This document shows, one piece after another, positions 1 through 64,000 of a stretch of 64,000 nt of DNA. This DNA is from Actinomycetota bacterium (GTDB lineage: Bacteria > Actinomycetota > Thermoleophilia > Solirubrobacterales > Solirubrobacteraceae). Location: NCBI GenBank assembly GCA_009699245.1, contig WLOQ01000003.1, positions 124,001-188,000 of the forward strand. Direction: 5' to 3'. Below the pieces are notes generated by a model that worked only from the letters and a program-made list of their open reading frames with translations, did not search any database and was not told the DNA's origin. Position 1 is the first letter of the stretch. The number at the start of each line of letters is the position of its first letter. The translations under genes were made by a program, and so were the position numbers.

Positions 1-112
1 CCACTCCACGCCTCCGGCGGAAGTACTCCTCGTCGATGGACAGGGTCCAGTTGCGCTCGCGGAGCGGCGGCCCGACGGATCGCTCAAGCCCCGCGTAGGC
101 TTCCGCGGGTGA
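1..112 (+). CDS. truB: tRNA pseudouridine synthase B, C-terminal end only
   Basis: Only the last 36 codons are in the window; the frame is open at the left edge and its TGA occupies 110-112. The peptide contains LLVDGQGPVALAE and ends KPRVGFRG, which is the usual end of the TruB PUA-like domain in actinobacteria. TruB makes pseudouridine 55 in the T-loop of tRNAs. The stop codon overlaps the GTG start of ribF (GTGA at 109-112), matching the common truB-ribF order and implying translational coupling. The catalytic domain lies outside the window, so the call rests on the tail and the neighbour. Confidence 0.8.
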   Translation, partial: HSTPPAEVLLVDGQGPVALAERRPDGSLKPRVGFRG

Positions 113-999
113 AGATCGTTTCGCTCTCCGAGGCCGAGCCCCGCACACGCCGCGTCGCCGTGGGGACCTTCGACGGCCTGCACCTCGGCCACCGCGAGGT
201 GATCCGGGGCTGCGATACGGTGCTCACGTTCAATCCGCACCCGGTGAGCGTGCTGAGCTCGTCGCACGTTCCGCCGCTGCTCACGACGATGGAGCGCAAG
301 TCGGAGCTCATCGCCAGCGTCGGCGTCGAGGAGCTCGTCGTCATCGAGTTCGACGCACAGTTCGCCGCGCGCTCCCCGCAGGACTTCATCGACAACGTCC
401 TCGTCGGCACACTCGGTGCGGAGCACGTCAACGTCGGCGAGAACTTCCGCTTCGGCGCGCGCGCCCAAGGCGACACAGCGCTGCTCGAAGCCGACGAGCG
501 CTTCACGACGACCGTCGTCCCGATGCTCGAGGTCGATGGCGAGGTCGTCAGTTCGAGCCACATCCGTGGTCTCATCCTCGGGGGTGCGGTCGAATATGCG
601 GATGCCCTGCTCGGCGCGCCGTTCGTGATCGACGGCCCGGTCCTGCACGGCGAGAAGCGCGGGCGCACGCTCGGGTTTCCCACCGCAAACCTCGAGCCGA
701 CCAACGGCTACTGCACCCCCGGGCACGGTGTGTACGCGTGTCGCGTGCGCGTCGAGAGCGGCTCCTGGTACGCAGCGGCCGCGAACATCGGCGTGCGTCC
801 GATGTTCGAGACGGGCCTCGGTGAGCTCATCGAGCCGTACCTCATCGACTTCGAAGGCGACCTCTACGGGCAGCAGATCCGCGTGGAGTTTCTCAAGCGG
901 CTGCGCGGCGAACAGCGCTTCGATGGCGTCGATTCGCTGATCGAGCAGATGAATCGCGACGTCGAGGACGCCCGCGCGATCGTCGCCGCCCGCGGCTGA
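109..999 (+). CDS. ribF: Bifunctional riboflavin kinase / FAD synthetase
   Basis: RibF phosphorylates riboflavin to FMN and adenylylates FMN to FAD in the cytoplasm. The N-terminal nucleotidyltransferase domain shows [10 protein letters not shown], whose HxGH-type motif binds ATP, and later SSSHIRGLI. The C-terminal flavokinase domain begins near residue 170 with [15 protein letters not shown], the hallmark kinase loop. The length of 296 residues is usual for the family (about 300-315). The GTG start overlaps the truB stop, and no better start exists upstream because that DNA codes for TruB. rpsO follows 31 bases later but has its own promoter-like box. Confidence 0.95.
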
Positions 1000-1014
1000 G
1001 CGGCCGACTGGTGC

Positions 1015-1020
1015 TACCCT
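1015..1020 (+). promoter_or_regulatory. -10-like box of rpsO
   Basis: TACCCT ends 10 bases before the rpsO ATG at 1031. No Shine-Dalgarno fits between, so a leaderless or near-leaderless start is inferred. No clear -35 is visible. Confidence 0.45.
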
Positions 1021-1030
1021 CGGCGGCCGC

Positions 1031-1303
1031 ATGAGTACGTTGAGCCCAGAAAAGACCGCAGAGATCGTCGAGAAGTTCGGTGAGAACGCCCAGGACACCG
1101 GCAGCACCAGGGTCCAGATCGCGCTGCTCACGCAGCGGATCAACGATCTGACCGAGCACCTGCGCTCGCACAAGAAGGACCATGCCTCGCGGCGTGGCCT
1201 CCTGATGCTCGTCGGCCAGCGCCGTCGACTGCTCAACTACCTGCAGAAGCGCGACCTGGAGGGCTACCGCGCCCTCGTCGCCGAGCTCGGGCTGCGCAAG
1301 TAG
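1031..1303 (+). CDS. rpsO: 30S ribosomal protein S15
   Basis: S15 binds the central domain of 16S rRNA early in 30S assembly. The 90-residue product has the family length (89) and its signature features: [14 protein letters not shown] near the N-terminus, [16 protein letters not shown] in the middle and [10 protein letters not shown] near the C-terminus. The start is fixed by the four-helix alignment and by the upstream -10-like box. It sits between ribF and a peroxiredoxin gene that begins two bases after its stop, so the two are probably co-transcribed. In many bacteria rpsO directly precedes pnp; here three small genes separate them. Confidence 0.97.
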
Positions 1304-1305
1304 TC

Positions 1306-1773
1306 ATGGCCGTCATCGCGCCGGGCACCGCTGTCCCCGACTTCGCGCTCAAGACCGCCGAGAACGAGGAGTTCACGCAGGCCGACGTCGCCAGCGGAAC
1401 CACCGTCCTCGTCTTCTATCCGTTCGCCTTCAGCGGCGTCTGCACCGATCAGTTCCAGATCTACCAGGAGGCCCTGGAGGAGATCACCGCGGACGGCGCC
1501 CGCATCTACGGCGTCTCGACCGATCCGCGCATCTCGCAGACCGCGTTCTGCAACAGCCTTTCCGTGACCATCCCGCAGCTCTCCGACTTCGAGCCGAAGG
1601 GCGCGACGGCGAAGGCCTTCGGCGCCTTCTTCGAGCCCGGCGGGATGACCCACCGTGCGCTCGTCGTCGTCAAGGACGGCACGGTCGTGTGGTCCTGGGA
1701 GGGCGAGACCCCCGGCGAGCTGCCGGGCGTCAATCTCGTCTTCGACGGCCTCAAGGCCGCCGCCGCGGCTTAG
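1306..1773 (+). CDS. AhpE-like peroxiredoxin
   Basis: The 155-residue protein has a thioredoxin-fold redoxin domain that reduces hydroperoxides through a peroxidatic cysteine. Cys46 sits in PFAFSGVC, the Pxxx(T/S)xxC active-site motif with Ser in place of the commoner Thr. A second cysteine lies in the middle (AFCNSL), but there is no obvious C-terminal resolving motif, which suits the one-cysteine AhpE group of actinobacteria. The ATG is two bases after the rpsO stop. Its stop overlaps, tail to tail, the SRPBCC gene on the other strand by four bases. The reductant partner cannot be told from sequence. Confidence 0.88.
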   Translation: MAVIAPGTAVPDFALKTAENEEFTQADVASGTTVLVFYPFAFSGVCTDQFQIYQEALEEITADGARIYGVSTDPRISQTAFCNSLSVTIPQLSDFEPKGATAKAFGAFFEPGGMTHRALVVVKDGTVVWSWEGETPGELPGVNLVFDGLKAAAAA

Positions 1774-2246
1774 GCCGCGACCGCCAGCCGCTGCGCGAGC
1801 AGCGGCACCAGCGCCTTACGGCGGAAGTCGAAGATCGCCGCCACGTCGCGGTCGACGAAGAGTCGGTGCGCGAGCTCTCCGAACGGCCCGTAGCCGACGG
1901 CGTAGTGCACGGTGTCCGTCATCAGCGTCCTGCCGCCATCGAGCGGCTCGAAGTCGTGCGTGTGGTGCCAGAGCGCGTAGGGGCCCGAGATCTGGGTGTC
2001 GACGAAGCGGCGGCCCGGCGACCATTCCTGGATGAGGGTGCGCCAGCCGACGGGCATGCCATGGACCCGCAGGCGGTACTGAATCAGCGTCCCGGCCTGC
2101 ATCGTGATCGGCTCCGGAGTGATCACCCGGAAGCGCAGGAGCGGCGGCGTGATCGCCTCGAGGTTGCGGGCGTCGCCGAAGAAGGGGAAGACCTCGTCCG
2201 GCGTCCCGTCGAGCTCCTGGGTGCGAGTCAGCGTGTGAATGCGCAT
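1770..2246 (-). CDS. SRPBCC (START-like) family protein
   Basis: The 158-residue protein has the polyketide-cyclase/START-like layout: an N-terminal strand (RTQELDGTPDEVFPFFGD), an ITPP segment after the first helices, a beta-rich centre with WHHTHDFEPLDGG and a long C-terminal helix. Family members bind hydrophobic ligands in a deep cavity; no ligand can be named here. It is divergent from a DsbA-like gene 32 bases away and converges on the peroxiredoxin gene. The closest match by eye is the group of stand-alone ligand-binding SRPBCC proteins, with no enzymatic residues that I can point to. Confidence 0.75.
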   Translation of the reverse strand: MRIHTLTRTQELDGTPDEVFPFFGDARNLEAITPPLLRFRVITPEPITMQAGTLIQYRLRVHGMPVGWRTLIQEWSPGRRFVDTQISGPYALWHHTHDFEPLDGGRTLMTDTVHYAVGYGPFGELAHRLFVDRDVAAIFDFRRKALVPLLAQRLAVAA

Positions 2247-2278
2247 GTGCCGAAGGTACGCTCCGTGGCCCTCTCGCG

Positions 2279-2800
2279 ATGACCGATCTCACCAGCGCCA
2301 GCGCTCCGCACCTGCGCGAGCACGATCACGTCCGCGGCCCGGAGGGGGCGCCGGTCGTCGTCGTCTACGCCGACTTCACCTGCGGCCCGTGCGCCCTCGC
2401 GGCGCTGCGCCTCGCACAGGTGCCGCTGCGCGTCGTACACCGGCACCTGGTCCTGCGACGCCGCGACCGCCGCGCCGAGCCAGTGGCGATCGCCGCGGAG
2501 GCCGCGGCGCGGCAGGGCGCATTCTGGGCATTCCATGACGCACTCTTCAGCGATCAGGGGCGGCTCGACGACCCGCATCTCTGGCAGCGCTGCGAAGCGC
2601 TTGGACTCGACGTCGACGCATTCGAGCTGGACCGGCGCGACCAGGCGCTCGCCGCACGGGTCGCAGGCGAGACGCGCGAGGCGCTGCGCGCCGGGGCCGC
2701 GACGACGCCGCTGCTGATCCTGCCGGACGGCACGCTCCAGCAGGGGGCGCCCTCCGCAGCGATGCTGGCAGCGCTCGGCGCGCGGGCTGCTGACAGCTAG
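2279..2800 (+). CDS. DsbA-like thioredoxin-fold protein
   Basis: A 173-residue protein with a single thioredoxin-like domain. VVVVYADFTCGPCALAAL gives a CxxC redox motif (CGPC) after the first beta strand, and ATTPLLIL supplies the cis-proline loop expected opposite the active site. The helical insertion (HDALFSDQGRLDDPHLW) is typical of DsbA/FrnE relatives. No signal peptide or membrane anchor is visible, so a cytoplasmic role is likelier than disulfide formation outside the cell. A TACGCT box lies 16 bases upstream at 2257-2262. pnp follows after 86 bases that contain its own leader. Confidence 0.8.
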   Translation: MTDLTSASAPHLREHDHVRGPEGAPVVVVYADFTCGPCALAALRLAQVPLRVVHRHLVLRRRDRRAEPVAIAAEAAARQGAFWAFHDALFSDQGRLDDPHLWQRCEALGLDVDAFELDRRDQALAARVAGETREALRAGAATTPLLILPDGTLQQGAPSAAMLAALGARAADS

Positions 2801-2820
2801 GATGGCCAGGTTCGGATACT
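2790..2820 (+). promoter_or_regulatory. Candidate pnp promoter
   Basis: CTGACA at 2790-2795 and GATACT at 2815-2820 are separated by 19 bases. This would start a transcript near 2827 and give a leader of about 60 bases. TAGGAT at 2798-2803 is a competing -10 candidate. Confidence 0.35.
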
Positions 2821-2837
2821 GAGAGAATTCATTGATC

Positions 2838-2865
2838 GAGCCGTGGGGATCCGAAGACACGGCTC
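2838..2865 (+). promoter_or_regulatory. Stem-loop in the pnp leader
   Basis: GAGCCGTG (2838-2845) and CACGGCTC (2858-2865) form a perfect 8-bp stem with a 12-base loop. It ends just before the strong Shine-Dalgarno GAAGGAAGG (2867-2875). A double-stranded pnp leader is the substrate of RNase III/PNPase autoregulation in enteric bacteria; an analogous role here is inference. Confidence 0.55.
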
Positions 2866-2886
2866 TGAAGGAAGGTTCACAACTTC

Positions 2887-5166
2887 ATGACCACTGGCAC
2901 CGTTACCACGGTCACGGTCGACATCGCCGGCACCGAGATCTCGTTTGAGACCGGCCGGATGGCCAAGCAGGCAGGCGGCGCCGTCGTCGTCCGCCAGGGC
3001 GACACGATGGTCCTCTGCACCGCGACTGTCGGCAATCTGCGCGACGTCGATTTCCTCCCGCTGACCGTCGACGTCGAGGAGCGCATGTACGCCGCGGGCA
3101 AGATCCCGGGCTCGTTCTTCAAGCGTGAGGGTCGCTCGGGCGAGAAGGGGACGCTGACCGCCCGCATGATCGACCGTCCGATCCGCCCGCTCTTCCCCAA
3201 GGGCTGGCACTACGAGACGCAGCTCGTGGCGATGCCGCTGAGCGTCGATCACGTCAACCCGTACGACATCCTCGCGATGAACGGCGCCTCCGCGGCGCTG
3301 ATGATCTCCCCGGTGCCGCTGCCCAAGCCGGTCGGCGCGGTGCGCATCGGCAAGATCGACGGCAACTTCGTCATCAACCCGCCGGAGGAGTCGCTCCTCG
3401 CAGGCGCCGAGAACGAGAGCACCCTCGACCTCGTCGTCGCCGGCACCGATGACGCGATCCTCATGGTGGAGGCCGGCGCAAGCGAGGTCTCCGAGGCCGA
3501 GATCCTCGACGCACTCGACATCGCCCATGGCGAGATCAAGCGCCTTTGCGCGCTGCAGCTCGAGCTCGCGGCCAAGGTCGCCAAGGAGAAGATCGTCGTC
3601 GAGGCTCCCCAGCTCGACGAGGCGCTCCTCAGCCAGATCAAGGCCTCTCACGGCCCGGCCCTCGACGCCGCCACGCAGGTGGAAGACAAGCTCGAGCGCC
3701 AGGACGCGACGAAGGCCGTCGAGACGGCGATCGTCGAGCAGTACGCCGGCACCCCCGGCACGGACGGCTACGCGGAGGGGCTCGCCGCGGTGCAGGCCAT
3801 CTTCTACAAGCTCGAGAAGGCGACGATCCGCACCCGGATCGCTGTCCAGAAGCGCCGTCCGGACGGTCGCTCCGCCCAGGAGATCCGTCCGATCTCGATC
3901 GAGGTCGGCGTGACTCCGCGCACTCACGGTTCCGCGCTCTTCACCCGCGGCCAGACGCAGGCGCTGTCCGTCGCGTCGCTCGGCACGCTCAAGGAGGAGA
4001 TGCGTCTCGACACCCTCGGGCTCGAGAAGAACCGCTACTACTGGCACCACTACAACTTCCCGCCCTTCTCGGTCGGGGAGGCGGGCTTCATGCGCGGTCC
4101 CAAGCGCCGCGACATCGGCCACGGCGCGCTCGCTGAGCGTGCACTCGTGCCGGTCGTTCCGAGCATCGAGGAGTTCCCGTACACGATCCGCGTCGTGTCC
4201 GACATCCTGGAGTCCAACGGGTCGTCCTCGATGGCGTCCGTCTGCGGCTCCTCGCTGTCGCTCATGCAGGCCGGTGTGCCGATCAAGGCGCCGGTCGCCG
4301 GTATCGCCATGGGCCTCATCAAGGAGGGCGATGACTACATCGTCCTCACCGACATCGCCGGCGTCGAGGATCACCTCGGCGACATGGACTTCAAGGTCGC
4401 GGGCACCGAGAAGGGCATCACCGCGATCCAGATGGACATCAAGATCGGTGGCCTGACGTTCGACATCCTCACGGACGCGCTTTCCCAGGCGCGTGAGGCT
4501 CGTCTGAACATCCTCGGCCAGATGGCCGCTGTGATCGACGCGCCCAGCGCCGAGCTCTCGCAGTTCGCGCCGCGCATCATCCAGCTCCAGATCGATCCGT
4601 CTCAGATCGGCATGCTGATCGGCAAGGGCGGTGAGACCATCCGTGGTCTTTCCGACGAGTTCGAGTCGCAGATCGACGTCAACGACGAGGGCCAGGTCCT
4701 CGTGTACTCGGCCAACGGCGCGCTCGGCGAGGCGCTGGCTGAGCGGATCCGCACCATGATGAAGGAGGTCGAGGTCGGTGACGTCTTCACCGGCAAGGTC
4801 GTGAAGACCACGACCTTCGGCGCCTTCGTCGAGCTCTCCAAGGGCACGGACGGTCTCCTGCACATCTCGAACGTGGCCCCCGGGCAGCGCGTCGAGAACG
4901 TCGAGGACGTCCTCTCCCGCGGCGACGAGATCGAGGTCAAGGTCGTCGAGGTGGACCGCGAGCGCGGCCGCATCGGCCTGCGCCTGATCGACGATCCGTC
5001 GATCGCCGGTAAGAGCAACGACGAGCTCGCAGCCGTCGCAGCCGCCGGTGGCGGCGGCGGCGGGGATCGCGGCGGCGACCGCGGCCCGCGTCGTGACCGC
5101 GACGGTGGCGACTCGCGCGGCTCCGGGCGTCCGCGGCATCGCCGCGCTGACAGCGACCGCGGCTGA
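2887..5166 (+). CDS. pnp: Polynucleotide phosphorylase
   Basis: PNPase degrades RNA 3'-to-5' by phosphorolysis and can add tails. The 759 residues carry the full architecture: two RNase PH domains with an all-helical linker, then a KH domain (GMLIGKGGETIRGL near 575-588) and an S1 domain (GDVFTGKVVKTTTFGAFVEL from about 632). An extra low-complexity Gly/Arg/Asp tail of about 45 residues follows, making it longer than the 711-residue E. coli enzyme; such tails are common in actinobacterial PNPase. The ATG follows GAAGGAAGG at good spacing. An M16 peptidase and dapB follow in close order, as in many actinobacteria. Confidence 0.97.
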   Translation: MTTGTVTTVTVDIAGTEISFETGRMAKQAGGAVVVRQGDTMVLCTATVGNLRDVDFLPLTVDVEERMYAAGKIPGSFFKREGRSGEKGTLTARMIDRPIRPLFPKGWHYETQLVAMPLSVDHVNPYDILAMNGASAALMISPVPLPKPVGAVRIGKIDGNFVINPPEESLLAGAENESTLDLVVAGTDDAILMVEAGASEVSEAEILDALDIAHGEIKRLCALQLELAAKVAKEKIVVEAPQLDEALLSQIKASHGPALDAATQVEDKLERQDATKAVETAIVEQYAGTPGTDGYAEGLAAVQAIFYKLEKATIRTRIAVQKRRPDGRSAQEIRPISIEVGVTPRTHGSALFTRGQTQALSVASLGTLKEEMRLDTLGLEKNRYYWHHYNFPPFSVGEAGFMRGPKRRDIGHGALAERALVPVVPSIEEFPYTIRVVSDILESNGSSSMASVCGSSLSLMQAGVPIKAPVAGIAMGLIKEGDDYIVLTDIAGVEDHLGDMDFKVAGTEKGITAIQMDIKIGGLTFDILTDALSQAREARLNILGQMAAVIDAPSAELSQFAPRIIQLQIDPSQIGMLIGKGGETIRGLSDEFESQIDVNDEGQVLVYSANGALGEALAERIRTMMKEVEVGDVFTGKVVKTTTFGAFVELSKGTDGLLHISNVAPGQRVENVEDVLSRGDEIEVKVVEVDRERGRIGLRLIDDPSIAGKSNDELAAVAAAGGGGGGDRGGDRGPRRDRDGGDSRGSGRPRHRRADSDRG

Positions 5167-5178
5167 CGCTCCGCATTC

Positions 5179-6480
5179 GTGACTGAGCCCGCCGGCCATC
5201 ACCTCACGACGCTGCCCTCCGGGGTGCGCGTCGTGACGGAGTCGATGGCCGGCGCGCGCTCCGTCGCGCTCGGCATCATGATCGGCGCGGGCTCGGTCGC
5301 CGAGTCCGGTCGTGAGGCTGGCTGGTCGCACCTGCTTGAGCACCTGCTCTTCCGCGGCAGCGCCCGCTACGGCTCGCGGGAGATCGACGAGCGCTTCGAC
5401 GCGTTCGGGGGGGAGATCGACGCAGGCACCGGACGCGAGTCCACGAGCCTGAGCGCGCGTGTGCTCGACGAGCATCTCGAGGAGGCGTTCGACATCATGG
5501 CCGACATGGTGTGGCGTCCGGGCATCGCCCCGGCCGACGTCGCCTCAGAGCAGCAGATCGTGCTCGAGGAGCTCGCCATGTACGAGGACGACCCGCAGGA
5601 CGTCGTCTTCGACCTTCTGGGGGCCGCCGTGTTCGGCGCGCACCCGATCGGTCGTCCGGTGATCGGCACGCGTGAGAGCGTCTCCGGCGCGGACTCCGAG
5701 ACGCTCCGGGCCTATCACGCGGAGCGCTACGCGCCGGGGAGCATCGTGATCTCCGCAGCGGGCTCGGTGGTGCATGAGCGGATCGTCGAGCTGGTTGCCG
5801 CCGCCGAGCAGGCCGACGTCGCGGGCCGGCGCAGCGTTCCGGCCCCGGCCCCGCCCACGCCGGAGGCACCGCGGGCGCTCTTTCGTGAGCGGCCGACGGA
5901 GCAGTTCCACATCACCTTCGGCGCCCACGGCCTCGCGCGTGAGGACGACCGCCGCATCGCGCTGCGCGTCCTCGATGCGCTGGTCGGCGGGACGCCCTCA
6001 TCGCGCCTCTTCCAGGAGGTGCGCGAGCGCCGCTCGCTGGCCTACGACGTGTCGTCCTTCCACTCCGAGTACGCCGGCGTCGGCCACATCGGCATCTACC
6101 TGGGGACCCGGCCGGCCAATCTCGAGGCAGCACTCGGCGCTGTCGTCGGCGAACTCGAGCGGCTGCGCGCAGACGGTCTAGCCCCTGGCGAGCTCGACCG
6201 GGCCAGGGAACACGCGAAGGGGCGCTTCGTCCTGGCCCTCGAGTCCCCTTATGCCCGCATGGGGCGGCTCGGAGCGTTGGTGCTCCACGACCGCGAGCTC
6301 CTTGAGATCGACACGGTGCTCGCCCGCGTCGATGCACTGCAGGAACAGGACATCGAGTCGCTGGCCGCCGAGCTGCTCGATCCCGCACGCCTGAGCGTTG
6401 CCGCGGTCGGACCCGACGAGGCGCGCTTTCGCGCCGCGCTCGACACCGCACTTCCCGGACCCGCGAGGATGGCGGCATGA
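5179..6480 (+). CDS. M16 family zinc metallopeptidase (PepR/YmxG-like)
   Basis: A 433-residue single-chain M16 peptidase. The inverted zinc motif HxxEH is visible as His51, Glu54 and His55 in SHLLEHLLF, with the downstream acidic segment ([10 protein letters not shown], then [12 protein letters not shown]) that supplies the third ligand. The second, inactive-type half starts around residue 230 ([10 protein letters not shown]) and ends with the usual [13 protein letters not shown] segment. A gene of this family between pnp and dapB is a widespread arrangement. The GTG start is 12 bases after the pnp stop; its own stop overlaps dapB (ATGA). The physiological substrate is unknown. Confidence 0.9.
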
Positions 6481-7148
6481 ACGCCGTTCTTCGAGTCGGG
6501 GTCGCCGGCGCCGCTGGGCGCATGGGAGCCACCGTGTGCAACGCCGTCGAGGAGGCTGACGGCCTCGTGCTCACCGGGCGCGCTGACCCGGCGCTCGGCA
6601 CGACGCTCGCCGAGATCCTCCCGGACGTCGATGTGGTGGTGGACTTCACGACCCCGGACAGCGCGCTGCCCAACGCGCTCGCCTGCCTCGCGGCCGGGGT
6701 CCACGTCGTGATCGGAACGACCGGATTCGACCTCGACGCCCTGCGCGAGCCCGCGGCAGCGTCGGCCGGGAACGTGCTGATCGCACCGAACTTCGCGATC
6801 GGCGCCGTGCTCATGATGCGCTTCGCGGCCGAGGCGGCACGGCACCTCGAGAAGGCAGAGATCATCGAGCTGCACCACGACCGCAAGCTCGATGCACCGA
6901 GCGGGACGGCTGCACGCACGGCCGCCCTCATGCAGGAGGCGTCCGGACGCGAGGTGCCGATTCACTCGGTGCGCCTCCCGGGCCTCGTCGCGCATCAGGA
7001 GGTCATTCTCGGCGGACTCGGCGAGACCCTCACCATCCGGCACGACTCGCTGAGCCGCGAGTCGTTCATGCCCGGCGTGATCGCCGCCGTGCGCGCGGTT
7101 CCCACGCTGCCCGAGCCCGTGATCGTCGGGCTCGAGCACATTCTCTAG
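6477..7148 (+). CDS. dapB: 4-hydroxy-tetrahydrodipicolinate reductase
   Basis: DapB reduces the DapA product with NAD(P)H in the diaminopimelate/lysine pathway. The N-terminal Rossmann motif is [10 protein letters not shown] (residues 8-17). The catalytic block [15 protein letters not shown] holds His133/His134 and Lys137, as expected. At 223 residues it is somewhat shorter than M. tuberculosis DapB (245) and E. coli DapB (273), mainly in the substrate domain, but both signature regions are intact. The ATG overlaps the peptidase stop, so translation is probably coupled. Its end overlaps the convergent recD2-like gene by four bases. Confidence 0.94.
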
Positions 7149-9322
7149 CCCGACGGGTCCGCCACCAGGCGCTCGAGGCGCGTCCAGCGTCGCACCGCAT
7201 CGCGGCGGGCCACGGCCCCGTCGAGCGCAGACGCCTGGGCGACTACGACGCAGACGCGCTCCGCTCGCGTCATGGCGGTGTACAGCAGATTGCGCGTGAG
7301 CATGTGACGGTGGCCTGAGAAGACCGGCACCACGACCGCCGGCGCCTGGCTTCCCTGCGCCTTGTGCACCGTGATCGCGTAGGCCGGGCGGATCGTGCCG
7401 AGCTCGTCGAGGTCGAGCGTGATGCGGCGCCCGTCGTCTGCCGCGAAGAGGACCTCATCACGGGCGGGGTCGAGGTGCGTGATCACGCCCATCTCGCCGT
7501 TCATGAGCTCGCGCTCATGGTCGTTGCGCGTCTGGATGACGCGGTCACCGAGCCTCAGGGTCGTCCCTGGCACAGCGGTCCCCAGCGCATTGCGTCGCGC
7601 GCGCAGGGCGTCGTTGAGCGCATCCACCCCGAGCGGCCCCTTGCGCATCGGCGACAGGACGAGGACGTCGGCACCGGGGTCGAGGTCGTAATGGTCGGCG
7701 AGGCGGCCGCTCGCGAGGGATACGACCTCGTCGAACATCGCCTGCGGCGACTCGCGCCCGATCAGGAAGAAGTCGCGGATGTCGTCCGGGCCGGCGTCCA
7801 CCGATGGCCGCTCGCCGCGGTTCACCGCATGGGCGGCGCGGACGATCAGCGAGCGCGCCGCCTGCCGGAAGATCTCCTCGAGTCGAACGGTCGGAACGAC
7901 GCCGGACGCGATGATGTCGTCGAGGACCCGCCCCGGGCCGACCGGTGGCAGCTGGTCGACGTCGCCGACGAGCAGGACGTGGGTCCGCGGCCCCACTGCG
8001 CCGAGCACCGCGTCGGCGAGGAACAGCGAGAGCATGCTCGCCTCATCGATGACGAGCACGTCGGTGCTCGGGAGCGGGTCGTCCGGTCCGTGCTCGAAGC
8101 CTCCCTCCTCGGGAAGCCAGCCGAGCAGGCGATGGATGGTCGTCGCGTTCGCCCCGGTGGCCTCACCCAGGCGCCTCGCCGCCTTGCCGGTCGGTGCACA
8201 GAGGCGCACCGTGCGGCGTGACTTGCGCAGCAGCTCGACGAGCGCGCGCACGGTTGCGGTCTTGCCGGTGCCAGGGCCACCGGTGAGGATCGACAGGCGG
8301 CTCGAGAGCACCGCGTCCACAACCCGCCATTGGGCCGGGCTCGGGATGAAGTCGCCCGCGGTCGGACGCTCGACGCCGTCGAGCTTGAACTGCGGCCCGT
8401 CGGTGGCGAGCTCCCGCACACGGCGGGCGAGGCGCCGCTCGATGGCGTCGATCACGGGATGCGCGATGAGCTCGCCATCAGCGACGACGCGCCCACTGGC
8501 GATGAGACCATCGAGCCGCTCCCCAGCGCCACCGCCGAGGAGCGCATCGGCCTGCCGGATGAGCTCGGCACGGGGGAGCAGGCAATGTCCATCGACCTCG
8601 GCCAGCGTCAGCACATGGAGGATGCCTGCGTCGAGGCGCCCAGGGGCGTCGGCGGGCGTGCCGAGCGCGCGCGCCAGGGCATCCGCCGTCGCAAAGCCGA
8701 CGCCTTCGACGTCGATGGCGCTGTATGGGTCCTCGCGCAGGAGCTCGACGGCCTCGGGGCCGAACGCCCGCTCGATGCGGCCTGCTGCCGCCGCTGGCAC
8801 GCCGTGCTCGCCGAGAAAGAGCCGCAGCGCGCGCCGTCCGCGCAGGCGCTCCCACGACCGCACGGTCGCGCCGATCCGTGCCGGCCCGATCCCGGGCACC
8901 TCGCGCAGACGGCCCCGAGGATCCTCGTCGACCGCATCGAGCACACCTTCACCATGGCGCTCGAGCAGCCACGCAGCACCGGTCGGGCCCACGTGCCGCA
9001 CGGCCGCCAGGAGGTCGAGCAGGGCGGCATCGGATGCGATCCCCGTGGAGGCGACACGCTCGACCTCAAAACGCCATCCATGCTTCGCGTGGCGGCGCCA
9101 GGCGCCGTGCGCCTGCGCGAGTTCCCCGACATGCAGGTGGTCGATTGTCCCGGTGAGGATCACCTCCTCGCCATCGTCGGTGAGCGCCATGAGGACGGCG
9201 AAGCCGCTGTCCGGTGAGCTCCAGCGCTGCGCGACCACCTCGACATCGAGCATCGTCGCGTGCGGATCGGCGGGACCGTCGGGCGCGGCGCCCGAGGGGT
9301 TGTCGGAGCGCTGGCGGGACAC
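7145..9322 (-). CDS. recD2: RecD2-type ATP-dependent DNA helicase
   Basis: A 725-residue superfamily 1B helicase that would unwind DNA 5'-to-3'. An N-terminal OB-like region and helix-hairpin-helix repeats ([28 protein letters not shown]) precede the motor, as in RecD2 of species lacking RecBC. Walker A is GGPGTGKT at residues 348-355, Walker B is [10 protein letters not shown], and the C-terminal motif [11 protein letters not shown] is the UvrD-like helicase signature. It is transcribed against the surrounding plus-strand genes, between dapB and dapA. A GTG start is used, with CAGACT nine bases upstream on its strand. No RecB or RecC is nearby. Confidence 0.92.
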
Positions 9323-9365
9323 GTCGGATCGAGTCTGGAGCGGGCGGCGGACGCAAGGGGTCGGC

Positions 9366-9371
9366 TAGGCT
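9366..9371 (+). promoter_or_regulatory. -10-like box of dapA
   Basis: TAGGCT ends six bases before the dapA GTG, so transcription would begin at or next to the start codon. Confidence 0.5.
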
Positions 9372-9377
9372 CACGAC

Positions 9378-10241
9378 GTGCCCGCTCTCGGAGCGATTCT
9401 CACCGCGGTGATCACCCCGTTCCGGGAGGCCGACCTGTCGGTTGATGAGGACGCGTTCGTCGCGCTCCTCGCCCATCTGGCCGCCAACGGCTCCGACGGG
9501 TTCGTCGTCTGCGGCACCACCGGCGAGGCGCCGACCCTCACCGACGAGGAGCACCTCGACCTGATTGGGCTCGCGGTGCGCGAGAAGCCCGCGGGCGCCA
9601 CGATCATCGCGGGAGTCGGCTCGAACGACACCCGGCATGCGCTCCACCTCACGGAGCGCGCGTGTGAGCTCGGCGCAGACGCGCTGCTGTCGGTCACGCC
9701 GTACTACAACCGGCCCAACAGGCGGGGGATCCTCGCGCACTACCGAGAGATCTCGCGCGCGGCCGATCGGCCGATCGTCCTCTACAACATCCCGCAGCGC
9801 ACGGGCACCGACCTTCCGAACGATCTGCTCGCAGAGCTAGCGCAGTTCGATCACATCGACGCCGTGAAGCAGGCGAACAGCGCCAACCTCGCCCAGGTCG
9901 ACGGCCTTGAGCTGTACACCGGGAACGACGAGGACTTCGCGCGCACGCTCGATATGGGTGGGGTGGGGGGCATCCTCGTCGCCAGCCATTTCGTCGGACC
10001 GCAGATGCGGCGCATGGTCGATGAGCCGGAGCAGCGTGCAGCGATCGACGCGACGCTCCAACCCTTCTTCGCAGCCCTCGGCGTCGGCCCCCTGGCCATG
10101 ACGACGAAGGCCGGCCTCAATCTTCTCGGCCACGCCGCCGGCGTGCCCCGACTTCCCCTCGTCCCGGCGGACGCTGCTGAGATCGCGGTCATCCGCGAGG
10201 CACTCGTCTCCCAGGGCCTACTCATGAAGGACACTGCTTGA
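9378..10241 (+). CDS. dapA: 4-hydroxy-tetrahydrodipicolinate synthase
   Basis: DapA condenses pyruvate with aspartate semialdehyde, the first committed step to diaminopimelate. The 287-residue barrel shows GTTGE (46-50), Tyr110 in TPYYNRP, the catalytic Tyr136 in LYNIPQRTG and the Schiff-base lysine Lys164 in DAVKQANSAN. The GTG start is divergent from recD2 and is backed by a TAGGCT box six bases upstream. The stop codon overlaps the start of rnj, giving a dapA-rnj pair like that of other actinobacteria. The residue context after Lys164 (QANSAN) is slightly unusual, but nothing key is missing. Confidence 0.95.
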   Translation: MPALGAILTAVITPFREADLSVDEDAFVALLAHLAANGSDGFVVCGTTGEAPTLTDEEHLDLIGLAVREKPAGATIIAGVGSNDTRHALHLTERACELGADALLSVTPYYNRPNRRGILAHYREISRAADRPIVLYNIPQRTGTDLPNDLLAELAQFDHIDAVKQANSANLAQVDGLELYTGNDEDFARTLDMGGVGGILVASHFVGPQMRRMVDEPEQRAAIDATLQPFFAALGVGPLAMTTKAGLNLLGHAAGVPRLPLVPADAAEIAVIREALVSQGLLMKDTA

Positions 10242-11911
10242 TGTCAGGAAAGCTTCGCATTCTCCCGCTCGGCGGGCTCGGCGAAATCGGCAAGAACATG
10301 ACCGTCGTCGAGTACGAGGACCGGCTGCTCGTCATCGACTGCGGCCTGCGGTTCCCGACGGCAGAGATGGTGGGCATCGACCTCGTGCTCCCGGACTTCG
10401 ACGTCCTGCGCGGGCGCCTCGACGACATCGAGGGCATCATCATCACGCACGGTCATGAGGACCATCTCGGCGCGCTTCCGTGGGTCCTGCGCGACCTGCG
10501 GTCGGAGGGGGAGCTGCCGCCGATCTTCGGCGCGCCGCTCACGATGGCCATGGCGCGCTCGAAGCTCGATGAGCACAAGCTCAAGGAGGTCGACGTCGAG
10601 GACGTGTCCGCCGGCGAGACGCTCGAGCTCGGCCCGTTCTCGATCGAGCTCATCCACATGACGCACTCGATCCCGGACATGGTCGCCATCGCAGTCACGA
10701 CCGACCTCGGGACCGTGCTCTTCACCGGCGACTACAAGTTCGACCAGACCCCGGTCGACGGGCCTCCCGCCGACATGGCGCGCCTCGCACAGCTCGGCGC
10801 AGAGGGCGTGCTCGTTCTCTGCGGCGACTCGACGAACGCCGACCGTCCGGGCTTCTCACCCAGCGAGGCGGGCATCGGGCCGCACCTGCTCCAGGCGTTC
10901 GCGCAGTGCGAAGGGCGAATCGTCGTCACCTGCTTCGCGTCGAACATCCACCGCGTGCAGCAGGTCATCGATGCCGCGCAGCTGGTGAACCGCAAGGTCG
11001 CGCTGCTCGGGCGCTCGATGCGCAAGAACGCGAACATCGCCCGGTCGCTCGGGCATCTCGACGTGCCTGAGGGCATCATGCTCCAGCCGCGCCAGATCGA
11101 CGACTTTCCCGACGAGCGCCTCATCATCGTGTCGACCGGTTCTCAGGGCGAGCCGCTCAGCGCGCTGCGTCGCATGGCGTTCAACGACCATCCCCAGGTC
11201 GACCTGCGCCGCGGTGACACCGTGATGTTCGCCGCCACGCCCGTTCCGGGGAATGAGCGCGCCGTCAACGAGACGATCGATCGCCTCTACGCGATCGGCT
11301 GCCGCGTCGTGACGGCGTCCGACACGCCAATCCACGCCTCCGGCCACGGGTATGAGGAGGAGCTGAAGCTCATGCTCAACCTCACCCAGCCGCGCTACGT
11401 GATGCCGTTCCACGGCGACCACAAGCGCCTCGAGCTGCACGGCAAGCTCGCGGAGGCCGTCGGCATCAGCCCCGACAACATCTTCAAGGGCCAGAACGGC
11501 CTGCCGCTCGAGATCGATGAGCGCGGCGCTCGCTTCGGCAAGCCGGAGCGCGCAGGCATGATCTTCGTGGACGGCGTGGAGATCGGGGACGTCGCCGATG
11601 TCGCCCTGCGCGACCGCCGGATGCTCAGCGCTGACGGGATCTTCGTCGTCGTCGCCACGATCTCCGAGCAGGACGGGAAGTCGGTCGCCGACCCGGAGAT
11701 CATCTTCCGCGGCGTGCCGTTTCCGGAGGAGGCCGAGGAGCTCGTCGGTGACATCGGCGCGTGCATCGATCGCACCCTCGAGCGCGCGGCCAAGGACAAC
11801 ATCCGTGAGATCGACGTGCTGCAGAGCATGCTGCACGACGACCTCGCCGCGTTCGTCTACGACCGCCTGCGCAGGCGGCCGATGGTGCTGCCGGTCGTCG
11901 TCGAGGTCTGA
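10241..11911 (+). CDS. rnj: Ribonuclease J
   Basis: A 556-residue metallo-beta-lactamase/beta-CASP ribonuclease that processes and decays RNA as endonuclease and 5' exonuclease. The metal-binding motif is ITHGHEDHLGALP (HxHxDH), with further ligands in MTHSIPD and TGDYKFD. The beta-CASP motifs include CFASNIHR, and TPIHASGHGYEEELKLML carries the late histidines. The ATG at 10241 (TGATG overlap with dapA) is preferred over an in-frame TTG one codon earlier. The last 55 bases overlap the 3' end of the sensor kinase gene on the opposite strand. Confidence 0.95.
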   Translation: MSGKLRILPLGGLGEIGKNMTVVEYEDRLLVIDCGLRFPTAEMVGIDLVLPDFDVLRGRLDDIEGIIITHGHEDHLGALPWVLRDLRSEGELPPIFGAPLTMAMARSKLDEHKLKEVDVEDVSAGETLELGPFSIELIHMTHSIPDMVAIAVTTDLGTVLFTGDYKFDQTPVDGPPADMARLAQLGAEGVLVLCGDSTNADRPGFSPSEAGIGPHLLQAFAQCEGRIVVTCFASNIHRVQQVIDAAQLVNRKVALLGRSMRKNANIARSLGHLDVPEGIMLQPRQIDDFPDERLIIVSTGSQGEPLSALRRMAFNDHPQVDLRRGDTVMFAATPVPGNERAVNETIDRLYAIGCRVVTASDTPIHASGHGYEEELKLMLNLTQPRYVMPFHGDHKRLELHGKLAEAVGISPDNIFKGQNGLPLEIDERGARFGKPERAGMIFVDGVEIGDVADVALRDRRMLSADGIFVVVATISEQDGKSVADPEIIFRGVPFPEEAEELVGDIGACIDRTLERAAKDNIREIDVLQSMLHDDLAAFVYDRLRRRPMVLPVVVEV

Positions 11912-13329
11912 CCGGCCTCGACCGCGGCGTCGTCATCGGGAAGCGGGAGCCGCACGACGAAGCGCGCTCCCGCGGCGCTGCGGTCGAGTGTGACGTTGCC
12001 GCCGTGCGCCTGCGCGACCGCGCGGACGATCGCAAGGCCGAGGCCCGTCGACCCGGCGCGGTCGCCCCCGGCGCGCACGAAGCGCTCGAAGACGTTGGCC
12101 TCGAGCTCGGCGGGGATGCCGGGCCCATCGTCGGCGACGGTGATGATGGCGCTCTCGTCCTCAAACAACGCGCTGACTTCCACCGCGGTCAGCGGTGGCG
12201 TGTGCCCGACCGCATTGGCGACGAGGTTGAGCACCATTCGGTGGAGGTCGTCGCGCGCGCCGCTGAGCAGCACCGGCTCGGGGGCGACGACCGTCACGTG
12301 GTGATCGGGCGCGATCGCCTGCGCCTCGGCCGCAGCCTCGCGGACGATGTCGGCGAGGTCGACGTCGGTGCGCGCCTCGAGCAGTTCGGCATCCGAGCGG
12401 GCGAGGATGAGCAGATCCGTCACCAGATGGCGCATACGCTGTGAGCTGCGCAGAGCGGCTTGGGCGGCCTCGCGGCGATCGCCGTCGAGATCCGCGACGA
12501 GCAGCTCGAGGTTGGCCAGGACGCTCGTGAGTGGGGTGCGTAGCTCGTGCGATGCGTCGGCCGCGAAGGCGCGCTGACGGTCGAGGGCACCCTCGGTGCG
12601 CGCGCGGGAGGCCTCGAGCGCCGCGAGCATCTCGTCGAACGTCCGGGCCAGCTCGGCGACCTCATCGTCGGCTCGGGGCTGCGGGACGCGCTGATCCGGG
12701 TCGCCGGTCCTGGCGATCGCCCGTGCCGTCGCGGTGATGTCCGTCACCGGGCGCAGCGAGCGACGGGCGAGCGCGAGGCCGCCGAGCAGCGCAAGCAGCG
12801 CGCCGCCGAAGACGCCAACGGCGAGAAAGAGACGCACTCCGCGGATCGTGCTCTGCACCTGCTCGAGTGGTCTGGCGTACTCGACCCAGATGGGAAAGCG
12901 CAGCGCCTGCGGATTGTCCGTCCCGCTATCGATCGGCGCCTGCGTGAGGCGTGTCTCGACGAGATAGCCGCGTGCCTCGGACGAGCCCTCGACGCCGGGC
13001 GGGCCGAAGTCCGGTGAGCCCTTCGTGGTCTTGACGAGCAGCTTGTTGTAGTTGAAGAGACGCACTTCGGCGCTATTCGACGCGGCGTAGAGCTCAACGT
13101 CGGGAATGATCGCGAAGTCCGTAGGGCCGCCCGGGATCGATTCGAGCCGCAGGTTGGCGCTCAGTCGGCTCGCGGCTGCAGCGGTCTCATTGGTGAAGTT
13201 GTCGCGGATCCGGCTCGTCGTCAGCTGGCCGATGACGATCGCAAAGCCACAGAGGATCACGAAGGTCAGCGCTGCGGAGATCAGCGCCAGACGCCACCGG
13301 ATGGAGAGCCGCTCAAGCACGAAGGACAT
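11857..13329 (-). CDS. Membrane sensor histidine kinase
   Basis: A 490-residue kinase. Transmembrane segments lie near residues 13-35 and 166-188 with an extracellular sensor region of about 130 residues between them. A HAMP domain follows, then the HisKA box with phospho-His261 (ADASHELRTPL). N, G1 and G2 boxes are present as LNLVANAVGHT, DDGPGIP and GSTGLGLAIV. The layout resembles MprB/TcrY-type envelope-stress kinases. Starts at 13341 (GTG), 13329 (ATG) and 13320 (GTG) are all in frame; I chose the ATG, which overlaps the response regulator stop by 17 bases. The signal sensed is unknown. Confidence 0.92.
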   Translation of the reverse strand: MSFVLERLSIRWRLALISAALTFVILCGFAIVIGQLTTSRIRDNFTNETAAAASRLSANLRLESIPGGPTDFAIIPDVELYAASNSAEVRLFNYNKLLVKTTKGSPDFGPPGVEGSSEARGYLVETRLTQAPIDSGTDNPQALRFPIWVEYARPLEQVQSTIRGVRLFLAVGVFGGALLALLGGLALARRSLRPVTDITATARAIARTGDPDQRVPQPRADDEVAELARTFDEMLAALEASRARTEGALDRQRAFAADASHELRTPLTSVLANLELLVADLDGDRREAAQAALRSSQRMRHLVTDLLILARSDAELLEARTDVDLADIVREAAAEAQAIAPDHHVTVVAPEPVLLSGARDDLHRMVLNLVANAVGHTPPLTAVEVSALFEDESAIITVADDGPGIPAELEANVFERFVRAGGDRAGSTGLGLAIVRAVAQAHGGNVTLDRSAAGARFVVRLPLPDDDAAVEAGQTSTTTGSTIGRLRRRS

Positions 13330-14002
13330 AGCCCGCGCCACGAATCGTGTGGACGAGCCGCATCTCGCCCTCCGCCTCGAGCTTCCGGCGCAGGTTCGAA
13401 ACGAAGACCTCGATGGTGTTGGTCGTCGCGTACGGGTCGTCGTAGCCCCAGACCTCCTCGAGCAGCCGCTGACGCGCGATGACGATGCGCTCGTTGCGCA
13501 TCAGGTACTCGAGGAGCTCGAACTCGCGCTGGGTCAGGTCGACGAGGCGCTCCCCGCGCGTCACCTCGTGTGTGTCGGGGTTGAGCGAGAGATCCCCGAC
13601 GGTGAGCGAGGCCGCGCCACGCGGGGGGCGGCGCCGCAGGAGGGCGCGTAGGCGCGCCAGCAGCTCCTGGCGCTCGAACGGCTTGACGAGATAGTCGTCC
13701 GCGCCGGCGTCGAGCCCCTCGACGCGCGCGTCGAGCGCATCACGCGCCGTGAGCACGAGGATCGGGACGTCATCGCTGGCGCGCAGCCGGCGAGCGACCT
13801 CGAGCCCGTCGATTCTCGGGAGCCCGAGGTCGAGGATCACGAGATCCGGGTTGAACGCGGGCGCAGCCTCAAGCGCGGCCTCGCCATCGGAGGCGATCCG
13901 CACCTCGTAGCCCTCCATCCGCAGCGAGCGCAGCAGGGCCTGTGCGATCTCCTCGTCGTCTTCGACCACTAGCACACGCGGATCACGGCTGAGATTCGTC
14001 AC
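13313..14002 (-). CDS. OmpR-family response regulator
   Basis: A 229-residue regulator. The receiver domain shows acidic residues VVEDDEE, phospho-acceptor Asp58 in LVILDLGLPRIDG and the conserved lysine in YLVKPF. The C-terminal winged helix of the OmpR/PhoB type ends with VSNLRRKLEAEGEMRLVHTIRGAGYVLR. The start is the GTG at 14002, supported by a TACGCT box seven bases upstream on its strand; longer open frames upstream lack a receiver fold. It is cotranscribed with the kinase and divergent from ftsK. The histidine kinase next to it is its presumed partner. Confidence 0.94.
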   Translation of the reverse strand: MTNLSRDPRVLVVEDDEEIAQALLRSLRMEGYEVRIASDGEAALEAAPAFNPDLVILDLGLPRIDGLEVARRLRASDDVPILVLTARDALDARVEGLDAGADDYLVKPFERQELLARLRALLRRRPPRGAASLTVGDLSLNPDTHEVTRGERLVDLTQREFELLEYLMRNERIVIARQRLLEEVWGYDDPYATTNTIEVFVSNLRRKLEAEGEMRLVHTIRGAGYVLRA

Positions 14003-14009
14003 GAGCGAC

Positions 14010-14015
14010 AGCGTA
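14010..14015 (-). promoter_or_regulatory. -10-like box of the response regulator
   Basis: On the minus strand TACGCT ends seven bases before the GTG at 14002. This supports both a leaderless transcript and the choice of that start. Confidence 0.45.
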
Positions 14016-14088
14016 CGGATTGGTCGCGGCCGACGTGCAGGTGCGGGCAGGGGTGCGTCGCGGAACGTCGAAGACCCGCTCGATACCC

Positions 14089-16527
14089 ATGCCCGCACAG
14101 CGCACACGTCCTTCACGCTCAACCACGGCCAAGAAGCGCCCCCCGGCGAAGAAGCGCCCGGCCCCCAAGGCCCGCGCACGCCGCAGCGCCTCGGCGGCCT
14201 GGCGGATGCCGGTCCTCGATCAGCGCCAGCTCGACCTGCTCGGGCTCGCCTGCTTCGGCGTCGGTGTGTTCCTCGCGTTCCTCCTGTGGTTCGGCTGGGA
14301 TGGTGGGGCTGCGGGCGGCGCGATCGCCGATGGCGTGCGCTGGACGTTCGGCCAGGTCGCGTACGCCGTCCCGTCCGCGCTCCTCGCCGGTGGGGTCCTG
14401 ATCGTCCTGCGCCCCGTGCTGCCTGCCGCGCGGCCGCTGCGCGCGGCAGCCATCTGTCTGCTCATCGCGAGCACCCTCGCCTTTGCGGTGGGCACGCTCG
14501 GCCTCGGATCCGGCCCGGTCGCCCGCTCGACGTGGACGACCGCGCTCCTCGAAGCCCGCGGCGGCGCGCTTGGTGAGCTCCTCTTCACCGCGCTCGGGGC
14601 CGCCATTGGAACCGTTGGCGCGCATCTGCTCGCCGTCGGCCTCTTCCTCGCCGGCGTCCTCCTGCTCAGCGGCGCCTCGGTCGCCGGCATCCTGCGCGCC
14701 ACCGGCCACGGAATCGCCGACACCACCCGCGTCCTGCGCAGCGCCGCGCCGGTCCGAGAGGCCGTCGCGGAGCCTGCGCCGATCGCCCCGCCGGAGCCTG
14801 AGGATGCGGAGCTCGTCGTGCGGCCGGGGGACCGGGCCGACGATCTCGATGCCGAGCAGCGCTACCCGGATCTCTTCGGGGAGCCTGAGGTCGATCCCAT
14901 CGCCGTCCCTGCGCCCGTCGATGTTTCCGACGAGCCGGTGGCGCCGAAGGCCGCGGCGTCGGCGAAGCGCGCGCCGAAGCGCCCCGTGGCCTCCGGCGAC
15001 GCCCGCTACACGCTTCCCAATCCCGCGCTGCTGCGCCTCTCAGCGCCCGACGAGGACAGCGGGCAGGCCGACATCGACGATCAGCAGCGCCTTGCAGCGG
15101 CGCTCGTGGAGGCCCTCGGGCATCACGGGGTCGAGGCGAAGGTCGTCGGCACGGTCGCCGGTCCGCACATCACCCGGTACGAGCTCCGTCTCGCGCCTGG
15201 GGTGAAGATGAGCAAGGTCGGGAACCTCAAGGACGACCTCGCGTATGCCCTCGCGGCCACCGACATCCGCATTCTCGCGCCGATTCCCGGCAAGCAGGCC
15301 GTCGGCGTCGAAGTCCCGAACCGTCGTCGGCGCATGGTGACGCTGGGGGATGTGTACGGCGCCGTGCCGGACGGGACGAGCCCGTTGGCGGTCTTCCTCG
15401 GCAAGGACGTCAGCGGTCGCCCGATCCATGCCGACCTCGCCAAGATGCCGCACCTCCTCGTCGCCGGCACGACCGGCGCCGGCAAGTCCGGCTGCATCAA
15501 CGCCATGCTCAGTTCGATCCTCCTGCGGGCGACGCCGGACGAGGTGCGCCTCGTCCTCGTCGATCCGAAGCAGGTCGAGCTCAACCACTACGAGGCGATC
15601 CCGCACCTGCTCACGCCGGTGATCACGAGCCCGCGGATGGCAGCCAACGCCCTGCAGAACCTCGTCCGCGAGATGGAGTGGCGCTACGGCGTGATGGCTT
15701 CGGCGCGCACGCGCTCGCTCCCCGAGCTCAACCGTCATCGCCTTGAGCAGGGCGACGACGCGCTGCCGTATCTCCTCTGCGTGATCGACGAGCTCGCGGA
15801 CCTCATGATGGTGGCGCCCGCCGACGTCGAGGACTCGATCATCCGCCTCGCGCAGAAGGCGCGAGCGGTCGGGATCCATCTCGTCCTCGCCACGCAAAGT
15901 CCGCGTGTCGACGTGATCACGGGCATGATCAAGGCCAACGTGCCGTCGCGCATCGCATTCGCCGTGTCCAGCCAGACCGACTCCCGCGTGATCCTCGATC
16001 AGAACGGCGCCGAGAGCCTGCTCGGTCAGGGGGATCTGCTCTTCGCCCCGGTCGGGTCCTCGAGCCTCCAGCGCATTCAGGGCGCCTACATCGACGAGCC
16101 GCAGATCGCCCAGCTCACCGAGTACTGGGCTGCGCAGGGCGAGCCGCAGCTGCGTGAGGACCTGCTCGAGGAGGTCACACCCGAGGCGGGCGGAGCCAGT
16201 GGCGAGGGCAGCGAGTTCGATCCGGATGAAGATCCGCTCCTCGGCGACGCGATCCAGCTCGTCGTCGAGATGGGCACGGCGTCCACGTCGATGCTCCAGC
16301 GGCGCCTGCGCCTCGGGTACACGCGTGCCGGTCGACTCATCGACATGCTCGAGCGCCGCGGGGTCATCTCCGGCTACGAGGGCTCGAAGCCGCGCCAGGT
16401 CCTGATCGGTGAGGCCGAGCTTCCGCGCGTTCTCTCCGCCCTCGATGCCCCGTCCGCAGTCACGAACGATGCTCCTGCCGAGCAGCTCGAGCTGAGCGCT
16501 CCCGCCGGCTCCGACGAGGCACGCTGA
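14089..16527 (+). CDS. ftsK: DNA translocase FtsK/SpoIIIE
   Basis: An 812-residue septal DNA pump that moves chromosome ends through the division septum. After a basic N-terminus (MPAQRTRPSR) come about four membrane segments (residues 47-195), an acidic/proline linker and the RecA-like motor. Walker A is GTTGAGKS at 460-467, Walker B is LLCVIDELADLMM, and the C-terminal gamma winged helix that reads KOPS-like sites lies from about 735 (LGDAIQLVVEMG) to near the end. I start at ATG 14089 rather than a TTG 69 bases earlier because the extra residues do not look like FtsK. It is divergent from the two-component operon. Confidence 0.95.
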   Translation: MPAQRTRPSRSTTAKKRPPAKKRPAPKARARRSASAAWRMPVLDQRQLDLLGLACFGVGVFLAFLLWFGWDGGAAGGAIADGVRWTFGQVAYAVPSALLAGGVLIVLRPVLPAARPLRAAAICLLIASTLAFAVGTLGLGSGPVARSTWTTALLEARGGALGELLFTALGAAIGTVGAHLLAVGLFLAGVLLLSGASVAGILRATGHGIADTTRVLRSAAPVREAVAEPAPIAPPEPEDAELVVRPGDRADDLDAEQRYPDLFGEPEVDPIAVPAPVDVSDEPVAPKAAASAKRAPKRPVASGDARYTLPNPALLRLSAPDEDSGQADIDDQQRLAAALVEALGHHGVEAKVVGTVAGPHITRYELRLAPGVKMSKVGNLKDDLAYALAATDIRILAPIPGKQAVGVEVPNRRRRMVTLGDVYGAVPDGTSPLAVFLGKDVSGRPIHADLAKMPHLLVAGTTGAGKSGCINAMLSSILLRATPDEVRLVLVDPKQVELNHYEAIPHLLTPVITSPRMAANALQNLVREMEWRYGVMASARTRSLPELNRHRLEQGDDALPYLLCVIDELADLMMVAPADVEDSIIRLAQKARAVGIHLVLATQSPRVDVITGMIKANVPSRIAFAVSSQTDSRVILDQNGAESLLGQGDLLFAPVGSSSLQRIQGAYIDEPQIAQLTEYWAAQGEPQLREDLLEEVTPEAGGASGEGSEFDPDEDPLLGDAIQLVVEMGTASTSMLQRRLRLGYTRAGRLIDMLERRGVISGYEGSKPRQVLIGEAELPRVLSALDAPSAVTNDAPAEQLELSAPAGSDEAR

Positions 16528-16545
16528 GTCCGGGGTCCTGAGGCG

Positions 16546-16983
16546 ATGCACGGGATCGGCGCCAGTCTGCGCGAAGCACGGATGCGCCAGCAGCTCGACA
16601 TCACCGAGGTCGAGGCGGACACCAAGATCCGCGGGAAGTACCTGCGCGCGCTCGAGAACGACGAATGGGACGTCCTGCCCGGTCCCACGTTCGTCAAGAG
16701 CTTTCTGCGCACCTACGGCGATCGCCTCGGGCTCGATGGTCGACTGCTTGTCGAGGAGTTCAAGGTCCGCTATGAGCGCCCGCAGGTCGTGCCGATCGTC
16801 GCTGCAGGGCAGCGCAACCCGCGCGAGGTGCGCAAGGCGCGCAATGGTCGCTGGATCGTTGTGGCCATCCTCGTCCTCGTGCTCATCGTGGGTCTCATCA
16901 TCCTCGGCTCGTCCAGCGGCGGTGGTGGTTCGTCGTCGTCGACGCAACCCGGCTGGTCCGTGCAGCATCATCTGCACGCATGA
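16546..16983 (+). CDS. RodZ-like HTH protein with one membrane segment
   Basis: A 145-residue protein: an N-terminal helix-turn-helix of the RodZ type ([20 protein letters not shown], then [20 protein letters not shown]) followed by a basic stretch, one transmembrane helix ([19 protein letters not shown], about 108-126) and a short Ser/Gly tail. RodZ links the cytoskeleton to the cell wall in rods; here the extracytoplasmic beta domain is missing, so only the cytoplasmic half of the family is represented. It lies between ftsK and cinA, where an Xre/RodZ-like gene is common in Gram-positives. Its stop overlaps the cinA ATG. Confidence 0.8.
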
Positions 16984-18269
16984 GCGCGCGCGCCGGCATT
17001 CTCGTCACCGGGACCGAGGTCCTCACCGGGAGGGTCACGGATCGCAACGGCCCCTGGCTCGCCGAGCGCCTGCGCGAGATCGGCGTCGACATCGAGGCGA
17101 TCGTCGTCGTGGGGGATCGCCCGCAGGACATGGCGGCCGCACTCGGGTGGCTCGCGGCCGAAGGTGTGGACCTCATCGTCACGAGCGGGGGTCTGGGACC
17201 GACTGCGGACGATCTGACCGCTGAGGTCGTCGGCGGCTTCCAAGGCCGTGAGATGGTCCTCGACGAGGCGCTGCGAGGACGGATCGCCGCGATCCTTGAG
17301 CGCCTGGCGCGCCGATGGAAGGATCTCGATCTCAACGCGCTCGAGGATGGCAATCGCAAGCAGGCGACGATTCCCGCGGGAGCGACCATCCTCGAGCCGA
17401 TCGGCACTGCCCCGGGGCTAGTCGTCCCGCCGGCCTCAGGTGAGGGCCCGACCATCGTCGTCCTGCCCGGTCCGCCAAGTGAGCTCCAGCCGATGTGGCA
17501 TGCCTCGGTGGCCACCGAGGCACTGCGTGCTGCCACGCGCAGTGCCTCGCCGATCGAGCAGCGCATGCTGCGCCTCTTCGGCATCCCGGAGTCAGAGCTC
17601 GCTGAGTCGCTGCGGCGCGCGGAGGAGGGTGGTCCGTCGCTCGAGCGCCTTGAAATCACCACCTGCATGCGGCGCGCCGAGCTCGAGGTCGTCACCCGGT
17701 TCGATCCGGCGGCCACTGAGGACTACCAGGCCTTTGCGACCTTCCTCGGTGAGCGCCACGCTGACACGCTGTTCTCAGATGACGAGAGCTCGGTCGACGA
17801 GCAGGTCGCAGCGTTGCTGCTTCGCGCGCCGCGGCAGACCCTCGCGGTGGCCGAATCCTGCACCGGCGGTCTGGTCGCCGGGCGCATCACCGACCTCGCT
17901 GGCTCCTCCGCGTACTTCCGCGGCGGGCTCGTCGTCTATTCGAACGATGCCAAGGTCACACAGGCTGGCGTCCCGGTCGAACTTCTCGAGGAATTCGGGG
18001 CCGTCTCACGTGAGGTCGCCATGGCGTTGGCTGACGGTGCCGCGGCCCGTCTGGGCGCCGATGTCGGCCTCGGCATCACGGGAATCGCCGGGCCCGGCGG
18101 CGGGACCGAGGAGAAGCCCACCGGGACCGTCTGGCTCTCCGCCTGCCGCAGCGACGGCGTGCGGCTCGAGCAGACCATCACGATGCCCGGAGATCGCGCC
18201 AACGTCCGTGATCGCACGACAACCTTCGCGCTGCATCTCCTGCGCCGCCTCCTGCTCGCGCCGTCCTGA
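16980..18269 (+). CDS. cinA: CinA (competence/damage-inducible family, NMN deamidase)
   Basis: A 429-residue two-domain protein. The N-terminal molybdopterin-binding-like domain has [21 protein letters not shown] and [13 protein letters not shown], the latter seen in COG1058 pyrophosphatases. The C-terminal domain, with [22 protein letters not shown] and [20 protein letters not shown], is the PncC-type nicotinamide mononucleotide amidase. Characterised homologues recycle NMN and clean up ADP-ribose. The ATG overlaps the upstream gene's stop (ATGA), and recA follows after 124 bases, the classic cinA-recA order. Confidence 0.94.
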
Positions 18270-18393
18270 CGGACGCCCTGCGGTGGTTCGCCGCAATCGG
18301 GGTGTTCCGCCGCTGCAGAGCCGTGCGTAGCCTGGCGTTCCGTCCGGTCTGAGCCGGATGATCGACGCTCCCGAAGGCGAATGAGGTCCCTGA

Positions 18394-19494
18394 ATGTCCG
18401 CTGATGAAAAGTCCGCAAAGGCACGCGACGCCGCCCTCCAGGGCGCGCTGGCGCAGATCGAGCGCCAGTTCGGCAAGGGCAGCGTCATGCGCATGGGCGA
18501 TGAGGGCGCGCAGGTCCGCGTCAACGCCATCCCGACCGGCGCCCTGTCCCTCGACATCGCGCTCGGCATCGGCGGTATGCCGCGCGGTCGCGTCGTCGAG
18601 GTCTTCGGTCCTGAGTCGTCCGGCAAGACGACGCTCGTCTACCACGTGATCGCGGAGACACAGCGCCTCGGGGGCGTCTGCGCGTTCATCGATGCCGAGC
18701 ACGCCATGGACCCGCTCTACGCGCAGCAGATCGGCGTCGACATCGACGAGCTCCTCGTCTCGCAGCCGGATCACGGCGAGCAGGCGCTCGAGATCTGCGA
18801 CATGCTCGTCCGCTCGGGCGCCGTCGACCTCGTCGCGATCGACTCGGTCGCAGCGCTGACGCCGCGTGCCGAGCTCGAAGGGCAGATGGGTGATCAGACA
18901 GTCGGCCTCCAGGCGCGCATGATGAGCCAGGCGATGCGCAAGCTCGCCGGCAACCTCAACCGCACGCAGACGCTCTGCCTCTTCACGAACCAGATCCGCG
19001 AGAAGGTCGGCGTGATGTTCGGCTCTCCTGAGACGCAGCCGGGCGGTCGTGCGCTGAAGTTCTACTCGTCCCAGCGCCTCGACATCCGCCGCATTGAGAC
19101 CCTCAAGGAGGGGACCGAGGCGGTCGGCAACCGCGTGCGCGTCAAGGTCGTCAAGAACAAGGTCGCGGCACCGTTCCGTCAGGCGGAGTTCGACATCGAG
19201 TTCGGCCGCGGGATCTCGACCTCCGGTTGCATCCTCGACCTTGGGATCGAGCACGACATCGTCGCGAAGTCCGGTTCGTTCTTCTCCTACGAAGGTGAGC
19301 GTCTCGGCCAGGGGCGCAACAACTCCAAGGCCTTCCTCGACGAGCACCCCGAGATCGCCAGCGAGATCGAGGAGAAGATTTACCGGGCACTCGGCATCGA
19401 TCGCGACCTGATCGTCCCGATCGAGCGCGATGAGATCGAGGAGCTTCCCGACGGGGAGGACGCCGTCGACGAGACGCTCGACCAGGCCGCCTAG
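18394..19494 (+). CDS. recA: Recombinase A
   Basis: RecA coats single-stranded DNA, drives strand exchange and triggers SOS cleavage. The 366-residue product has Walker [10 protein letters not shown] (72-80), [12 protein letters not shown] as Walker B, the L2/signature region around [12 protein letters not shown], and the C-terminal acidic tail ([15 protein letters not shown]). A good Shine-Dalgarno (GAGGT) precedes the ATG, unlike many neighbours. I searched the 124-base gap to cinA for an inverted-repeat LexA operator and saw none. TAGCCT at 18328-18333 could be a -10 without a good -35. recX follows 11 bases after the stop. Confidence 0.97.
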
Positions 19495-19505
19495 GCGACC
19501 CGGTC

Positions 19506-19985
19506 GTGCGGACGGTGAGTGCTGATCCGGAGCTGCGCCTCCAGCATGCGCTGGAGGTCGCTCACCGCTATCTGAGTCATCGCGATCGCACCGTGGCCGA
19601 GATGCGTCGGCAGCTCGAGTCACGGCGCGTCGAGCCCGAAACGATCGAGCAGTGCCTTGCGATGCTGCTCGACCAGAAGTACCTGGATGACGCGCGCTAC
19701 GCGCAGCTGTTCGCTGAGGATCGGCGGCGGCTCGACGGCTGGGGTACAGAGCGCATCGAGCGCCGACTCATCCACTACGGCGTCCCGCGGGCCGAGATCG
19801 CCGGCGCCCTGGAGGCGCTCGGCCCAGCCGACGAGCTCGCCGCGGCGCTGGAGGTGCTGCGCTCGCGCCTGCAGGCTCCGCCTGCCGACGACCGTGAGCG
19901 CGAACGCGCGCTCGGGTTGCTCGTGCGCCGCGGGTACGAGCTCGAGGTCGCCTACGACGCCGTGCGCGCCTTCGGGCGCGACTGA
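19506..19985 (+). CDS. recX: Regulatory protein RecX
   Basis: RecX binds RecA filaments and limits their activity. The 159-residue, highly charged all-helical protein carries the three-helix repeats of the family: an opening helix (LEVAHRYLSHRDRTVAEMRR), then CLAMLLDQKYLDDARYAQLFAEDR, and WGTERIERRLIHYGVPRAEI. The GTG start lies 11 bases after recA, so it is in the recA transcript. Its length is typical. The last helix (LVRRGYELEVAYDAVRAF) is intact. Confidence 0.92.
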   Translation: MRTVSADPELRLQHALEVAHRYLSHRDRTVAEMRRQLESRRVEPETIEQCLAMLLDQKYLDDARYAQLFAEDRRRLDGWGTERIERRLIHYGVPRAEIAGALEALGPADELAAALEVLRSRLQAPPADDRERERALGLLVRRGYELEVAYDAVRAFGRD

Positions 19986-19996
19986 GCGGCGCGGGC

Positions 19997-20002
19997 TACC
20001 CT
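19997..20002 (+). promoter_or_regulatory. -10-like box of miaB
   Basis: TACCCT ends nine bases before the miaB ATG. It is the same box, in the same position relative to a recX or ribF stop codon, as before rpsO. Confidence 0.4.
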
Positions 20003-20011
20003 TTCGCGCGC

Positions 20012-21337
20012 ATGGCGCGCTACCACCTCACCACCTTCGGGTGCCAGATGAACGAGCACGATTCCGAGCGCATGGCGGGCATGCTCGAGTCGCTCGGCTA
20101 CAGCGCCACCGAGGTGCAGGACGAGGCGGATCTCATCCTCTTCAACACGTGCTCGATCCGCGAGACGGCGGACAGCCGGTTCGTTGCGCATCTGGGCCAT
20201 GCGCGGCGCATCAAGCGTGAGCGCTCAGATGTGATCGTCGGTGTCGGCGGCTGCTGGGCGCAATCGGTGAAGGACGAGGTCTTCACCCAGTTCCCGTTCG
20301 TCGACGTGGCCTTCGGGCCCGGCCAGGTCCACCGGCTCGCGGAATTCCTCGCTTCGGACTCGCTCACTGCCCAGGGATACTTCGAGTTCGAAGGCTTCAC
20401 CGGCGACCTCCCGGCGAGCCGAAACCGCCCATTCCAGGCGTGGATGCAGATCAGTGTCGGATGCAACTGCCGGTGTTCCTACTGCATCGTGCCGAGCACC
20501 CGCGGGCGCGAAGTGAGCCGGCCGTTCGAGGCGCTCGTCGAGGAGGCCCGGGGCCTGGCCGCTGAGGGAGTGCGTGAGGTCACGCTGCTCGGCCAGAACG
20601 TCAACAGCTACGGGCGCGACCTGCGGCCCGAGCGCCGCGAGTTCAGCGAGCTCCTCGCCGCGATCGACGCCGTCGATGGCATCGATCGGATTCGGTACAC
20701 GAGCCCGCACCCGAAGGACATGCGCGAGGACGTCGTACGCGCCCACGCGGTCCTGCCGGCGCTCTGTGAACACATTCACCTGCCCCTGCAGTCGGGCTCG
20801 ACGCCGATCCTGCGAGCCATGCGCCGCACGTACGATCGTGAGCGGTATCTCGATCGCGTCCAGCTCATCCGCAGCGAGATCCCGGACTGTGCCCTGACAA
20901 CGGACATCATCGTCGGCTTTCCCGGTGAAACCGAGGCGGATTTTGAGCAGACGCTCTCCCTGGTCGAGGAGGTCGGTTTCGACGGTGCGTTCACGTTCAT
21001 CTTCTCCCCGCGCCGCGGCACCGAGGCGGGGGAGATCACCCAGGGCCTCGTACCGCATGAGGTCAAGGTCGCGCGGATGGAGCGCCTCGTGGCAGCCGTT
21101 CAGCGTGGTGCGCAGAAGCGCGCGCAGCGCTTTGTCGGGCGCACGGTCGAGGTGCTCGTCGAGGGAACCTCTCGCACCGACCCGGATCGTCTGCGCGGGC
21201 GTTCGCGCCACAACAAGGTCGTGAACTTCTCGGGCATCGCCGCGCCGGGAATGATCGTGCCGGTCGAGATCACCGGCGCCACGAGTCAGACGCTCATCGG
21301 CGAGATGTCGCTGCTGGCACTCGCCGCCTTCGGCTAG
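20012..21337 (+). CDS. miaB: tRNA-2-methylthio-N6-dimethylallyladenosine synthase
   Basis: MiaB is a radical-SAM enzyme that adds the methylthio group to i6A37 of tRNA. The 441-residue product has the N-terminal UPF0004 domain with cysteines in FGCQMNEHDSE, NTCSIRE and VGGCWAQ, the radical-SAM cluster CxxxCxxC in GCNCRCSYCIVPSTRGREVS, and a C-terminal TRAM domain (TVEVLVEGTSR). MiaA, which makes its substrate, is encoded 2 kb downstream with two minus-strand genes between. The stop overlaps the convergent SDR gene by four bases. Confidence 0.95.
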   Translation: MARYHLTTFGCQMNEHDSERMAGMLESLGYSATEVQDEADLILFNTCSIRETADSRFVAHLGHARRIKRERSDVIVGVGGCWAQSVKDEVFTQFPFVDVAFGPGQVHRLAEFLASDSLTAQGYFEFEGFTGDLPASRNRPFQAWMQISVGCNCRCSYCIVPSTRGREVSRPFEALVEEARGLAAEGVREVTLLGQNVNSYGRDLRPERREFSELLAAIDAVDGIDRIRYTSPHPKDMREDVVRAHAVLPALCEHIHLPLQSGSTPILRAMRRTYDRERYLDRVQLIRSEIPDCALTTDIIVGFPGETEADFEQTLSLVEEVGFDGAFTFIFSPRRGTEAGEITQGLVPHEVKVARMERLVAAVQRGAQKRAQRFVGRTVEVLVEGTSRTDPDRLRGRSRHNKVVNFSGIAAPGMIVPVEITGATSQTLIGEMSLLALAAFG

Positions 21338-22125
21338 CGCTTGTCGCGCTGACCGTCGGAGAGCTGCGAAGCGATCTTGTGGGCTCCCAGGCGGTCGCTC
21401 GCCCGTGCCGCAAGACCAGGTGCGAGCTCGCTGAACTTCACGCCTAGGCGGAGCGTCAGCGGTGCGACGTCGACCTCGCCGCGATCTCGAGCGACGGCGT
21501 CGAAGGTGGCAGCGGCCACCGCTTCGGGCGTGACCGTCCGCACGAACGGGGGAAGCTTCGCGCCGCTCTCGTGGAACATGCCCGCATCGCTCACGAAGCC
21601 TGGGAAGACGACGCTCACCCCGACGCCGGTGCCACGCAGATCTGCACGCAGCGCCTGACCGAACCCGCGGAGCCCGAACTTCGTCGCGCAGTACACCGAC
21701 GAGCCGGGAGATGTGGCCTTGCCGAGCAGTGACGACACGAACACGAGGTGGCCGGCGCCGCGCTCGACCATCTTCGGCGCGAGCAGGCGCGCGAGGAGCA
21801 TCGGGACCCGGAGGTTGACGTCGATCGCGCGGTCGAGATCTTCAGGCGCGAACGAGTCGAGCGCGCCCGAGCCGGGGAGCGCCGCGTTGGCGACCACGAT
21901 GTCGACGTCGCTGAAGCGCTCTGCCAGGTGCTCGACGTCGCCGCGATCGGCGAGGTCGGCCGTCAAGAGCTCCGCGCCGGTCTCCTGCGCCAGTGACGTG
22001 AGCACGTCGGTCCGCCGCGCCGTGATGTGCACCTGCGCCCCGCGGGCTGTGGCATCTCGCGTGAGCGCTTGACCGATGCCGCCGCTGGCACCGGTGATGA
22101 GGACCGTCCGACCGCTGAGCTCCAT
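21334..22125 (-). CDS. Short-chain dehydrogenase/reductase
   Basis: A 263-residue NAD(P)-dependent oxidoreductase of the classical SDR type: TGASGGIGQAL binds the cofactor, VANAALPGSG corresponds to the NAG motif, and SVYCATKFGL supplies the YxxxK catalytic pair with the upstream serine in VFVSSLLG. The basic residues ITARRTD after the second strand suggest NADP. The substrate cannot be read from sequence. Transcription is towards miaB. A TAGGCT box six bases before the ATG on its strand supports the start. Confidence 0.87.
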   Translation of the reverse strand: MELSGRTVLITGASGGIGQALTRDATARGAQVHITARRTDVLTSLAQETGAELLTADLADRGDVEHLAERFSDVDIVVANAALPGSGALDSFAPEDLDRAIDVNLRVPMLLARLLAPKMVERGAGHLVFVSSLLGKATSPGSSVYCATKFGLRGFGQALRADLRGTGVGVSVVFPGFVSDAGMFHESGAKLPPFVRTVTPEAVAAATFDAVARDRGEVDVAPLTLRLGVKFSELAPGLAARASDRLGAHKIASQLSDGQRDKR

Positions 22126-22131
22126 CGGGCA

Positions 22132-22137
22132 AGCCTA
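22132..22137 (-). promoter_or_regulatory. -10-like box of the SDR gene
   Basis: TAGGCT on the minus strand ends six bases before the ATG at 22125. It sits in the 14-base gap after the FIST gene, so the SDR has its own start even though it follows closely. Confidence 0.45.
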
Positions 22138-22139
22138 GA

Positions 22140-23288
22140 TCACGCAGCGAACACGGCGACCGTCGCCGTGAAGCCGTGCATGAGATTCACGGCCGCGACG
22201 GGTCCGATCTCGCCGGCCGCGAAGAATCCCGCGCTCGGCGCGCCGCCGAAGATCTCATCAACCGCGCCGGCGTCCTGGTCCGCGGACCCGAAGAACCGCG
22301 CGCCACGCCCGTTGCAGGTGAAGACGAGCGCGCCTGCGGGGTCGCCGTCGAGCGCCTCCCGGCGCAGCGCGAGACGCTCACGCAGGTCATGTGCGGCGGT
22401 GGCGGCATCCCGCGCATGGAGTCGCACGAGGGCGCCCTCTTCCACGGCAACCCCGACGGCGATGGTGCCAGCCTGCGGGTCGGCTCCCACCAGCCCCTGG
22501 ACGAGATACTCGGGAAGCGGTGCGGCCTCCTGCGCGACTCCGAGCAGCAGGCCGCTCGACACAAGCGAGCGATCAGAGCCGCTGAGGCCGTCGATGGCGG
22601 CGCGCAGGCGCTCGAGGGCCGGAACGCCGTCGAGGGTCCGAATGATCCGGCCGTCCGCTTCGGTCACTTCGAGGATGGGTCCGATCGGTGCGACCCCCTG
22701 CGACACGCACGGCAGCATCTCAACGCCGTTGAGGATCGCGCCGACGGCACCGCCAGTGAGCACATCAGCGCCACGGAACAGCACCGGCGTCCCGTCGCGC
22801 GTGAGCGCACTGGCTACGCCGCCGAGGACCGGGCGCCCCGGGGCGGCCTGCGCGAGCGCATCGAGCGCCAGTTCCGTCGGAAAGTGCTGTGGGGCCGGCA
22901 GCAGGAGCGCCGGTCCATGGCCTGCGCTGGGGGAGAGTCCGTCGAGGCCAGGCTGACCGTCGCGGTCGCCCAGCGTCAGGTGGAAGGTCTCGATCGCTGC
23001 GTCCGGGAACGAGCCGGCCCAGACGGTGACGGCAGAGCGATCCTCGAACTCGCGACCCTGGGCGAGGACGGCGCCGACACCACAGCCGATGAGGTCGCGT
23101 GGGGCGAGCGCCTCGTGAACACCCTCAAGCGTCGCCTCGGCCGCCTCCAGATGGAGACCGCTCGCGAAGATCACGACGAGGTCGGGGCGACACCCATCGA
23201 GCGCCTGACGCGCATCGGTGCCCGCCTCGATGGCCGCGACGCGGGCGTCCTCGACCGTCGACCAGCCGCTCCCGATGCGTACCTCCAT
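22140..23288 (-). CDS. FIST-domain protein
   Basis: A 382-residue protein with the FIST-N and FIST-C layout: IGSGWSTVEDARVAAIEA at the N-terminus, LIGCGVGAVLAQGREFED in the middle and ALVFTCNGRGARFFG then GFFAAGEIGPV near the end. FIST domains are predicted sensors for small ligands in signal transduction, often fused to output domains; none is present here, so the protein stands alone. The start at ATG 23288 is preferred over an upstream GTG in the same frame because MEVRIGSGWS matches the family start. It is divergent from miaA with only 22 bases between the two start codons. Confidence 0.82.
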   Translation of the reverse strand: MEVRIGSGWSTVEDARVAAIEAGTDARQALDGCRPDLVVIFASGLHLEAAEATLEGVHEALAPRDLIGCGVGAVLAQGREFEDRSAVTVWAGSFPDAAIETFHLTLGDRDGQPGLDGLSPSAGHGPALLLPAPQHFPTELALDALAQAAPGRPVLGGVASALTRDGTPVLFRGADVLTGGAVGAILNGVEMLPCVSQGVAPIGPILEVTEADGRIIRTLDGVPALERLRAAIDGLSGSDRSLVSSGLLLGVAQEAAPLPEYLVQGLVGADPQAGTIAVGVAVEEGALVRLHARDAATAAHDLRERLALRREALDGDPAGALVFTCNGRGARFFGSADQDAGAVDEIFGGAPSAGFFAAGEIGPVAAVNLMHGFTATVAVFAA

Positions 23289-23296
23289 CTTGGGGC

Positions 23297-23304
23297 ACCA
23301 TACT
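23297..23304. promoter_or_regulatory. Overlapping divergent -10 boxes (FIST gene / miaA)
   Basis: The eight bases ACCATACT contain CATACT on the plus strand, six bases before the miaA GTG, and TATGGT on the minus strand, eight bases before the FIST ATG. With only 22 bases between the start codons, the two -10 elements must overlap. Confidence 0.5.
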
Positions 23305-23310
23305 GCTGGC

Positions 23311-24264
23311 GTGTCCGCCGGTCCGCGCGCCATCGACCCCGAGTGCATCCTTCACGGCGGGCTGCTCGCCCTCTTCGGGCCGACGGGAGTGGGGAAGACT
23401 GCGGTCGCACTCGCGGTCGGGGAGGGGCTGCGGGCAGCCGGGCGGGAGCCGGTCATCGTCTCTGCCGACGCACTGCAGGTGTACGCGGGGCTCGAGATCC
23501 TCACTGGCGTTGCCACGCCCGCCGAGCAGGAGCGCGTCGAGCACCGGCTCGTCTCCTTCCTCCCGGTCAGCGCGACCTTCAGCGTCGCGCAGTACAGCGA
23601 TCTTGCGCACGCACAGATCGAAGACCTCCTCGCTGAGGGCCGCACGCCGATCGTGGTGGGTGGGACCGGGCTCTATCTGCGGGCCGCCCTCGCGGAGCTA
23701 CGGCTGCGCCCGCAGCCTCCTGCGGACATCCAGGCGCGCCTGCGCAGCGAGCTCGAGCGCGATGGCGCCCCGGCGATGCACGCCCGCCTTGCGCAGCGCG
23801 CGCCGTGGGCGGCGGCGTCCATCCATCCCGCCGATCGCAATCGGGTGCTGCGCGCGCTGGCGCTGCACGAGATGGGGGAGCTTGAGCCTCCCGACGGCCC
23901 GAGCGCGCTCTGGACCGCGCAGATGCGCCGCCCGACGCGCCTGATCGGTCTTGTGCGCGAGCGCAGCGACCTCTATGCGCGCATCGACGCGCGCGTCGAG
24001 GGGATGGTCGCGGCGGGCGCTGCAGCGGAGGTCCGTGCAGCGCAGGCCGCAGGAGCATCGGAGACGGCGCGCATGGCGCTCGGCTTCAATGAGCTCCTCA
24101 CCGGCGACATTGCCGGGATGCAGCGACGCACGCGCAACTACGCGAAGCGCCAGCTCACCTGGATGCGCAAGCTCGCGGGCGTCGAGGTCCTGAACATCGG
24201 TGCGCGCACGCCGCAGGAGGTGGCGCGCCGGATCCTGTCGACGTCCGCCGTACACACGCCCTAG
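23311..24264 (+). CDS. miaA: tRNA dimethylallyltransferase
   Basis: MiaA transfers dimethylallyl to A37 of tRNAs reading UNN codons. The 317-residue protein has the P-loop GPTGVGKT (residues 23-30), the catalytic aspartate segment VSADALQVYAGL, PIVVGGTGLYLRA and the late NYAKRQLTWMRKL helix typical of the family. I start at the GTG at 23311 because the segment upstream in the same frame overlaps the divergent FIST gene and resembles no MiaA. dapF follows 10 bases after the stop but has its own -10-like box. Confidence 0.95.
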   Translation: MSAGPRAIDPECILHGGLLALFGPTGVGKTAVALAVGEGLRAAGREPVIVSADALQVYAGLEILTGVATPAEQERVEHRLVSFLPVSATFSVAQYSDLAHAQIEDLLAEGRTPIVVGGTGLYLRAALAELRLRPQPPADIQARLRSELERDGAPAMHARLAQRAPWAAASIHPADRNRVLRALALHEMGELEPPDGPSALWTAQMRRPTRLIGLVRERSDLYARIDARVEGMVAAGAAAEVRAAQAAGASETARMALGFNELLTGDIAGMQRRTRNYAKRQLTWMRKLAGVEVLNIGARTPQEVARRILSTSAVHTP

Positions 24265-24267
24265 GGT
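24262..24267 (+). promoter_or_regulatory. -10-like box of dapF
   Basis: TAGGGT ends seven bases before the dapF ATG at 24275. Its TAG is the miaA stop codon. Confidence 0.4.
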
Positions 24268-24274
24268 TCCCGCC

Positions 24275-25123
24275 ATGCGCTTCGAAAAGTGGCAGGCCCT
24301 GGGCAACGACTACCTCGTCGTGGACGCTCGGGACCTCGAGTTCGACCTCACACCTGCAGCCGTCCGGCTCCTCTGTGACCGGCATCGCGGGATCGGGTCC
24401 GACGGCGTACTTGAGCTCCTGCCCCCCGACGCTGAGGGCTTCGTCGCGCGCCTGCGCATCCACAATCCCGACGGTTCTGAGGCGGAGCTCTCGGGCAACG
24501 GCGCGCGCCAGGCCGTCCTCTACCTCCATCGCAGCGGCTGGACGGACAGCGCGCAGTTCTCGATCCAGACGGCCGCCGGCGAGATCCGTCCGACGATCAG
24601 CTCGCCGACCGTTTGCAGCCTCGATATGGGACGTGCCCGCACGCAGTCCGACAATTACCCCTCCGGGGACGCTGACGGTCGCGGCACGGTGCGCGCGGGC
24701 GGACGGGACTGGGCCTTCCAGCACGTCGCGATCGGGAACCCCCAGTGCGCGATCCGGGTGCCGGATCTCACGGCGCTCGAGGCGCTTGATCTGCCGGCGA
24801 TCGGCCCCCAGATCGAGCACAGCGCGCTGTTCCCTGCGCGGACGAACATCAGCTGGTGGACGCCGGTCGGCGACGGCGCGATCCGGGCGCGGATCTTCGA
24901 GCGCGGTGTCGGCGAGACCCTCTCCAGCGGGACCGGGGCCTGCGGCGCCGCGATTGCCAGCGTCCTCCTCGGTGGCGATTCACCGGTCCGCGTCCACCTC
25001 GACGGTGGTGAGCTCGACGTCACCGTCGGCGACGACCTGCATGTGGACCTCGCCGGATGGGCGGTCCCCGTCCATCGTGGCGAGGTTTCCGCGGAGCTCC
25101 TGCGCGAGCTCGCAGCAGACTGA
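24275..25123 (+). CDS. dapF: Diaminopimelate epimerase homologue with Ser-Ser active site
   Basis: DapF normally interconverts LL- and meso-diaminopimelate using two cysteines (Cys73 and Cys217 in E. coli numbering). The 282-residue product aligns well: ALGNDYLVVD at the start, GIGSDGVLEL, NPDGSEAELSGNGAR and ERGVGETLSSGTGACG. In both active-site motifs the residue before GNG or GTG is serine (Ser73 and Ser218) rather than cysteine. Cys223 lies five residues after Ser218 but is not the family's catalytic position. The fold is convincing, and the dapE-dapC-dapD operon is next door, tail to tail. Whether it epimerises efficiently is open. Confidence 0.82.
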   Translation: MRFEKWQALGNDYLVVDARDLEFDLTPAAVRLLCDRHRGIGSDGVLELLPPDAEGFVARLRIHNPDGSEAELSGNGARQAVLYLHRSGWTDSAQFSIQTAAGEIRPTISSPTVCSLDMGRARTQSDNYPSGDADGRGTVRAGGRDWAFQHVAIGNPQCAIRVPDLTALEALDLPAIGPQIEHSALFPARTNISWWTPVGDGAIRARIFERGVGETLSSGTGACGAAIASVLLGGDSPVRVHLDGGELDVTVGDDLHVDLAGWAVPVHRGEVSAELLRELAAD

Positions 25124-26110
25124 TCAGTCGTTCACGTGGAGGGCGCTGTTGAGGCCGCCCCAAACCCCGGTGCGCGGCAGCGCTTCGACGATGCCGGTCA
25201 CGCTGTTGCGACGGAAGAGCATTCCCGGACTCCCGCTGAGCTCGAGCGCCTTGACGATCGAGCCGTCAGGGAGCGTCACCCGCGTACCAGCGGTGACGTA
25301 GAGACCCGCCTCGACGACGCAGCCGTCCCCGAGCGAGATCCCGATCCCCGCGTTCGCGCCGATCAGGCACTGCTCCCCGACGCGGATGACCTCACGTCCG
25401 CCGCCGGAGAGCGTCCCCATCACCGAGGCGCTGCCGCCGAGGTCAGAGCCCGCGCCGACGATGACGCCGGCGCTGATGCGGCCCTCGACCATGGAGGCAC
25501 CGAGCGTCCCGGCGTTGAAGTTCACGAAGCCCTCGTGCATGACGGTCGTTCCCTCAGCCAGGTGGGCGCCGAGGCGCACCCGGTCAGCGTCGGCGATGCG
25601 CACGCCGGAGGGGATGACGTAGTCCGTCATGCGTGGGAACTTGTCGACCGAGGACACCGTGAGGTGGACCCCCGCGGCGAGCGCGCGTACGCGCACGTCC
25701 TCGAAATTCTCCGGGTCGCAGGGGCCGATCGACGTCCAGACGACATTGCTCAGGACGCCGAAGATGCCGTCCATGCTGATGCTGCCGGGCCCCACGAGCC
25801 GATGGGAGAGGAGCTGGAGGCGCAGATAGGCGTCGTGGGCGTCGGTGGGCCCGGCCGACAGGTCCTCGATGACCGTCATCACGAGCTCGGTGCGCACACC
25901 GCGCACCGCGTCCGGGCGGGCGGCGCGCAGCAGGGGCGCGGCGGCGAGACGCCCGGCGTCGGCTCCGTCGAGCACGACCGTGCCCGCTCCGTGGCCCTCC
26001 GGAGCCGAGCCCAGGTTCGGGTCCGGGAACCGGGTGTCGAGCACACGGCCCGCGCCCGAGATGGTCGCGAGGCCGACGGCCCAGGCAGATCCCTGCATCA
26101 GATCACTCAC
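25124..26110 (-). CDS. dapD: Tetrahydrodipicolinate N-succinyltransferase (actinobacterial type)
   Basis: DapD succinylates tetrahydrodipicolinate with succinyl-CoA, the first step of the succinylase branch. The 328-residue protein has an N-terminal helical domain and a left-handed beta-helix of hexapeptide repeats ([19 protein letters not shown], then [20 protein letters not shown], then [12 protein letters not shown]). The region around PCDPENF and [14 protein letters not shown] is typical of the M. tuberculosis-like subgroup. The GTG at 26110 gives [10 protein letters not shown] and is preceded by TAGATT seven bases upstream. Longer frames upstream only repeat the antisense of dapC's end. 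It is last of dapE-dapC-dapD. Confidence 0.92.
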
Positions 26111-26117
26111 GCTGGGC

Positions 26118-26123
26118 AATCTA
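26118..26123 (-). promoter_or_regulatory. -10-like box of dapD overlapping the dapC stop
   Basis: TAGATT on the minus strand ends seven bases before the dapD GTG, and its TAG is the dapC stop codon. dapD could therefore be transcribed separately as well as from the dapE operon. Confidence 0.35.
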
Positions 26124-27281
26124 GCCAGCGACGGTGTAGAGGGACTCGGCGGCGCGCCGACAGTCGTCGAGTGACGGGACGAGCGCCACGCGTACATGCC
26201 CTGCGCCGCTCGGCCCGAAGAACGTCCCGGGCGCGACGACGATGCCATGACGCAGGAGCCGCTCTGCGACGACTTCCGCATCCGTGCCATCCGTGATCCG
26301 GCACCACAGGAAGAACCCCCCTGGCCCGCCGACGGGCTCAAGGCCGGCGGCGCGCAGCGCCGGGACGACGATGTCGCGCTTGGCGCGATAGCGCTCGCGC
26401 ATCTCGACCACATGAGCTTCGTCGTTCCAGGCGGCGATCGACGCCCGCTGCACGAACGTCTGAGGCGTCACGCCGATCGATGGCCGGACCTGCTTCATCG
26501 CCGCGATGAGCATCGGGTCACCGGCGACAAACCCCGAGCGGTATCCCGGCATCGCTGAGCGCTTGGACAGCGAGTTGAACGCCAGCACGTGCGTTGGATC
26601 GTCGACTTCCAGGACGGAGCGGGGCGGCGACCCATCGAGCCAGATCTCGCTGTAGGCCTCATCCGAGGCGAGGAGCACACCTTCACGCCGGCAGCGCTCG
26701 GTGAGCGCCTCAAACCACCCGGCGGGTGCGACGGCGCCGGTCGGATTGTTCGGGACGTTCACCCAGAGGATGGCGAGCCTGCGCCACAGGGCGGCCGGGA
26801 TTGCCGCGAGGTCTGGGAGCCAATCCTGCGCGGGATCCAACGGGACCTCGAAGACCTCGGCGCCGGCGAAGCGCGCGCCCCGCGCGGGGACCGGGTAGCC
26901 CGGCGTCGTGACGGCGATCACGTCGCGGAAGCTGTCCTTGCCGACCAGCACCTGGGCGAGGTGAAAGATCGCCTCCTTGCTGCCGAGCGTCGGGAGGACC
27001 TCCAGATCGGAGCTCAGATGGACGCCGAACCGACGCCCGATCCATGCGGTGATCGACTCGCGCAGCTCCGGAAGGCCCGCGGCGAGCGGGTATGCCGAGA
27101 TCGGTTCATTCGCGATGGCGTCGGTGAGCGCCGCGCGGATGAGGGCGGGCGTTTCCTCACGCGGCTCGCCGACGCCGAAATCGATCAGGCGCTCCCCGCG
27201 TGCTTCGAGCTTGACGCGCGCGTCGGTGAGCCGAGCGAACGGGTACGTCCCCAGCTCGTCGAGGAGCGGGTTGAGCTCCAT
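26121..27281 (-). CDS. dapC: Succinyldiaminopimelate transaminase
   Basis: A 386-residue fold-type I PLP aminotransferase. The PLP lysine lies in [16 protein letters not shown], the aspartate that pairs with the pyridine nitrogen is in [12 protein letters not shown], and [10 protein letters not shown] is the usual cofactor-binding loop. The N-terminus ([16 protein letters not shown]) matches the DapC subgroup. Its ATG overlaps the dapE stop (ATGA), and it lies between dapE and dapD, which makes a role in aminating N-succinyl-2-amino-6-ketopimelate the simplest reading. Confidence 0.93.
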
Positions 27282-28363
27282 CAGCCAGCGTCCTCGGTGA
27301 ACGCCCTGAGGGTGCTGAACGCATGGACGAGGGCGCTGCGGGTCACCTGTTCCTTACGCGCATGCGCCTGCGCCGGCTCTCCGGGGCCGAAGTTCACGGC
27401 ATCGACGCCCGCTGCGCCGAACTCGGCGACGGGGGTCCAGGCCTGCTTGGCTGCGACGGTGAGCGCTCCGGTGCGCTGCAGGCGCTCGACGAGGGCGTTG
27501 CCGATGGGCACCGGCCCGGATGGCGCGTTGCTGAGCACCTCAAGCGTTCCGTGCGGGTCGCAGAGCGCGTGAAGCCGGGTCTCTGCCTCCTGCGGTGCCA
27601 TACCCGGGGGGTAGCGGTGGTTGAGCTGGGCGATCGCGAGGTCCGGGATCACGTTGCGCGCAACGCCGGACTCGACGCCCGTCGCGGTCACCACCTCGTG
27701 GTAGGTGAGCCCGGCTAGCTCGACGGGAATCGGAGCGTGGCCCGCCACGGCGCTGAGGCCCGCGGCAGCGCGGTCGATCGCGTTGTCGGCGAGCCACGGG
27801 CGCGCCGCGTGCCCGCTGCGGCCGTGGAAGGTCCACTGCGCGAAGATGTTCCCGAGACATCCGAGCTGAAGTTCGCCCCCGGTGGGCTCCATGACGATCG
27901 CGAGGTCGGCGTCGCACAGCCCCGGCTCCCGTGCGAGCAGCGGTGTCAGCGCGGACTCGCTGTGGGGGAGCTCTTCGCGGCCGAAGAAGACGAAGCCGAG
28001 GTCGATCGCGGCGTCGTCCTGCCTGTGGGCCTGCTCGATCGCGAGCTCGACCATGACCGCTACGGCGCCCTTCATGTCGGCGGCGCCGAGCCCGTGGATC
28101 GCGTCCGCGTCCTGCGCGCCCGGCACGTTGTCCTGAGCGGGCACGGTGTCCAGATGGCCCGCGAGCAGGACGAAGGGACGTTGACCGCGGCGCTCCACGC
28201 CCGCGATGACGCAGGTGTCGCCGGCATCGCGAACGTTGACCCCGGCTGTACGCAGCACCGCGAGCACGTGGGCGGCCAGACGCTCCTCGTCGCGGGAGAC
28301 CGACGGGATGTCGATGAGCTCGAGCGCGCGGGTGCCCAGCCGGGATGCGAGAGCGTCGGTCAC
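27281..28363 (-). CDS. dapE: Succinyl-diaminopimelate desuccinylase
   Basis: A 360-residue M20-family zinc hydrolase that releases LL-diaminopimelate. Zinc-binding and catalytic motifs are visible: VLLAGHLDTVPAQ (His, Asp), GLGAADMKGAVAV (Asp), FVFFGREELPHSESAL (Glu-Glu) and VMEPTGGELQLG (Glu). Start is the GTG at 28363, eight bases after a TAGCGT box; upstream in-frame sequence is antisense of hflX. The stop overlaps dapC. It is divergent from hflX. Confidence 0.93.
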   Translation of the reverse strand: MTDALASRLGTRALELIDIPSVSRDEERLAAHVLAVLRTAGVNVRDAGDTCVIAGVERRGQRPFVLLAGHLDTVPAQDNVPGAQDADAIHGLGAADMKGAVAVMVELAIEQAHRQDDAAIDLGFVFFGREELPHSESALTPLLAREPGLCDADLAIVMEPTGGELQLGCLGNIFAQWTFHGRSGHAARPWLADNAIDRAAAGLSAVAGHAPIPVELAGLTYHEVVTATGVESGVARNVIPDLAIAQLNHRYPPGMAPQEAETRLHALCDPHGTLEVLSNAPSGPVPIGNALVERLQRTGALTVAAKQAWTPVAEFGAAGVDAVNFGPGEPAQAHARKEQVTRSALVHAFSTLRAFTEDAG

Positions 28364-28371
28364 GGAGACAG

Positions 28372-28413
28372 ACGCTAGATCATCGGCCCGCCGGTACGCG
28401 GGCGGACTAGACT
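28372..28413. promoter_or_regulatory. Divergent dapE / hflX promoter region
   Basis: Minus-strand TAGCGT (28372-28377) ends eight bases before the dapE GTG. Plus-strand TAGACT (28408-28413) ends eight bases before the hflX GTG. The 30 bases between them must hold both upstream elements. Confidence 0.5.
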
Positions 28414-28421
28414 CGATCCGG

Positions 28422-29741
28422 GTGCAGGAGCGCAGTCGCAACGGTCGGACGACCGAGACCACACGACCTGGTGCGCCGCGCCAGGGCCGCGCGAAGCAGC
28501 GCGCCTTCTGCATCGCCGCGCTCGACGAGGGCGATGACCTCACCGAGCTGCGCGAGCTGCTGCGCACCGCAGGCGTCGCCGTCGTCGGACAGGCCGTCCA
28601 GCACCGCGAGAAGCCGCACCCGAACACGTACCTCGGCCCCGGCAAGATCGAGGAGGTCAAGGCGCTGGCCAAGGCCGCCGACGCGAACGTCATCGCGTGC
28701 GACGACGAGCTCACGCCGCGTCAGGAGCGCAACCTCGAGCAGGAGCTCGGTCTAGCGGTGGTCGATCGCACCACGGTGATCCTCGACATCTTCGCGAGCC
28801 ACGCCCACAGCGCTGAGGGCAAGCTCCAGGTCGAGCTCGCACAGCTCGAATACAACATGGCCCGCATGCGCGGCCTGTGGACCCATCTCGACCGCCTCGG
28901 CGTCGGCGGGGTCGGCACGCGCGGCCCTGGTGAGACCCAGATCGAGACCGATCGCCGACTGGCGCGCAGCCGTATCTCGGCGCTGCGTCGCAGGCTCACG
29001 GACGTCCGGGGTTCACGCGACACGATGCGGGCCGAGCGTGAGCGCAGCGCCCTCCCCGAGGTCGCGATCGCGGGCTACACGAACGCCGGCAAGTCGACAC
29101 TCCTGAACGCGCTGACCGGGGCGGAGGTCGGCATCCGCGACCGGCTCTTCCACACGCTCGACCCGACCACCCGTGTGATGCGACTCAGCGGGCGTCCGTA
29201 CCTGCTCACCGACACGGTGGGCTTCATCCGCAAGCTTCCGCACCAACTCGTCGATGCGTTCGGCGCCACGCTCGAGGAGACCCGGCGCGCCGACCTGATC
29301 CTCCACGTCATCGACGGCAGCGCCGACGAGGACGACATGGTCGGCATGATGCGCGCCGTCGACGTGGTCCTCGACGAGATCGGCGCCGACGACAGTCCCC
29401 GGATGCTCGTCTTCAACAAGGCGGACCGCATCGATGCCGAGCGCCACTCCGACCTCGAGCGCCGATACCCCGGGTGCGTCGTGGTCTCCGCGGTGGAGGG
29501 CACCGGCCTCGACGACCTGCGCGCCCATATCGAGGCTGATTTCGAGAGTCGGCTGCGCCCAGTCGAGCTCCTGCTCCCGTACTCCGAGGGAGCGCGCCTC
29601 GCCGAGCTCCATGAGACGGTCGGAGACCTCGACCGCGAGGACGGTCCGGACGGCGTGCGCGTGCGCGCCCGCGTCCCGACCACGGTCGCTGAGCGCTACG
29701 CGCGGTTCATCGTCGGCGCAGCGGATCGGACCGCGCCGTGA
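28422..29741 (+). CDS. hflX: GTPase HflX
   Basis: HflX is a ribosome-associated GTPase that rescues or splits stalled ribosomes. The 439-residue protein has the N-terminal HflX domain (HPNTYLGPGKIEEVKALA; VDRTTVILDIFASHA; GVGTRGPGETQIETDRR) and a G domain: G1 GYTNAGKST at 218-226, G3 DTVGFIRKLP, G4 FNKAD and G5 VSAVEG. The GTG at 28422 is chosen because of its TAGACT box; longer frames are antisense of dapE. The stop overlaps dut as GTGA. Confidence 0.95.
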   Translation: MQERSRNGRTTETTRPGAPRQGRAKQRAFCIAALDEGDDLTELRELLRTAGVAVVGQAVQHREKPHPNTYLGPGKIEEVKALAKAADANVIACDDELTPRQERNLEQELGLAVVDRTTVILDIFASHAHSAEGKLQVELAQLEYNMARMRGLWTHLDRLGVGGVGTRGPGETQIETDRRLARSRISALRRRLTDVRGSRDTMRAERERSALPEVAIAGYTNAGKSTLLNALTGAEVGIRDRLFHTLDPTTRVMRLSGRPYLLTDTVGFIRKLPHQLVDAFGATLEETRRADLILHVIDGSADEDDMVGMMRAVDVVLDEIGADDSPRMLVFNKADRIDAERHSDLERRYPGCVVVSAVEGTGLDDLRAHIEADFESRLRPVELLLPYSEGARLAELHETVGDLDREDGPDGVRVRARVPTTVAERYARFIVGAADRTAP

Positions 29742-30169
29742 TCCTCCCGTTTCAGCGGCTCGATCCGCGTGCCGTCCTGCCCGGTCGCCCGCACCCTGGC
29801 GATGCCGGTCTTGACCTCTGTGCGCTTGAGCCGGCGCTGCTGGGCCCCGGCGAGCGCGCGAGGATCCGCACGGGCCTCGCGGTCGAACTTCCCCCGGGCC
29901 ATGCTGGGCTCGTCGTCCCGCGCTCGGGCCTCGCGGCTCGGCACGGCATCGCGGTCGTCAACGCTCCCGGCGTGATCGACGAGGGCTACCGCGGCGAGCT
30001 CCAGGTGCTCCTGCTGAACACCGATCTGCACGAGCCATTCGAGGTGGCCGCGGGCGACCGGATCGCGCAGCTGCTCGTCGTCCCAGTGGTGGTCGCCGAT
30101 CCGGTCGAGCGCGACCAGCTCAGTGACCACGCACGCGGTGGCGACGGGTTCGGCTCGAGCGGGGTCTAG
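29738..30169 (+). CDS. dut: dUTP diphosphatase
   Basis: dUTPase hydrolyses dUTP to dUMP, keeping uracil out of DNA. The 143-residue trimeric-type enzyme shows motif 1 (HPGDAGLDLCA), motif 2 (LVVPRSGLAARHGI), motif 3 (NAPGVIDEGYRGEL), motif 4 (GDRIAQLLVVPV) and motif 5 (ARGGDGFGSSG), so it is complete. Its GTG start overlaps the hflX stop. The end converges on the gatD gene with a four-base overlap. Confidence 0.95.
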   Translation: MILPFQRLDPRAVLPGRPHPGDAGLDLCALEPALLGPGERARIRTGLAVELPPGHAGLVVPRSGLAARHGIAVVNAPGVIDEGYRGELQVLLLNTDLHEPFEVAAGDRIAQLLVVPVVVADPVERDQLSDHARGGDGFGSSGV

Positions 30170-30903
30170 CGTCGGACGGCGCGCAGCGCCGTGTCGTGGG
30201 CGGCATCCTCGAGACGATCGTCAAGGGGCGCAAGCGGCCGCCCGTCATCGAGTGCCGTCTCGATCAGCCAGTCGGCGAACCACGTGTTCTTGGGCAGCAG
30301 CGGGCCGTGCAGGTACGTCCCGATCACGCGGCCGCTGCGCGCACCCTCAAGGCCCGAGCGCCCGTCATTGCCGTGGCCGCTCAGGACGCGTCCGAAGGCC
30401 TGCGCCGATGGGCCGAGGCGCGTGCGACCCCCATGGTTCTCGAACCCCGCCAGCGTCCCGGGATCGGGCCGCCCGGGCAGGTCGACGTCGATCGCGATGT
30501 TGCCGATCAGCCGCGGGCCGTCCTCGCGCACCGTCGTGACATCGAGCAGTCCGATGCCCGGGATCTCCTCGTCGCCCAGGGCGTACGCGTGCCCCAGCAG
30601 CTGATAGCCGCCGCAGACGCCGAGGATCACCGCGCCACGGGCGGCGGCCTCGTGCAGCCGGTCGCCCACGCCCTCCTGGAGGTCTGCGGCACACAGGCGC
30701 TGGTCGCGGTCCTGGCCACCGCCGAGGTAGAAAAGATCGTGGGCCTCGGGATCGAGGTCATCGCCGACGCCGACACGGGTGAGCGCGAATCCGATGCCGC
30801 GCCATGCGCAGCGACGTTCGAGCACGAGCAGGTTCCCGCGATCCGCGTAGATGTTCAAGAGGTCCGGATAGAGGGCGCAGACCCGCAGCACGCGATCAGC
30901 CAT
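30166..30903 (-). CDS. gatD: Lipid II isoglutaminyl synthase, glutaminase subunit
   Basis: GatD supplies ammonia to MurT, which amidates D-glutamate in the peptidoglycan stem. The 245-residue class-I glutamine amidotransferase has its nucleophile Cys97 in LGVCGGYQLLG and the catalytic His199 in IGTYLHGPLLPKN; these match S. aureus GatD Cys94 and His189. FENHGGRTRLG is also typical of this CobB/CobQ-like group. It ends a minus-strand operon; its ATG overlaps the stop of the methyltransferase gene by eight bases. In most genomes gatD follows murT directly; here a methyltransferase gene lies between. Confidence 0.92.
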   Translation of the reverse strand: MADRVLRVCALYPDLLNIYADRGNLLVLERRCAWRGIGFALTRVGVGDDLDPEAHDLFYLGGGQDRDQRLCAADLQEGVGDRLHEAAARGAVILGVCGGYQLLGHAYALGDEEIPGIGLLDVTTVREDGPRLIGNIAIDVDLPGRPDPGTLAGFENHGGRTRLGPSAQAFGRVLSGHGNDGRSGLEGARSGRVIGTYLHGPLLPKNTWFADWLIETALDDGRPLAPLDDRLEDAAHDTALRAVRR

Positions 30904-31621
30904 GGAGGATCACCACCGTTGAGCCGACGTACTCGTCGGTCGGGTCCACACGGCGCAGTGGTGCGGCCGTGAGGCCGGCTGCGACGCCCTCGGCGGTCAG
31001 CGTGTCCGCTCGGAGGCTGTCGAGGACGAGCCGGAAGCGGTGGTCGCTGCGCGCTTCATCGGGCGGCACGACCTCGCGCAGCCACGTGATCGCGGTGCCG
31101 CCGGGAGCAGCATCCATGCGCACCGCCCGACTGGCATACACGGTACCGCCGACCTCGCGGACGTCGGGGAGCGGGGCCCAGGCACCGTCCTCAAATGACG
31201 CGGGGGCGAGATCTTCGATCACCGTGACCGCGAGGACGCCGTCGGGGGTGAGGTGGCGACGAGCGGATGCGAGGAAGGCCGCGCGCCCCTCGGCGCCGCC
31301 GAGCAATTGCACGGTCTGCATCGGCACGATGATCAGCGGGACGGTGTGACCGAGGTCAAACTGCGCGGCGTCAGCGGTCACGGTCGTCACCGGAAGACCG
31401 CCGCGACGGGCCTCGAGCGCGGTGAGCAAGCGCGCATCGCGATCGAGCGCGATCACCGGATGGCCCGCGTGGGCGAGCACCAGACTCACGCGCCCCGTCC
31501 CGGCACCGACGTCGAGCACCGGTCCGCCATGTTCTGCGGCGAGGCTCAGCCAGAGCGGCAGATCGGCGTCATAGGCGCCGCATTCGAGGTCATGCCAGAT
31601 CACCTGCTCCTGGGCGCTCAT
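30896..31621 (-). CDS. Class I SAM-dependent methyltransferase
   Basis: A 241-residue methyltransferase with the SAM-binding motif I PVLDVGAGTGRVSLVLA, the acidic end of strand 2 (IALDRDARLL) and motif IV-like VPLIIVPMQTVQLLG. No substrate-specific feature is recognisable, and no membrane segment is visible. Its ATG overlaps the murT stop and its own end overlaps gatD by eight bases, so it is translated within the murT-gatD operon. A role in methylating a cell-wall precursor or lipid is a guess from position only. Confidence 0.85.
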   Translation of the reverse strand: MSAQEQVIWHDLECGAYDADLPLWLSLAAEHGGPVLDVGAGTGRVSLVLAHAGHPVIALDRDARLLTALEARRGGLPVTTVTADAAQFDLGHTVPLIIVPMQTVQLLGGAEGRAAFLASARRHLTPDGVLAVTVIEDLAPASFEDGAWAPLPDVREVGGTVYASRAVRMDAAPGGTAITWLREVVPPDEARSDHRFRLVLDSLRADTLTAEGVAAGLTAAPLRRVDPTDEYVGSTVVILHG

Positions 31622-32967
31622 GCGAAGGAGTCTCCCGCGGCTCCTCGGCGCACGAGCTCGCGGCGCAGCTCGAGCATCGCCGTGTAGGTCGGCATCGCAT
31701 AGAGCGGCCCCATTCCCGCGTCCAGCGCTGCACCGAGCGCCGCGGGAAGGTCCTCGCAGACCGTGATCCGTGATGGCGCGACACCGGCGTACTTGAGCCG
31801 GAGGGCCATCTCCGCTGCGCGTGTCCCCGCACACGTGGCGTGTCCGATCGTCGGGGCGAGACCCTCGAAGTCCGCGTCCCAGATCCAGCTCACGTCGCGA
31901 CCGTCGGCGATCTGATCGTTGAGGACCGCGAGGAGGTCCAGCGGCCCGCCCTCAAGACTCAGGGTGCGCAGGACCTCGTTGGCCCCGGCCGGGTTCTTGA
32001 CGAGCAGGATCTTGAGCGCACGACCGGCGATGGCGACGCTCTCGCCGCGGCCGAAGGCGGGCCGCACCGCCTCAAGGCCGACGACGATCGTGGACATCGA
32101 GATGCCGAGGGCATGCGCGGCAGCCGCCGCTCCCAGGGCGTTGTAGACGTTGTAGAGCCCCGGCAGCGGAAGCTCGACGATGCTGGCCGTTCGGTCGATG
32201 ACGAGCTCGAAGCGCGAACCCGACACGCCGTCGAGCTGCACCTCCTGAGCGACGACTGACGGTGCGGGCCGCCGCGTCGCGCACACATCGCAGCGGTAGA
32301 TCCCGAGATGCCCGAGGTACCGACGCTCGTAGACGAACGGGGTGCCGCAGGTGCCGCAATGCGTCGCGTCGGACGCGTGCGGCGCCGCGTCGAGCCCGAT
32401 CCGGGAGTCGTCCACGCCGAAATAGATGGGGGATGACGCACCGCGGCCGAGGGCGGCGATCGCCGGGTCGTCCGCATTGAGGACCAGCTGTCCAACGGTC
32501 GACTGCGCGAGCACCCGCCAGCGCTGCGCGATCGCCTCGAGCTCGCCGTAGCGGTCGAGCTGGTCGCGGAAGAGGTTGCCCAGCACAGTGACGCGCGGCT
32601 TGAGCGCCGCGGCGACGCCGTCGAGCCAGAACTCATCGACCTCCAGCAGCCCGATGTCGCCACGCGCGTCGAGCAGCGTCGTGGCGATGCCACCGGCCAT
32701 GTTCGCGCCGGACCGGTTGTGCACGGCGCTGCGCCCGTCGGCCTCGAGGATCGCCGCAGTCATCGCCGCGGTCGTCGTCTTCCCGTTGGTCGCGGAGATG
32801 ACGATGCTGCCGTCAGGAAGCCGTCGAGCCAGGTCGCCGATGGCCGCTGGATCGAGCCGCAGCAACACCTTGCCCGGCAGGCTCGTCGCGCCGCGACCGG
32901 CGATGCGGCATGCGCGCGCAGTGAGCCGCGCAGCGGCCTGTGCGCCGGCTGCGCGGACGACGCCCAT
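31618..32967 (-). CDS. murT: Lipid II isoglutaminyl synthase, Mur-ligase-like subunit
   Basis: MurT activates the alpha-carboxylate of D-glutamate in lipid II with ATP for amidation by GatD-derived ammonia. The 449-residue protein has the Mur ligase P-loop ISATNGKTTTAAM, the central-domain segment LLEVDEFWL and NLFRDQLDRYGE, and a four-cysteine zinc ribbon (HCGTCG and, further on, RCDVCA) that separates MurT from MurC-F. The C-terminal DUF1727 region starts near VKNPAGANEVLRTL. Start is ATG 32967, which overlaps the lipid kinase stop; longer frames are antisense of that gene. Confidence 0.94.
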   Translation of the reverse strand: MGVVRAAGAQAAARLTARACRIAGRGATSLPGKVLLRLDPAAIGDLARRLPDGSIVISATNGKTTTAAMTAAILEADGRSAVHNRSGANMAGGIATTLLDARGDIGLLEVDEFWLDGVAAALKPRVTVLGNLFRDQLDRYGELEAIAQRWRVLAQSTVGQLVLNADDPAIAALGRGASSPIYFGVDDSRIGLDAAPHASDATHCGTCGTPFVYERRYLGHLGIYRCDVCATRRPAPSVVAQEVQLDGVSGSRFELVIDRTASIVELPLPGLYNVYNALGAAAAAHALGISMSTIVVGLEAVRPAFGRGESVAIAGRALKILLVKNPAGANEVLRTLSLEGGPLDLLAVLNDQIADGRDVSWIWDADFEGLAPTIGHATCAGTRAAEMALRLKYAGVAPSRITVCEDLPAALGAALDAGMGPLYAMPTYTAMLELRRELVRRGAAGDSFA

Positions 32968-33845
32968 CAGCGCACCTCCGGGAGCAGCACCTGGACCGCG
33001 TCGCGCCGCACGCGGATGGTCACCGGCGTCGTCGCGATGCGATCGCCGTCCGCATAGACGTCGAACGGCCGGCTCGCGGTGACGCGCACCTGCTCCGACC
33101 GCGTGAGGTGCACGGCGGGATCGGCGAGGTGGGTTCCGCGAAACACCTTGGGGAACGCGCGGATGAAGTGCAGGCGCCCCACATCGCGCAGACTCACGAC
33201 GTCGAGGAGCCCGTCGTCGACGCGCGCCTGCGGGGCAACGAACATCCCGGCACCGTAGACGCTCGTGTTCGCGCAGATGACGGACCACCCGAGGAACTCC
33301 TCGGTGCCCGCATCTGCTGCAACGATGAACGTCGCGCGATGCCAGCGCAGGAGCGCGGCGAACGCGCCGTAGACGTAGATGCCGCGCCCGAGGATGCGTG
33401 GCGCGCGATTGGCCGCCGCGTTGGCCTCCGAGTCGAATCCGAGACTCGCGATGCCGAGGAACAGCGACCCGTTCGCCTCACCCAGGTCGATGTCCACCGC
33501 GGTGCCGGTGCTGAGCAGCTCGCAGGCGACGACCGGATCGTTCGGGATGCCGACGTGGCGGCAGAAGTCGTTCCCGCTGCCCCCGGGGAGGACGCCGATG
33601 AGTCCGCGCACCTGCGCTGCTGCACCGGCGACCGCCCCGGCCAGGCCATCGCCGCCGAACGACACCGGCACACGTCCTTCGGCGAGCGCCTCGCGCGTGA
33701 GCGCCCGGGCGTGGTCGAGGCTCTCGCTCATGACGATCCGTGTATCGACGTCGAGCTCTCGCAGGCGCGCCCCGACAGCCGGCAGCGCCTTCAGCACACG
33801 TCCGCCGCCCGAGACCGGGCTGGCGATGAGGAGAACCTGCCGCAC
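32967..33845 (-). CDS. Diacylglycerol-kinase-like lipid kinase
   Basis: A 292-residue protein of the DagK/YegS family. The nucleotide-binding motif is seen in SFGGDGLAGAVAG (GGDG) and LPGGSGNDFCRHVGIP, with the C-terminal beta-sandwich ending in VRVTASRPFDVYADGDRI. Known members phosphorylate diacylglycerol or related lipids at the membrane. It is the first gene of the operon with murT, a methyltransferase and gatD, joined to murT by an ATGA overlap, so a lipid-carrier or phosphatidate-recycling role linked to wall synthesis is possible but inferred. The GTG start has TACGGT eight bases upstream. Confidence 0.88.
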   Translation of the reverse strand: MRQVLLIASPVSGGGRVLKALPAVGARLRELDVDTRIVMSESLDHARALTREALAEGRVPVSFGGDGLAGAVAGAAAQVRGLIGVLPGGSGNDFCRHVGIPNDPVVACELLSTGTAVDIDLGEANGSLFLGIASLGFDSEANAAANRAPRILGRGIYVYGAFAALLRWHRATFIVAADAGTEEFLGWSVICANTSVYGAGMFVAPQARVDDGLLDVVSLRDVGRLHFIRAFPKVFRGTHLADPAVHLTRSEQVRVTASRPFDVYADGDRIATTPVTIRVRRDAVQVLLPEVR

Positions 33846-33853
33846 GGAACGGG

Positions 33854-33859
33854 ACCGTA
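33854..33859 (-). promoter_or_regulatory. -10-like box of the lipid kinase-murT-gatD operon
   Basis: TACGGT on the minus strand ends eight bases before the GTG at 33845, in the 23-base gap after the SRAP gene. Confidence 0.45.
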
Positions 33860-33868
33860 GCGAGGCGC

Positions 33869-34564
33869 TCAGAAGAGCGTGTTCGGCGGCTGCTCGGTGG
33901 CGTGCTCGAGCAGCTCCGGTCCATCGTTGGTCACCGCGTTGACCGCTGTGGAGACCGGTCGAGCCACGAGACCCTCCTCGAGCGGGTGCAGCAGGGGGAG
34001 CAACGCTTCCGGACCGGCACCATCGGCCAACCAGGCGGCCTCACTCTCAGCCTTGAGGATCGCGGGCATCCGGTCGTGGATCGCTGCGACGACTGGGGCG
34101 GCCCCGGTCGTGATGATCGCGCAGGTGCGCACCGGCGCCGCGCCCGGGTCCGGGAGCCACTCCTCCCAGAGCCCTGCGAAGGCGAACGGCTCGCCGTCGT
34201 CCCGAGCGAACCACCATGGCTGCGCCGGCCCTGCGGGACGACGTTGCCACTCGTAGAAGCCGTCAGCGGGAATCAGGCAGCGCCGACGCTCGAACGCGTC
34301 GCGAAACGCCTGGCGTTCAGCGACGGTCTCAGCGCGGGCATTGATCATCGGCGCACCGCCCGCCGGCCGTTTCGACCATCCGGGAAGGAGGCCCCAGCGC
34401 ACGAGCTCTCCGTGCGGGCGCCCGCCGCGGCCTCCCGTGAGCGCGAGAACCTGTTGACCGGGGGCGATGTTCCAGCGGGCGACGAGCGGGATCGCGGGGT
34501 CGATCCCGAAGCGATCGCGCAGCTCCTGCGGCCGGGACCCCGCCAGGGTAAACCGGCCGCACAT
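33869..34564 (-). CDS. SRAP-domain DNA-protein crosslink protein (YedK/HMCES-like)
   Basis: A 231-residue SOS-response-associated peptidase-family protein. HMCES/YedK proteins shield abasic sites in single-stranded DNA by forming a thiazolidine crosslink with Cys2. All key residues are present: Cys2 (MCGRF), Asn75 (INARAE), Glu105 (GFYEW) and His163 (AIHDRMP). The initiator methionine must be removed to expose Cys2, which fits MCG. It lies seven bases downstream of a membrane-protein gene, probably in one transcript. RecA and a RecD2-like helicase elsewhere in the window fit a replication-repair setting. Confidence 0.93.
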   Translation of the reverse strand: MCGRFTLAGSRPQELRDRFGIDPAIPLVARWNIAPGQQVLALTGGRGGRPHGELVRWGLLPGWSKRPAGGAPMINARAETVAERQAFRDAFERRRCLIPADGFYEWQRRPAGPAQPWWFARDDGEPFAFAGLWEEWLPDPGAAPVRTCAIITTGAAPVVAAIHDRMPAILKAESEAAWLADGAGPEALLPLLHPLEEGLVARPVSTAVNAVTNDGPELLEHATEQPPNTLF

Positions 34565-34570
34565 CGGCGA

Positions 34571-35182
34571 TCAGCCCCGCGGCGCGCCTCGGGCGGCACG
34601 GGCACGCGCCTGGCGGCGCCTGCCGACGAGTGCGAGGACACCGAGGGCACCGATCACGACGAGCACGCCGACCCACACCGCGGTCACGTTTCCGACCCCG
34701 CCGAACGGCAGGGCGATGAGCTTCGTGAAGCCCCAGCCGATCGCGATCAGCGCAGCGATGAAGAGCAGGACGATGAGGTAGCCGCGGACACGCAGCAGGA
34801 TGCTCGACCCCGGGGGCGGCGCGAGTAGGCCCGTGACGCGCAGCAGGAACAGCTGACGGCTCGAGGGAGCCTCCTGCCCGAGGCGCTGTACGGCCTGCTT
34901 GAGGTCGTCCGGACGGCGCTCAGCGAGTGCGAGCGAGGCGTCCGCCATGCGGCGGATCTGCATCCGCTCCTGTGGGCGCGCGGCGGCGATCGCACGCTGG
35001 AAGTAGTCGCGCGACGCCTTGGCGTCGTAGCGCTCGGCGGCGCGGGCGCCGAGGATTGTCAGCGCGGCGGAGCGATACTTCTGCTCGCGCTCGAGTTCTT
35101 CGTCGCTGCGGGTCTCGAGCGCCTGCATCTCGGCCATCGCCGAGCGCTGGTCCACCTTGATCTGACGGGCCTTGGGGGGCAT
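34571..35182 (-). CDS. Membrane protein with helical N-terminal half, unknown function
   Basis: I do not recognise a family. The 203-residue product begins with about 120 charged, Ala/Arg/Glu-rich residues with a repeat-like helical pattern (YFQRAIAAARPQERMQIRRM) reminiscent of TPR proteins, followed by two transmembrane helices (YLIVLLFIAALIAIGWGF and AVWVGVLVVIGALGVLALV) and a basic tail. I start at ATG 35182 because TATCGT lies seven bases upstream. The SRAP gene follows within seven bases. It is divergent from another small membrane protein gene. Confidence 0.65.
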   Translation of the reverse strand: MPPKARQIKVDQRSAMAEMQALETRSDEELEREQKYRSAALTILGARAAERYDAKASRDYFQRAIAAARPQERMQIRRMADASLALAERRPDDLKQAVQRLGQEAPSSRQLFLLRVTGLLAPPPGSSILLRVRGYLIVLLFIAALIAIGWGFTKLIALPFGGVGNVTAVWVGVLVVIGALGVLALVGRRRQARARAARGAPRG

Positions 35183-35189
35183 GAGCCGC

Positions 35190-35230
35190 ACGATAGCCGG
35201 GTGCGGCGCGGGGTGCCGGATGGGTATCGT
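35190..35230. promoter_or_regulatory. Divergent promoter region with two TATCGT boxes
   Basis: The same hexamer TATCGT occurs on the minus strand at 35190-35195, seven bases before the ATG at 35182, and on the plus strand at 35225-35230, nine bases before the ATG at 35240. Confidence 0.5.
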
Positions 35231-35239
35231 GCCGTGCCG

Positions 35240-35653
35240 ATGTCACGACTCGCCCGCCCGCCTCGCACGCTCGCCATGTTCGCGGTCTTCGTGTGCCTGC
35301 TCGCGTGTGCGAGTCCCGCCGTCGCGCAGCAGTCTCCGTTCGATCAGCTGCCCAGCGCGCCGCAGGACACCGCGACGCAGCAGGCGCCGACCACGTCGGT
35401 GACCTCGTCCTCGAGCGACGGACTGAAGACGTGGCATGTGCTGCTGCTCGCCGCCGGCGGCGTCATCCTCATCGGCGGCATCGGCTGGGCGATCGCTCGC
35501 GATGCCCGGGGCTATGCACGCAGCGCGGGGCTGAAGATCGACCCGGAGAACGACCGGCCTCGTCCCGACTCGCACGCGGCGCGCAAGGCGGCCAAGCAGC
35601 ACCGGCGCCGTCAGCGCAAGACGGCGCGCAGTCAGCGCCGGCGCAACCGCTGA
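35240..35653 (+). CDS. Small secreted or membrane-anchored basic protein
   Basis: A 137-residue protein without a recognised family. It has a signal peptide (LAMFAVFVCLLACASPAVAQ), a Ser/Thr/Gln-rich linker, one transmembrane helix (VLLLAAGGVILIGGIGWAIA) and a strongly basic C-terminus of about 50 residues (HRRRQRKTARSQRRRNR at the end). The topology suggests an extracytoplasmic linker with a cytoplasmic tail that could touch nucleic acid or acidic lipids; that is inference. ATG 35240 is chosen for the signal peptide and the TATCGT box. It ends 72 bases before the copper-protein gene. Confidence 0.7.
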   Translation: MSRLARPPRTLAMFAVFVCLLACASPAVAQQSPFDQLPSAPQDTATQQAPTTSVTSSSSDGLKTWHVLLLAAGGVILIGGIGWAIARDARGYARSAGLKIDPENDRPRPDSHAARKAAKQHRRRQRKTARSQRRRNR

Positions 35654-35725
35654 GCAGGAGCGTCGCGCAGCGCCCCTAGGCGCTGTAGGCTCGCCCGCGT
35701 CGGCCGTCATGGTCGTCCCATCCGC

Positions 35726-37351
35726 ATGATCCGCCGCTCGCGCCTCCCGCTCTTCGCCGTCCTCGCGTGCCTATGCAGCGCACTCGCGGCTCCCGCATGG
35801 GCGCAGGCCGGCGAGCCGCCGATTCTCAAGGTGAGCCCGCCGGCGGGCGCCCAGGTCCTGAAATACCGCTTCGGCCCGATCAAGGTCCAGCCGGGTCAGA
35901 ACCTCATCGACATCAACGTCCAGACGCAACGGCCAAGCCGCAACGGCTGGATCGTGGGCTTCCGCCCGGGCCTCGTCGACGCCGACAGCGGGCGCAGCCC
36001 CTCCGTCGACGTGGTGCATCTCCATCACGCCGTATGGCTCGTCGGCGAGCCGGGCCGAGGCCTGCGTCCGGTCTACGCCGCAGGCGAGGAGAAGACGGCC
36101 TTCCGCGCGCCTCCGGGATTCGGATGGCGCTACACGACCGATCAAACCTGGCTCATCAACCACATGCTCCACGACCTCGTCGGCTCGGCGCACTCGGTCT
36201 ACATCACGTACGAGCTGTGGTTCATCCCGGACAGCGCCCCAGAGGCCGCCGACATCACACGGATCGACACGCGCTGGATGGACGTCGAGGGGCTCAAGCC
36301 ATACCCCGTCTTCAACGCCGTGCGGGGCACCGGCGGGGCCGACCGCCGGTTCACCTTCCCCGACGAGGCGACCGACCCCTATCCCAGCAGTCCACCTCGA
36401 AACCGGTGGGTGGTCGATCGCGACGCGACGCTCGTGAGCACGGCCGGCCACCTGCATCCTGGTGGACTCTGGACCGATCTCAAGCTCACCCGCAACGGCA
36501 GGACGGTGAACCTCTTCCGTTCACGGGCGCATTACTACGAGCCGGCGGGCGCCGTCTCGTGGGATGTGTCGATGACGGCGACGCGTCCGACGTGGAGAGT
36601 CGCGGTGCGCAAGGGGGACATCCTGTCGACCAGCGCGACGTACGACACGCGCAGTCGCTCCTGGTACGAGGTGATGGGCATCATGGTCGTCGGGATGACG
36701 CAGACCCCGAAGGGCGGCGTCGACCCCTTCACCGGCAAGGTCGATCGGCGCGGCGTGCTCACGCACGGCCGCCTGCCGGAGAACATCGACCGCGGAGTGG
36801 GGGAGCCGAACCCCGGGCTCTCGAACCCACTGCGCCTGCGCAACGGGCCCTACGTCGACCGGGTCGTGATCCGCAATTTCGCCTTCGAGCAGGGCGACCT
36901 CTCACGTCGCGGCACGGCCGGGCTGCCGCCCGCCGTGCGCCAAGGTCAACAGCTTGAGTTCGTCAACGCGGACCAGCCACTCACGATCCGCTTCCACACG
37001 ATCACGGCATGCCGAGCGCCGTGCAATCGCACGGGCGGGATCCGCTATCCGCTCGCCGATGGGCGCGTGGCGTTCGATTCCGGCGAGCTCGGCTTCGGTC
37101 CGTCGATCGCGACCAGCGGGGTCTACGAGTCGGGCGACGGCCGCGTCCCGCTCACTGCCGCCGTGCCGGAGCCTGCCGACCCCGCGAACTGCGTCGGCCT
37201 CTCCGGGAGCACGAAGATCATCGCCAACGGCTGTGTCGGATCGGCGAGCTGGAAGACACCTGCATCGCTGCGGCCCGGGACCTACACGTTCTTCTGCCGG
37301 GTCCATCCGTTCATGCGCGGCGCGTTTCGCGTCGTGCGCTCCGGCGGCTGA
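35726..37351 (+). CDS. Secreted protein with histidine-rich copper-type domain and amicyanin-like cupredoxin domain
   Basis: A 541-residue exported protein (signal peptide ends near AWAQ, residue 27). The N-terminal half carries HLHH (98-101), NHMLH (145-149) and GHLHPGG (241-247); this spacing of HHH and HxH motifs recalls the copper sites of PHM-like monooxygenases and the SURNod19 family. The last 120 residues form a cupredoxin domain with His424 (RFHTITA), Cys524, His527 and Met530 in FFCRVHPFMRGAF, the amicyanin ligand spacing. A pairing of a type-2-like domain with an electron-transfer cupredoxin would suit a copper oxidase or monooxygenase. TAGGCT at 35686-35691 may be its -10. Confidence 0.7.
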   Translation: MIRRSRLPLFAVLACLCSALAAPAWAQAGEPPILKVSPPAGAQVLKYRFGPIKVQPGQNLIDINVQTQRPSRNGWIVGFRPGLVDADSGRSPSVDVVHLHHAVWLVGEPGRGLRPVYAAGEEKTAFRAPPGFGWRYTTDQTWLINHMLHDLVGSAHSVYITYELWFIPDSAPEAADITRIDTRWMDVEGLKPYPVFNAVRGTGGADRRFTFPDEATDPYPSSPPRNRWVVDRDATLVSTAGHLHPGGLWTDLKLTRNGRTVNLFRSRAHYYEPAGAVSWDVSMTATRPTWRVAVRKGDILSTSATYDTRSRSWYEVMGIMVVGMTQTPKGGVDPFTGKVDRRGVLTHGRLPENIDRGVGEPNPGLSNPLRLRNGPYVDRVVIRNFAFEQGDLSRRGTAGLPPAVRQGQQLEFVNADQPLTIRFHTITACRAPCNRTGGIRYPLADGRVAFDSGELGFGPSIATSGVYESGDGRVPLTAAVPEPADPANCVGLSGSTKIIANGCVGSASWKTPASLRPGTYTFFCRVHPFMRGAFRVVRSGG

Positions 37352-37372
37352 CCGCCCCCGACCGCCGTCACG

Positions 37373-37402
37373 CTGACCCGGCATCCACCAGGCGGGTAAC
37401 TC
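37373..37402 (+). promoter_or_regulatory. Candidate promoter of the surface-protein gene
   Basis: CTGACC (37373-37378) and TAACTC (37397-37402) are 18 bases apart. The predicted leader of about 50 bases contains the inverted repeat GCGCGG/CCGCGC at 37417-37436 and a strong GA-rich Shine-Dalgarno before ATG 37461. Confidence 0.35.
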
Positions 37403-37416
37403 CCCTCATCCCACTA

Positions 37417-37436
37417 GCGCGGCTGTCACACCGCGC
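37417..37436 (+). repeat. Inverted repeat in the leader of the surface-protein gene
   Basis: GCGCGG (37417-37422) and CCGCGC (37431-37436) flank an eight-base loop between two genes. It may act as terminator for the copper protein gene or as part of the next leader. Confidence 0.35.
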
Positions 37437-37460
37437 GCAAAGAGGAAGAGGAGTTCGCGC

Positions 37461-40400
37461 ATGCCAAGCTACGCAGTGCGGGGCACCACACGGTGGCTCC
37501 CCGCAGTTCTACTCACGGCCCTGCTGTTCGCCGGGTTCGCCGTGCTCGGCGTCTCCCGCGCGAGCGCCGCCGACTCCATCGAGTTGTCAGCAACATCGAC
37601 GCCGCTGAGCGGGTCGACCTTCCAAGGCGGCGACGGCAACCAGCGCACCGGGATCCCGTCATCCGTGCGCGACTGGCAGGACGTCACGGGGACGGGCTCC
37701 GGCATGAGGGCCCTCGTCGACGCCAGCAACCCGGACAAGCAGTTCGGCGGCGGCTCGAAGGAGGGAACGCCGGACGAGTGGACCTTTGACACGTCGGGTG
37801 CTGAGGCGACGCCGAGCAAGACGAACTTCAAGGTCGCCTGGAGCCTCTTCGAGGGCGACACGTACCTGCACAGCGCGTTCCGCAGACAGTCGAGCACAGG
37901 CCAGGCGTTCCTCGCCTTCGAGCTCAACCAGGACGTCCGTCAGTGGACCAATGGTGCCGGCGCGCTGATTCCCTGTCGCACGACCGGCGACCTGCTGATC
38001 ACGTACTTCGTCGACAACGCAAACCCGGACAAGATTAGCCTCTACGTCCAGAAGTGGGAGTCGGCGACGACCGTGAGCGCCGCTGAGGCAGCAGCAGGCC
38101 GGACGAACGGCGAGGGCTGCGCCAAGAGCGGCACGCTCGTCAGCGTTTCGGTCGATGCCGCGCTCGCACAGGGTGCAGTGAACACGCCGACGAACAACCT
38201 CGCGGCCGCCGAGATGCAGGCGCTGCGCAATCTTTCGGGTCAGACGACGGCGATCAAGGACCTGATCGACGCAGGCGCGATCGACGATCCGCTCGAAGCC
38301 TCGACGGCAGCGTCGTGCTCCGGCACAGCGGGGTGGATCTGCGCCGGCCTCTTCGGTGAAGGATCGCTCAACCTCCGCGGCCTGTACGCGGGCGCGTTCG
38401 GTGAGGAGGCGTGCTTCAGCTTCGGCTCGATGTGGGCGCACGGGCGCTCCTCGGAGTCGAGCTCTGCGGCGCTCCAGGACTACGTCGCGCCGGTGACGGC
38501 CCGCATCGCGGACTGCGATGCACGCATCCACGTGCGCAAGCGCGTCGGCGACAACGGGCAATACGTCAGCGGCGGTGCCGACTGGCACTTCACGGTGGAC
38601 GGCGTCCCGAGCCCCATCACGGTCGACGGGACCCCGTCGGGCCAGAACATGACCGGGACCGACGGCACCACGGTGTTCAACCTCGGCAACATCCCGAGCT
38701 CGGGCGCAACCGGCACGGTGACGATCGCCGAGACGCAGCAGGCAGGCCATGTCTTCGACAGCGGCTCCTGCAAGCTCAGCACCGAGGCGAACGGTTGGGA
38801 GGACCCGAACGGCACGACCATCGGGTCGTTCTCGAACGGGGTCGCGACCCTCACGGATCTCGCGATCTCCCGAGGCACCGACTGGTGGTGCACCTTCAAC
38901 AACCTCCTGACGCCGGACCTCTCGGTGACCAAGACGGCTGATGATGCGTCGGTGAATGCGGGTGATGGGATCGGGTTTGTGATCACGACGACGAACGCCG
39001 GGCCGGGCACCGCCAGTGGTGTGGCGCTCGGTGATGATCTGCCGGCCGGGGTGACGTGGAATATCGCGTCGCAGTCCGATACCAGTGATCCGTTTGACTG
39101 CGTGATCACCGGTGCGCCCGGCAGTCAGAAGCTGGCGTGTGATTACGGCACGCTCGCGGCCGACGCAACGCGTGCTGTGCATGTGACCGCCACGACGAGC
39201 TTCATCGCGTGCTCGACGTACGACAACACCGCCACCCTCACCGCATCCAACAGCCCCGACCGCGAAGACTCCGCCACGGTCACGTGCCTGGAGCCGGCGA
39301 CCGTGCGGATCGTCAAGGATGTCTCGAATGTCGCTGACGACGACACGCAGTTCGGGTTCACCTCAACCCTGACACCCAACAGCGGTGATCAGAGCACGAC
39401 GTTCAAGCTCGCCGAGACGGACTCGCGGAAGGTCTTCCGGGTCCATCCGGGAGCGAGCTACGTGATCACGGAGGACAATCCGCTCCCGTCGGGCTATCGC
39501 CTGACCGGCGCCTCGTGCTCCGCGACCCAGACCAATCCGAGCCTGAATACGAATGACCCGACCGACCGCAAGGTCACGACGGTCGAACTCGCTCCCGGGG
39601 CGGACGTCACGTGCACGTTCACGAATGAGCGGCTCAGCGGCGGCATCACCGTCGTCAAGAGCCCGGCCACCCAGGATCTGTATCTCGACGGGACGGCGTC
39701 GTACAGCTATCTCGTCACCGCGAGCGGAACGTCCGATCTGAGCGATGTCAGCGTCAGTGACGACCACTGCTCGAACGTGACGCCGACGAGCGTCGCACTC
39801 CTGGAGGCCGGCAGCAGCACGACGTTCACCTGCTCGGTGAGCGCCGCGACCCTGTTCGGGACCGGGACGGATCCGATCACGAACACCGCGACGGCCAATG
39901 GCACGACCCGGGGCGGATCGACCGTGCAGGACACCGACACCGCTCTGACGCGCCTGCTGACGCCCGGCATCGCGATTGCCAAGACCGGACCGGCGACCGC
40001 GACGGCAGGTGCGCTCCTGACCTACACGCTCAACGTGAGCAACACGGGGAACACGTCGTTCCTCGCCGGCCAGGTGCGCGTCACCGATCCGCTGTGCGAG
40101 GCGCCACCGGCGCTCGTCACGACGAACGGCGACACGACGCCCGAGCAGCTCGATCCGAGCGACCGCTGGACGTACACCTGCCAGGCGCAGACCACCGTCG
40201 GCGAGACGCAGGTCGTCAACACCGGCCTCGTCAACGGTACGGATACCGGCGGCAAGGTCGTCACCGCTGATGATCAGGCCACGACGGTGCTCACCGCGCC
40301 GATCATCGTGGTCAGCCCGGAGACCGCTGCGAGCGTTCCCGGTCGTGCACGGCTCGCCGGCACGGTCGGATGCGCCAGCAGCCGGTACGCCTACGCGGCC

Positions 40401-40646
40401 GTGACGGGCCAGCGCATCACGCGGGTGACGTTCTATGTGAACGGTCACAAGGTCAAGACGCTCAGGCATCCGAACTCCGGTTCGCGCTACCTGCTGCGGT
40501 ACCGGACGAAGACGCTGCGCTACGGGACCTACAAGGTCACCGCGCGCGTGGTGTTCGCAACCTCGAGTCTCACTCGAGCCAAAACGCTGCGGCTGCAGTT
40601 CTCCCGCTGTCGTCCTCAGGTGATCGCGCCGCGGTTCACCGGCTGA
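37461..40646 (+). CDS. Large secreted surface protein with DUF11-type repeats
   Basis: A 1061-residue exported protein. A signal peptide ends at SRASA (about 36). The first 350 residues are an unassigned domain with paired cysteines. A SpaA-like segment (HVRKRVGDNGQYVSGGADWH) follows, then several DUF11-like beta domains recognisable by LSVTKTADD, VRIVKDVSN, ITVVKSPAT and IAIAKTGPA, each with NTGN/NAGPG-type cores. The C-terminal 110 residues are rich in Arg/Lys/Tyr, with no LPXTG and no membrane helix, so wall attachment would be non-covalent. Bases 38930-39190 use many T-ending codons unlike the rest. A stable terminator follows. Confidence 0.85.
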   Translation: MPSYAVRGTTRWLPAVLLTALLFAGFAVLGVSRASAADSIELSATSTPLSGSTFQGGDGNQRTGIPSSVRDWQDVTGTGSGMRALVDASNPDKQFGGGSKEGTPDEWTFDTSGAEATPSKTNFKVAWSLFEGDTYLHSAFRRQSSTGQAFLAFELNQDVRQWTNGAGALIPCRTTGDLLITYFVDNANPDKISLYVQKWESATTVSAAEAAAGRTNGEGCAKSGTLVSVSVDAALAQGAVNTPTNNLAAAEMQALRNLSGQTTAIKDLIDAGAIDDPLEASTAASCSGTAGWICAGLFGEGSLNLRGLYAGAFGEEACFSFGSMWAHGRSSESSSAALQDYVAPVTARIADCDARIHVRKRVGDNGQYVSGGADWHFTVDGVPSPITVDGTPSGQNMTGTDGTTVFNLGNIPSSGATGTVTIAETQQAGHVFDSGSCKLSTEANGWEDPNGTTIGSFSNGVATLTDLAISRGTDWWCTFNNLLTPDLSVTKTADDASVNAGDGIGFVITTTNAGPGTASGVALGDDLPAGVTWNIASQSDTSDPFDCVITGAPGSQKLACDYGTLAADATRAVHVTATTSFIACSTYDNTATLTASNSPDREDSATVTCLEPATVRIVKDVSNVADDDTQFGFTSTLTPNSGDQSTTFKLAETDSRKVFRVHPGASYVITEDNPLPSGYRLTGASCSATQTNPSLNTNDPTDRKVTTVELAPGADVTCTFTNERLSGGITVVKSPATQDLYLDGTASYSYLVTASGTSDLSDVSVSDDHCSNVTPTSVALLEAGSSTTFTCSVSAATLFGTGTDPITNTATANGTTRGGSTVQDTDTALTRLLTPGIAIAKTGPATATAGALLTYTLNVSNTGNTSFLAGQVRVTDPLCEAPPALVTTNGDTTPEQLDPSDRWTYTCQAQTTVGETQVVNTGLVNGTDTGGKVVTADDQATTVLTAPIIVVSPETAASVPGRARLAGTVGCASSRYAYAAVTGQRITRVTFYVNGHKVKTLRHPNSGSRYLLRYRTKTLRYGTYKVTARVVFATSSLTRAKTLRLQFSRCRPQVIAPRFTG

Positions 40647-40668
40647 TCGCCCCTCCGGCCCTGATCAC

Positions 40669-40711
40669 CACGACGCTCGAGCCCGCCCAGTGCGGGCTCG
40701 AGTTCGTCGTG
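40669..40711 (+). terminator. Long perfect hairpin terminator
   Basis: CACGACG-CTCGAGCCCGC pairs with GCGGGCTCGAG-tt-CGTCGTG around a five-base loop: 18 pairs with one two-base bulge. It starts 22 bases after the surface-protein stop. No T-run follows, as is common for actinobacterial terminators. Confidence 0.7.
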
Positions 40712-40742
40712 AGGGATGGCACTCGGGCCGCCCTGCCACCGC

Positions 40743-40748
40743 TACCCT
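40743..40748 (+). promoter_or_regulatory. -10-like box of the L,D-transpeptidase gene
   Basis: TACCCT lies 12 bases before an in-frame GTG (40761) and 24 before the ATG (40773) of the signal-peptide frame. Confidence 0.35.
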
Positions 40749-40772
40749 GAGCCGCGCACCGTGTTGGGACCG

Positions 40773-41550
40773 ATGATGAAGCCTCGTGCGCGCCACCTTG
40801 CCGTCGGCCTCGCCGCATTCGGGCTCGCCTGCGGGGCCGGCGAGCGGGTGCCGGTGCCGCACTGGCGCAGGATCCCGCCACGGTGACGACGCCGGAAGAG
40901 CAGCCGAAGCTCCCGCTGATCAGGCACCTCTCGGATGAGAACTCCCTGAGCCGGTGGGCGCATCCGGCACGCATGGTCGACATCCGCACGCGCCACTCCT
41001 CAAAGGCGCCGCGCATCGGCACGCTGCGCTTCTTCACCGAGGACGGGTTCCCCGAGATCTACCTCGCACTGACGAGCTACACGGGCATCGATGGCGTCGA
41101 ATGGCTCAAGTCCGCGTTCCAAAACGCCCGAACGGAGCGACGGGCTGGGTCCGGGCCGATGCCCTCGGGACCCTCAATGTGAACCGCTTCCAGCTCGTGG
41201 TGAACCGCACGACGCTGAAGGCGACCCTCTTCCGCAGCCGGAAGCGCATCTGGTCAGCACCCGTCGGCGTCGGTGCGCCGGGAACGATCACTCCCGGTGG
41301 CCGCTTTTACGTGCGCGAGAAGTTTCGCTTTCGCAACACGCCGGTCTATGGGACCCACGCCATCGGCACCTCCGCGTACGCCCCGACGCTCTCGGATTGG
41401 CCGGGGGGAGGCGTGATCGGGATTCACGGCACCAACCAGCCCGGCCTGATCCCTGGTCGGCCCTCGCACGGCTGCATCCGCGTACGCAACGCCGACATCG
41501 CGCGCCTCTGGCGCCTGATCCCGCTCGGTACGCCCATTTACATCCGCTAA
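40773..41550 (+). pseudogene. L,D-transpeptidase (YkuD) precursor with two frameshifts
   Basis: Three frames together spell one exported L,D-transpeptidase. A signal peptide (MMKPRARHLAVGLAAFGLAC) is read from 40773; the product continues one frame back with ALAQDPATVTTPEEQPKLPL (from about 40850) through an SH3-like segment ending GIDGVEWLK; then one frame back again come VRVPKRPNGATGWVRADAL and the YkuD domain. The catalytic HGTNQPG and SHGCIRV motifs are intact. Both shifts are -1, as if one base were missing near 40835-40850 and one near 41105 (AAG|GTC). Either two sequencing errors or a decaying gene. YkuD enzymes make 3-3 peptidoglycan crosslinks. Confidence 0.8.
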
Positions 41551-41572
41551 ACCTCGCCTGCAACGGTTTCTG

Positions 41573-41593
41573 CAGGGGCAGGAGATGCCCCTG
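41573..41593 (+). terminator. Hairpin terminator of the L,D-transpeptidase gene
   Basis: CAGGGGCA (41573-41580) and TGCCCCTG (41586-41593) form a perfect 8-bp stem with a five-base loop, 22 bases after the stop codon and just before the riboswitch. Confidence 0.55.
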
Positions 41594-41605
41594 GTACGTT
41601 GTTCG

Positions 41606-41746
41606 GACGCCGAGTTCCTATGGCCCAGGCCACAGGGAACGGGGGACCCATTGCGACCCGCACGGTCGCGGGGGCGAATCACCGCATCAGCGGTGTAGCG
41701 CGCGCCACAGGCGCTCGCGAGCCCGTCAGCTCACCTCGTAGGCGTC
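41606..41746 (+). promoter_or_regulatory. c-di-AMP riboswitch (ydaO-yuaA type)
   Basis: The 141-base leader shows the conserved blocks of the ydaO family in order: P1 strand GACGCC (41606-41611), AGGGAACGGGGGACCCA, GGGGGCGAATC, and the long 3' signature CCCGTCAGCTCACCTCG followed by the closing P1 strand GGCGTC (41741-41746). In actinobacteria this class sits before genes for cell-wall hydrolases and turns them off when c-di-AMP binds. The next start codon is only 10 bases after P1 and lacks a Shine-Dalgarno, so control could act on transcription or ribosome access. The fold was judged by eye. Confidence 0.88.
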
Positions 41747-41756
41747 AACCCATTTC

Positions 41757-42674
41757 ATGCTCATGAACCGTCATCTCCGCCGCGGCATGCCGCCGCTCGC
41801 CCTCATCCTCGCGGTGCTGGGCACGACCATCGCCGCCTCCAGCGCTCACGCCATGCCGACCGTCAAGCCTGACGACCACGGGGCGGGGGTGCGCGTCGTC
41901 CAGCGGGCGCTCGGCCTTGCGCCTGATGGCCTCTACGGCAAGGGCACCAAGAAGGCGATCCGCCGTTTCCAGCGCCAGCACGAGCTCAAGGCGGACGGCG
42001 TCGTCGGACCCGCCACCTGGAACATGCTGCGCCGCGCCGGTCGCCTCGGCTCGACGATCCACCGGTCGAGTGGGCGTTCGCGTGGGACCGCCGCGCCGCA
42101 GGCGTCGGTCCGCCGCCTCCAGGCAGCACTCGGCATCGACGCCGACGGGGTCTTCGGCCCGGGCACCGAGTCCGCGGTCAAGGAATTCCAGCGCACGCAC
42201 AGCCTGACTCCCGACGGCGTGGTCGGCCCCGCGACCTGGCAGGCACTCGGCCTCGGTGATGGACTGCCGGTGCTCAAGCGCGCCGGAGCCGCGGGCCCGG
42301 CGGGCCCGCCGCAGGAGATCACGTCTGCGATCGCTGCCGCGAATCGCATCGCGCACAAGCCCTACATCTGGGGTGGCGGTCACGGCAGCTTCGAGGCCGC
42401 CGGCTACGATTGCTCCGGCTCGGTCTCCTACGTGCTCCATGCCGCGGGCCTCCTGTCGAAGCCCATGGCCTCAGGGGAGTTCACGGGCTGGGGCAAGTCC
42501 GGTCCCGGGCGCTGGATCACGATCTACGCGAACGGCGGTCACATGTTCATGACCATCCGCACGCCGAACGGCCTCATGCGGTACGACACGTCCGGCATGG
42601 ACGACGGGTCCCGCTGGGACGGCGACCTGCGGCCCGCCTCCGGGTACGTCGTGCGCCATCCTCACGGCTTCTAG
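41757..42674 (+). CDS. Secreted NlpC/P60 peptidoglycan endopeptidase with two PG-binding domains
   Basis: A 305-residue exported hydrolase. A signal peptide ends at SSAHA; two peptidoglycan-binding type 1 repeats follow (VRVVQRALGLAPDGLYGKGT and VRRLQAALGIDADGVFGPGT, each closing with DGVVGPATW). The C-terminal NlpC/P60 domain has the catalytic cysteine in YDCSGSVSYVLHAAG and the histidine in NGGHMFMTI. It would cleave stem peptides in the cell wall. The c-di-AMP riboswitch directly upstream ties its expression to osmotic and turgor signalling. ATGs at 41757 and 41763 are both possible starts. Confidence 0.94.
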   Translation: MLMNRHLRRGMPPLALILAVLGTTIAASSAHAMPTVKPDDHGAGVRVVQRALGLAPDGLYGKGTKKAIRRFQRQHELKADGVVGPATWNMLRRAGRLGSTIHRSSGRSRGTAAPQASVRRLQAALGIDADGVFGPGTESAVKEFQRTHSLTPDGVVGPATWQALGLGDGLPVLKRAGAAGPAGPPQEITSAIAAANRIAHKPYIWGGGHGSFEAAGYDCSGSVSYVLHAAGLLSKPMASGEFTGWGKSGPGRWITIYANGGHMFMTIRTPNGLMRYDTSGMDDGSRWDGDLRPASGYVVRHPHGF

Positions 42675-42680
42675 GCCGGC

Positions 42681-43604
42681 TCAGGGTCGCACAGGCACGT
42701 CGGTGAGCCGCTCCGACGCCTCCCAGAGGCGCCGACGGCTCACCGGGTCCTTCGAGTCCCGGCTGCTCGAGACGAGGCGAGGATGTCCGCGCATCTCGCC
42801 TGGGCCGTCCGGCCCGACGTACGCCCCGGGGCGCAGCGGCATCGTCACCGCATAGAGCGTGGGGAGGGCCCCCATCGCTGCGGACTGCCCGGTGCGTGAG
42901 CCGACCGCCGCGTAGACGCGGCCCTTCAGCGGGCGTCCGTCCATCTGGGGCGCGATGGCCTGGAGATTCGTGTGCGTATACCCGGGATGGGCTGCGAGCG
43001 CGACGAGGGGGGAGCCGGCGGTACGGGCGCGGGACTGCAGCTCGTAGGTGAAGAGGAGGTTGGCGAGCTTCGACTGCGCGTATGCGCCCCAGCGCCGATA
43101 GCGGCGCTCCGCGTTGAGATCGTCGAAGTCCACGCGCCCGATGCGATGAACGAGACTCGCGACGCTGACGACGCGCGGGGCGGTGGCAGCGCGCAGGAGG
43201 GGGAGGAGGGCGCCGGTCAGCGCGAAGTGCCCGAGGTGATTGGTGCCGAACTGCAGCTCAAAGCCATCCGCGGTCTCCCGCCGCGGTGTCGCCATGACGC
43301 CGGCGTTGTTGACGAGGACATCGACCTGCGCGAATCGGGTCTCGAGCGCGTCGGCGAACGCACCGATCGACTGCAGGCTGGCAAGATCGAGCGGGAGCAG
43401 CTGCGGTGCGACGTCCGTCGCTGCGGGACTGACCTGCGCGAGGGCGCGCGCGCCGCGTTCGGCGTCGCGGCAGGCGAGCACCACCTGGGCGCCCGCAGCG
43501 GCGAGCCCGATCGCCGTGTGCAGCCCGATGCCGCTGTTGGCGCCCGTGACCACCACCGTGCGACCGCGCTGGTCCGGGACCTGCTCTGCTGTCCAGCGCT
43601 TCAC
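42681..43604 (-). CDS. Short-chain dehydrogenase (retinol-dehydrogenase-like)
   Basis: A 307-residue SDR. VVVTGANSGIGLHTAIGLA is the cofactor motif, LVNNAGVMATP the NAG motif, and GAYAQSKLANLLF the YxxxK catalytic motif. Arg after strand 2 (LACRDAERG) suggests NADP. The long C-terminus and GTNHLGHFALTGALLP are typical of the RDH/WWOX-like subgroup that also includes many bacterial proteins of unknown substrate. Start is a GTG with TAGGCT seven bases upstream. It ends six bases after the NlpC/P60 gene on the other strand. Confidence 0.88.
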   Translation of the reverse strand: MKRWTAEQVPDQRGRTVVVTGANSGIGLHTAIGLAAAGAQVVLACRDAERGARALAQVSPAATDVAPQLLPLDLASLQSIGAFADALETRFAQVDVLVNNAGVMATPRRETADGFELQFGTNHLGHFALTGALLPLLRAATAPRVVSVASLVHRIGRVDFDDLNAERRYRRWGAYAQSKLANLLFTYELQSRARTAGSPLVALAAHPGYTHTNLQAIAPQMDGRPLKGRVYAAVGSRTGQSAAMGALPTLYAVTMPLRPGAYVGPDGPGEMRGHPRLVSSSRDSKDPVSRRRLWEASERLTDVPVRP

Positions 43605-43611
43605 GGTGAGG

Positions 43612-43617
43612 AGCCTA
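43612..43617 (-). promoter_or_regulatory. -10-like box of the SDR gene
   Basis: TAGGCT on the minus strand ends seven bases before the GTG at 43604. Confidence 0.5.
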
Positions 43618-43700
43618 GGTGCTCGCGCGGTCTGTCACGTATCAGACACCGAAACTGGCTGACATGCGCAGGATCGGACCGTCCGCGAAGCACCTGCACC

Positions 43701-43706
43701 TAGCGT
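43701..43706 (+). promoter_or_regulatory. -10-like box of the phospholipase gene
   Basis: TAGCGT ends seven bases before the ATG at 43714. Confidence 0.5.
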
Positions 43707-43713
43707 CGCGTCC

Positions 43714-44160
43714 ATGACACGCACGATCGTCCTCGTCCCGCTGCTGACACTGGCTCTCACCTGGGGCACGGCTGCCCAAGCCGGCGCCTCGGGTACGTCG
43801 GACGTGGGCTCCCGCGCCCGAGCGTTCGTCGCGATGACCCACGAACGCTTCATGGCGCAGGCCGCCAGCGTGTCTGCACCGTTCGACTGGGCAACCGACG
43901 GCTGTACTGCAACGCCCGCGAGCTGGGCGGCGACGTTCCGCCCAGCCTGCGTCCAGCATGACTTCGGCTATCGGAACCTTGGCTACGGCCTGCGGCTGAG
44001 CCGACTCGAAGCGACGCGCCGCTGGATCGATGAGCGCTTCCTCGACGAGATGCGCCGCATCTGTGACGCGGGCCGGCGAGGCCTGCGGCGCGTCGCGTGC
44101 CGCACGCGGGCGACCCTCATGTGGGCCGCGGTGCGCGTCGCGAACCGGCCGTGGACGTGA
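43714..44160 (+). CDS. Secreted prokaryotic phospholipase A2
   Basis: A 148-residue exported protein. The signal peptide (LVPLLTLALTWGTAAQAGA) precedes a small helical domain. DWATDGCTATP and CVQHDFGYRNLG supply the disulfide cysteines and the catalytic His-Asp pair of the Streptomyces violaceoruber-type phospholipase A2, and a second cysteine pair lies in RRICDAGRRGLRRVACR. These calcium-dependent enzymes release the sn-2 fatty acid from phospholipids outside the cell. It converges on the GroES gene, four bases away. Confidence 0.88.
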   Translation: MTRTIVLVPLLTLALTWGTAAQAGASGTSDVGSRARAFVAMTHERFMAQAASVSAPFDWATDGCTATPASWAATFRPACVQHDFGYRNLGYGLRLSRLEATRRWIDERFLDEMRRICDAGRRGLRRVACRTRATLMWAAVRVANRPWT

Positions 44161-44164
44161 CGGA

Positions 44165-44527
44165 TCAGTCGTCGAGGTCCACGTCGCCGGCCGCACGCGG
44201 ATCGTCGGAGCGTGGGGCTGCGTCGCCGGGGCGCTCGATGATCCCGAGGAGCTCACCGACGCGGCACACGAGCAGGCGTTCTTCGTCGACCTCGACCCAC
44301 ACGCCCGCTGACGCCGGGAAGACGACGTGGTCGCCGGGACCGACGGGCATGCTCAGGCCCTGAGCCTGCCACCAATCGACGCCTGGTCCGACATCGAGGA
44401 CGATGCCGTGTTGCGGCGGTGGCACGTGGTCGCCCGGCGGTACGAGCAGCCCAGACCGCCGTACGCGATCGGGGTCGAGCTCCTTGATGACGACACGATC
44501 GAAGAGGGGCCGCAGCTGGTCACGCAT
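44165..44527 (-). CDS. GroES-family co-chaperonin
   Basis: A 120-residue single-ring co-chaperonin subunit. LRPLFDRVVIKELDPDRVRRSGLL matches the first strand and mobile loop, and GDHVVFPASAGVWVEVDEERLLVCRVGELLGII matches the C-terminal half. The mobile-loop end (SGLLVPPGD) and a six-residue insertion around VDWWQAQGL make it longer than the usual 97 residues, and an acidic tail follows. No groEL is in the window, so it may be a second, specialised GroES. TATGCT ends eight bases before the ATG. The prophage remnant begins just upstream. Confidence 0.85.
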   Translation of the reverse strand: MRDQLRPLFDRVVIKELDPDRVRRSGLLVPPGDHVPPPQHGIVLDVGPGVDWWQAQGLSMPVGPGDHVVFPASAGVWVEVDEERLLVCRVGELLGIIERPGDAAPRSDDPRAAGDVDLDD

Positions 44528-44535
44528 GGACGCAG

Positions 44536-44541
44536 AGCATA
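44536..44541 (-). promoter_or_regulatory. -10-like box of the GroES-family gene
   Basis: TATGCT on the minus strand ends eight bases before the ATG at 44527. It lies 46 bases from the left direct repeat, so insertion left it in place but replaced the DNA further upstream. Confidence 0.45.
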
Positions 44542-44586
44542 CGAGCGCGGCGCAGCATCGCCCGATACCCTCGTTGGTTTACATAA

Positions 44587-44601
44587 CCGACATTATCGAG
44601 C
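44587..44601. repeat. Left 15-bp direct repeat (putative att core)
   Basis: CCGACATTATCGAGC, identical to 49154-49168. It lies between the GroES-family gene promoter and the integrase fragment's 3' end. Confidence 0.65.
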
Positions 44602-44622
44602 ATGTGGTTCATCACTGGTCTC

Positions 44623-45036
44623 CTAGGGTGTGTTTGCGGGGTATAGGGCAGGTAGTCCGAAGCCGAAGCCGGTGAAGCTCACCTGCAGCTCGTCGAGCGT
44701 CACGCGCGAGCTGTACGTGTCGATCGTCGTCTGGATCGAGGCGTGCCCGAGCGCGCTCTGCGTGGCGCGGTCTCCGGCGGTCCTAACGGCACGTGAGGCG
44801 AACGTGTGCCGGAAGGCGTGCGGCGTCAGGTGGAAGGGCAGCCCAGCGCGCACGCCGATCGCAGCAATCTGCCGTCCGAGCGTGAAGCGGCTGAGCATCG
44901 CGTACGGGCGGTCGGCCATCTCCTCGCCGAGCGGCGGGTTCACGCGCCGGCGGCTCGGGAGCACGTACTCCTCAAGGGCCACGAGCGTGCGGATCTGCGC
45001 GACAGAAACCGCAACCAGCGGTCGCAGATTCGCCAC
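44623..45036 (-). pseudogene. Tyrosine recombinase, C-terminal fragment
   Basis: The 137-residue frame covers only the end of a phage-type integrase: LTPHAFRHTFASRAV (His-x-x-Arg), SALGHASIQTTIDTY (His and the nucleophilic Tyr). The N-terminal DNA-binding domains and the first catalytic arginine are missing; the frame is closed by a stop directly upstream and no remainder is visible in the next 90 bases. The gene's 3' end points at the left direct repeat, as expected for an integrase beside its attachment site. It cannot be active as it stands. Confidence 0.85.
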
Positions 45037-45129
45037 CTATAGAGCCCTTTCGGGGTTGGGCCTGCGCTCGGCGAGTGCGGCGACGCTTCCAGATGGCGAG
45101 AAGCAGAGAGCTTCATCGCCAAGTACGGG

Positions 45130-45765
45130 TTAGCCCCCGACGTACCTTACGCTGAAGCCGTCGCTCGAAAAGGCACTCATGTAGAAGCTCTTCGCGCCGA
45201 CATTCATCTTCCACGGGCGAGGTAGGACGCCATTCCAGTCCCATTCGAGGAAGGAAGCGAACTCATTCGACGCAACCTTGCAGTTCAGCCCTGGAGTGTC
45301 ATGGCTTGCGAGCTTGATCGTGTAGCGACCGGCGGGAAGCTTCATCGCGCCGATGTGGTGATTGTGGAGCACGCGGAACGAGCCAGCGCAGGAAAGACCA
45401 CTTGGGGTCGGTGTCGGCGCAGGATCGCTGATAGGAGTTGCTTGGAAGTCGACCGTTGGGTTTGTGTGGAGCTTCGTGAAGCGGCGGCGCTTACGTGAGA
45501 GCAGCTTCACCGTCCAACCGCTCGGCACGTGCCCTGAGTTAAGGAACTGCTGGAAGTACTTGGTCGTCTGCGCACACCACATGCCACTGTTGACCATCTG
45601 GTAAGGGCCAGCGGGGAACGACACAGCGCTGATGTGATCGTTGTGCAGCACGCGGAATGATGGACAGCTAGCGGCGGCCTTGGCTGGCACGCTGCTAGCT
45701 GCGGCAGGCGCAGCCATTACGGCCACGATGGCGAGGGACGAGATCAGAGCAACTGATTTACGCAT
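45130..45765 (-). CDS. Secreted protein with internal duplication, unknown function
   Basis: A 211-residue exported protein with a signal peptide (SLAIVAVMAAPAAASSV). Two copies of a unit of about 75-80 residues follow, beginning FRVLHNDHISAVSFPAG and FRVLHNHHIGAMKLPAG. Each continues with a Y(Q/T)(M/I) strand, a conserved cysteine, an aromatic-rich FxxFL helix and a final basic or beta segment, joined by a Pro/Thr linker (DPAPTPTPSG). I do not recognise the family. The gene is visibly lower in GC than its surroundings: one 60-base stretch (45241-45300) has 33 G+C. It sits between the integrase fragment and the chimeric terminase, so it may be prophage cargo. Confidence 0.75.
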   Translation of the reverse strand: MRKSVALISSLAIVAVMAAPAAASSVPAKAAASCPSFRVLHNDHISAVSFPAGPYQMVNSGMWCAQTTKYFQQFLNSGHVPSGWTVKLLSRKRRRFTKLHTNPTVDFQATPISDPAPTPTPSGLSCAGSFRVLHNHHIGAMKLPAGRYTIKLASHDTPGLNCKVASNEFASFLEWDWNGVLPRPWKMNVGAKSFYMSAFSSDGFSVRYVGG

Positions 45766-45812
45766 TCCGTAAGAATCGCACAACACCCAGCCGAAATGCG
45801 CTGGTTCACGGA

Positions 45813-45941
45813 TCAGGCTGCCTGACCGGTGCCGATCGGGCAGCTGACGCCGGTGCCACCGAGGCCGCAGTAACCGTGTGGCACCTTGTGTAGGTACTGC
45901 TGGTGGTAATCCTCGGCGTAGTAAAACGGCCCGGCAGCGGC
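45813..45941 (-). pseudogene. msrA: msrA 3' fragment joined in frame to the terminase
   Basis: The last 42 codons of the chimeric frame read [16 protein letters not shown], then [15 protein letters not shown], the unmistakable C-terminus of peptide methionine sulfoxide reductase A, including its resolving-cysteine motifs. The N-terminal three quarters, with the catalytic GCFWG motif, are not found in the window. Confidence 0.88.
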
Positions 45942-46871
45942 GATGACGTCGGCACCTTCGGGGATCTCGTCGTCCGAGCGCAGCGACTCCCACAGCCCAG
46001 CGGGCAGCCAGGCGTCGCGCGTCTTGGTCCACATGTTGAGATGCAGGCGGCGGAAGGCGAGCTCGTCGACGGTCGGCGATGCGGACTGCGCAGCGAGCAC
46101 CTCGGGCGTGATCCACGAGGCGGGGTTGGCCAGCAGCCAGGCGTCGGCGCTCGTAGCCTGCTCCTCAAGGTCCAGGCCGTACCACCACATCAGGAAGCCC
46201 GAGGCCTCGTCGCGGGCGATCGTCAGGCCCGCCGAGCGCTCGACATGCTCAAGGCGCACGCCTGCGTCGAAGAGGCGACCGAGCACCGTGTTCTTGTCGT
46301 AGCCGGCGGTCGTGATCGCAAGGATCAGCGGCTGCTCGCGCGCGCCCGAGCCGGTGGTGAGCGCGTTCCAAAGCTCCTCCTGGCGCGGCGACTGAAAGCT
46401 GTGCAGCTCGTCGATGATTGCGGCGCTGATGTTGAGGCCGTGCTGCATCTTGCCGTCGGCGGCGATGCGCTTGATCGTTGAGTTCTCCGGCCCGTAAATG
46501 ACATAGCGCTGCGCGTCGAAGAGGTCCTCGAGGTCGGGGTTCGTCTCAACGAACGCGCGCGCCTGGTCGAATACGATCGCGGCCTGCTCGCGCGAGCCTG
46601 CGGCGATCACCACCTCGGCGCCCGGCTCGCCGTCAGCGGCGGCCATGTAGAGCGCGATGGCGGCGGCGAGTGTGCTCTTGCCGCACTTGCGCGGCAGTCC
46701 GCACAGCACGCGGGTGTAGACGCGCTTGCCGTTCGCGTCGAGCTTGAAGGCTTCGTCAAGGAAGTCGCGCTGGAACTGCTCGAGCACGAGCGGCTCGCCA
46801 GCCCATCGCCCTTTCGTGTGCCGGCAGAAGTGCTCGGCGAACTGGGCGACGTGCGGGCCTTGACTGCTCAT
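45813..46871 (-). pseudogene. Terminase large subunit truncated and fused to MsrA tail
   Basis: The 352-codon frame begins as a phage large terminase: [20 protein letters not shown], a Walker A-like GLPRKCGKS (58-66), Walker [11 protein letters not shown] and the coupling motif LILAITTAG. It reaches IPEGADV, where terminases continue into the nuclease domain with a GxDGS-type motif, and instead switches to an MsrA C-terminus. The packaging nuclease is therefore lost. The start overlaps the small terminase stop (ATGA), as in working phages. The reading frame is open across the join, so a chimeric protein could be made, but neither activity should survive. Confidence 0.85.
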
Positions 46872-47278
46872 GCGCCGTGCCGCCGCGGGCTCGGGCCGAT
46901 GCGCGACTCGATGCGCGACTGCATCGCCTGCGCTGCCATCACGTCGATGCCCAGGCCGACGCGGTCTTTCGGCGTCAGGCCGAACTTCGCCGACCACTTC
47001 ACGAACTCGGCCTGCGCCCTCTCGGCGACCTTGACCGCCGGGTGCGCGTAGACGTGGCCGTTCGGATGCTCAAGGAAGAGGCCGTCAGCTTCGATGCGCG
47101 CCTCGGCCTCACGCCAGCGGGCGATGACGAGGCTGAGGGCTTCGAGCGCGACCGAGTCGACGCGGCCCAGGATCGGCAGCTCGCTCAAGGCGTCGACGAT
47201 CTCAAGCCACGCGGCCTTCGCGCCCTTGGGCAACGAGGCGGGCGGCGCGACCGAGGTGCCAGCGGCGAGCTCGGTCAT
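46868..47278 (-). CDS. P27-family phage terminase small subunit
   Basis: The 136-residue protein fits the P27/Terminase_4 family: [16 protein letters not shown] near the N-terminus, a central helical region ([18 protein letters not shown]), [20 protein letters not shown] and a C-terminal [14 protein letters not shown]. It would recognise phage DNA for packaging. Upstream is the HNH gene and downstream the large terminase, overlapping by four bases, which is the standard order. It appears intact but has no functional partner left here. Confidence 0.88.
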
Positions 47279-47367
47279 GGCGATACCCCTCTCGTCGATC
47301 CGGCGCGTGCGAAGAGGGTGCTAACCCCCTGCGGCTGCCATCCCCCTCGCATCAGTACGTACCCCCC

Positions 47368-47748
47368 CTAACGCTTGCGCGTCGCGTTCTCGAGCGCGCC
47401 GTGGCACGACCGGCACATCGTCGTCAGGTTGTCCACGTGCAGCTCGAGCTCGGGGTGCGTCTTGCGTGCGAGCACGTGATGCACTGTGAGGTCGGCGCTC
47501 GTGCCGCAGCTCGTGCACACGCCGTCACGCTTGCGCGCTAGGTTGCGCGCCTTCTTCCATGCGGTCGAGCTGTAGAAGCCTTGAGCCGCAGCCCTTGCGG
47601 GGGTGGCACGCCGCGTGTGCTTGCGCGGTCGCGCGGCTTGACGCTTGACGTACGCTCGCCTGCAGGCGGGGCATCTGCCGAACGTGCGAATCGTTCGGTC
47701 ATCAGGGAATAGGACGTTGCAGTCCAGGCAGATGCGCGCTGTCGGCAT
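47368..47748 (-). CDS. Phage HNH endonuclease
   Basis: A 126-residue protein with an N-terminal zinc-finger-like pair (ICLDCN, RCPACR), a basic linker and the HNH fold: VCTSCG, the metal-binding HH in LTVHHVLARKTHPEL, the Asn in LHVDNLTTMC and RSCH. HNH enzymes next to terminase genes aid genome packaging cuts in HK97-like phages. It lies nine bases after the preceding small gene. The 89-base gap to the small terminase contains a run of seven C on the plus strand and no gene. Confidence 0.9.
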   Translation of the reverse strand: MPTARICLDCNVLFPDDRTIRTFGRCPACRRAYVKRQAARPRKHTRRATPARAAAQGFYSSTAWKKARNLARKRDGVCTSCGTSADLTVHHVLARKTHPELELHVDNLTTMCRSCHGALENATRKR

Positions 47749-47757
47749 CCGTCGCTC

Positions 47758-48021
47758 CTAGAGGGCGAGGTGGACGCCGGCGTCTGTGGCAAGTTGAGTG
47801 AGCTCGCGCTTGCAGCCGCGCGTGACGTGCACTGCGAAGAGCGCGCGGATCATCGCGTTCGGGTGCTCGGCCAGCGTGCGTGCTGCTGCGGTGAGCGGCA
47901 CGCTGCGGCAGATCACCGCCTCGCCGCCGTTCCAGATAGCCGGGAACGCGAGCGGGTAGAAGCCCTCGTCGCGGAAGTCCTCAAGGATCTCGTGCGGCTG
48001 CTTGTACGAGTAGATCATCAC
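47758..48021 (-). CDS. Small phage-region protein, unknown
   Basis: An 87-residue product (YSYKQPHEILEDFRDEGFYP) ending in CKRELTQLATDAGVHLAL. I do not recognise it. The C-terminal half has an alternating helix pattern (AARTLAEHPNAMIRALFAVH). GTG at 48021 overlaps the stop of the upstream gene (GTGA), and an ATG follows immediately, so it is translated with its neighbours in the pre-packaging region where phages keep small unknown genes. Confidence 0.55.
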   Translation of the reverse strand: MMIYSYKQPHEILEDFRDEGFYPLAFPAIWNGGEAVICRSVPLTAAARTLAEHPNAMIRALFAVHVTRGCKRELTQLATDAGVHLAL

Positions 48022-48257
48022 GGCCTCGGGGGATCGGCGGGGTGCAGGATCGTGAGCCGCTCGCGGCGCAGCGCCTCGACGACGCGGTCGAAGAGCGGGC
48101 GGTCGTGCGACTGCAGCGCTCGCAGCAGGACGATGGCCTCACGCTCGTCGAAGGTGATCGTCAGCGCGACTTTGAGCGTGTCGGTATCGAAGTCGACGAC
48201 GGCGGTGCCGTCCAGCTGATTCTTGAAGAACTGGCCGTACCAATAGCTAGTTGCCAT
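48018..48257 (-). CDS. Small phage-region protein with a structural-protein-like N-terminus
   Basis: A 79-residue product. The first 32 residues (YWYGQFFKNQLDGTAVVDFD and TDTLKVAL) resemble the start of a phage head/neck structural protein family known by phrases such as NALKG..DFDTDTIKVAL, but that family is normally longer. The rest (FDEREAIVLLRALQSHDRPL) is a charged helical region that does not continue the match. It may be a fusion of two remnants or a true small protein. Evidence is by resemblance only. Confidence 0.45.
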   Translation of the reverse strand: MATSYWYGQFFKNQLDGTAVVDFDTDTLKVALTITFDEREAIVLLRALQSHDRPLFDRVVEALRRERLTILHPADPPRP

Positions 48258-48682
48258 GAAGGGCTACGAGGAAGGGGTGGCGCGTGGCGCCCAGGAACGA
48301 CGAAGGCCCGCGACGATGGCGGGCCTGATCGCGGGCGTGCGACGCCCACAGCGTAGTCCTACAAAGGTAAAGAGTGCATCGGACGGAACCGCATACGTCT
48401 CTCACATCGTCAGCTGCGCATGCTCGCGTAGCGCCTGCGCTGCGTCCCACCACCACCGGCTCGGGCTCGCCCTCGCCGCTCTTTAGGCGTAGATCGCCCT
48501 TACGCGCCCCTATCCGCACTGCGCAGACCCTCGGCTCCAGCTCGCCCGAACGTAAGTCCATCCGGGCATGCCGCAACCAGCCCCTCTAACGGGCGAAGCG
48601 GCGGCTCGCTTCTGAGGAGATTGCCCTCACTCAGATCACCGTCCGCACGCGCCAGCGTGGCGCGCGTCTTACGTGCTGCGAA
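48258..48682. other. 425-base gap in the prophage remnant
   Basis: No convincing gene on either strand. It holds the hairpin at 48304-48326 and a locally AT-richer stretch around 48356-48375 that might carry a promoter for the minus-strand genes downstream, but no clear -35/-10 pair could be assigned. Confidence 0.5.
48304..48326. terminator. Phage-style hairpin terminator
   Basis: AGGCCCGC (48304-48311) and GCGGGCCT (48319-48326) form a perfect 8-bp stem with a seven-base loop. The AGGCCCGC...GCGGGCCT form is common in actinophage intergenic terminators. Confidence 0.55.
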
Positions 48683-48946
48683 CTACTGGGTGGGCGCCTG
48701 TGCGCCTTTGCGTGCGCGCTGCGGGTCGAGAGCGTCGAGCACCTTGCGCGGGGTTGCTCGGCCCTTGTCCTTGATCGTCACGCGCATCGCGCGCATCGCC
48801 ACTTCAAGGTCTCGTTCGGTCCAGGCGCTCAGCAGGTGCAGCGCCAGGCGAGCTTCAACCTGCGCGCCGGCGGGCTCACCGTCGTCGATGAACACGACGA
48901 TGCGCTGCAGGCAGCGGCGCACCTCGGGCAGCGTGAGGTCGCTCAC
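48683..48946 (-). CDS. Small phage-region protein, unknown
   Basis: An 87-residue charged helical product (LTLPEVRRCLQRIVVFIDDG; LSAWTERDLEVAMRAMRVTI) that I do not recognise. Its GTG overlaps the stop of the upstream 60-residue gene (GTGA), so the two are one unit. Its size and place suit a phage early or regulatory gene. Confidence 0.5.
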   Translation of the reverse strand: MSDLTLPEVRRCLQRIVVFIDDGEPAGAQVEARLALHLLSAWTERDLEVAMRAMRVTIKDKGRATPRKVLDALDPQRARKGAQAPTQ

Positions 48947-49125
48947 GCGGCGCTGCGCAGGACGACCGGCGCGGTCATTCCCGCGATCGCCTGCTGGATC
49001 TCGACGAGGTCGAAGGCGACCTCGCTCGCATCGTCGAGCGTCAGGACGACGCTCGGCCCGCGGCGCTCAAGGAGCACCGGCTCGGCCTCGGGTGAGTGCT
49101 CCGGGCGCCCTGATACGAGCGCCAT
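48943..49125 (-). CDS. Very small phage-region protein, unknown
   Basis: A 60-residue product with LLERRGPSVVLTLDDASEVA followed by FDLVEIQQAIAGM, suggesting a small beta-hairpin plus helix. It is the first gene inside the right direct repeat. The longer frame upstream runs across the repeat and antisense of nothing phage-like, so the internal ATG at 49125 is chosen. No family recognised. Confidence 0.45.
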   Translation of the reverse strand: MALVSGRPEHSPEAEPVLLERRGPSVVLTLDDASEVAFDLVEIQQAIAGMTAPVVLRSAA

Positions 49126-49153
49126 GAGCAGTGTCGGGCCATTGGTGCGCGAG

Positions 49154-49168
49154 CCGACATTATCGAGC
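49154..49168. repeat. Right 15-bp direct repeat (putative att core)
   Basis: CCGACATTATCGAGC, identical to 44587-44601; it lies 15 bases from the stop codon of the first SRPBCC gene. Confidence 0.65.
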
Positions 49169-49183
49169 GTTACTGCAAGCGAA

Positions 49184-49633
49184 CTACGAGCCGAGCAGCG
49201 CCCGCACGCCCGCAAGGCCCCCGCGGTACACCATGCCCACGAGGGCGTCGGCGACTTCAGCGGCTGCGGACGGGTCGACGCGATACGTCGCTGTCCACTC
49301 GGCGTACGTGCGGTCGCCGTCGGTGACCGGGAACAGCTTGATCGTGGCGACGTAGTCGCTGATCGGCGGCCACGCTGCTTCGAGGAGCGCGTACTTGATG
49401 ATGTGGTGCTGGTCGTCGAGTGCGAGCAGCTGCTCACGCGGCGTGTCGCCGTTGGCGCGCAGGACGCGGATGGCGCCGACGGCGTCGCCGGGCAGGCCGC
49501 CTTCGATCTCGCTCGACTCAAGGACGCTCAGCCATCGCGGCCAGTCGTTGAAGTCGCGCATGATTGCCCAGACCCGATCGACGGGCGCGTCGAGAATCGT
49601 GCTGTAGGCGACGGTCTCCCTGCTGGTAGTCAT
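49184..49633 (-). CDS. SRPBCC family protein, second of a tandem pair
   Basis: A 149-residue START-like protein: STILDAPVDRVWAIMRDFNDWPRW is the classic N-terminal strand and helices of the polyketide-cyclase-2 group, and EWTATYRVDP plus a long C-terminal helix complete the fold. It shares layout and many residues with the gene just upstream (APVDRVWAIMRDF against APVDAVWAVIRDF), so the two are paralogues. Its ATG overlaps the stop of that gene. Ligand unknown. The prophage remnant begins 15 bases beyond its stop. Confidence 0.8.
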   Translation of the reverse strand: MTTSRETVAYSTILDAPVDRVWAIMRDFNDWPRWLSVLESSEIEGGLPGDAVGAIRVLRANGDTPREQLLALDDQHHIIKYALLEAAWPPISDYVATIKLFPVTDGDRTYAEWTATYRVDPSAAAEVADALVGMVYRGGLAGVRALLGS

Positions 49634-50091
49634 GAGGCCTCCCGGCCGGTTGTCGCTGCAAGGCGAGCCCGCAGGCCCTCGAGCGCGGCCTCATACACGG
49701 CGCTGCCGACCGCGGCAGCCACCTGGTCGGCCTCGGCCGCGTCGGTGTCGAACGTGGCCGTCCAGTGGATGAACGCACAGTCGCCGTCGGTCACTCGGTG
49801 CAGGCTGATCTGCGCGAGGTAGTTGCGCACCGGCGGCCACACCGCCGTGTCCAGCGTGTACGTGATCACATGCGCGTCGTCATCGAGCCCAAGCAGCCGC
49901 TCGTGCGCGGCGCCGCCATTGAGGTCGCGCACGCTCTGCGGGCGATCCCCGCGACCATCGGCGAGGAGCACGTTGGACTCCACAGCCGGGAACCAACTCC
50001 AGTCGCCGAAGTCGCGGATCACGGCCCAGACGGCGTCGACGGGTGCGTCGACGACCGTGCTGCGCAGGACCGTTCGTGTCGCATCGCTCAT
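49630..50091 (-). CDS. SRPBCC family protein, first of a tandem pair
   Basis: A 153-residue START-like protein with STVVDAPVDAVWAVIRDFGD at the start, LLGLDDDAHVITYTLDTAVWP in the centre, IHWTATFDTD and a C-terminal helix. Relatives include many small proteins that bind hydrophobic or aromatic ligands. It leads the pair, with TAGGCT six bases before its ATG. The next gene on the other side is a divergent GFA-type gene 43 bases away. Confidence 0.8.
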   Translation of the reverse strand: MSDATRTVLRSTVVDAPVDAVWAVIRDFGDWSWFPAVESNVLLADGRGDRPQSVRDLNGGAAHERLLGLDDDAHVITYTLDTAVWPPVRNYLAQISLHRVTDGDCAFIHWTATFDTDAAEADQVAAAVGSAVYEAALEGLRARLAATTGREAS

Positions 50092-50097
50092 GTGGCG

Positions 50098-50103
50098 AGC
50101 CTA
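50098..50103 (-). promoter_or_regulatory. -10-like box of the SRPBCC pair
   Basis: TAGGCT on the minus strand ends six bases before the ATG at 50091. TTATAT at 50123-50128 on the plus strand is the probable counterpart for the divergent GFA gene, also six bases before its ATG. Confidence 0.5.
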
Positions 50104-50134
50104 CCCGTGTTGCACAGCGGTGTTATATGGACCG

Positions 50135-50569
50135 ATGGACTCGACCGTTGAACCCGCCCCACACCTGACCGGACGCTGCAATTGCGGTGCCGTCCAGTAT
50201 GAGATTACGGCCCCGCTGGTCTCTGCCGGCTACTGCCACTGCAAACGCTGTCAGCGGCGCAGCGGCGCCGGCGCGACGGCCAACGCCGTCGCCCAGCACG
50301 GCAGCGTGCACATCCTCGAGGGCGCTTCTGCCCTGGTCGCCTGGGACCCAGGCGACGGGACGTTCCTCAAGGAGTTCTGCGGCGTCTGCGGGTCGCATCT
50401 CTTCGCCCGCAACCCCCGCGATCCCTTCGACCGCAAGGTGCGCCTCGGCCCGCTCGACGGCGACCCGGGCGTGCGACCCGCCCGCCATTCATTCGCGGCG
50501 TACGCCCCCGCGTGGGAGCCCATCGCCGAGAATGGGCTCCCCCGCTTCGACGAGCGTCCGCCCGCCTGA
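50135..50569 (+). CDS. GFA/CENP-V-fold zinc protein
   Basis: A 144-residue protein of the glutathione-dependent formaldehyde-activating fold. Zinc-binding cysteines are in GRCNCGAVQYE, CHCKRCQRRSG and KEFCGVCGSHLF, in the order and spacing of the family. Most bacterial members are not proven to act on formaldehyde, so no substrate is assigned. Start ATG 50135 is supported by the TTATAT box; upstream in-frame sequence is antisense of the SRPBCC gene. Confidence 0.87.
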   Translation: MDSTVEPAPHLTGRCNCGAVQYEITAPLVSAGYCHCKRCQRRSGAGATANAVAQHGSVHILEGASALVAWDPGDGTFLKEFCGVCGSHLFARNPRDPFDRKVRLGPLDGDPGVRPARHSFAAYAPAWEPIAENGLPRFDERPPA

Positions 50570-50576
50570 CGGTGCG

Positions 50577-50942
50577 TCAGTGCGCGGCGAGGTGCACAGC
50601 CTCGATGTTGTTGCCGTCCGGATCGAGCGCAAACGCCGCGTAGTAGCCCGGGTGGTACTGCGGCCGCGGTCCGGGCGCCCCGTTGTCCACCCCACCGGCG
50701 GCGAGCGCCGCTGCGTGGAACGCGTCACAGGTGGCGTTGTCCGCTGCCGTGAACGCCACGTGCGCATCGCGCGTGGGCGTGCGCTCGACGAGGACGAGGA
50801 ACGGGCGTCCGGCCCCCATCAGGATCCGGTCGGGAAGCTCCATGAGCGTCGTGATGCCGAGCGGTGCGAGCGCCGCCTCATAGAAGGTGCGGCTGGCCGC
50901 AAGATCGCTCACTCCGAGCGACACATGGTCGAGGGCGCTCAC
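50577..50942 (-). CDS. VOC (glyoxalase/dioxygenase-fold) protein
   Basis: A 121-residue vicinal-oxygen-chelate protein: LDHVSLGVSDLAASRTFYEA is the first beta-alpha-beta module and FALDPDGNNIEAVHLA the last, containing the usual metal-ligand Glu. The His in DHVS and that Glu would bind the metal. The GTG start overlaps the P450 stop as GTGA, so the two are translated together, hinting that it acts on the P450 product or a toxic by-product. Its exact reaction is unknown. Confidence 0.82.
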   Translation of the reverse strand: MSALDHVSLGVSDLAASRTFYEAALAPLGITTLMELPDRILMGAGRPFLVLVERTPTRDAHVAFTAADNATCDAFHAAALAAGGVDNGAPGPRPQYHPGYYAAFALDPDGNNIEAVHLAAH

Positions 50943-52189
50943 CAGGCCACGTCCAGATGCTTGAGGACGTTCGTGAGCATGATCTCCTGGAATTTCAAGT
51001 CCTGACCTTCCGTGATGTGGATGTTCGGGAGCCGTTTGAAGAGCTCCTCGAGCCCGACCCGAGCCTCGACACGCGCGAGCGGCGCGCCGATGCACTTGTG
51101 GCGTCCCTTGCCGAACGTGAGGTGGTCCTTCGCGTTCTCGCGGCGCACGTCGAAGGTGTCGGGGTTCTCGAACCGCTCCCCGTCGCGACCGGCCGCGGCG
51201 AGCGTCAGCCAGCAGAGCGAGCCCTCGGGGATCGTCACGCCGTCGACCTCGACGTCGCGCGTCGTCGTCTTGAAGATGCCGACGGTCACGGACTGGTAGC
51301 GCAGCACCTCTTCGATGAGGTTCTCGATGAGCGACGGATCGTCGAGGATCTGCTGGCGCAGCTCCGGATATTCCTGGAGCACACGCAGCGCGAAGGCCAT
51401 CGTGTTGGCCGTCGTGTCGGTGCCGCCGAAGATCATCTCCGTGCAGTGCGTGACGAGCCGCTGCGTGTCGAAGAGGTACTCGCCGTTCTCATCGCGCATC
51501 GATGCGTACTCGGAGAGCAGATCGGGCCCGGGATTCGCGCGCCGTTCCTCGATCACGCCGGCGAAGTACTCGCGCGCCTCGACCATGCGGCCCCAGCGCT
51601 CGTTGCGCTCCTGCTCGGGCATCGGATCGATGCCGTCCTGGACGATCGACGGGAAGTCCTCGGCGAGAGCGCGCATCTGCTCGGTGCGCTCTGCCGGCAC
51701 CTCGAGCAGCGCCATGATCGTGCGGACCGTGAGCGTGTAGGCGATGTCCTGCATGAAGTCGCAGTGGCCCTTGGCCTCGACCTCGTCAAGGATCTCCTTC
51801 ATGATCTCGCGGACAGGCTCCTCCTGAAGCTTCATGCGGCCGCGTGTGAAGCCCTGGTTCCCGGCCTTGCGGTACTTCGTGTGCTCGGGCGGATCCATCG
51901 CGATGAACGCCTTGCTGAAGAACTTCTCAGGGACGCGTGACGCAAGTGAATCGGGCACCGGCGGAAAGCGCACGGCACCGTTGCAGAACGTCTCGAAGTC
52001 GCTCAGGCACTGCTCGATCGCCTCGTAGCGCACGATCCCCCAGAAGCCGAAGTCCGGGGAGTAGAACACCGGGCACTCCTGCCGCAGCCGATCGAGCATC
52101 GGGTACGGATTGGCGATGAACTGCTGATCGACGGGGTTGAAGTCCGCGGGTGGGCGCGGCGCGGCGGCGATGAGCTCGGCGGTGGTCAC
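50939..52189 (-). CDS. Cytochrome P450
   Basis: A 416-residue soluble bacterial P450. Landmarks are the I-helix GGTDTT (255-260), ExxR in EEVLR, and the heme loop FGKGRHKCIG with Cys366 as the iron ligand. The B-C region (ENPDTFDVRR precedes the heme loop) is ordinary. No ferredoxin or ferredoxin reductase lies nearby, so the electron donor is elsewhere. The GTG at 52189 is preceded by GAGGAG, a good Shine-Dalgarno, unlike the housekeeping genes. The VOC gene follows with overlap. The substrate is unknown; proximity to a ring-cleavage cluster suggests a cyclic compound. Confidence 0.93.
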   Translation of the reverse strand: MTTAELIAAAPRPPADFNPVDQQFIANPYPMLDRLRQECPVFYSPDFGFWGIVRYEAIEQCLSDFETFCNGAVRFPPVPDSLASRVPEKFFSKAFIAMDPPEHTKYRKAGNQGFTRGRMKLQEEPVREIMKEILDEVEAKGHCDFMQDIAYTLTVRTIMALLEVPAERTEQMRALAEDFPSIVQDGIDPMPEQERNERWGRMVEAREYFAGVIEERRANPGPDLLSEYASMRDENGEYLFDTQRLVTHCTEMIFGGTDTTANTMAFALRVLQEYPELRQQILDDPSLIENLIEEVLRYQSVTVGIFKTTTRDVEVDGVTIPEGSLCWLTLAAAGRDGERFENPDTFDVRRENAKDHLTFGKGRHKCIGAPLARVEARVGLEELFKRLPNIHITEGQDLKFQEIMLTNVLKHLDVAW

Positions 52190-52226
52190 AGGGCGTCTCC
52201 TCAGGTGCACTGCGGTGTGTCCTGAA

Positions 52227-52232
52227 AACCTA
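52227..52232 (-). promoter_or_regulatory. Candidate -10 of the P450 gene
   Basis: TAGGTT on the minus strand would give a leader of about 30 bases that contains the Shine-Dalgarno of the P450 gene. No consensus -35 is visible; CCCTGCGAGGG lies nearby as a small palindrome. Confidence 0.3.
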
Positions 52233-52261
52233 CCCCGTGTGATGCCCTCGCAGGGAGTGGA

Positions 52262-52747
52262 TCAGACGCTGGGATCGCGGAAGGCGCCGAAGCCGCCGCG
52301 GAAGAAGAGCAGCGGCGCTGCGCCCTCGGTCGCCTCGATCGCCACGACATCGGCGACGACGATCGTGTGGTCGCCGGCGTCGTGCTCGTCGCGCACACGG
52401 CATTCGATCCAGGCGACGGCCTCGTCGAGGGCAGGCCCCGTCGGGCGGTGGTGCCAGCTGACTCCGGCGAAGCGGTCGGTGTCCTTCATCGCGAAGGTGC
52501 GGCTCAGGTCGGCGTGATGCTCGGCCATGATGTTCACGCAGAAGGCACCGGTCGCGCCGATCTCCGGCCACGTCGACGAGGACTTCGCCGGACAGACGAG
52601 GATCAGCGGCGGGTCGAGCGAAACCGAGGTCACCGAGTTCGCGGCCATCCCGGTCGGGCCGTCAGCGCCATGGGCCGTGAGGACCGTGACGCCCGTCGGA
52701 AGGTGTCCGAGGACGTGGCGGAAGTCTGCTGCAGCGATCTCGCTCAT
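52262..52747 (-). CDS. HsaB-like flavin reductase
   Basis: A 161-residue flavin reductase of the two-component monooxygenase type: FRHVLGHLPTGVTVLTAHGADG at the start, NSVTSVSLDPPLILVCPAKSS (flavin-binding) and TGAFCVNIM. It resembles HsaB, which feeds reduced flavin to HsaA in steroid catabolism. An HsaA-like oxygenase is encoded at the far right of the window, 11 kb away, and is the natural partner. The ATG has TATCGT eight bases upstream and is divergent from the ArsR-type regulator gene. Confidence 0.88.
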   Translation of the reverse strand: MSEIAAADFRHVLGHLPTGVTVLTAHGADGPTGMAANSVTSVSLDPPLILVCPAKSSSTWPEIGATGAFCVNIMAEHHADLSRTFAMKDTDRFAGVSWHHRPTGPALDEAVAWIECRVRDEHDAGDHTIVVADVVAIEATEGAAPLLFFRGGFGAFRDPSV

Positions 52748-52755
52748 CGCGCCGA

Positions 52756-52821
52756 ACGATACCGCCGCCGCCTGGTCCTCGGACTGTCCCTTCCCTGGCA
52801 GAACGGACACTCGTGTACATT
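52756..52821. promoter_or_regulatory. Divergent promoter region, flavin reductase / ArsR-type regulator
   Basis: TATCGT on the minus strand (52756-52761) ends eight bases before the reductase ATG; TACATT on the plus strand (52816-52821) ends seven bases before the regulator GTG. ACAC-TC-GTGT (52807-52816) is a short inverted repeat overlapping the second box and a possible operator. Confidence 0.45.
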
Positions 52822-52828
52822 TACGCGC

Positions 52829-53158
52829 GTGCCGTCCGTCAGCCCCATCGCGCCCGAGTCGACCGACGAATTCGTCGCCGTCTTCGGGGCCCTCAGCGAG
52901 CCCATCCGCGTCGAAATGTTGCGTCTCATGGTGCACAGCGATGGGGACCTCCCCTGCACGCATCTGGACACCGTGCTGCCGATCGCGAAGTCCACGATCT
53001 CGTACCACATCCAGATCCTGCGTCGGGCCGGCCTGATCAGCGTGCGCAAGGCTGGTAGGAACTACTTCTACGAGCTGTGCGAAGAGACGCTCGAGGGGTA
53101 CTCCCCCGAGTTCCTCGAGCACCTGCGCCGCACCGAAGCTCCCGCGCTCGCGGCCTGA
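52829..53158 (+). CDS. ArsR-family transcriptional regulator
   Basis: A 109-residue winged-helix repressor. VFGALSEPIRVEMLRLM opens the domain; the recognition helix is in LPIAKSTISYHIQILRRAGL and the wing in ISVRKAGRNYFYELCEE. No metal-binding cysteine cluster of the ArsR/SmtB type is visible near the recognition helix, so it probably senses an organic effector. It sits between the flavin reductase (divergent) and the acyl-CoA synthetase (convergent), making it the likeliest controller of the catabolic cluster. Confidence 0.87.
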   Translation: MPSVSPIAPESTDEFVAVFGALSEPIRVEMLRLMVHSDGDLPCTHLDTVLPIAKSTISYHIQILRRAGLISVRKAGRNYFYELCEETLEGYSPEFLEHLRRTEAPALAA

Positions 53159-53180
53159 CGACCGCCGCGTTCCGGCGCGG

Positions 53181-55256
53181 TCAGGCGTCGCGGTCCTGCA
53201 CGAGGCAGAGGCCGTCGAGGGCGACGAAGCCGTCCGGACCGAGTCCGAGCGGGTTCACATCGAGGCTCGAGATCCACGGTGCCGCGATGGCGAGGTCGCC
53301 GAGGCGCGTGAGGATCTGTTCGAGCTGCTCGCGGTCCCAGCCGCGCCCACCGCGAATACCGTCGAAGACCCCGGTGTCGGCGAGCTCGTCGAGCAGCTCC
53401 TCGGCGTCAATCTCGCTCACCGGGGCGAGTCGCCCGGCGACGCGGCCGAGCAGCTCGACGAGGATCCCGCCCACGCCGCAGACGACGACCGGCCCAAGGC
53501 CACCGTCGGCTTGCAGACCGGCGAACGCCTCACCGTCGAGCGGCAGCATCGGCTGCACGACGACGTCGGCCGGAAGGCTGTGCTCCGCCGCAAGCGCCCG
53601 CAGCTCCCCGATGACGCCACCGAGGCCGTCTGCGCTGACGTTGAGCCGCACGGCCCCGATTTCGGTGCGATGCGGCACATCGGCGAGCTTCACCACGTAC
53701 GGCCCCTCGAACGCGGGGGTCGCAGCACCCGTCCCGTCGACGATCGTGTAGGGCGCGACGGGCACGCCCGCATCAGCGAGCAGCTCCATCGCGGCGCCGA
53801 ATCGAAGCATCGGACCGGCCGAGGAGTTCACGACAACGCTGGGATGCGCCACAGGTGCCATCGTCGGACGGACAGGCGCCGCAGCCCGCCCTGCGCGACG
53901 CACCGCCTCACCCATCGTCTGGAGGCCGCGCACCGTCGACCGCAGGCCGCGGCCCACGCCGACGCCCTGTGCCGGGAGCGCGCGCGTCCACGGGCCCGGG
54001 TGGCCATCCTCGATCGAGCCGATGAAGATCGGGGTCTTGAGGACGCCAGCGGCCTCGGTCGCAGCTTCGATGATCGCGGCGCCAGGCGCTTCGGCCGTCT
54101 CGTCGACGAACCACTGGATGAGGATCGCGTCGATCTCTGGGCTCGCGTCGTAGATGTCGAGCAGGCTGCGGACGACCTCCGGCCGCCCCATGGCGAAACC
54201 GGTCATGTCGAGCGGGTTGACGGTCACACGCTCCGGGACGACCTCGTTGATGGCATCACGCAGGTCGAGTACCGCAGGAAGCTCGACGCCCTCGTCGGCG
54301 CAGACGTCGCTCGCCATTGCCGACCATCCACCTGAGAGCGAGATCACGGCGAGCCCCCGCACCGGCGACCAGCGCTCGGGCGGCAGCTGCGCGAGCAGCG
54401 TCGCACGATCGAGCAGGTCGACGAGGTCGACGGCGATCGCGATCCCGTGCTGGCGCAGCGCGGCATCGTAGATCCACGCCTCCCCTGTGAGCGCGCCGGT
54501 GTGCGACGTCGCGATCTCGCTCCCGCGCTGGCTGCGACCGAGCTTCAGCGCGACGAGCGGCTTGCCGGCCGCCTCTGCCCGCCGTGCCGCTGCGAAGAAC
54601 CGCTCCGGAGAGCGAATCGTCTCGATGACGAGCGCGATCACGCGGGTCTCCTCGTCGTCGACGAGGAACTCGAGGATGTCGGCCATGTCGAGCGCCATCT
54701 CGTTCCCCGTCGAGACGAGGGAGCTGTAGCCGACGCCACGCTCGACGGCGGCGAGGCCGAACGCCCCGAGGAGCGCGCCGCTGTGCGTGACGACGCCGAT
54801 CGAGCCTGCAGGGAACGGCAGCCGCGGAGCCCCTGAGAGGCGCGCGCCCGTCACTGGACGAACGAAGCCATTGCAGTTCGGGCCGAGCACGGGAATGCCG
54901 TCGGCGGCTGCGGCGAGTGCGTACTCGAGCGCCGCCCCCTCCTCCCCGCTCTCGCTGAACCCACCGGCGATCACGACGACGCCGCCGGCGCCGGCGGCCT
55001 TCGCGTCGGCGACGACGCCGGCTGCGTGCGGCGCGCCGACGAGACTCAGGACCGCGTCAACCGGGCGGCCGATCGCCTCAAGGCTCACGTAGGCGGGCTC
55101 GCCGTACACCTCGGGCCGGTTCGGATTCACGAAGAAGAGCTCGACGCCCGCCTCACGCATCGATTCCACGGCGTTGTTCGAGCGCGCCTGGCGCTCGCTC
55201 GCCCCGACGACGGCGACGCTGCGTGCGCGCAGAAACCGGCCCAAGTCCTGAGTCAT
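53181..55256 (-). CDS. ADP-forming acyl-CoA synthetase
   Basis: A 691-residue single-chain acid-CoA ligase (ADP-forming). The CoA-binding domain begins near residue 8 (SVAVVGASERQARSNNAV), followed by the ligase-CoA domains with the phospho-histidine region GVVTHSGALLGAFG and SHTGALTGEAWIYD. The C-terminal ATP-grasp part includes GPYVVKLADVPHRTEIGAV and GVGGILVELLG. Such enzymes form CoA thioesters from acids and ATP, or run backwards to make ATP. It ends the catabolic operon, one base after the MhpA-like gene. Start ATG 55256 follows GGAGG. Confidence 0.92.
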   Translation of the reverse strand: MTQDLGRFLRARSVAVVGASERQARSNNAVESMREAGVELFFVNPNRPEVYGEPAYVSLEAIGRPVDAVLSLVGAPHAAGVVADAKAAGAGGVVVIAGGFSESGEEGAALEYALAAAADGIPVLGPNCNGFVRPVTGARLSGAPRLPFPAGSIGVVTHSGALLGAFGLAAVERGVGYSSLVSTGNEMALDMADILEFLVDDEETRVIALVIETIRSPERFFAAARRAEAAGKPLVALKLGRSQRGSEIATSHTGALTGEAWIYDAALRQHGIAIAVDLVDLLDRATLLAQLPPERWSPVRGLAVISLSGGWSAMASDVCADEGVELPAVLDLRDAINEVVPERVTVNPLDMTGFAMGRPEVVRSLLDIYDASPEIDAILIQWFVDETAEAPGAAIIEAATEAAGVLKTPIFIGSIEDGHPGPWTRALPAQGVGVGRGLRSTVRGLQTMGEAVRRAGRAAAPVRPTMAPVAHPSVVVNSSAGPMLRFGAAMELLADAGVPVAPYTIVDGTGAATPAFEGPYVVKLADVPHRTEIGAVRLNVSADGLGGVIGELRALAAEHSLPADVVVQPMLPLDGEAFAGLQADGGLGPVVVCGVGGILVELLGRVAGRLAPVSEIDAEELLDELADTGVFDGIRGGRGWDREQLEQILTRLGDLAIAAPWISSLDVNPLGLGPDGFVALDGLCLVQDRDA

Positions 55257-55257
55257 G

Positions 55258-56880
55258 TCAGCCTCCAGCGGGCAGCAGCCGCAGCTGACCCTGCAAATCG
55301 GTGATCGCCGCAGCCAGGGCTTCTGGCCCGGATGCCGCAGCGAAGAGATAGAAGTCGGGGCGCAGCAGCGCCCAGTCGGCGCCGAGGTCTGCGAACCACG
55401 CCGCGTAGGCTCCGGTGATGTCGGCGTCCGCATCGATGCGCACGACTGACGCGCCGAGCCGCTCGATCACGCCATGGGCCTCGGGCGCGAGGGCCACCGC
55501 TGCGTCCCAGCCCGTGGTGATGACCGTCCAGCCATGTCCGACGAGGTCGTCAAGGCGCGCCTCGACACCGTCCCGGCGTACCCGCGCCTGGATCGAGAGA
55601 CGCCCGGCGTTCTCGGTGAGCCACCCGGACGGATCGCGGCGCAGGATGCCGTCGACGATGTCGGGCATCGGCGCGGGCGGCTTCATCTCGCCGGTGCGCA
55701 GCGCCTCATCGCGCGCCTTCGCACGCTCCGGGTCGATCACCGAAATGATCTCCCCGAGCTTGAGCGCCGACTCGGTGATCGAGCTCACATGCGGCCTGCG
55801 CTCGGGCGTGTAGGTGTCGAGGAGGCAATCGTCGGCCGCACCGGACAGGACGAGGTCGAGCTTCCAGGCGAGCGTCTTGGCATCGCGCAGGCCCGAGCAC
55901 ATGCCCTGCCCGAGGAACGGCGGCATCAGATGTGCAGCATCGCCGGCGACGAGCGCGCGCCCGTGCCGGAAGTCGTACGCCACCTGCGAGCGGAACCGGA
56001 AGACGGTGTTGCGCACGAGCCGCGCATTGTCGGCGTTGAGCCCCCAGCGCTCGATCAGCTGCCATGCAACCTCGGGGGTCGACATGCTCTGCGCCGTCTC
56101 GCCGGGCATGAGCATGAACTCCCAGCGGCAGAAGCGCTTGCCCGAGGACCGAAAGGCCGTCGTCGGCCGAGCCGGGTCCAGGAGCTGTGCGACATCGGGC
56201 ATGTCGACCTTGTGGTTCGGGTCGTTCGGCTCGACAAAGACGACGAGCCAGTCGGCCTCGAATCCAAAGTCCTCAGCGGCCATGTCGTAGGTCTTGCGCA
56301 CGAGGCTGTTCGCGCCGTCGCAACCGACGATGTAACGACCGCGCACGATGTCGGTCGTCGGCCCGCCATCGAAGACGCCTTCGCTCGCAACACCCGCGCG
56401 GATCACGAGCTCGACGCCGTCCGCGGTCTGCCGGATCTCCTCCCCCTGCCAGCCCCGCAGGAAGGTGACGTTGGGGTATGAGGCGGCCCGGTCGTGGAGC
56501 AGACCTTCGAGCTGCGGCTGGAAGAGCGAGTAATCCGAGAACCAGCCGGAGAACGCCTCATGGCCCCAGTCGAACGAATGGAGCACCTCGCCGTGGCTGT
56601 CACGCAGCTCGTACCCCGAGAGCTTCCACGAGTCCTCCTCGATGACGTCGGCGACGCCGAGCGCCTGGAGGATGCGCATCACCTCGTGGTCGATGTGGCC
56701 GGCGCGCGGGAGCGGGTAGATCTGCGGCCAGCGTTCGACGACGAGCACACTGTGGCCGCGCTCTGCGAGGAGCGTCGTCAGGGCCTGGCCGACCGGGCCG
56801 TACCCGACGACGAGGGCATCGTGCACGACGTCGGGCGATGGAACGACGCCGGTCGCCGCGGCCTGCGTGGTCGTGCTCAT
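55258..56880 (-). CDS. MhpA-like FAD-dependent aromatic hydroxylase
   Basis: A 540-residue flavoprotein monooxygenase of the 3-(3-hydroxyphenyl)propionate hydroxylase type. FAD-binding motifs are ALVVGYGPVGQALTTLLAERG, the DG-type YIVGCDGANSLVRK and the GD motif ALVAGDAAHLMPPFLGQGMC. The C-terminal thioredoxin-like domain is present (ADITGAYAAWFADLGADWAL). It would ortho-hydroxylate a phenolic substrate with NADH and oxygen to make a catechol. Its neighbours are the extradiol dioxygenase and the C-C hydrolase that act next. Confidence 0.9.
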   Translation of the reverse strand: MSTTTQAAATGVVPSPDVVHDALVVGYGPVGQALTTLLAERGHSVLVVERWPQIYPLPRAGHIDHEVMRILQALGVADVIEEDSWKLSGYELRDSHGEVLHSFDWGHEAFSGWFSDYSLFQPQLEGLLHDRAASYPNVTFLRGWQGEEIRQTADGVELVIRAGVASEGVFDGGPTTDIVRGRYIVGCDGANSLVRKTYDMAAEDFGFEADWLVVFVEPNDPNHKVDMPDVAQLLDPARPTTAFRSSGKRFCRWEFMLMPGETAQSMSTPEVAWQLIERWGLNADNARLVRNTVFRFRSQVAYDFRHGRALVAGDAAHLMPPFLGQGMCSGLRDAKTLAWKLDLVLSGAADDCLLDTYTPERRPHVSSITESALKLGEIISVIDPERAKARDEALRTGEMKPPAPMPDIVDGILRRDPSGWLTENAGRLSIQARVRRDGVEARLDDLVGHGWTVITTGWDAAVALAPEAHGVIERLGASVVRIDADADITGAYAAWFADLGADWALLRPDFYLFAAASGPEALAAAITDLQGQLRLLPAGG

Positions 56881-56887
56881 CTTCAGT

Positions 56888-57733
56888 TCACCCTTCCGGC
56901 GGATAGACCTCAGCGAGGAAGGTCAGAATGTCCTCGTTGAAGCGGTCGGCGACCTCGATGTTCGGCGCGTGGCCGCAGTTCTCGTAGACGATGACGCGTC
57001 CGTCGGGCAGGCGCTCGGCGAGCTCATTGGCGTAGCCGGGGACCTTGAGCTTGTCCTGCGCGCCGGCGACCATCAGGGTCGGCTGCGTGATCGACTCCCA
57101 TGGCGTCGGATCCGGGACGCCGAAGTCCTTGCGCGTCGGGGCGACGGGCGAGCGCAGACGCGCCGCGGCGGCACACTCCCACGCGCCCGGCACGATGCTC
57201 ATCTCGTGCCGACGGCGCAGATACTCCTCGTCCTGCGCCCAGCGCTCGTCGTGGAAGAGCACGCCGAGAATGGCGCGCATCGCCTCCGGGGTGCAGTCGT
57301 AGTCGAGGAGCGTCTGACGAGCGTCGTTCTCCGGCGCGAGCCCCCCACCGGAGACGACCACGACGGCGGACGCGGGCCACAGGGGCGGATCGCTCGCCAT
57401 CGCGCGCGCGAGCAGGAGGCCGCCCATCGAGTTGCCGATGCACGCGGCCGTTCCGACACCGAGCTTCTCAATGAAGCGCGCCATGTGGTTCAGGCGCCGC
57501 TCGGCGCCGCCACCGAAGTCGTGGATCTTGTCCGTGTAGCCGAACCCGAGCCAGTCGGGGGCGATCACGCGGTAGTGCTGCGCAAGCGCGGGGATCGTGA
57601 ACTCCCAGCTGAGTTCCGCGGCGCCACCAAACTCCCCGGCGTGCAGGAGCACGACGGGGCGCCCCTCGCCCGCCTCGAGGTAGTGCGTCCGGATCCCATC
57701 GACCGAGAGGACGTCCTCACGCCATGCGCTCAT
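56888..57733 (-). CDS. Meta-cleavage product hydrolase (MhpC/HsaD-like)
   Basis: A 281-residue alpha/beta hydrolase. The oxyanion-hole segment is VVLLHAGEFGG, the nucleophile Ser102 is in GNSMGG, the acid Asp227 in VAGAQDKLK and His255 in NCGHAPNIE. These match the C-C bond hydrolases that split ring-cleavage products into an acid and a hydroxydienoate. The gene lies six bases downstream of the extradiol dioxygenase and seven bases upstream of the hydroxylase in the same operon. HAGEFGG (instead of HGxGPG) is a small deviation in the oxyanion hole. Confidence 0.9.
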   Translation of the reverse strand: MSAWREDVLSVDGIRTHYLEAGEGRPVVLLHAGEFGGAAELSWEFTIPALAQHYRVIAPDWLGFGYTDKIHDFGGGAERRLNHMARFIEKLGVGTAACIGNSMGGLLLARAMASDPPLWPASAVVVVSGGGLAPENDARQTLLDYDCTPEAMRAILGVLFHDERWAQDEEYLRRRHEMSIVPGAWECAAAARLRSPVAPTRKDFGVPDPTPWESITQPTLMVAGAQDKLKVPGYANELAERLPDGRVIVYENCGHAPNIEVADRFNEDILTFLAEVYPPEG

Positions 57734-57739
57734 GGGTGA

Positions 57740-58714
57740 TCAGTCGACCGGCGGCGTGACGACGGTGAAGAACGTGTCGGGGACGACGCCGTACACGGCT
57801 GCGCCCCAGTCGAGCTCGCTCTCCTTCCACTTGATCGTCTTCCACGCGGGGTCGAAGATCAGGTAGCCGGCGTCGCCGTAGAGCTCCACGCGATTGCCGC
57901 CGGGCTCGAAGACGTAGAGGAAGATGCCCTGCGCCAGGCCATGCTTCCCGGGCCCACCCTCGACGACGTAGCCGTGCTCGCGCAGCAGCTCGGCCGCGTC
58001 CGCGACGTGCTGCGGGATGCCGTACCAGTAGCAGACGTGATGGAACCGGCCGGGCAGGCCGGCCGGGTCGGCGGTGAAGGCGAGATCGTGGACCACGAGG
58101 CTCGTGCTCATCCACGACCCGATCTCGACCGAGCCGTCGTCGCTGACGATCTGCTCGCGCGCCTGGAAGCCGAGGTGATCGGTGAGGAACTCGCGCGTGG
58201 CCTTCACGTCCGGAGCGGTGAAGGTGCAGTGGTCGATGCGGCGGACCGGCACGCCGGTCGGCGGCCGCTTCTGCGGACGGTTGAGCAGCTTGCTCTTCTG
58301 GTCCTCCGGGACGTCGTAGTAGTCGACGTCATAGAAGAGCTCGAAGTTCTGCTCCGACGGCAGACGGAAGTGGTACGAGTCGCCATGACCCAGGTCGCCG
58401 TCGGTCCAGCCGACGCCGAGGCCTGTCGTCTCGATCGATGCGACGCGGCGCTGCAGGGCTTCAGGGGAGCGCGCGCGCAGCCCGACATGGCCGAGTCCGG
58501 GCTTCGGGGACTCGGTGATCTTGAGGCTGTGGTGGTACGACTCCTCGTAGGCGCGCAGGTAGACGGACTGGCCATGACGCTCGGTCTCGAACATCCCGAG
58601 GAACTTCGTGAAGAAGTCGTAGGTCCCCTGAGGGTCGGGGCTGAGCAGCTCGACGTGGGCAACCTGTGCGACGTCGAAGATCCCGCCGTAGGTCGGTTCG
58701 CTGGTGGTGGGCAC
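57740..58714 (-). CDS. Extradiol ring-cleavage dioxygenase (type I, VOC fold)
   Basis: A 324-residue two-module catechol 2,3-dioxygenase-type enzyme. Iron ligands are visible as His162 (RRIDHCTF), His225 or His226 (RFHHVCYW) and Glu277 (NRVELYG); a distal His in DHLGF and the conserved Tyr in VELYGDAGYL are also present. It would open a catechol ring next to one hydroxyl with oxygen. AGGAGA precedes the GTG start. It follows the aldehyde dehydrogenase gene and precedes the hydrolase that would act on its product. The ring system cannot be identified from sequence. Confidence 0.92.
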   Translation of the reverse strand: MPTTSEPTYGGIFDVAQVAHVELLSPDPQGTYDFFTKFLGMFETERHGQSVYLRAYEESYHHSLKITESPKPGLGHVGLRARSPEALQRRVASIETTGLGVGWTDGDLGHGDSYHFRLPSEQNFELFYDVDYYDVPEDQKSKLLNRPQKRPPTGVPVRRIDHCTFTAPDVKATREFLTDHLGFQAREQIVSDDGSVEIGSWMSTSLVVHDLAFTADPAGLPGRFHHVCYWYGIPQHVADAAELLREHGYVVEGGPGKHGLAQGIFLYVFEPGGNRVELYGDAGYLIFDPAWKTIKWKESELDWGAAVYGVVPDTFFTVVTPPVD

Positions 58715-58743
58715 GCAATCTCTCCTGTGGAACCTGTGGGCCG

Positions 58744-60279
58744 CTAGCGGCCGGGGTTGAACGCCATCCCCATCGACTGTGCCCCGGACTCGGGCCAGCG
58801 GACGGTGACGATCTTCTGATGGGTGTAGAACCGGAACGCCTCAGGGCCGAGAAGCCCGTGTGCGCCGAAGACGGAGGCCTTCCAGCCGCCCGTCGAGAAG
58901 CTGTTGACCGGCACGGGAATCGGCACGTTGACACCGACCATGCCGGCGCCGGCATCGCGCTGGAACTTGCGCGCCGCGAGGCCGCTGCCCGTGAAGATCG
59001 ACGCGCCGTTGCCGTACGGGCTGCGGTCGATGAGGTCCATCGCCTCATCGAGCGTCTCGACGCGCACGATGCCGAGGACCGGGCCGAAGATCTCGTTGTC
59101 GTAGAGGGACGTCCCGGGCACGACGCGGTCGAAGAGCGTCGGGCCGACGAAGAACCCGGCCCGCTCGGCGGCCAGCGCACGGCCGTCGACGACGAGCTCC
59201 GCTCCCTCGGCGACGCCCTTCTCGATGTAGTCGAGCGCACGCTGCTGCGACTCGCGGGAGATCACGGGACCCATCTCGCTGTCGGCGTCGCGGCCGGCGC
59301 CGACCTTGAGCGCCGGGATGCGCGAAGAGACCTCCTCGCGGATGCGGTCGGCCGCGTCACCGACGGCGACCGCGAGCGTCACGGCCATGCAGCGCTGTCC
59401 GGAGGACCCGAAGGCGCCCGAGACGAGACTGTCGGCGGTGAATGGCATGTCGGCGTCCGGCATCACGATCACGTGATTCTTGGCGCCGCCCATCGCCTGC
59501 ACGCGCTTGCCGGCGGCCGAACCGCGGCGGTAGATCTCGTGGGCGACGGGCGTGGATCCGACGAAGCTCGCCGCCTGGATGACCGGGTGGTCGAGCAGCA
59601 GGCCGACGGTCTCGGCCTCGCCCTGAATGACGTTGAACGCGCCGACGGGAAGGCCGGTCTGCTCGAGGATCTCGCACAGGAGGACCGAGGCGGAGGGCAC
59701 CCGGGGCGACGGCTTGTGGATGACGGTGTTGCCGCTGACCAACGCAGCGACGGCGTCCCAGACCGGGATCATGAGCGGGAAGTTGAACGGGGTGATCGTT
59801 GTGACCACGCCCAGCGGGCGCGGCAGCGCATACGTATCGATGCCGCGCGCGACCTGCTCGGAGTACGCGCCCTGGAGCGCGACCGGCATCGAGAAGGCCG
59901 AGTCGAGGCCGTCGAGCGTGCGATTGAACTCGCCCTCGGCGTCGGGCCGGGCCTTCCCTCCCTCGTCGATGATCAGGTCGACGAGCGCGGGACGTGCTGC
60001 GACGAGCCGCTCGCGGAAGCCCATGAGCCAGGCGAAACGCCGGTTCTGGGCGGCCTCGCGCCACTCAACGAAGGCTGCCGATGCCGCATCGACGGCGCGC
60101 TGCACCGTGGCCGCATCCGCATGCGCCACGAGCCGGGTGACCTCACCGGTCGCCGGGTCGAACACCTGGCTCGTCGGGGCCGACGGATCGGCCACCGTCT
60201 CGCCGGCAATGCGCGACCCGACGAGCGGCAGCCCCTGGAGCTGCTCGGACGACGCGGAGAGGATCTCGACCTCGGGCAT
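58744..60279 (-). CDS. Aldehyde dehydrogenase of the CoA-acylating (MmsA-like) type
   Basis: A 511-residue ALDH-superfamily enzyme. Asn166 in TITPFNFPL and the nucleophile Cys297 in GSSGQRCMAV are in place. The general-base glutamate of hydrolytic ALDHs is replaced by Asn268 in GGAKNH, and the QRCMA signature matches methylmalonate-semialdehyde dehydrogenases, which release acyl-CoA. In this operon it probably converts an aldehyde from ring degradation to a CoA thioester, a role filled by MhpF or HsaG in other pathways. A good Shine-Dalgarno (TAGGAGT) precedes the ATG. Confidence 0.9.
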   Translation of the reverse strand: MPEVEILSASSEQLQGLPLVGSRIAGETVADPSAPTSQVFDPATGEVTRLVAHADAATVQRAVDAASAAFVEWREAAQNRRFAWLMGFRERLVAARPALVDLIIDEGGKARPDAEGEFNRTLDGLDSAFSMPVALQGAYSEQVARGIDTYALPRPLGVVTTITPFNFPLMIPVWDAVAALVSGNTVIHKPSPRVPSASVLLCEILEQTGLPVGAFNVIQGEAETVGLLLDHPVIQAASFVGSTPVAHEIYRRGSAAGKRVQAMGGAKNHVIVMPDADMPFTADSLVSGAFGSSGQRCMAVTLAVAVGDAADRIREEVSSRIPALKVGAGRDADSEMGPVISRESQQRALDYIEKGVAEGAELVVDGRALAAERAGFFVGPTLFDRVVPGTSLYDNEIFGPVLGIVRVETLDEAMDLIDRSPYGNGASIFTGSGLAARKFQRDAGAGMVGVNVPIPVPVNSFSTGGWKASVFGAHGLLGPEAFRFYTHQKIVTVRWPESGAQSMGMAFNPGR

Positions 60280-60287
60280 GGGGACTC

Positions 60288-61175
60288 CTAGCTCTTCGGT
60301 GCGTTGACGAGCGTGTTGCGCAGGACGCCGATCTCGGAGACCTCGACCTCGATCACGTCCCCCGCCTTCATGAAGACGGGCGGGTTGCGCGCGATGCCGA
60401 TGCCGGCAGGCGTGCCGGTCGCGATCACGTCGCCGGGAACGAGCGTGATGACCGAGCTGATGAACTCGATGAGGCGCGCGATCGGGAAGATCATGAGATC
60501 CGTCGTCGCGTCCTGCATCGTCTCACCGTTGAGGCGGCACTGGACGCGCAGCTGCTGCGGGTCCGCAATCGCATCGGCCGTGACGAGCACCGGACCGAAC
60601 GGGCCGAAGGTGTCGGCCGCCTTACCAGCCGTCCACTGCGGGGTCTGGAGCTGGATGTCACGCGCGCTGATGTCGTTGAAGGCGCTGTAGCCGCCGACAT
60701 AGTCGAGGGCGTCGTCGATCGAGACGCGTGTGGCGGTGCGCCCGATGATCACGGCGAGCTCGGCCTCGTAGTCCATCTTCTCGGTGGCCGCCGGGATCAG
60801 GACCTCGGCGTCCTGCCCCACCAGCGAGGTGGTGAACTTCGGGAAGAGGATCGGCACCGGCGGAGCCTCGTTCGGCGCCTTGTCGATGCCCTTGGCCTCC
60901 TCCACATGCGCGTGGTAGTTCAGGCCAATGCAGATGATCTTCTGCGGCTCGGGGACCGGGGGCGCGAGGGTGAGCGCCTCGATCGGCGCTCCGTCGGCGG
61001 CCATGGCGGCCGCTGCGCTCTCGAGCCCATCACGCGCAGCCTGATCCACCTTGAGGATCCCGACGACGGTGCCGGCCCAGGCAGCCCCGGCCGCCTTCTC
61101 AGCGTCGACGACCTTGCCGTCGATCTCGACACCGGCGCGCAACGCGTCGCCATCCACATACGTGACCAGCCTCAC
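60288..61175 (-). CDS. Fumarylacetoacetate hydrolase family protein
   Basis: A 295-residue FAH-family protein. CIGLNYHAHVEEAKGI, PILFPKFTTSLVG, the metal-binding acids in KMDYEAELAVIIG and the NDISARDIQ motif are typical, as is GDVIATGTPAGIG. Members hydrolyse acylpyruvates or hydrate/isomerise dienoates. In mhp-like pathways the FAH-superfamily protein is the 2-hydroxypentadienoate hydratase, but this sequence looks closer to acylpyruvase/HpaG types, so the exact step is uncertain. The GTG start has GAGGGGGAG upstream, and a strong promoter precedes the gene. Confidence 0.88.
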   Translation of the reverse strand: MRLVTYVDGDALRAGVEIDGKVVDAEKAAGAAWAGTVVGILKVDQAARDGLESAAAAMAADGAPIEALTLAPPVPEPQKIICIGLNYHAHVEEAKGIDKAPNEAPPVPILFPKFTTSLVGQDAEVLIPAATEKMDYEAELAVIIGRTATRVSIDDALDYVGGYSAFNDISARDIQLQTPQWTAGKAADTFGPFGPVLVTADAIADPQQLRVQCRLNGETMQDATTDLMIFPIARLIEFISSVITLVPGDVIATGTPAGIGIARNPPVFMKAGDVIEVEVSEIGVLRNTLVNAPKS

Positions 61176-61187
61176 AACTCCCCCTCT

Positions 61188-61206
61188 GTGCGGGAGCTGC
61201 CCGCAC
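61188..61206 (-). promoter_or_regulatory. Hairpin in the FAH-gene leader
   Basis: GTGCGGG and CCCGCAC form a perfect 7-bp stem with a five-base loop between the predicted start of transcription and the Shine-Dalgarno of the FAH gene. It could shield or stabilise the 5' end. Confidence 0.45.
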
Positions 61207-61228
61207 GACCGTTCGAAGAACTTGAAAC

Positions 61229-61258
61229 AGAATAGGTCTCGCCCGCGGCGAGTGTCAA
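61229..61258 (-). promoter_or_regulatory. Near-consensus promoter with palindromic operator
   Basis: On the minus strand TTGACA (61253-61258) and TATTCT (61229-61234) are 18 bases apart. The spacer contains the perfect inverted repeat CTCGCC-GCG-GGCGAG (61238-61252), placed where a bound repressor would block polymerase. A second small palindrome, GTTC-TTC-GAAC (61211-61221), lies at the expected transcription start. It drives the six-gene segment from FAH to the acyl-CoA synthetase. Confidence 0.7.
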
Positions 61259-61287
61259 TGCGCCATGCGGCATCGCCGCAGCGGCCG

Positions 61288-62136
61288 TCAGCCGCCGAGC
61301 CACGGCGTCTTGAACGGCGCGTCGCGCGCGTCCTTGAAGGCCTTCCAGCCTTCCTTCATGAGGTCCGAGAAGCGGCGTCCGTCCTGCGTCGCATGCTCGC
61401 GGAAGTCGCCGTTGGCGACCGCGTTGAGCGCGAGCGCGTAGTGCTTCTGCGACCCCCACCCCATGTGATCCATCGCGCCGTTGACGACGCGGCGGTTCAT
61501 CGCCACGCCGACCGGCGGCATGGCCGCGATGCGGCGGCCGAGGTCGAAGACGCGCTCCTCGAAGCGCGCGTGCTCCACGACCTCAAGGACGAGGCCGAAC
61601 TCCTTCGCCTGCTCGGCGGTCAGGACCTCGCCGCTCATGCAGAGGAACTTGGCCCGCTGCGGACCGACGTGGTAGGTCAGGACATCGACGCCGGTGCCGC
61701 CGAAGCGCGTCTCGATCAGACCGATCTTGGCCTGATCGGATGCGATCAGGATGTCGAAGTGTGCCGCCATGATGAGCGCAGCGCCGAAGCACAGGCCGTT
61801 GATCGCGCCGATCGTGGGCTTGCGCAGATGACGAATCCGCTCGTTGTCCTCATCCTCGCCGCCGAGGAACCAGTACCAGTCGTTCGCGGTGTGCAGTTCG
61901 CCGGCAGCGCCCAGCTGCCCACCGGACGAGAACGCCCGCCCGGACCCGGTGACGATGCTCACCCGGATGTCGTCGTCGTGGTCCGCGGCCTCGAGCCCGT
62001 CGACAAGCTCGCGCTGGAAACTTCCCGGCCCGTGGTCCATCGCGTTGAGCGTGTCAGGCCGATTGAGCGTGAACGTCGCGACGCCGTCGCGCACCGTCCG
62101 CAGCACGCGCGGCCCGTCAGCGGCGGCCTCGCTCAT
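61288..62136 (-). CDS. Enoyl-CoA hydratase/isomerase family protein
   Basis: A 282-residue crotonase-fold protein. The first oxyanion-hole segment is SGRAFSSGGQLG, the second INGLCFGAALIMAAHFD, followed by ETRFGGTGVDVLTY. The C-terminal helical region (KEGWKAFKDARDAPFKTPWL) is intact. It probably hydrates or isomerises an enoyl-CoA from the ring-cleavage pathway. Its ATG overlaps the stop of the reductase gene upstream (ATGA). It is followed by the promoter region of the FAH gene, so it ends a first transcription unit that starts outside the window. Confidence 0.88.
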   Translation of the reverse strand: MSEAAADGPRVLRTVRDGVATFTLNRPDTLNAMDHGPGSFQRELVDGLEAADHDDDIRVSIVTGSGRAFSSGGQLGAAGELHTANDWYWFLGGEDEDNERIRHLRKPTIGAINGLCFGAALIMAAHFDILIASDQAKIGLIETRFGGTGVDVLTYHVGPQRAKFLCMSGEVLTAEQAKEFGLVLEVVEHARFEERVFDLGRRIAAMPPVGVAMNRRVVNGAMDHMGWGSQKHYALALNAVANGDFREHATQDGRRFSDLMKEGWKAFKDARDAPFKTPWLGG

Positions 62137-63356
62137 GCAGCGGCCCCGACGCGCACGACGGTGTTGCCGGGCGGGAGCGTTCCGGCGGCCATCTCGGCGT
62201 GGACGCGTCCGACGTCTTCGAAGCCCACGACCTGCCCGACGCACGGGTCGATCTTCCCCTCGCGGACGAGGTCGTTGTACGCGATCGCCTGCGCGTCGTT
62301 GGTGCCATGGGAGCCCTGGAGGCGCTTCTGGCGGACCCAGTGGTAGCGCAGGTCGACTGTCGCCGAGTAGCCGGACGTGCCGGCGCAGATGACGACCATG
62401 CCGCCCGCCTCGCACACGAAGATGCTGGTCGGGACGGTGGCCTCACCGGGGTGCTCGAAGACGATGTTGGGGCTGCGCTTGGAGCCGAGGACATCCCAGA
62501 TGGCCTTGCCGAAGGCGCGCGCGCCGGCCGTCCACTCCTTCTGCCCGGCGGCGTCCTCCCAGTGCGGCGGAATGCCCCAATGGTTGAACTCGCTGCGGTC
62601 GATCCAGCCCTCCGCGCCGAGCGACAAGACATGCTCGCCGCGCTCGGGGCTCGAGACCACGGCGACGGGGATGCCGCCGGCCTCGCGCACGAGCTGCACG
62701 GCCTGCGTCCCAAGGCCGCCGGAGCCGCCCCAGACGAGGACGACATCGTCCTTCTGGACCGTGTTGCCCTGCCAGCCGTGGAGCATGCGGTAGGCCGTCG
62801 TCCCGACGAGGGTCGGAGCGGCGGCAGCCTCCCAGCTCAGGTGCTCGGCCTTCGGCAGGACCTGATGCGACTGTGCTCGGCAGAACTGCGCGAACGAGCC
62901 GAAGTTCGTGTCGTAGCCCCAGATGCGCGCGGACGGCGCGATCATCGGATCCTTGCCGGCTGCGATCCACGGGTCTGCGGCGTCCCAATAGCCCGGGTGC
63001 ACGATCACCTCGTCGCCGACGGCGACGTTCGTGACGTTCTTGCCGGTCGCCCAGACGATGCCGCTGGCGTCGCTGCCGCCGACATGGAAGTCGTACGGCT
63101 CGCCCTGCTTCTGGCGCATACCGATCACGTCGACCGGGATGCCACGAGCCGCCCAGACGTTGTTGTAGTTGATGCCCGCCGCCATGACGGCGATGAGGAC
63201 GTCGTCGTCGCCGATCGGCGGGGTTTCGACCTCCTCGATCTGGAAGGCCGCGGCGGGGTCGCCGAAACGATCCTGGCGCACGACCTGGGCGACCATCGTC
63301 GCCGGCACCTCGCCGACGGCGGGCAGTGCGGGCATCTCAAACGGGGTGGAGCTCAT
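62133..63356 (-). CDS. Crotonyl-CoA carboxylase/reductase-like protein
   Basis: A 407-residue medium-chain reductase of the Ccr subfamily rather than an ordinary alcohol dehydrogenase: INYNNVWAARGIPVDV, FHVGGSDASGIVWATGKNV, the long WGYDTNFGSFAQF insertion, VWGGSGGLGTQAVQL for NADPH, and FEHPGEATVPTSIFVCEAGG with KRLQGSHGTN. Ccr reductively carboxylates crotonyl-CoA to ethylmalonyl-CoA; relatives only reduce enoyl-CoAs. It is shorter than typical Ccr (about 430-450). Inside an aromatic cluster it would act on a CoA-bound fragment of the ring. It follows the HsaA-like gene after a hairpin. Confidence 0.85.
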   Translation of the reverse strand: MSSTPFEMPALPAVGEVPATMVAQVVRQDRFGDPAAAFQIEEVETPPIGDDDVLIAVMAAGINYNNVWAARGIPVDVIGMRQKQGEPYDFHVGGSDASGIVWATGKNVTNVAVGDEVIVHPGYWDAADPWIAAGKDPMIAPSARIWGYDTNFGSFAQFCRAQSHQVLPKAEHLSWEAAAAPTLVGTTAYRMLHGWQGNTVQKDDVVLVWGGSGGLGTQAVQLVREAGGIPVAVVSSPERGEHVLSLGAEGWIDRSEFNHWGIPPHWEDAAGQKEWTAGARAFGKAIWDVLGSKRSPNIVFEHPGEATVPTSIFVCEAGGMVVICAGTSGYSATVDLRYHWVRQKRLQGSHGTNDAQAIAYNDLVREGKIDPCVGQVVGFEDVGRVHAEMAAGTLPPGNTVVRVGAAA

Positions 63357-63397
63357 GTGTGAAGGGTCCTTCGTGAGGGATCAGACAACGAGACTGA

Positions 63398-63436
63398 GGC
63401 CGGGCCGGCGCACTCCACGGGAGGCGCAGCCCGGCC
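63398..63436 (-). promoter_or_regulatory. Long intercistronic hairpin between the monooxygenase and reductase genes
   Basis: GGCCGGGC, GCGC and CTCC (63398-63416) pair with GGAG, GCGC and GCCCGGCC (63420-63436) around a three-base loop, with only small bulges: 16 pairs in 39 bases. A smaller GATCGC/GCGATC stem (63451-63467) covers the upstream stop codon. It may partly terminate or protect the mRNA. Confidence 0.6.
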
Positions 63437-63465
63437 GGGGCCGGAACGGTGATCGCGCGGGGCGA

Positions 63466-64000
63466 TCAGAGCATCGGCACGGTCGGCTCCTGGCCGAGGC
63501 GCGCCTGCCCGTGCGCTGCGAAGAGCATGTCGTACGACAGGCCGTAGTGGTGTGAGCCCGCGGTGACGTCGCGGTGGTACTGCGCCAGCTGGTCGTCGAC
63601 GAAGAGGCTGTGCGCCCCACCGACGGCGTAGAGACGGTCGGTCGCCTGGACCGCGATCTTGGCCGCCCACGCGGCATCGCGACGCCAGCGGGTGCGGTCG
63701 AGCACGGACGGCTCGACCTCCACAGCGCCCATCTCGCGCATTTCGGCGAACGTCGCGCGCACGGCGAGGCGGGCGGCGTTGATCTCGGCAGCTGCCTCAC
63801 CGAGGCGGTGATGCACCTCGGGTCGAGCGCCGACCTGGATGCCGCTGAGCCCCCCGTACTTCGCGGAGGTCTGCTCGGTGAAGACCTCGAGGGCGCCGTT
63901 CGCCGCACCGAGGATGGACCCGATGAGCGCGACATGGAACATGCTCGTCAACGGGAGCCGCAGGAACGGCGACGGATAGAGCTCGCGCCCGACCGTCTGC
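63466..64000 (-). CDS. HsaA-like flavin-dependent monooxygenase, C-terminal part
   Basis: About 178 codons of the C-terminal acyl-CoA-dehydrogenase-like domain are in the window; the frame stays open to the right edge (ELYPSPFLRLPLTSMFHVAL), so the gene starts outside. EINAARLAVRATFAEM, RDAAWAAKIAVQATDRLYAVGG and the end HHYGLSYDMLFAAHG fit the group-D oxygenases that use reduced flavin from a partner, such as HsaA and p-hydroxyphenylacetate hydroxylase. The HsaB-like reductase at 52262-52747 is the candidate partner. It is the first visible gene of the minus-strand catabolic cluster. Confidence 0.85.
   Translation of the reverse strand, partial: QTVGRELYPSPFLRLPLTSMFHVALIGSILGAANGALEVFTEQTSAKYGGLSGIQVGARPEVHHRLGEAAAEINAARLAVRATFAEMREMGAVEVEPSVLDRTRWRRDAAWAAKIAVQATDRLYAVGGAHSLFVDDQLAQYHRDVTAGSHHYGLSYDMLFAAHGQARLGQEPTVPML

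What the first reader, a model, noticed from the sequence alone, without database searches (positions are those of the whole stretch)
41606..41746. c-di-AMP riboswitch in front of a peptidoglycan hydrolase
The leader carries the full set of ydaO-class conserved blocks with matching P1 strands, 10 bases from the start codon of an NlpC/P60 hydrolase. With so short a distance to the ATG and no Shine-Dalgarno, the switching mechanism is not obvious.
Basis: partly seen in the sequence, partly recalled or inferred. Interest (0 to 1): 0.5.

Follow-up and report, generated by a model that had tools for sequence, protein, structure and literature searches.

The report
c-di-AMP riboswitch before a wall hydrolase
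The leader of a cell-wall enzyme gene in an uncultured actinobacterium carries an ordinary riboswitch for the signal molecule cyclic di-AMP, placed so close to the start codon that it most likely works by keeping ribosomes off.

Summary
Rfam's c-di-AMP model RF00379 matches 41598-41759 over its whole length (54.6 bits, cut-off 38, E 6.7e-10). Nine of ten orthologous loci searched in the genus carry it at the cut-off, with covariation. The genome encodes DisA (453 bits, cut-off 201). The gene encodes two peptidoglycan-binding domains and an NlpC/P60-like end below Pfam's cut-off. It is a new member of a known kind: class, target type and a translational mode are published for Corynebacterium (PMC9960051, passages).

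The short spacing is the rule in this order: 148 of 154 framed switches have their start within 30 nt of P1, leaving little room for a terminator. Blocking of the ribosome-binding region is the best explanation, not shown. The missing Shine-Dalgarno is real; 27 of 150 leaders lack one by a simple motif test.

Less ordinary, outside the window: 18 of 154 switch-controlled genes have no ATG/GTG/TTG where their relatives start, but ATC (17) or ATT (1). carD, without a detected switch, shows ATT/ATC behind a Shine-Dalgarno core in 27 of 30 loci across the order.

The parts
41598..41759 (+). c-di-AMP riboswitch aptamer, full RF00379 match (its 3' flank reaches the ATG)
   Evidence: 54.6 bits, gathering score 38, E 6.7e-10, model 1-134 of 134
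41606..41611 (+). P1, 5' strand GACGCC (inner three pairs invariant in ten orthologues, outer three often unpaired)
41615..41638 (+). P2 hairpin (41615-41618 with 41635-41638)
   Evidence: 3 of 4 pairs with changes on both sides
41639..41644 (+). P3, 5' strand ACGGGG (pairs with 41734-41739)
41653..41669 (+). P4 hairpin GCGACC/GGUCGC (41653-41658 with 41664-41669)
   Evidence: 3 of 6 pairs with changes on both sides, 100% of cells paired
41672..41724 (+). P5 GGG/CCC (41672-41674 with 41722-41724) enclosing hairpins P6 (41680-41683 with 41692-41695) and P7 (41698-41700 with 41716-41718)
41734..41739 (+). P3, 3' strand CCUCGU
41741..41746 (+). P1, 3' strand GGCGUC, at positions -16 to -11 from the ATG
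41747..41756 (+). 10-nt linker AACCCAUUUC without Shine-Dalgarno
41757..42674 (+). gene for a 305-aa protein: hydrophobic N-terminal stretch read as a signal peptide (by eye), two PG_binding_1 domains, NlpC/P60-like C-terminal part (sub-threshold); ATG at 41757, second in-frame ATG at 41763

Best explanation
A c-di-AMP (ydaO-class) aptamer forms the leader of a secreted peptidoglycan-hydrolase-like gene. When DisA-made c-di-AMP is bound, P1 closes at -16 to -11 from the ATG, inside the stretch a 30S subunit must cover, and translation is blocked; without ligand the short P1 opens and the gene is translated. So it is a translational OFF switch without a terminator and without a separate anti-Shine-Dalgarno strand; because this copy has no Shine-Dalgarno, the switch would act on access to the start region itself. 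Shown: aptamer, its conservation, the cyclase gene, the geometry. Inferred: ligand binding, OFF direction, translational level.
For: Full RF00379 match. Orthologues: 9 of 10 loci searched match at the gathering score; in a ten-sequence alignment 94.7% of 318 pair cells are standard and 11 of 32 pairs have changes on both sides, 0 of 500 shuffles as high, slid versions at most 4. DisA passes its model; a DisA match occurs in 17 of 17 genomes of the genus. RF00379 occurs in 41 of 41 relatives including the own genome. Spacing: of 154 framed loci 148 have the start at most 30 nt after P1 and the window's 10 nt is among the shortest 14 of 150. P1 is 3 bp in 102 of 154 by a simple count, so it is likely to depend on ligand. 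No terminator-like site in 41450-42000. A leader with a Shine-Dalgarno-like motif is found in 123 of 150. The C. glutamicum nlpC switch changes reporter protein but not transcript (PMC9960051, passages).
Against: No binding or expression data for this RNA. Folding alone prefers another structure for 41598-41840 (-110.3 against -98.5 kcal/mol with the aptamer forced), and forcing the aptamer did not make the ATG less accessible (unpaired 0.33 free, 0.51 forced; -20 to +15: 0.58 against 0.48), so the model rests on geometry, not on predicted accessibility. PMC10117811 (passages) reports premature transcription termination for S. coelicolor rpfA. Outer P1 pairs of the window are unpaired in 7 of 9-10 orthologues. 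The start choice in the 154-locus count is mechanical (first in-frame ATG/GTG/TTG of a frame chosen by G+C at codon position 3); some are surely wrong, and the loci are the better-scoring listed matches, not a random draw.
Confidence: 0.72

Rival explanations
1. Same aptamer, but control is by premature transcription termination or pausing, without a classical terminator.
For: Reported for S. coelicolor rpfA (PMC10117811, passages); PMC9960051 discusses that riboswitch as lacking a canonical terminator and being Rho-independent (passages).
Against: No terminator-like site in 41450-42000 (the scan covers only simple hairpin plus T-run sites); the 10-nt linker cannot hold one; the conserved short spacing across the order is what a ribosome-level switch needs.
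Confidence: 0.15
2. Translational control through a dedicated pairing: a C-rich aptamer strand pairs with the ribosome-binding site in one state (the CTCC/GGAG idea put forward for C. glutamicum).
For: Proposed in PMC9960051 (passages). Aptamers of this order contain a conserved ACCUCG or AACCCCG strand, and most leaders are purine-rich (123 of 150).
Against: The window's linker AACCCAUUUC and those of L099 and L101 hold no purine run for such a strand to pair with.
Confidence: 0.1
3. The window copy is a decayed, no longer switching aptamer.
For: It scores lowest of the four in its genome (54.6 against 70.1-89.2 bits) and has lost the Shine-Dalgarno.
Against: Conserved blocks are intact in the alignment to the model and pairs are kept by compensation among orthologues; orthologues score similarly (42.5-64.9 bits).
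Confidence: 0.03

Closest known systems
ydaO/yuaA c-di-AMP riboswitch class, RF00379
   Same: Whole model matched above the curated threshold; P1 to P7 pairings present.
   Different: The B. subtilis prototype ends transcription at a terminator (PMC9960051, passages); here there is no terminator-like site and only 10 nt to the ATG.
C. glutamicum nlpC (cg2402) riboswitch
   Same: Same class, same kind of target, no canonical terminator, DisA as source; translational OFF by reporter (PMC9960051, passages).
   Different: That gene has a GGAG ribosome-binding site; the window gene has none.
Streptomyces rpfA and other hydrolase leaders
   Same: Same class before secreted wall enzymes (PMC10117811, PMC8079986, passages).
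   Different: Mechanism is disputed there: termination in PMC10117811, blocking of the ribosome-binding site in PMC8079986, which cites Haiser 2009 and Block 2010 (neither read; Block 2010 is not held).
Streptomyces sigR with its GTC start codon
   Same: A regulated actinobacterial gene with a conserved non-canonical start (PMC5472188, abstract and outline); relevant only to the AUC/AUU by-product.
   Different: GTC, repressed by IF3, no riboswitch; here AUC/AUU, and nothing is measured.

Membership tests
c-di-AMP riboswitch, RF00379 | covariance-model match at the gathering score over the whole aptamer | tested here: met
   54.6 bits against 38, model 1-134 of 134
c-di-AMP riboswitch, RF00379 | helices supported by compensatory change among relatives | tested here: met
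   11 of 32 pairs with changes on both sides, 0 of 500 shuffles; P3, P5 and P7 show none because they hardly vary
c-di-AMP riboswitch, RF00379 | a c-di-AMP synthase in the genome | tested here: met
   DAC domain, DisA model 453 bits against 201
c-di-AMP riboswitch, RF00379 | binds c-di-AMP | not testable with these tools
   needs in-line probing or calorimetry
transcription-terminating c-di-AMP riboswitch | intrinsic terminator between aptamer and gene | tested here: not met
   0 terminator-like sites in 41450-42000; 10 nt linker
NlpC/P60 peptidase (PF00877) | match above Pfam's curated cut-off | tested here: not met
   19 bits against 23; YDCSGS and GHMFM segments look like the Cys and His motifs (recalled, by eye)
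peptidoglycan-binding protein (PF01471) | match above Pfam's curated cut-off | tested here: met
   107.4 bits against 23, two stretches

The most novel reading that the evidence does not exclude
In this order (Solirubrobacterales by the title of a relative's record) c-di-AMP switches are built as start-site locks with no separate expression platform, and in some wall-enzyme families the lock sits on an AUC start codon, so that second-messenger control is stacked on near-cognate initiation (and perhaps IF3 control, as for Streptomyces sigR). AUU/AUC initiation would then be a wider, conserved regulatory layer of the order, seen also at carD. The window gene itself starts at AUG.
Probability: 0.45. 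Interest if true: 0.65.

Novelty: new member of a known kind. Interest (0 to 1): 0.3.

Why it matters
As a single element it adds one more c-di-AMP switch before a wall hydrolase in an actinobacterial order with little experimental work known to me. The comparative set gives a cleaner argument than a single leader can that in this order the switch acts at the ribosome, a point on which the papers seen disagree for actinobacteria. If the AUC/AUU starts are real, gene callers that allow only ATG, GTG and TTG would misplace these genes and carD in many genomes, and a testable link between c-di-AMP, start-codon identity and wall enzymes opens.

Tried and rejected
Chance motif: rejected by the E-value and covariation. 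Terminator: none found. Folding to explain switching: not informative and partly against the model. Choosing the reading frame by longest ORF gave wrong frames in G+C-rich loci and was replaced by the G+C position-3 criterion. Helices drawn were wrong (unbalanced) and were redrawn. The list of canonical starts steps out of frame for many rows; replace it. The '26' also counts loci without an ATT/ATC site; one search gives the right figure (23 of 27). The disA control was empty, since no disA locus had a 5-base Shine-Dalgarno core in the stretch looked at, and the internal control had few sites, so neither says much. The attempt to estimate a general rate of non-canonical starts from the window's open frames did not discriminate; the true background rate in these genomes is unknown. 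16S rRNA was not found in the own genome, so the anti-Shine-Dalgarno used is the general bacterial one, typed. I first thought the AUC starts were tied to the riboswitch; carD and a riboswitch-less relative (L273) speak against an exclusive link. Unlisted RF00379 matches (260 in all by its table) were not read: I read 150 of them plus 8 further orthologue loci, 158, of which 154 could be framed (L050, L173, L178, L181 too short).

Full report
1. Observation. cmscan with Rfam 15 gives one match in the whole window at the gathering threshold: RF00379, 41598-41759 (+), 54.6 bits against 38, E 6.7e-10, full length. Sequence and pairings confirm P1 at 41606-41611/41741-41746 and six further helices. 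The ATG at 41757 is 10 nt from P1; a second in-frame ATG lies at 41763. The linker has no Shine-Dalgarno.

2. The gene. The 305-aa product has two PG_binding_1 stretches (107.4 bits) and a C-terminal part with a sub-threshold NlpC/P60 match (19 bits, cut-off 23). NCBIfam models of peptidoglycan hydrolases hit only its binding repeats and far below their cut-offs. Between a YkuD-like gene upstream and the riboswitch lies a gap of about 55 nt. Places show a YkuD-like match a few hundred bases upstream of the same hydrolase on the same strand in G006, G016 and G002 too.

3. The genome. It is G000, 1.95 Mb in 19 contigs, 99.4% complete. A relative's contig (G002:C215, 11006 bases) has the length of the record CAIKSH010000215.1, titled an uncultured Solirubrobacterales bacterium; that is my basis for the order. 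RF00379 occurs four times in the genome. The other three copies precede genes for a PG_binding_1 plus DPBB_1 'lytic transglycolase' protein, a PG_binding_1 plus NlpC-like protein and an NlpC-like protein, the last two again sub-threshold for NLPC_P60 (18.8 and 18.5 bits). DisA is present next to a radA-like frame and passes its NCBIfam model. Two DHH-domain proteins are present; whether one degrades c-di-AMP was not tested.

4. Conservation. Among 17 genomes of the genus all have some match to the window protein, with near-full-length relatives at 58-62% identity in eleven others (L106 is cut by its contig). Of ten such loci scanned, nine match RF00379 at the gathering score, 42.5-64.9 bits; the tenth, L101, has the conserved 3' blocks and a P1-like strand by eye. 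In a ten-sequence alignment 11 of 32 pairs have changes on both sides (0 of 500 shuffles), 94.7% of cells pair, and slid controls give at most 4 such pairs. The outer three P1 pairs of the window are not conserved: two of them are unpaired in 7 orthologues each.

5. Spacing and Shine-Dalgarno. RF00379 occurs in 41 of 41 genomes searched (own plus 40 relatives; 260 matches by the table). I read 158 loci and framed 154. Start codons lie at most 30 nt after the P1 pairing in 148; of the six left, two lie further but within 45 nt and four are beyond that in the chosen frame, of which L034 has an ATG at +12 in another frame. Starts were picked mechanically. A purine-rich motif lies in the linker of 123 of 150; 27 lack it, the window among them, and most of these are from the window's genus. 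In the window's orthologues leaders fall into two kinds: 17-19 nt with GGAAAGAAGA-like or AGAAAGAAG-like sequence and a 3-bp P1 (L097, L098, L102-L105), and about 8-13 nt with little or no such sequence and a P1 of 4-6 bp (window, L096, L099, L100/L162; L101 by eye). This pattern fits P1 itself moving into the place of the ribosome-binding site, which is my inference.

6. Mechanism. The geometry leaves no place for a terminator, and none is detected in 41450-42000. With P1 at -16 to -11 the bound aptamer overlaps the stretch that a 30S subunit covers (footprint recalled). Hence translational OFF by occlusion. Minimum-energy folding does not prove it: the unconstrained fold is better by about 12 kcal/mol, and forcing the aptamer leaves the ATG slightly more open. 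Published work: translational control in C. glutamicum nlpC (PMC9960051, passages); transcription termination in S. coelicolor rpfA (PMC10117811, passages); PMC8079986 states ribosome-site blocking for S. coelicolor, citing Haiser 2009 and Block 2010 (passages). I did not read those two sources.

7. By-product: starts without ATG, GTG or TTG. In 18 of 154 framed loci the frame has a stop inside or just after the aptamer (13 to 66 nt before the end of the P1 3' core) and no canonical start until 51-186 nt after P1, beyond the charged start of what looks like a signal peptide; at 15-24 nt after P1 there is ATC in 17 and ATT in one (L031, where GTC stands at the position homologous to GTG). Three groups: near-identical leaders before PG_binding/NlpC-like genes, GTG in L055, L056, L060, L071 but ATC in L048, L062, L064; a DPBB_1 'lytic transglycolase' family (L174), ATC in 12 of 13 loci read and ATG in L080; and two NlpC-like genes of G035 (L059, L141) with AAAGGAG six bases before ATC (AAAGGAGATCGGT-ATC, AAAGGAGTCGGT-ATC). 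Sixteen of the 18 are among 74 loci of the window's genus, two among 80 others. The sites were chosen by eye. More distant relatives of the second group use GTG or ATG (L275-L277 and L280).

8. Control that changes the reading. In carD, next to disA and not preceded by any RF00379 match among those listed, 27 of 30 loci across the order have ATT (21) or ATC (6) in frame 4-9 nt behind a Shine-Dalgarno core; in 23 of the 27 no canonical in-frame start lies 5' of it within 120 nt, and in 10 of these none lies between there and the domain either. Against it: four loci do have an upstream ATG or GTG, own genome included; 13 of the 23 have a later canonical codon nearer the domain; three loci lack the pattern. 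disA itself has ATG in 17 of 17 loci, and infC shows GTG at a conserved place in 13 of 14 loci printed. So ATT/ATC starts are selective, but not confined to riboswitch genes. IF3 was found in 15 of 17 genomes of the genus; the two misses are incomplete assemblies. Searches for print on this ('AUC start codon'; 'non-AUG start codon'; 'CarD' with 'AUU start codon'; Solirubrobacter terms) showed nothing on it in their listings; the library is partial. sigR's GTC start in Streptomyces is the nearest precedent (PMC5472188, abstract and outline).

9. Verdict. The finding is a well-supported, ordinary member of a known riboswitch class with an unusually short, Shine-Dalgarno-less linker. The most novel lead is the near-cognate starts in relatives, which rest on sequence alone and on metagenome assemblies.

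Noticed in passing
L048, L062, L064, L031; L039, L044, L045, L047, L052, L053, L057, L058, L154, L174, L175, L179; L059, L141: 18 of 154 c-di-AMP-switch genes have no ATG/GTG/TTG before the signal-peptide-like stretch; ATC (17) or ATT (1) sits at the usual start distance.
   Followed up: partly
carD loci L294-L308 and L349-L378 (own genome G000:C17:81654-82139, outside the window): carD appears to start at ATT or ATC behind a Shine-Dalgarno core in 27 of 30 loci across the order; 23 of these have no canonical in-frame start 5' of it within 120 nt.
   Followed up: partly
40883-41550 (+): The YkuD-like gene upstream of the riboswitch is split over two frames (ORFs 40883-41182 and 40954-41550), while its neighbours' copies in G006, G016, G008, G012 and G002 read open over 250-274 codons: pseudogene or assembly error.
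   Followed up: partly
L002, L031, L048, L055, L062, L064 (leader between P1 and start): Leaders AGAGGGGGTTCCCC could fold into a tiny hairpin that hides their own Shine-Dalgarno (by eye).
   Followed up: no
L273 (G002:C195): A relative of the transglycolase family without a detected riboswitch also shows no canonical start near its N-terminus, with ATT and ATC behind GAGG.
   Followed up: partly
L182 (CAMCVN010000010.1): Record titled Bifidobacterium breve has the same length as contig C10 of G012, a genome of the window's genus: probably a mislabelled metagenome bin.
   Followed up: no
37461-40646 (+): 1061-aa secreted-looking protein with DUF11, DUF7507 and SpaA-like prealbumin domains.
   Followed up: no
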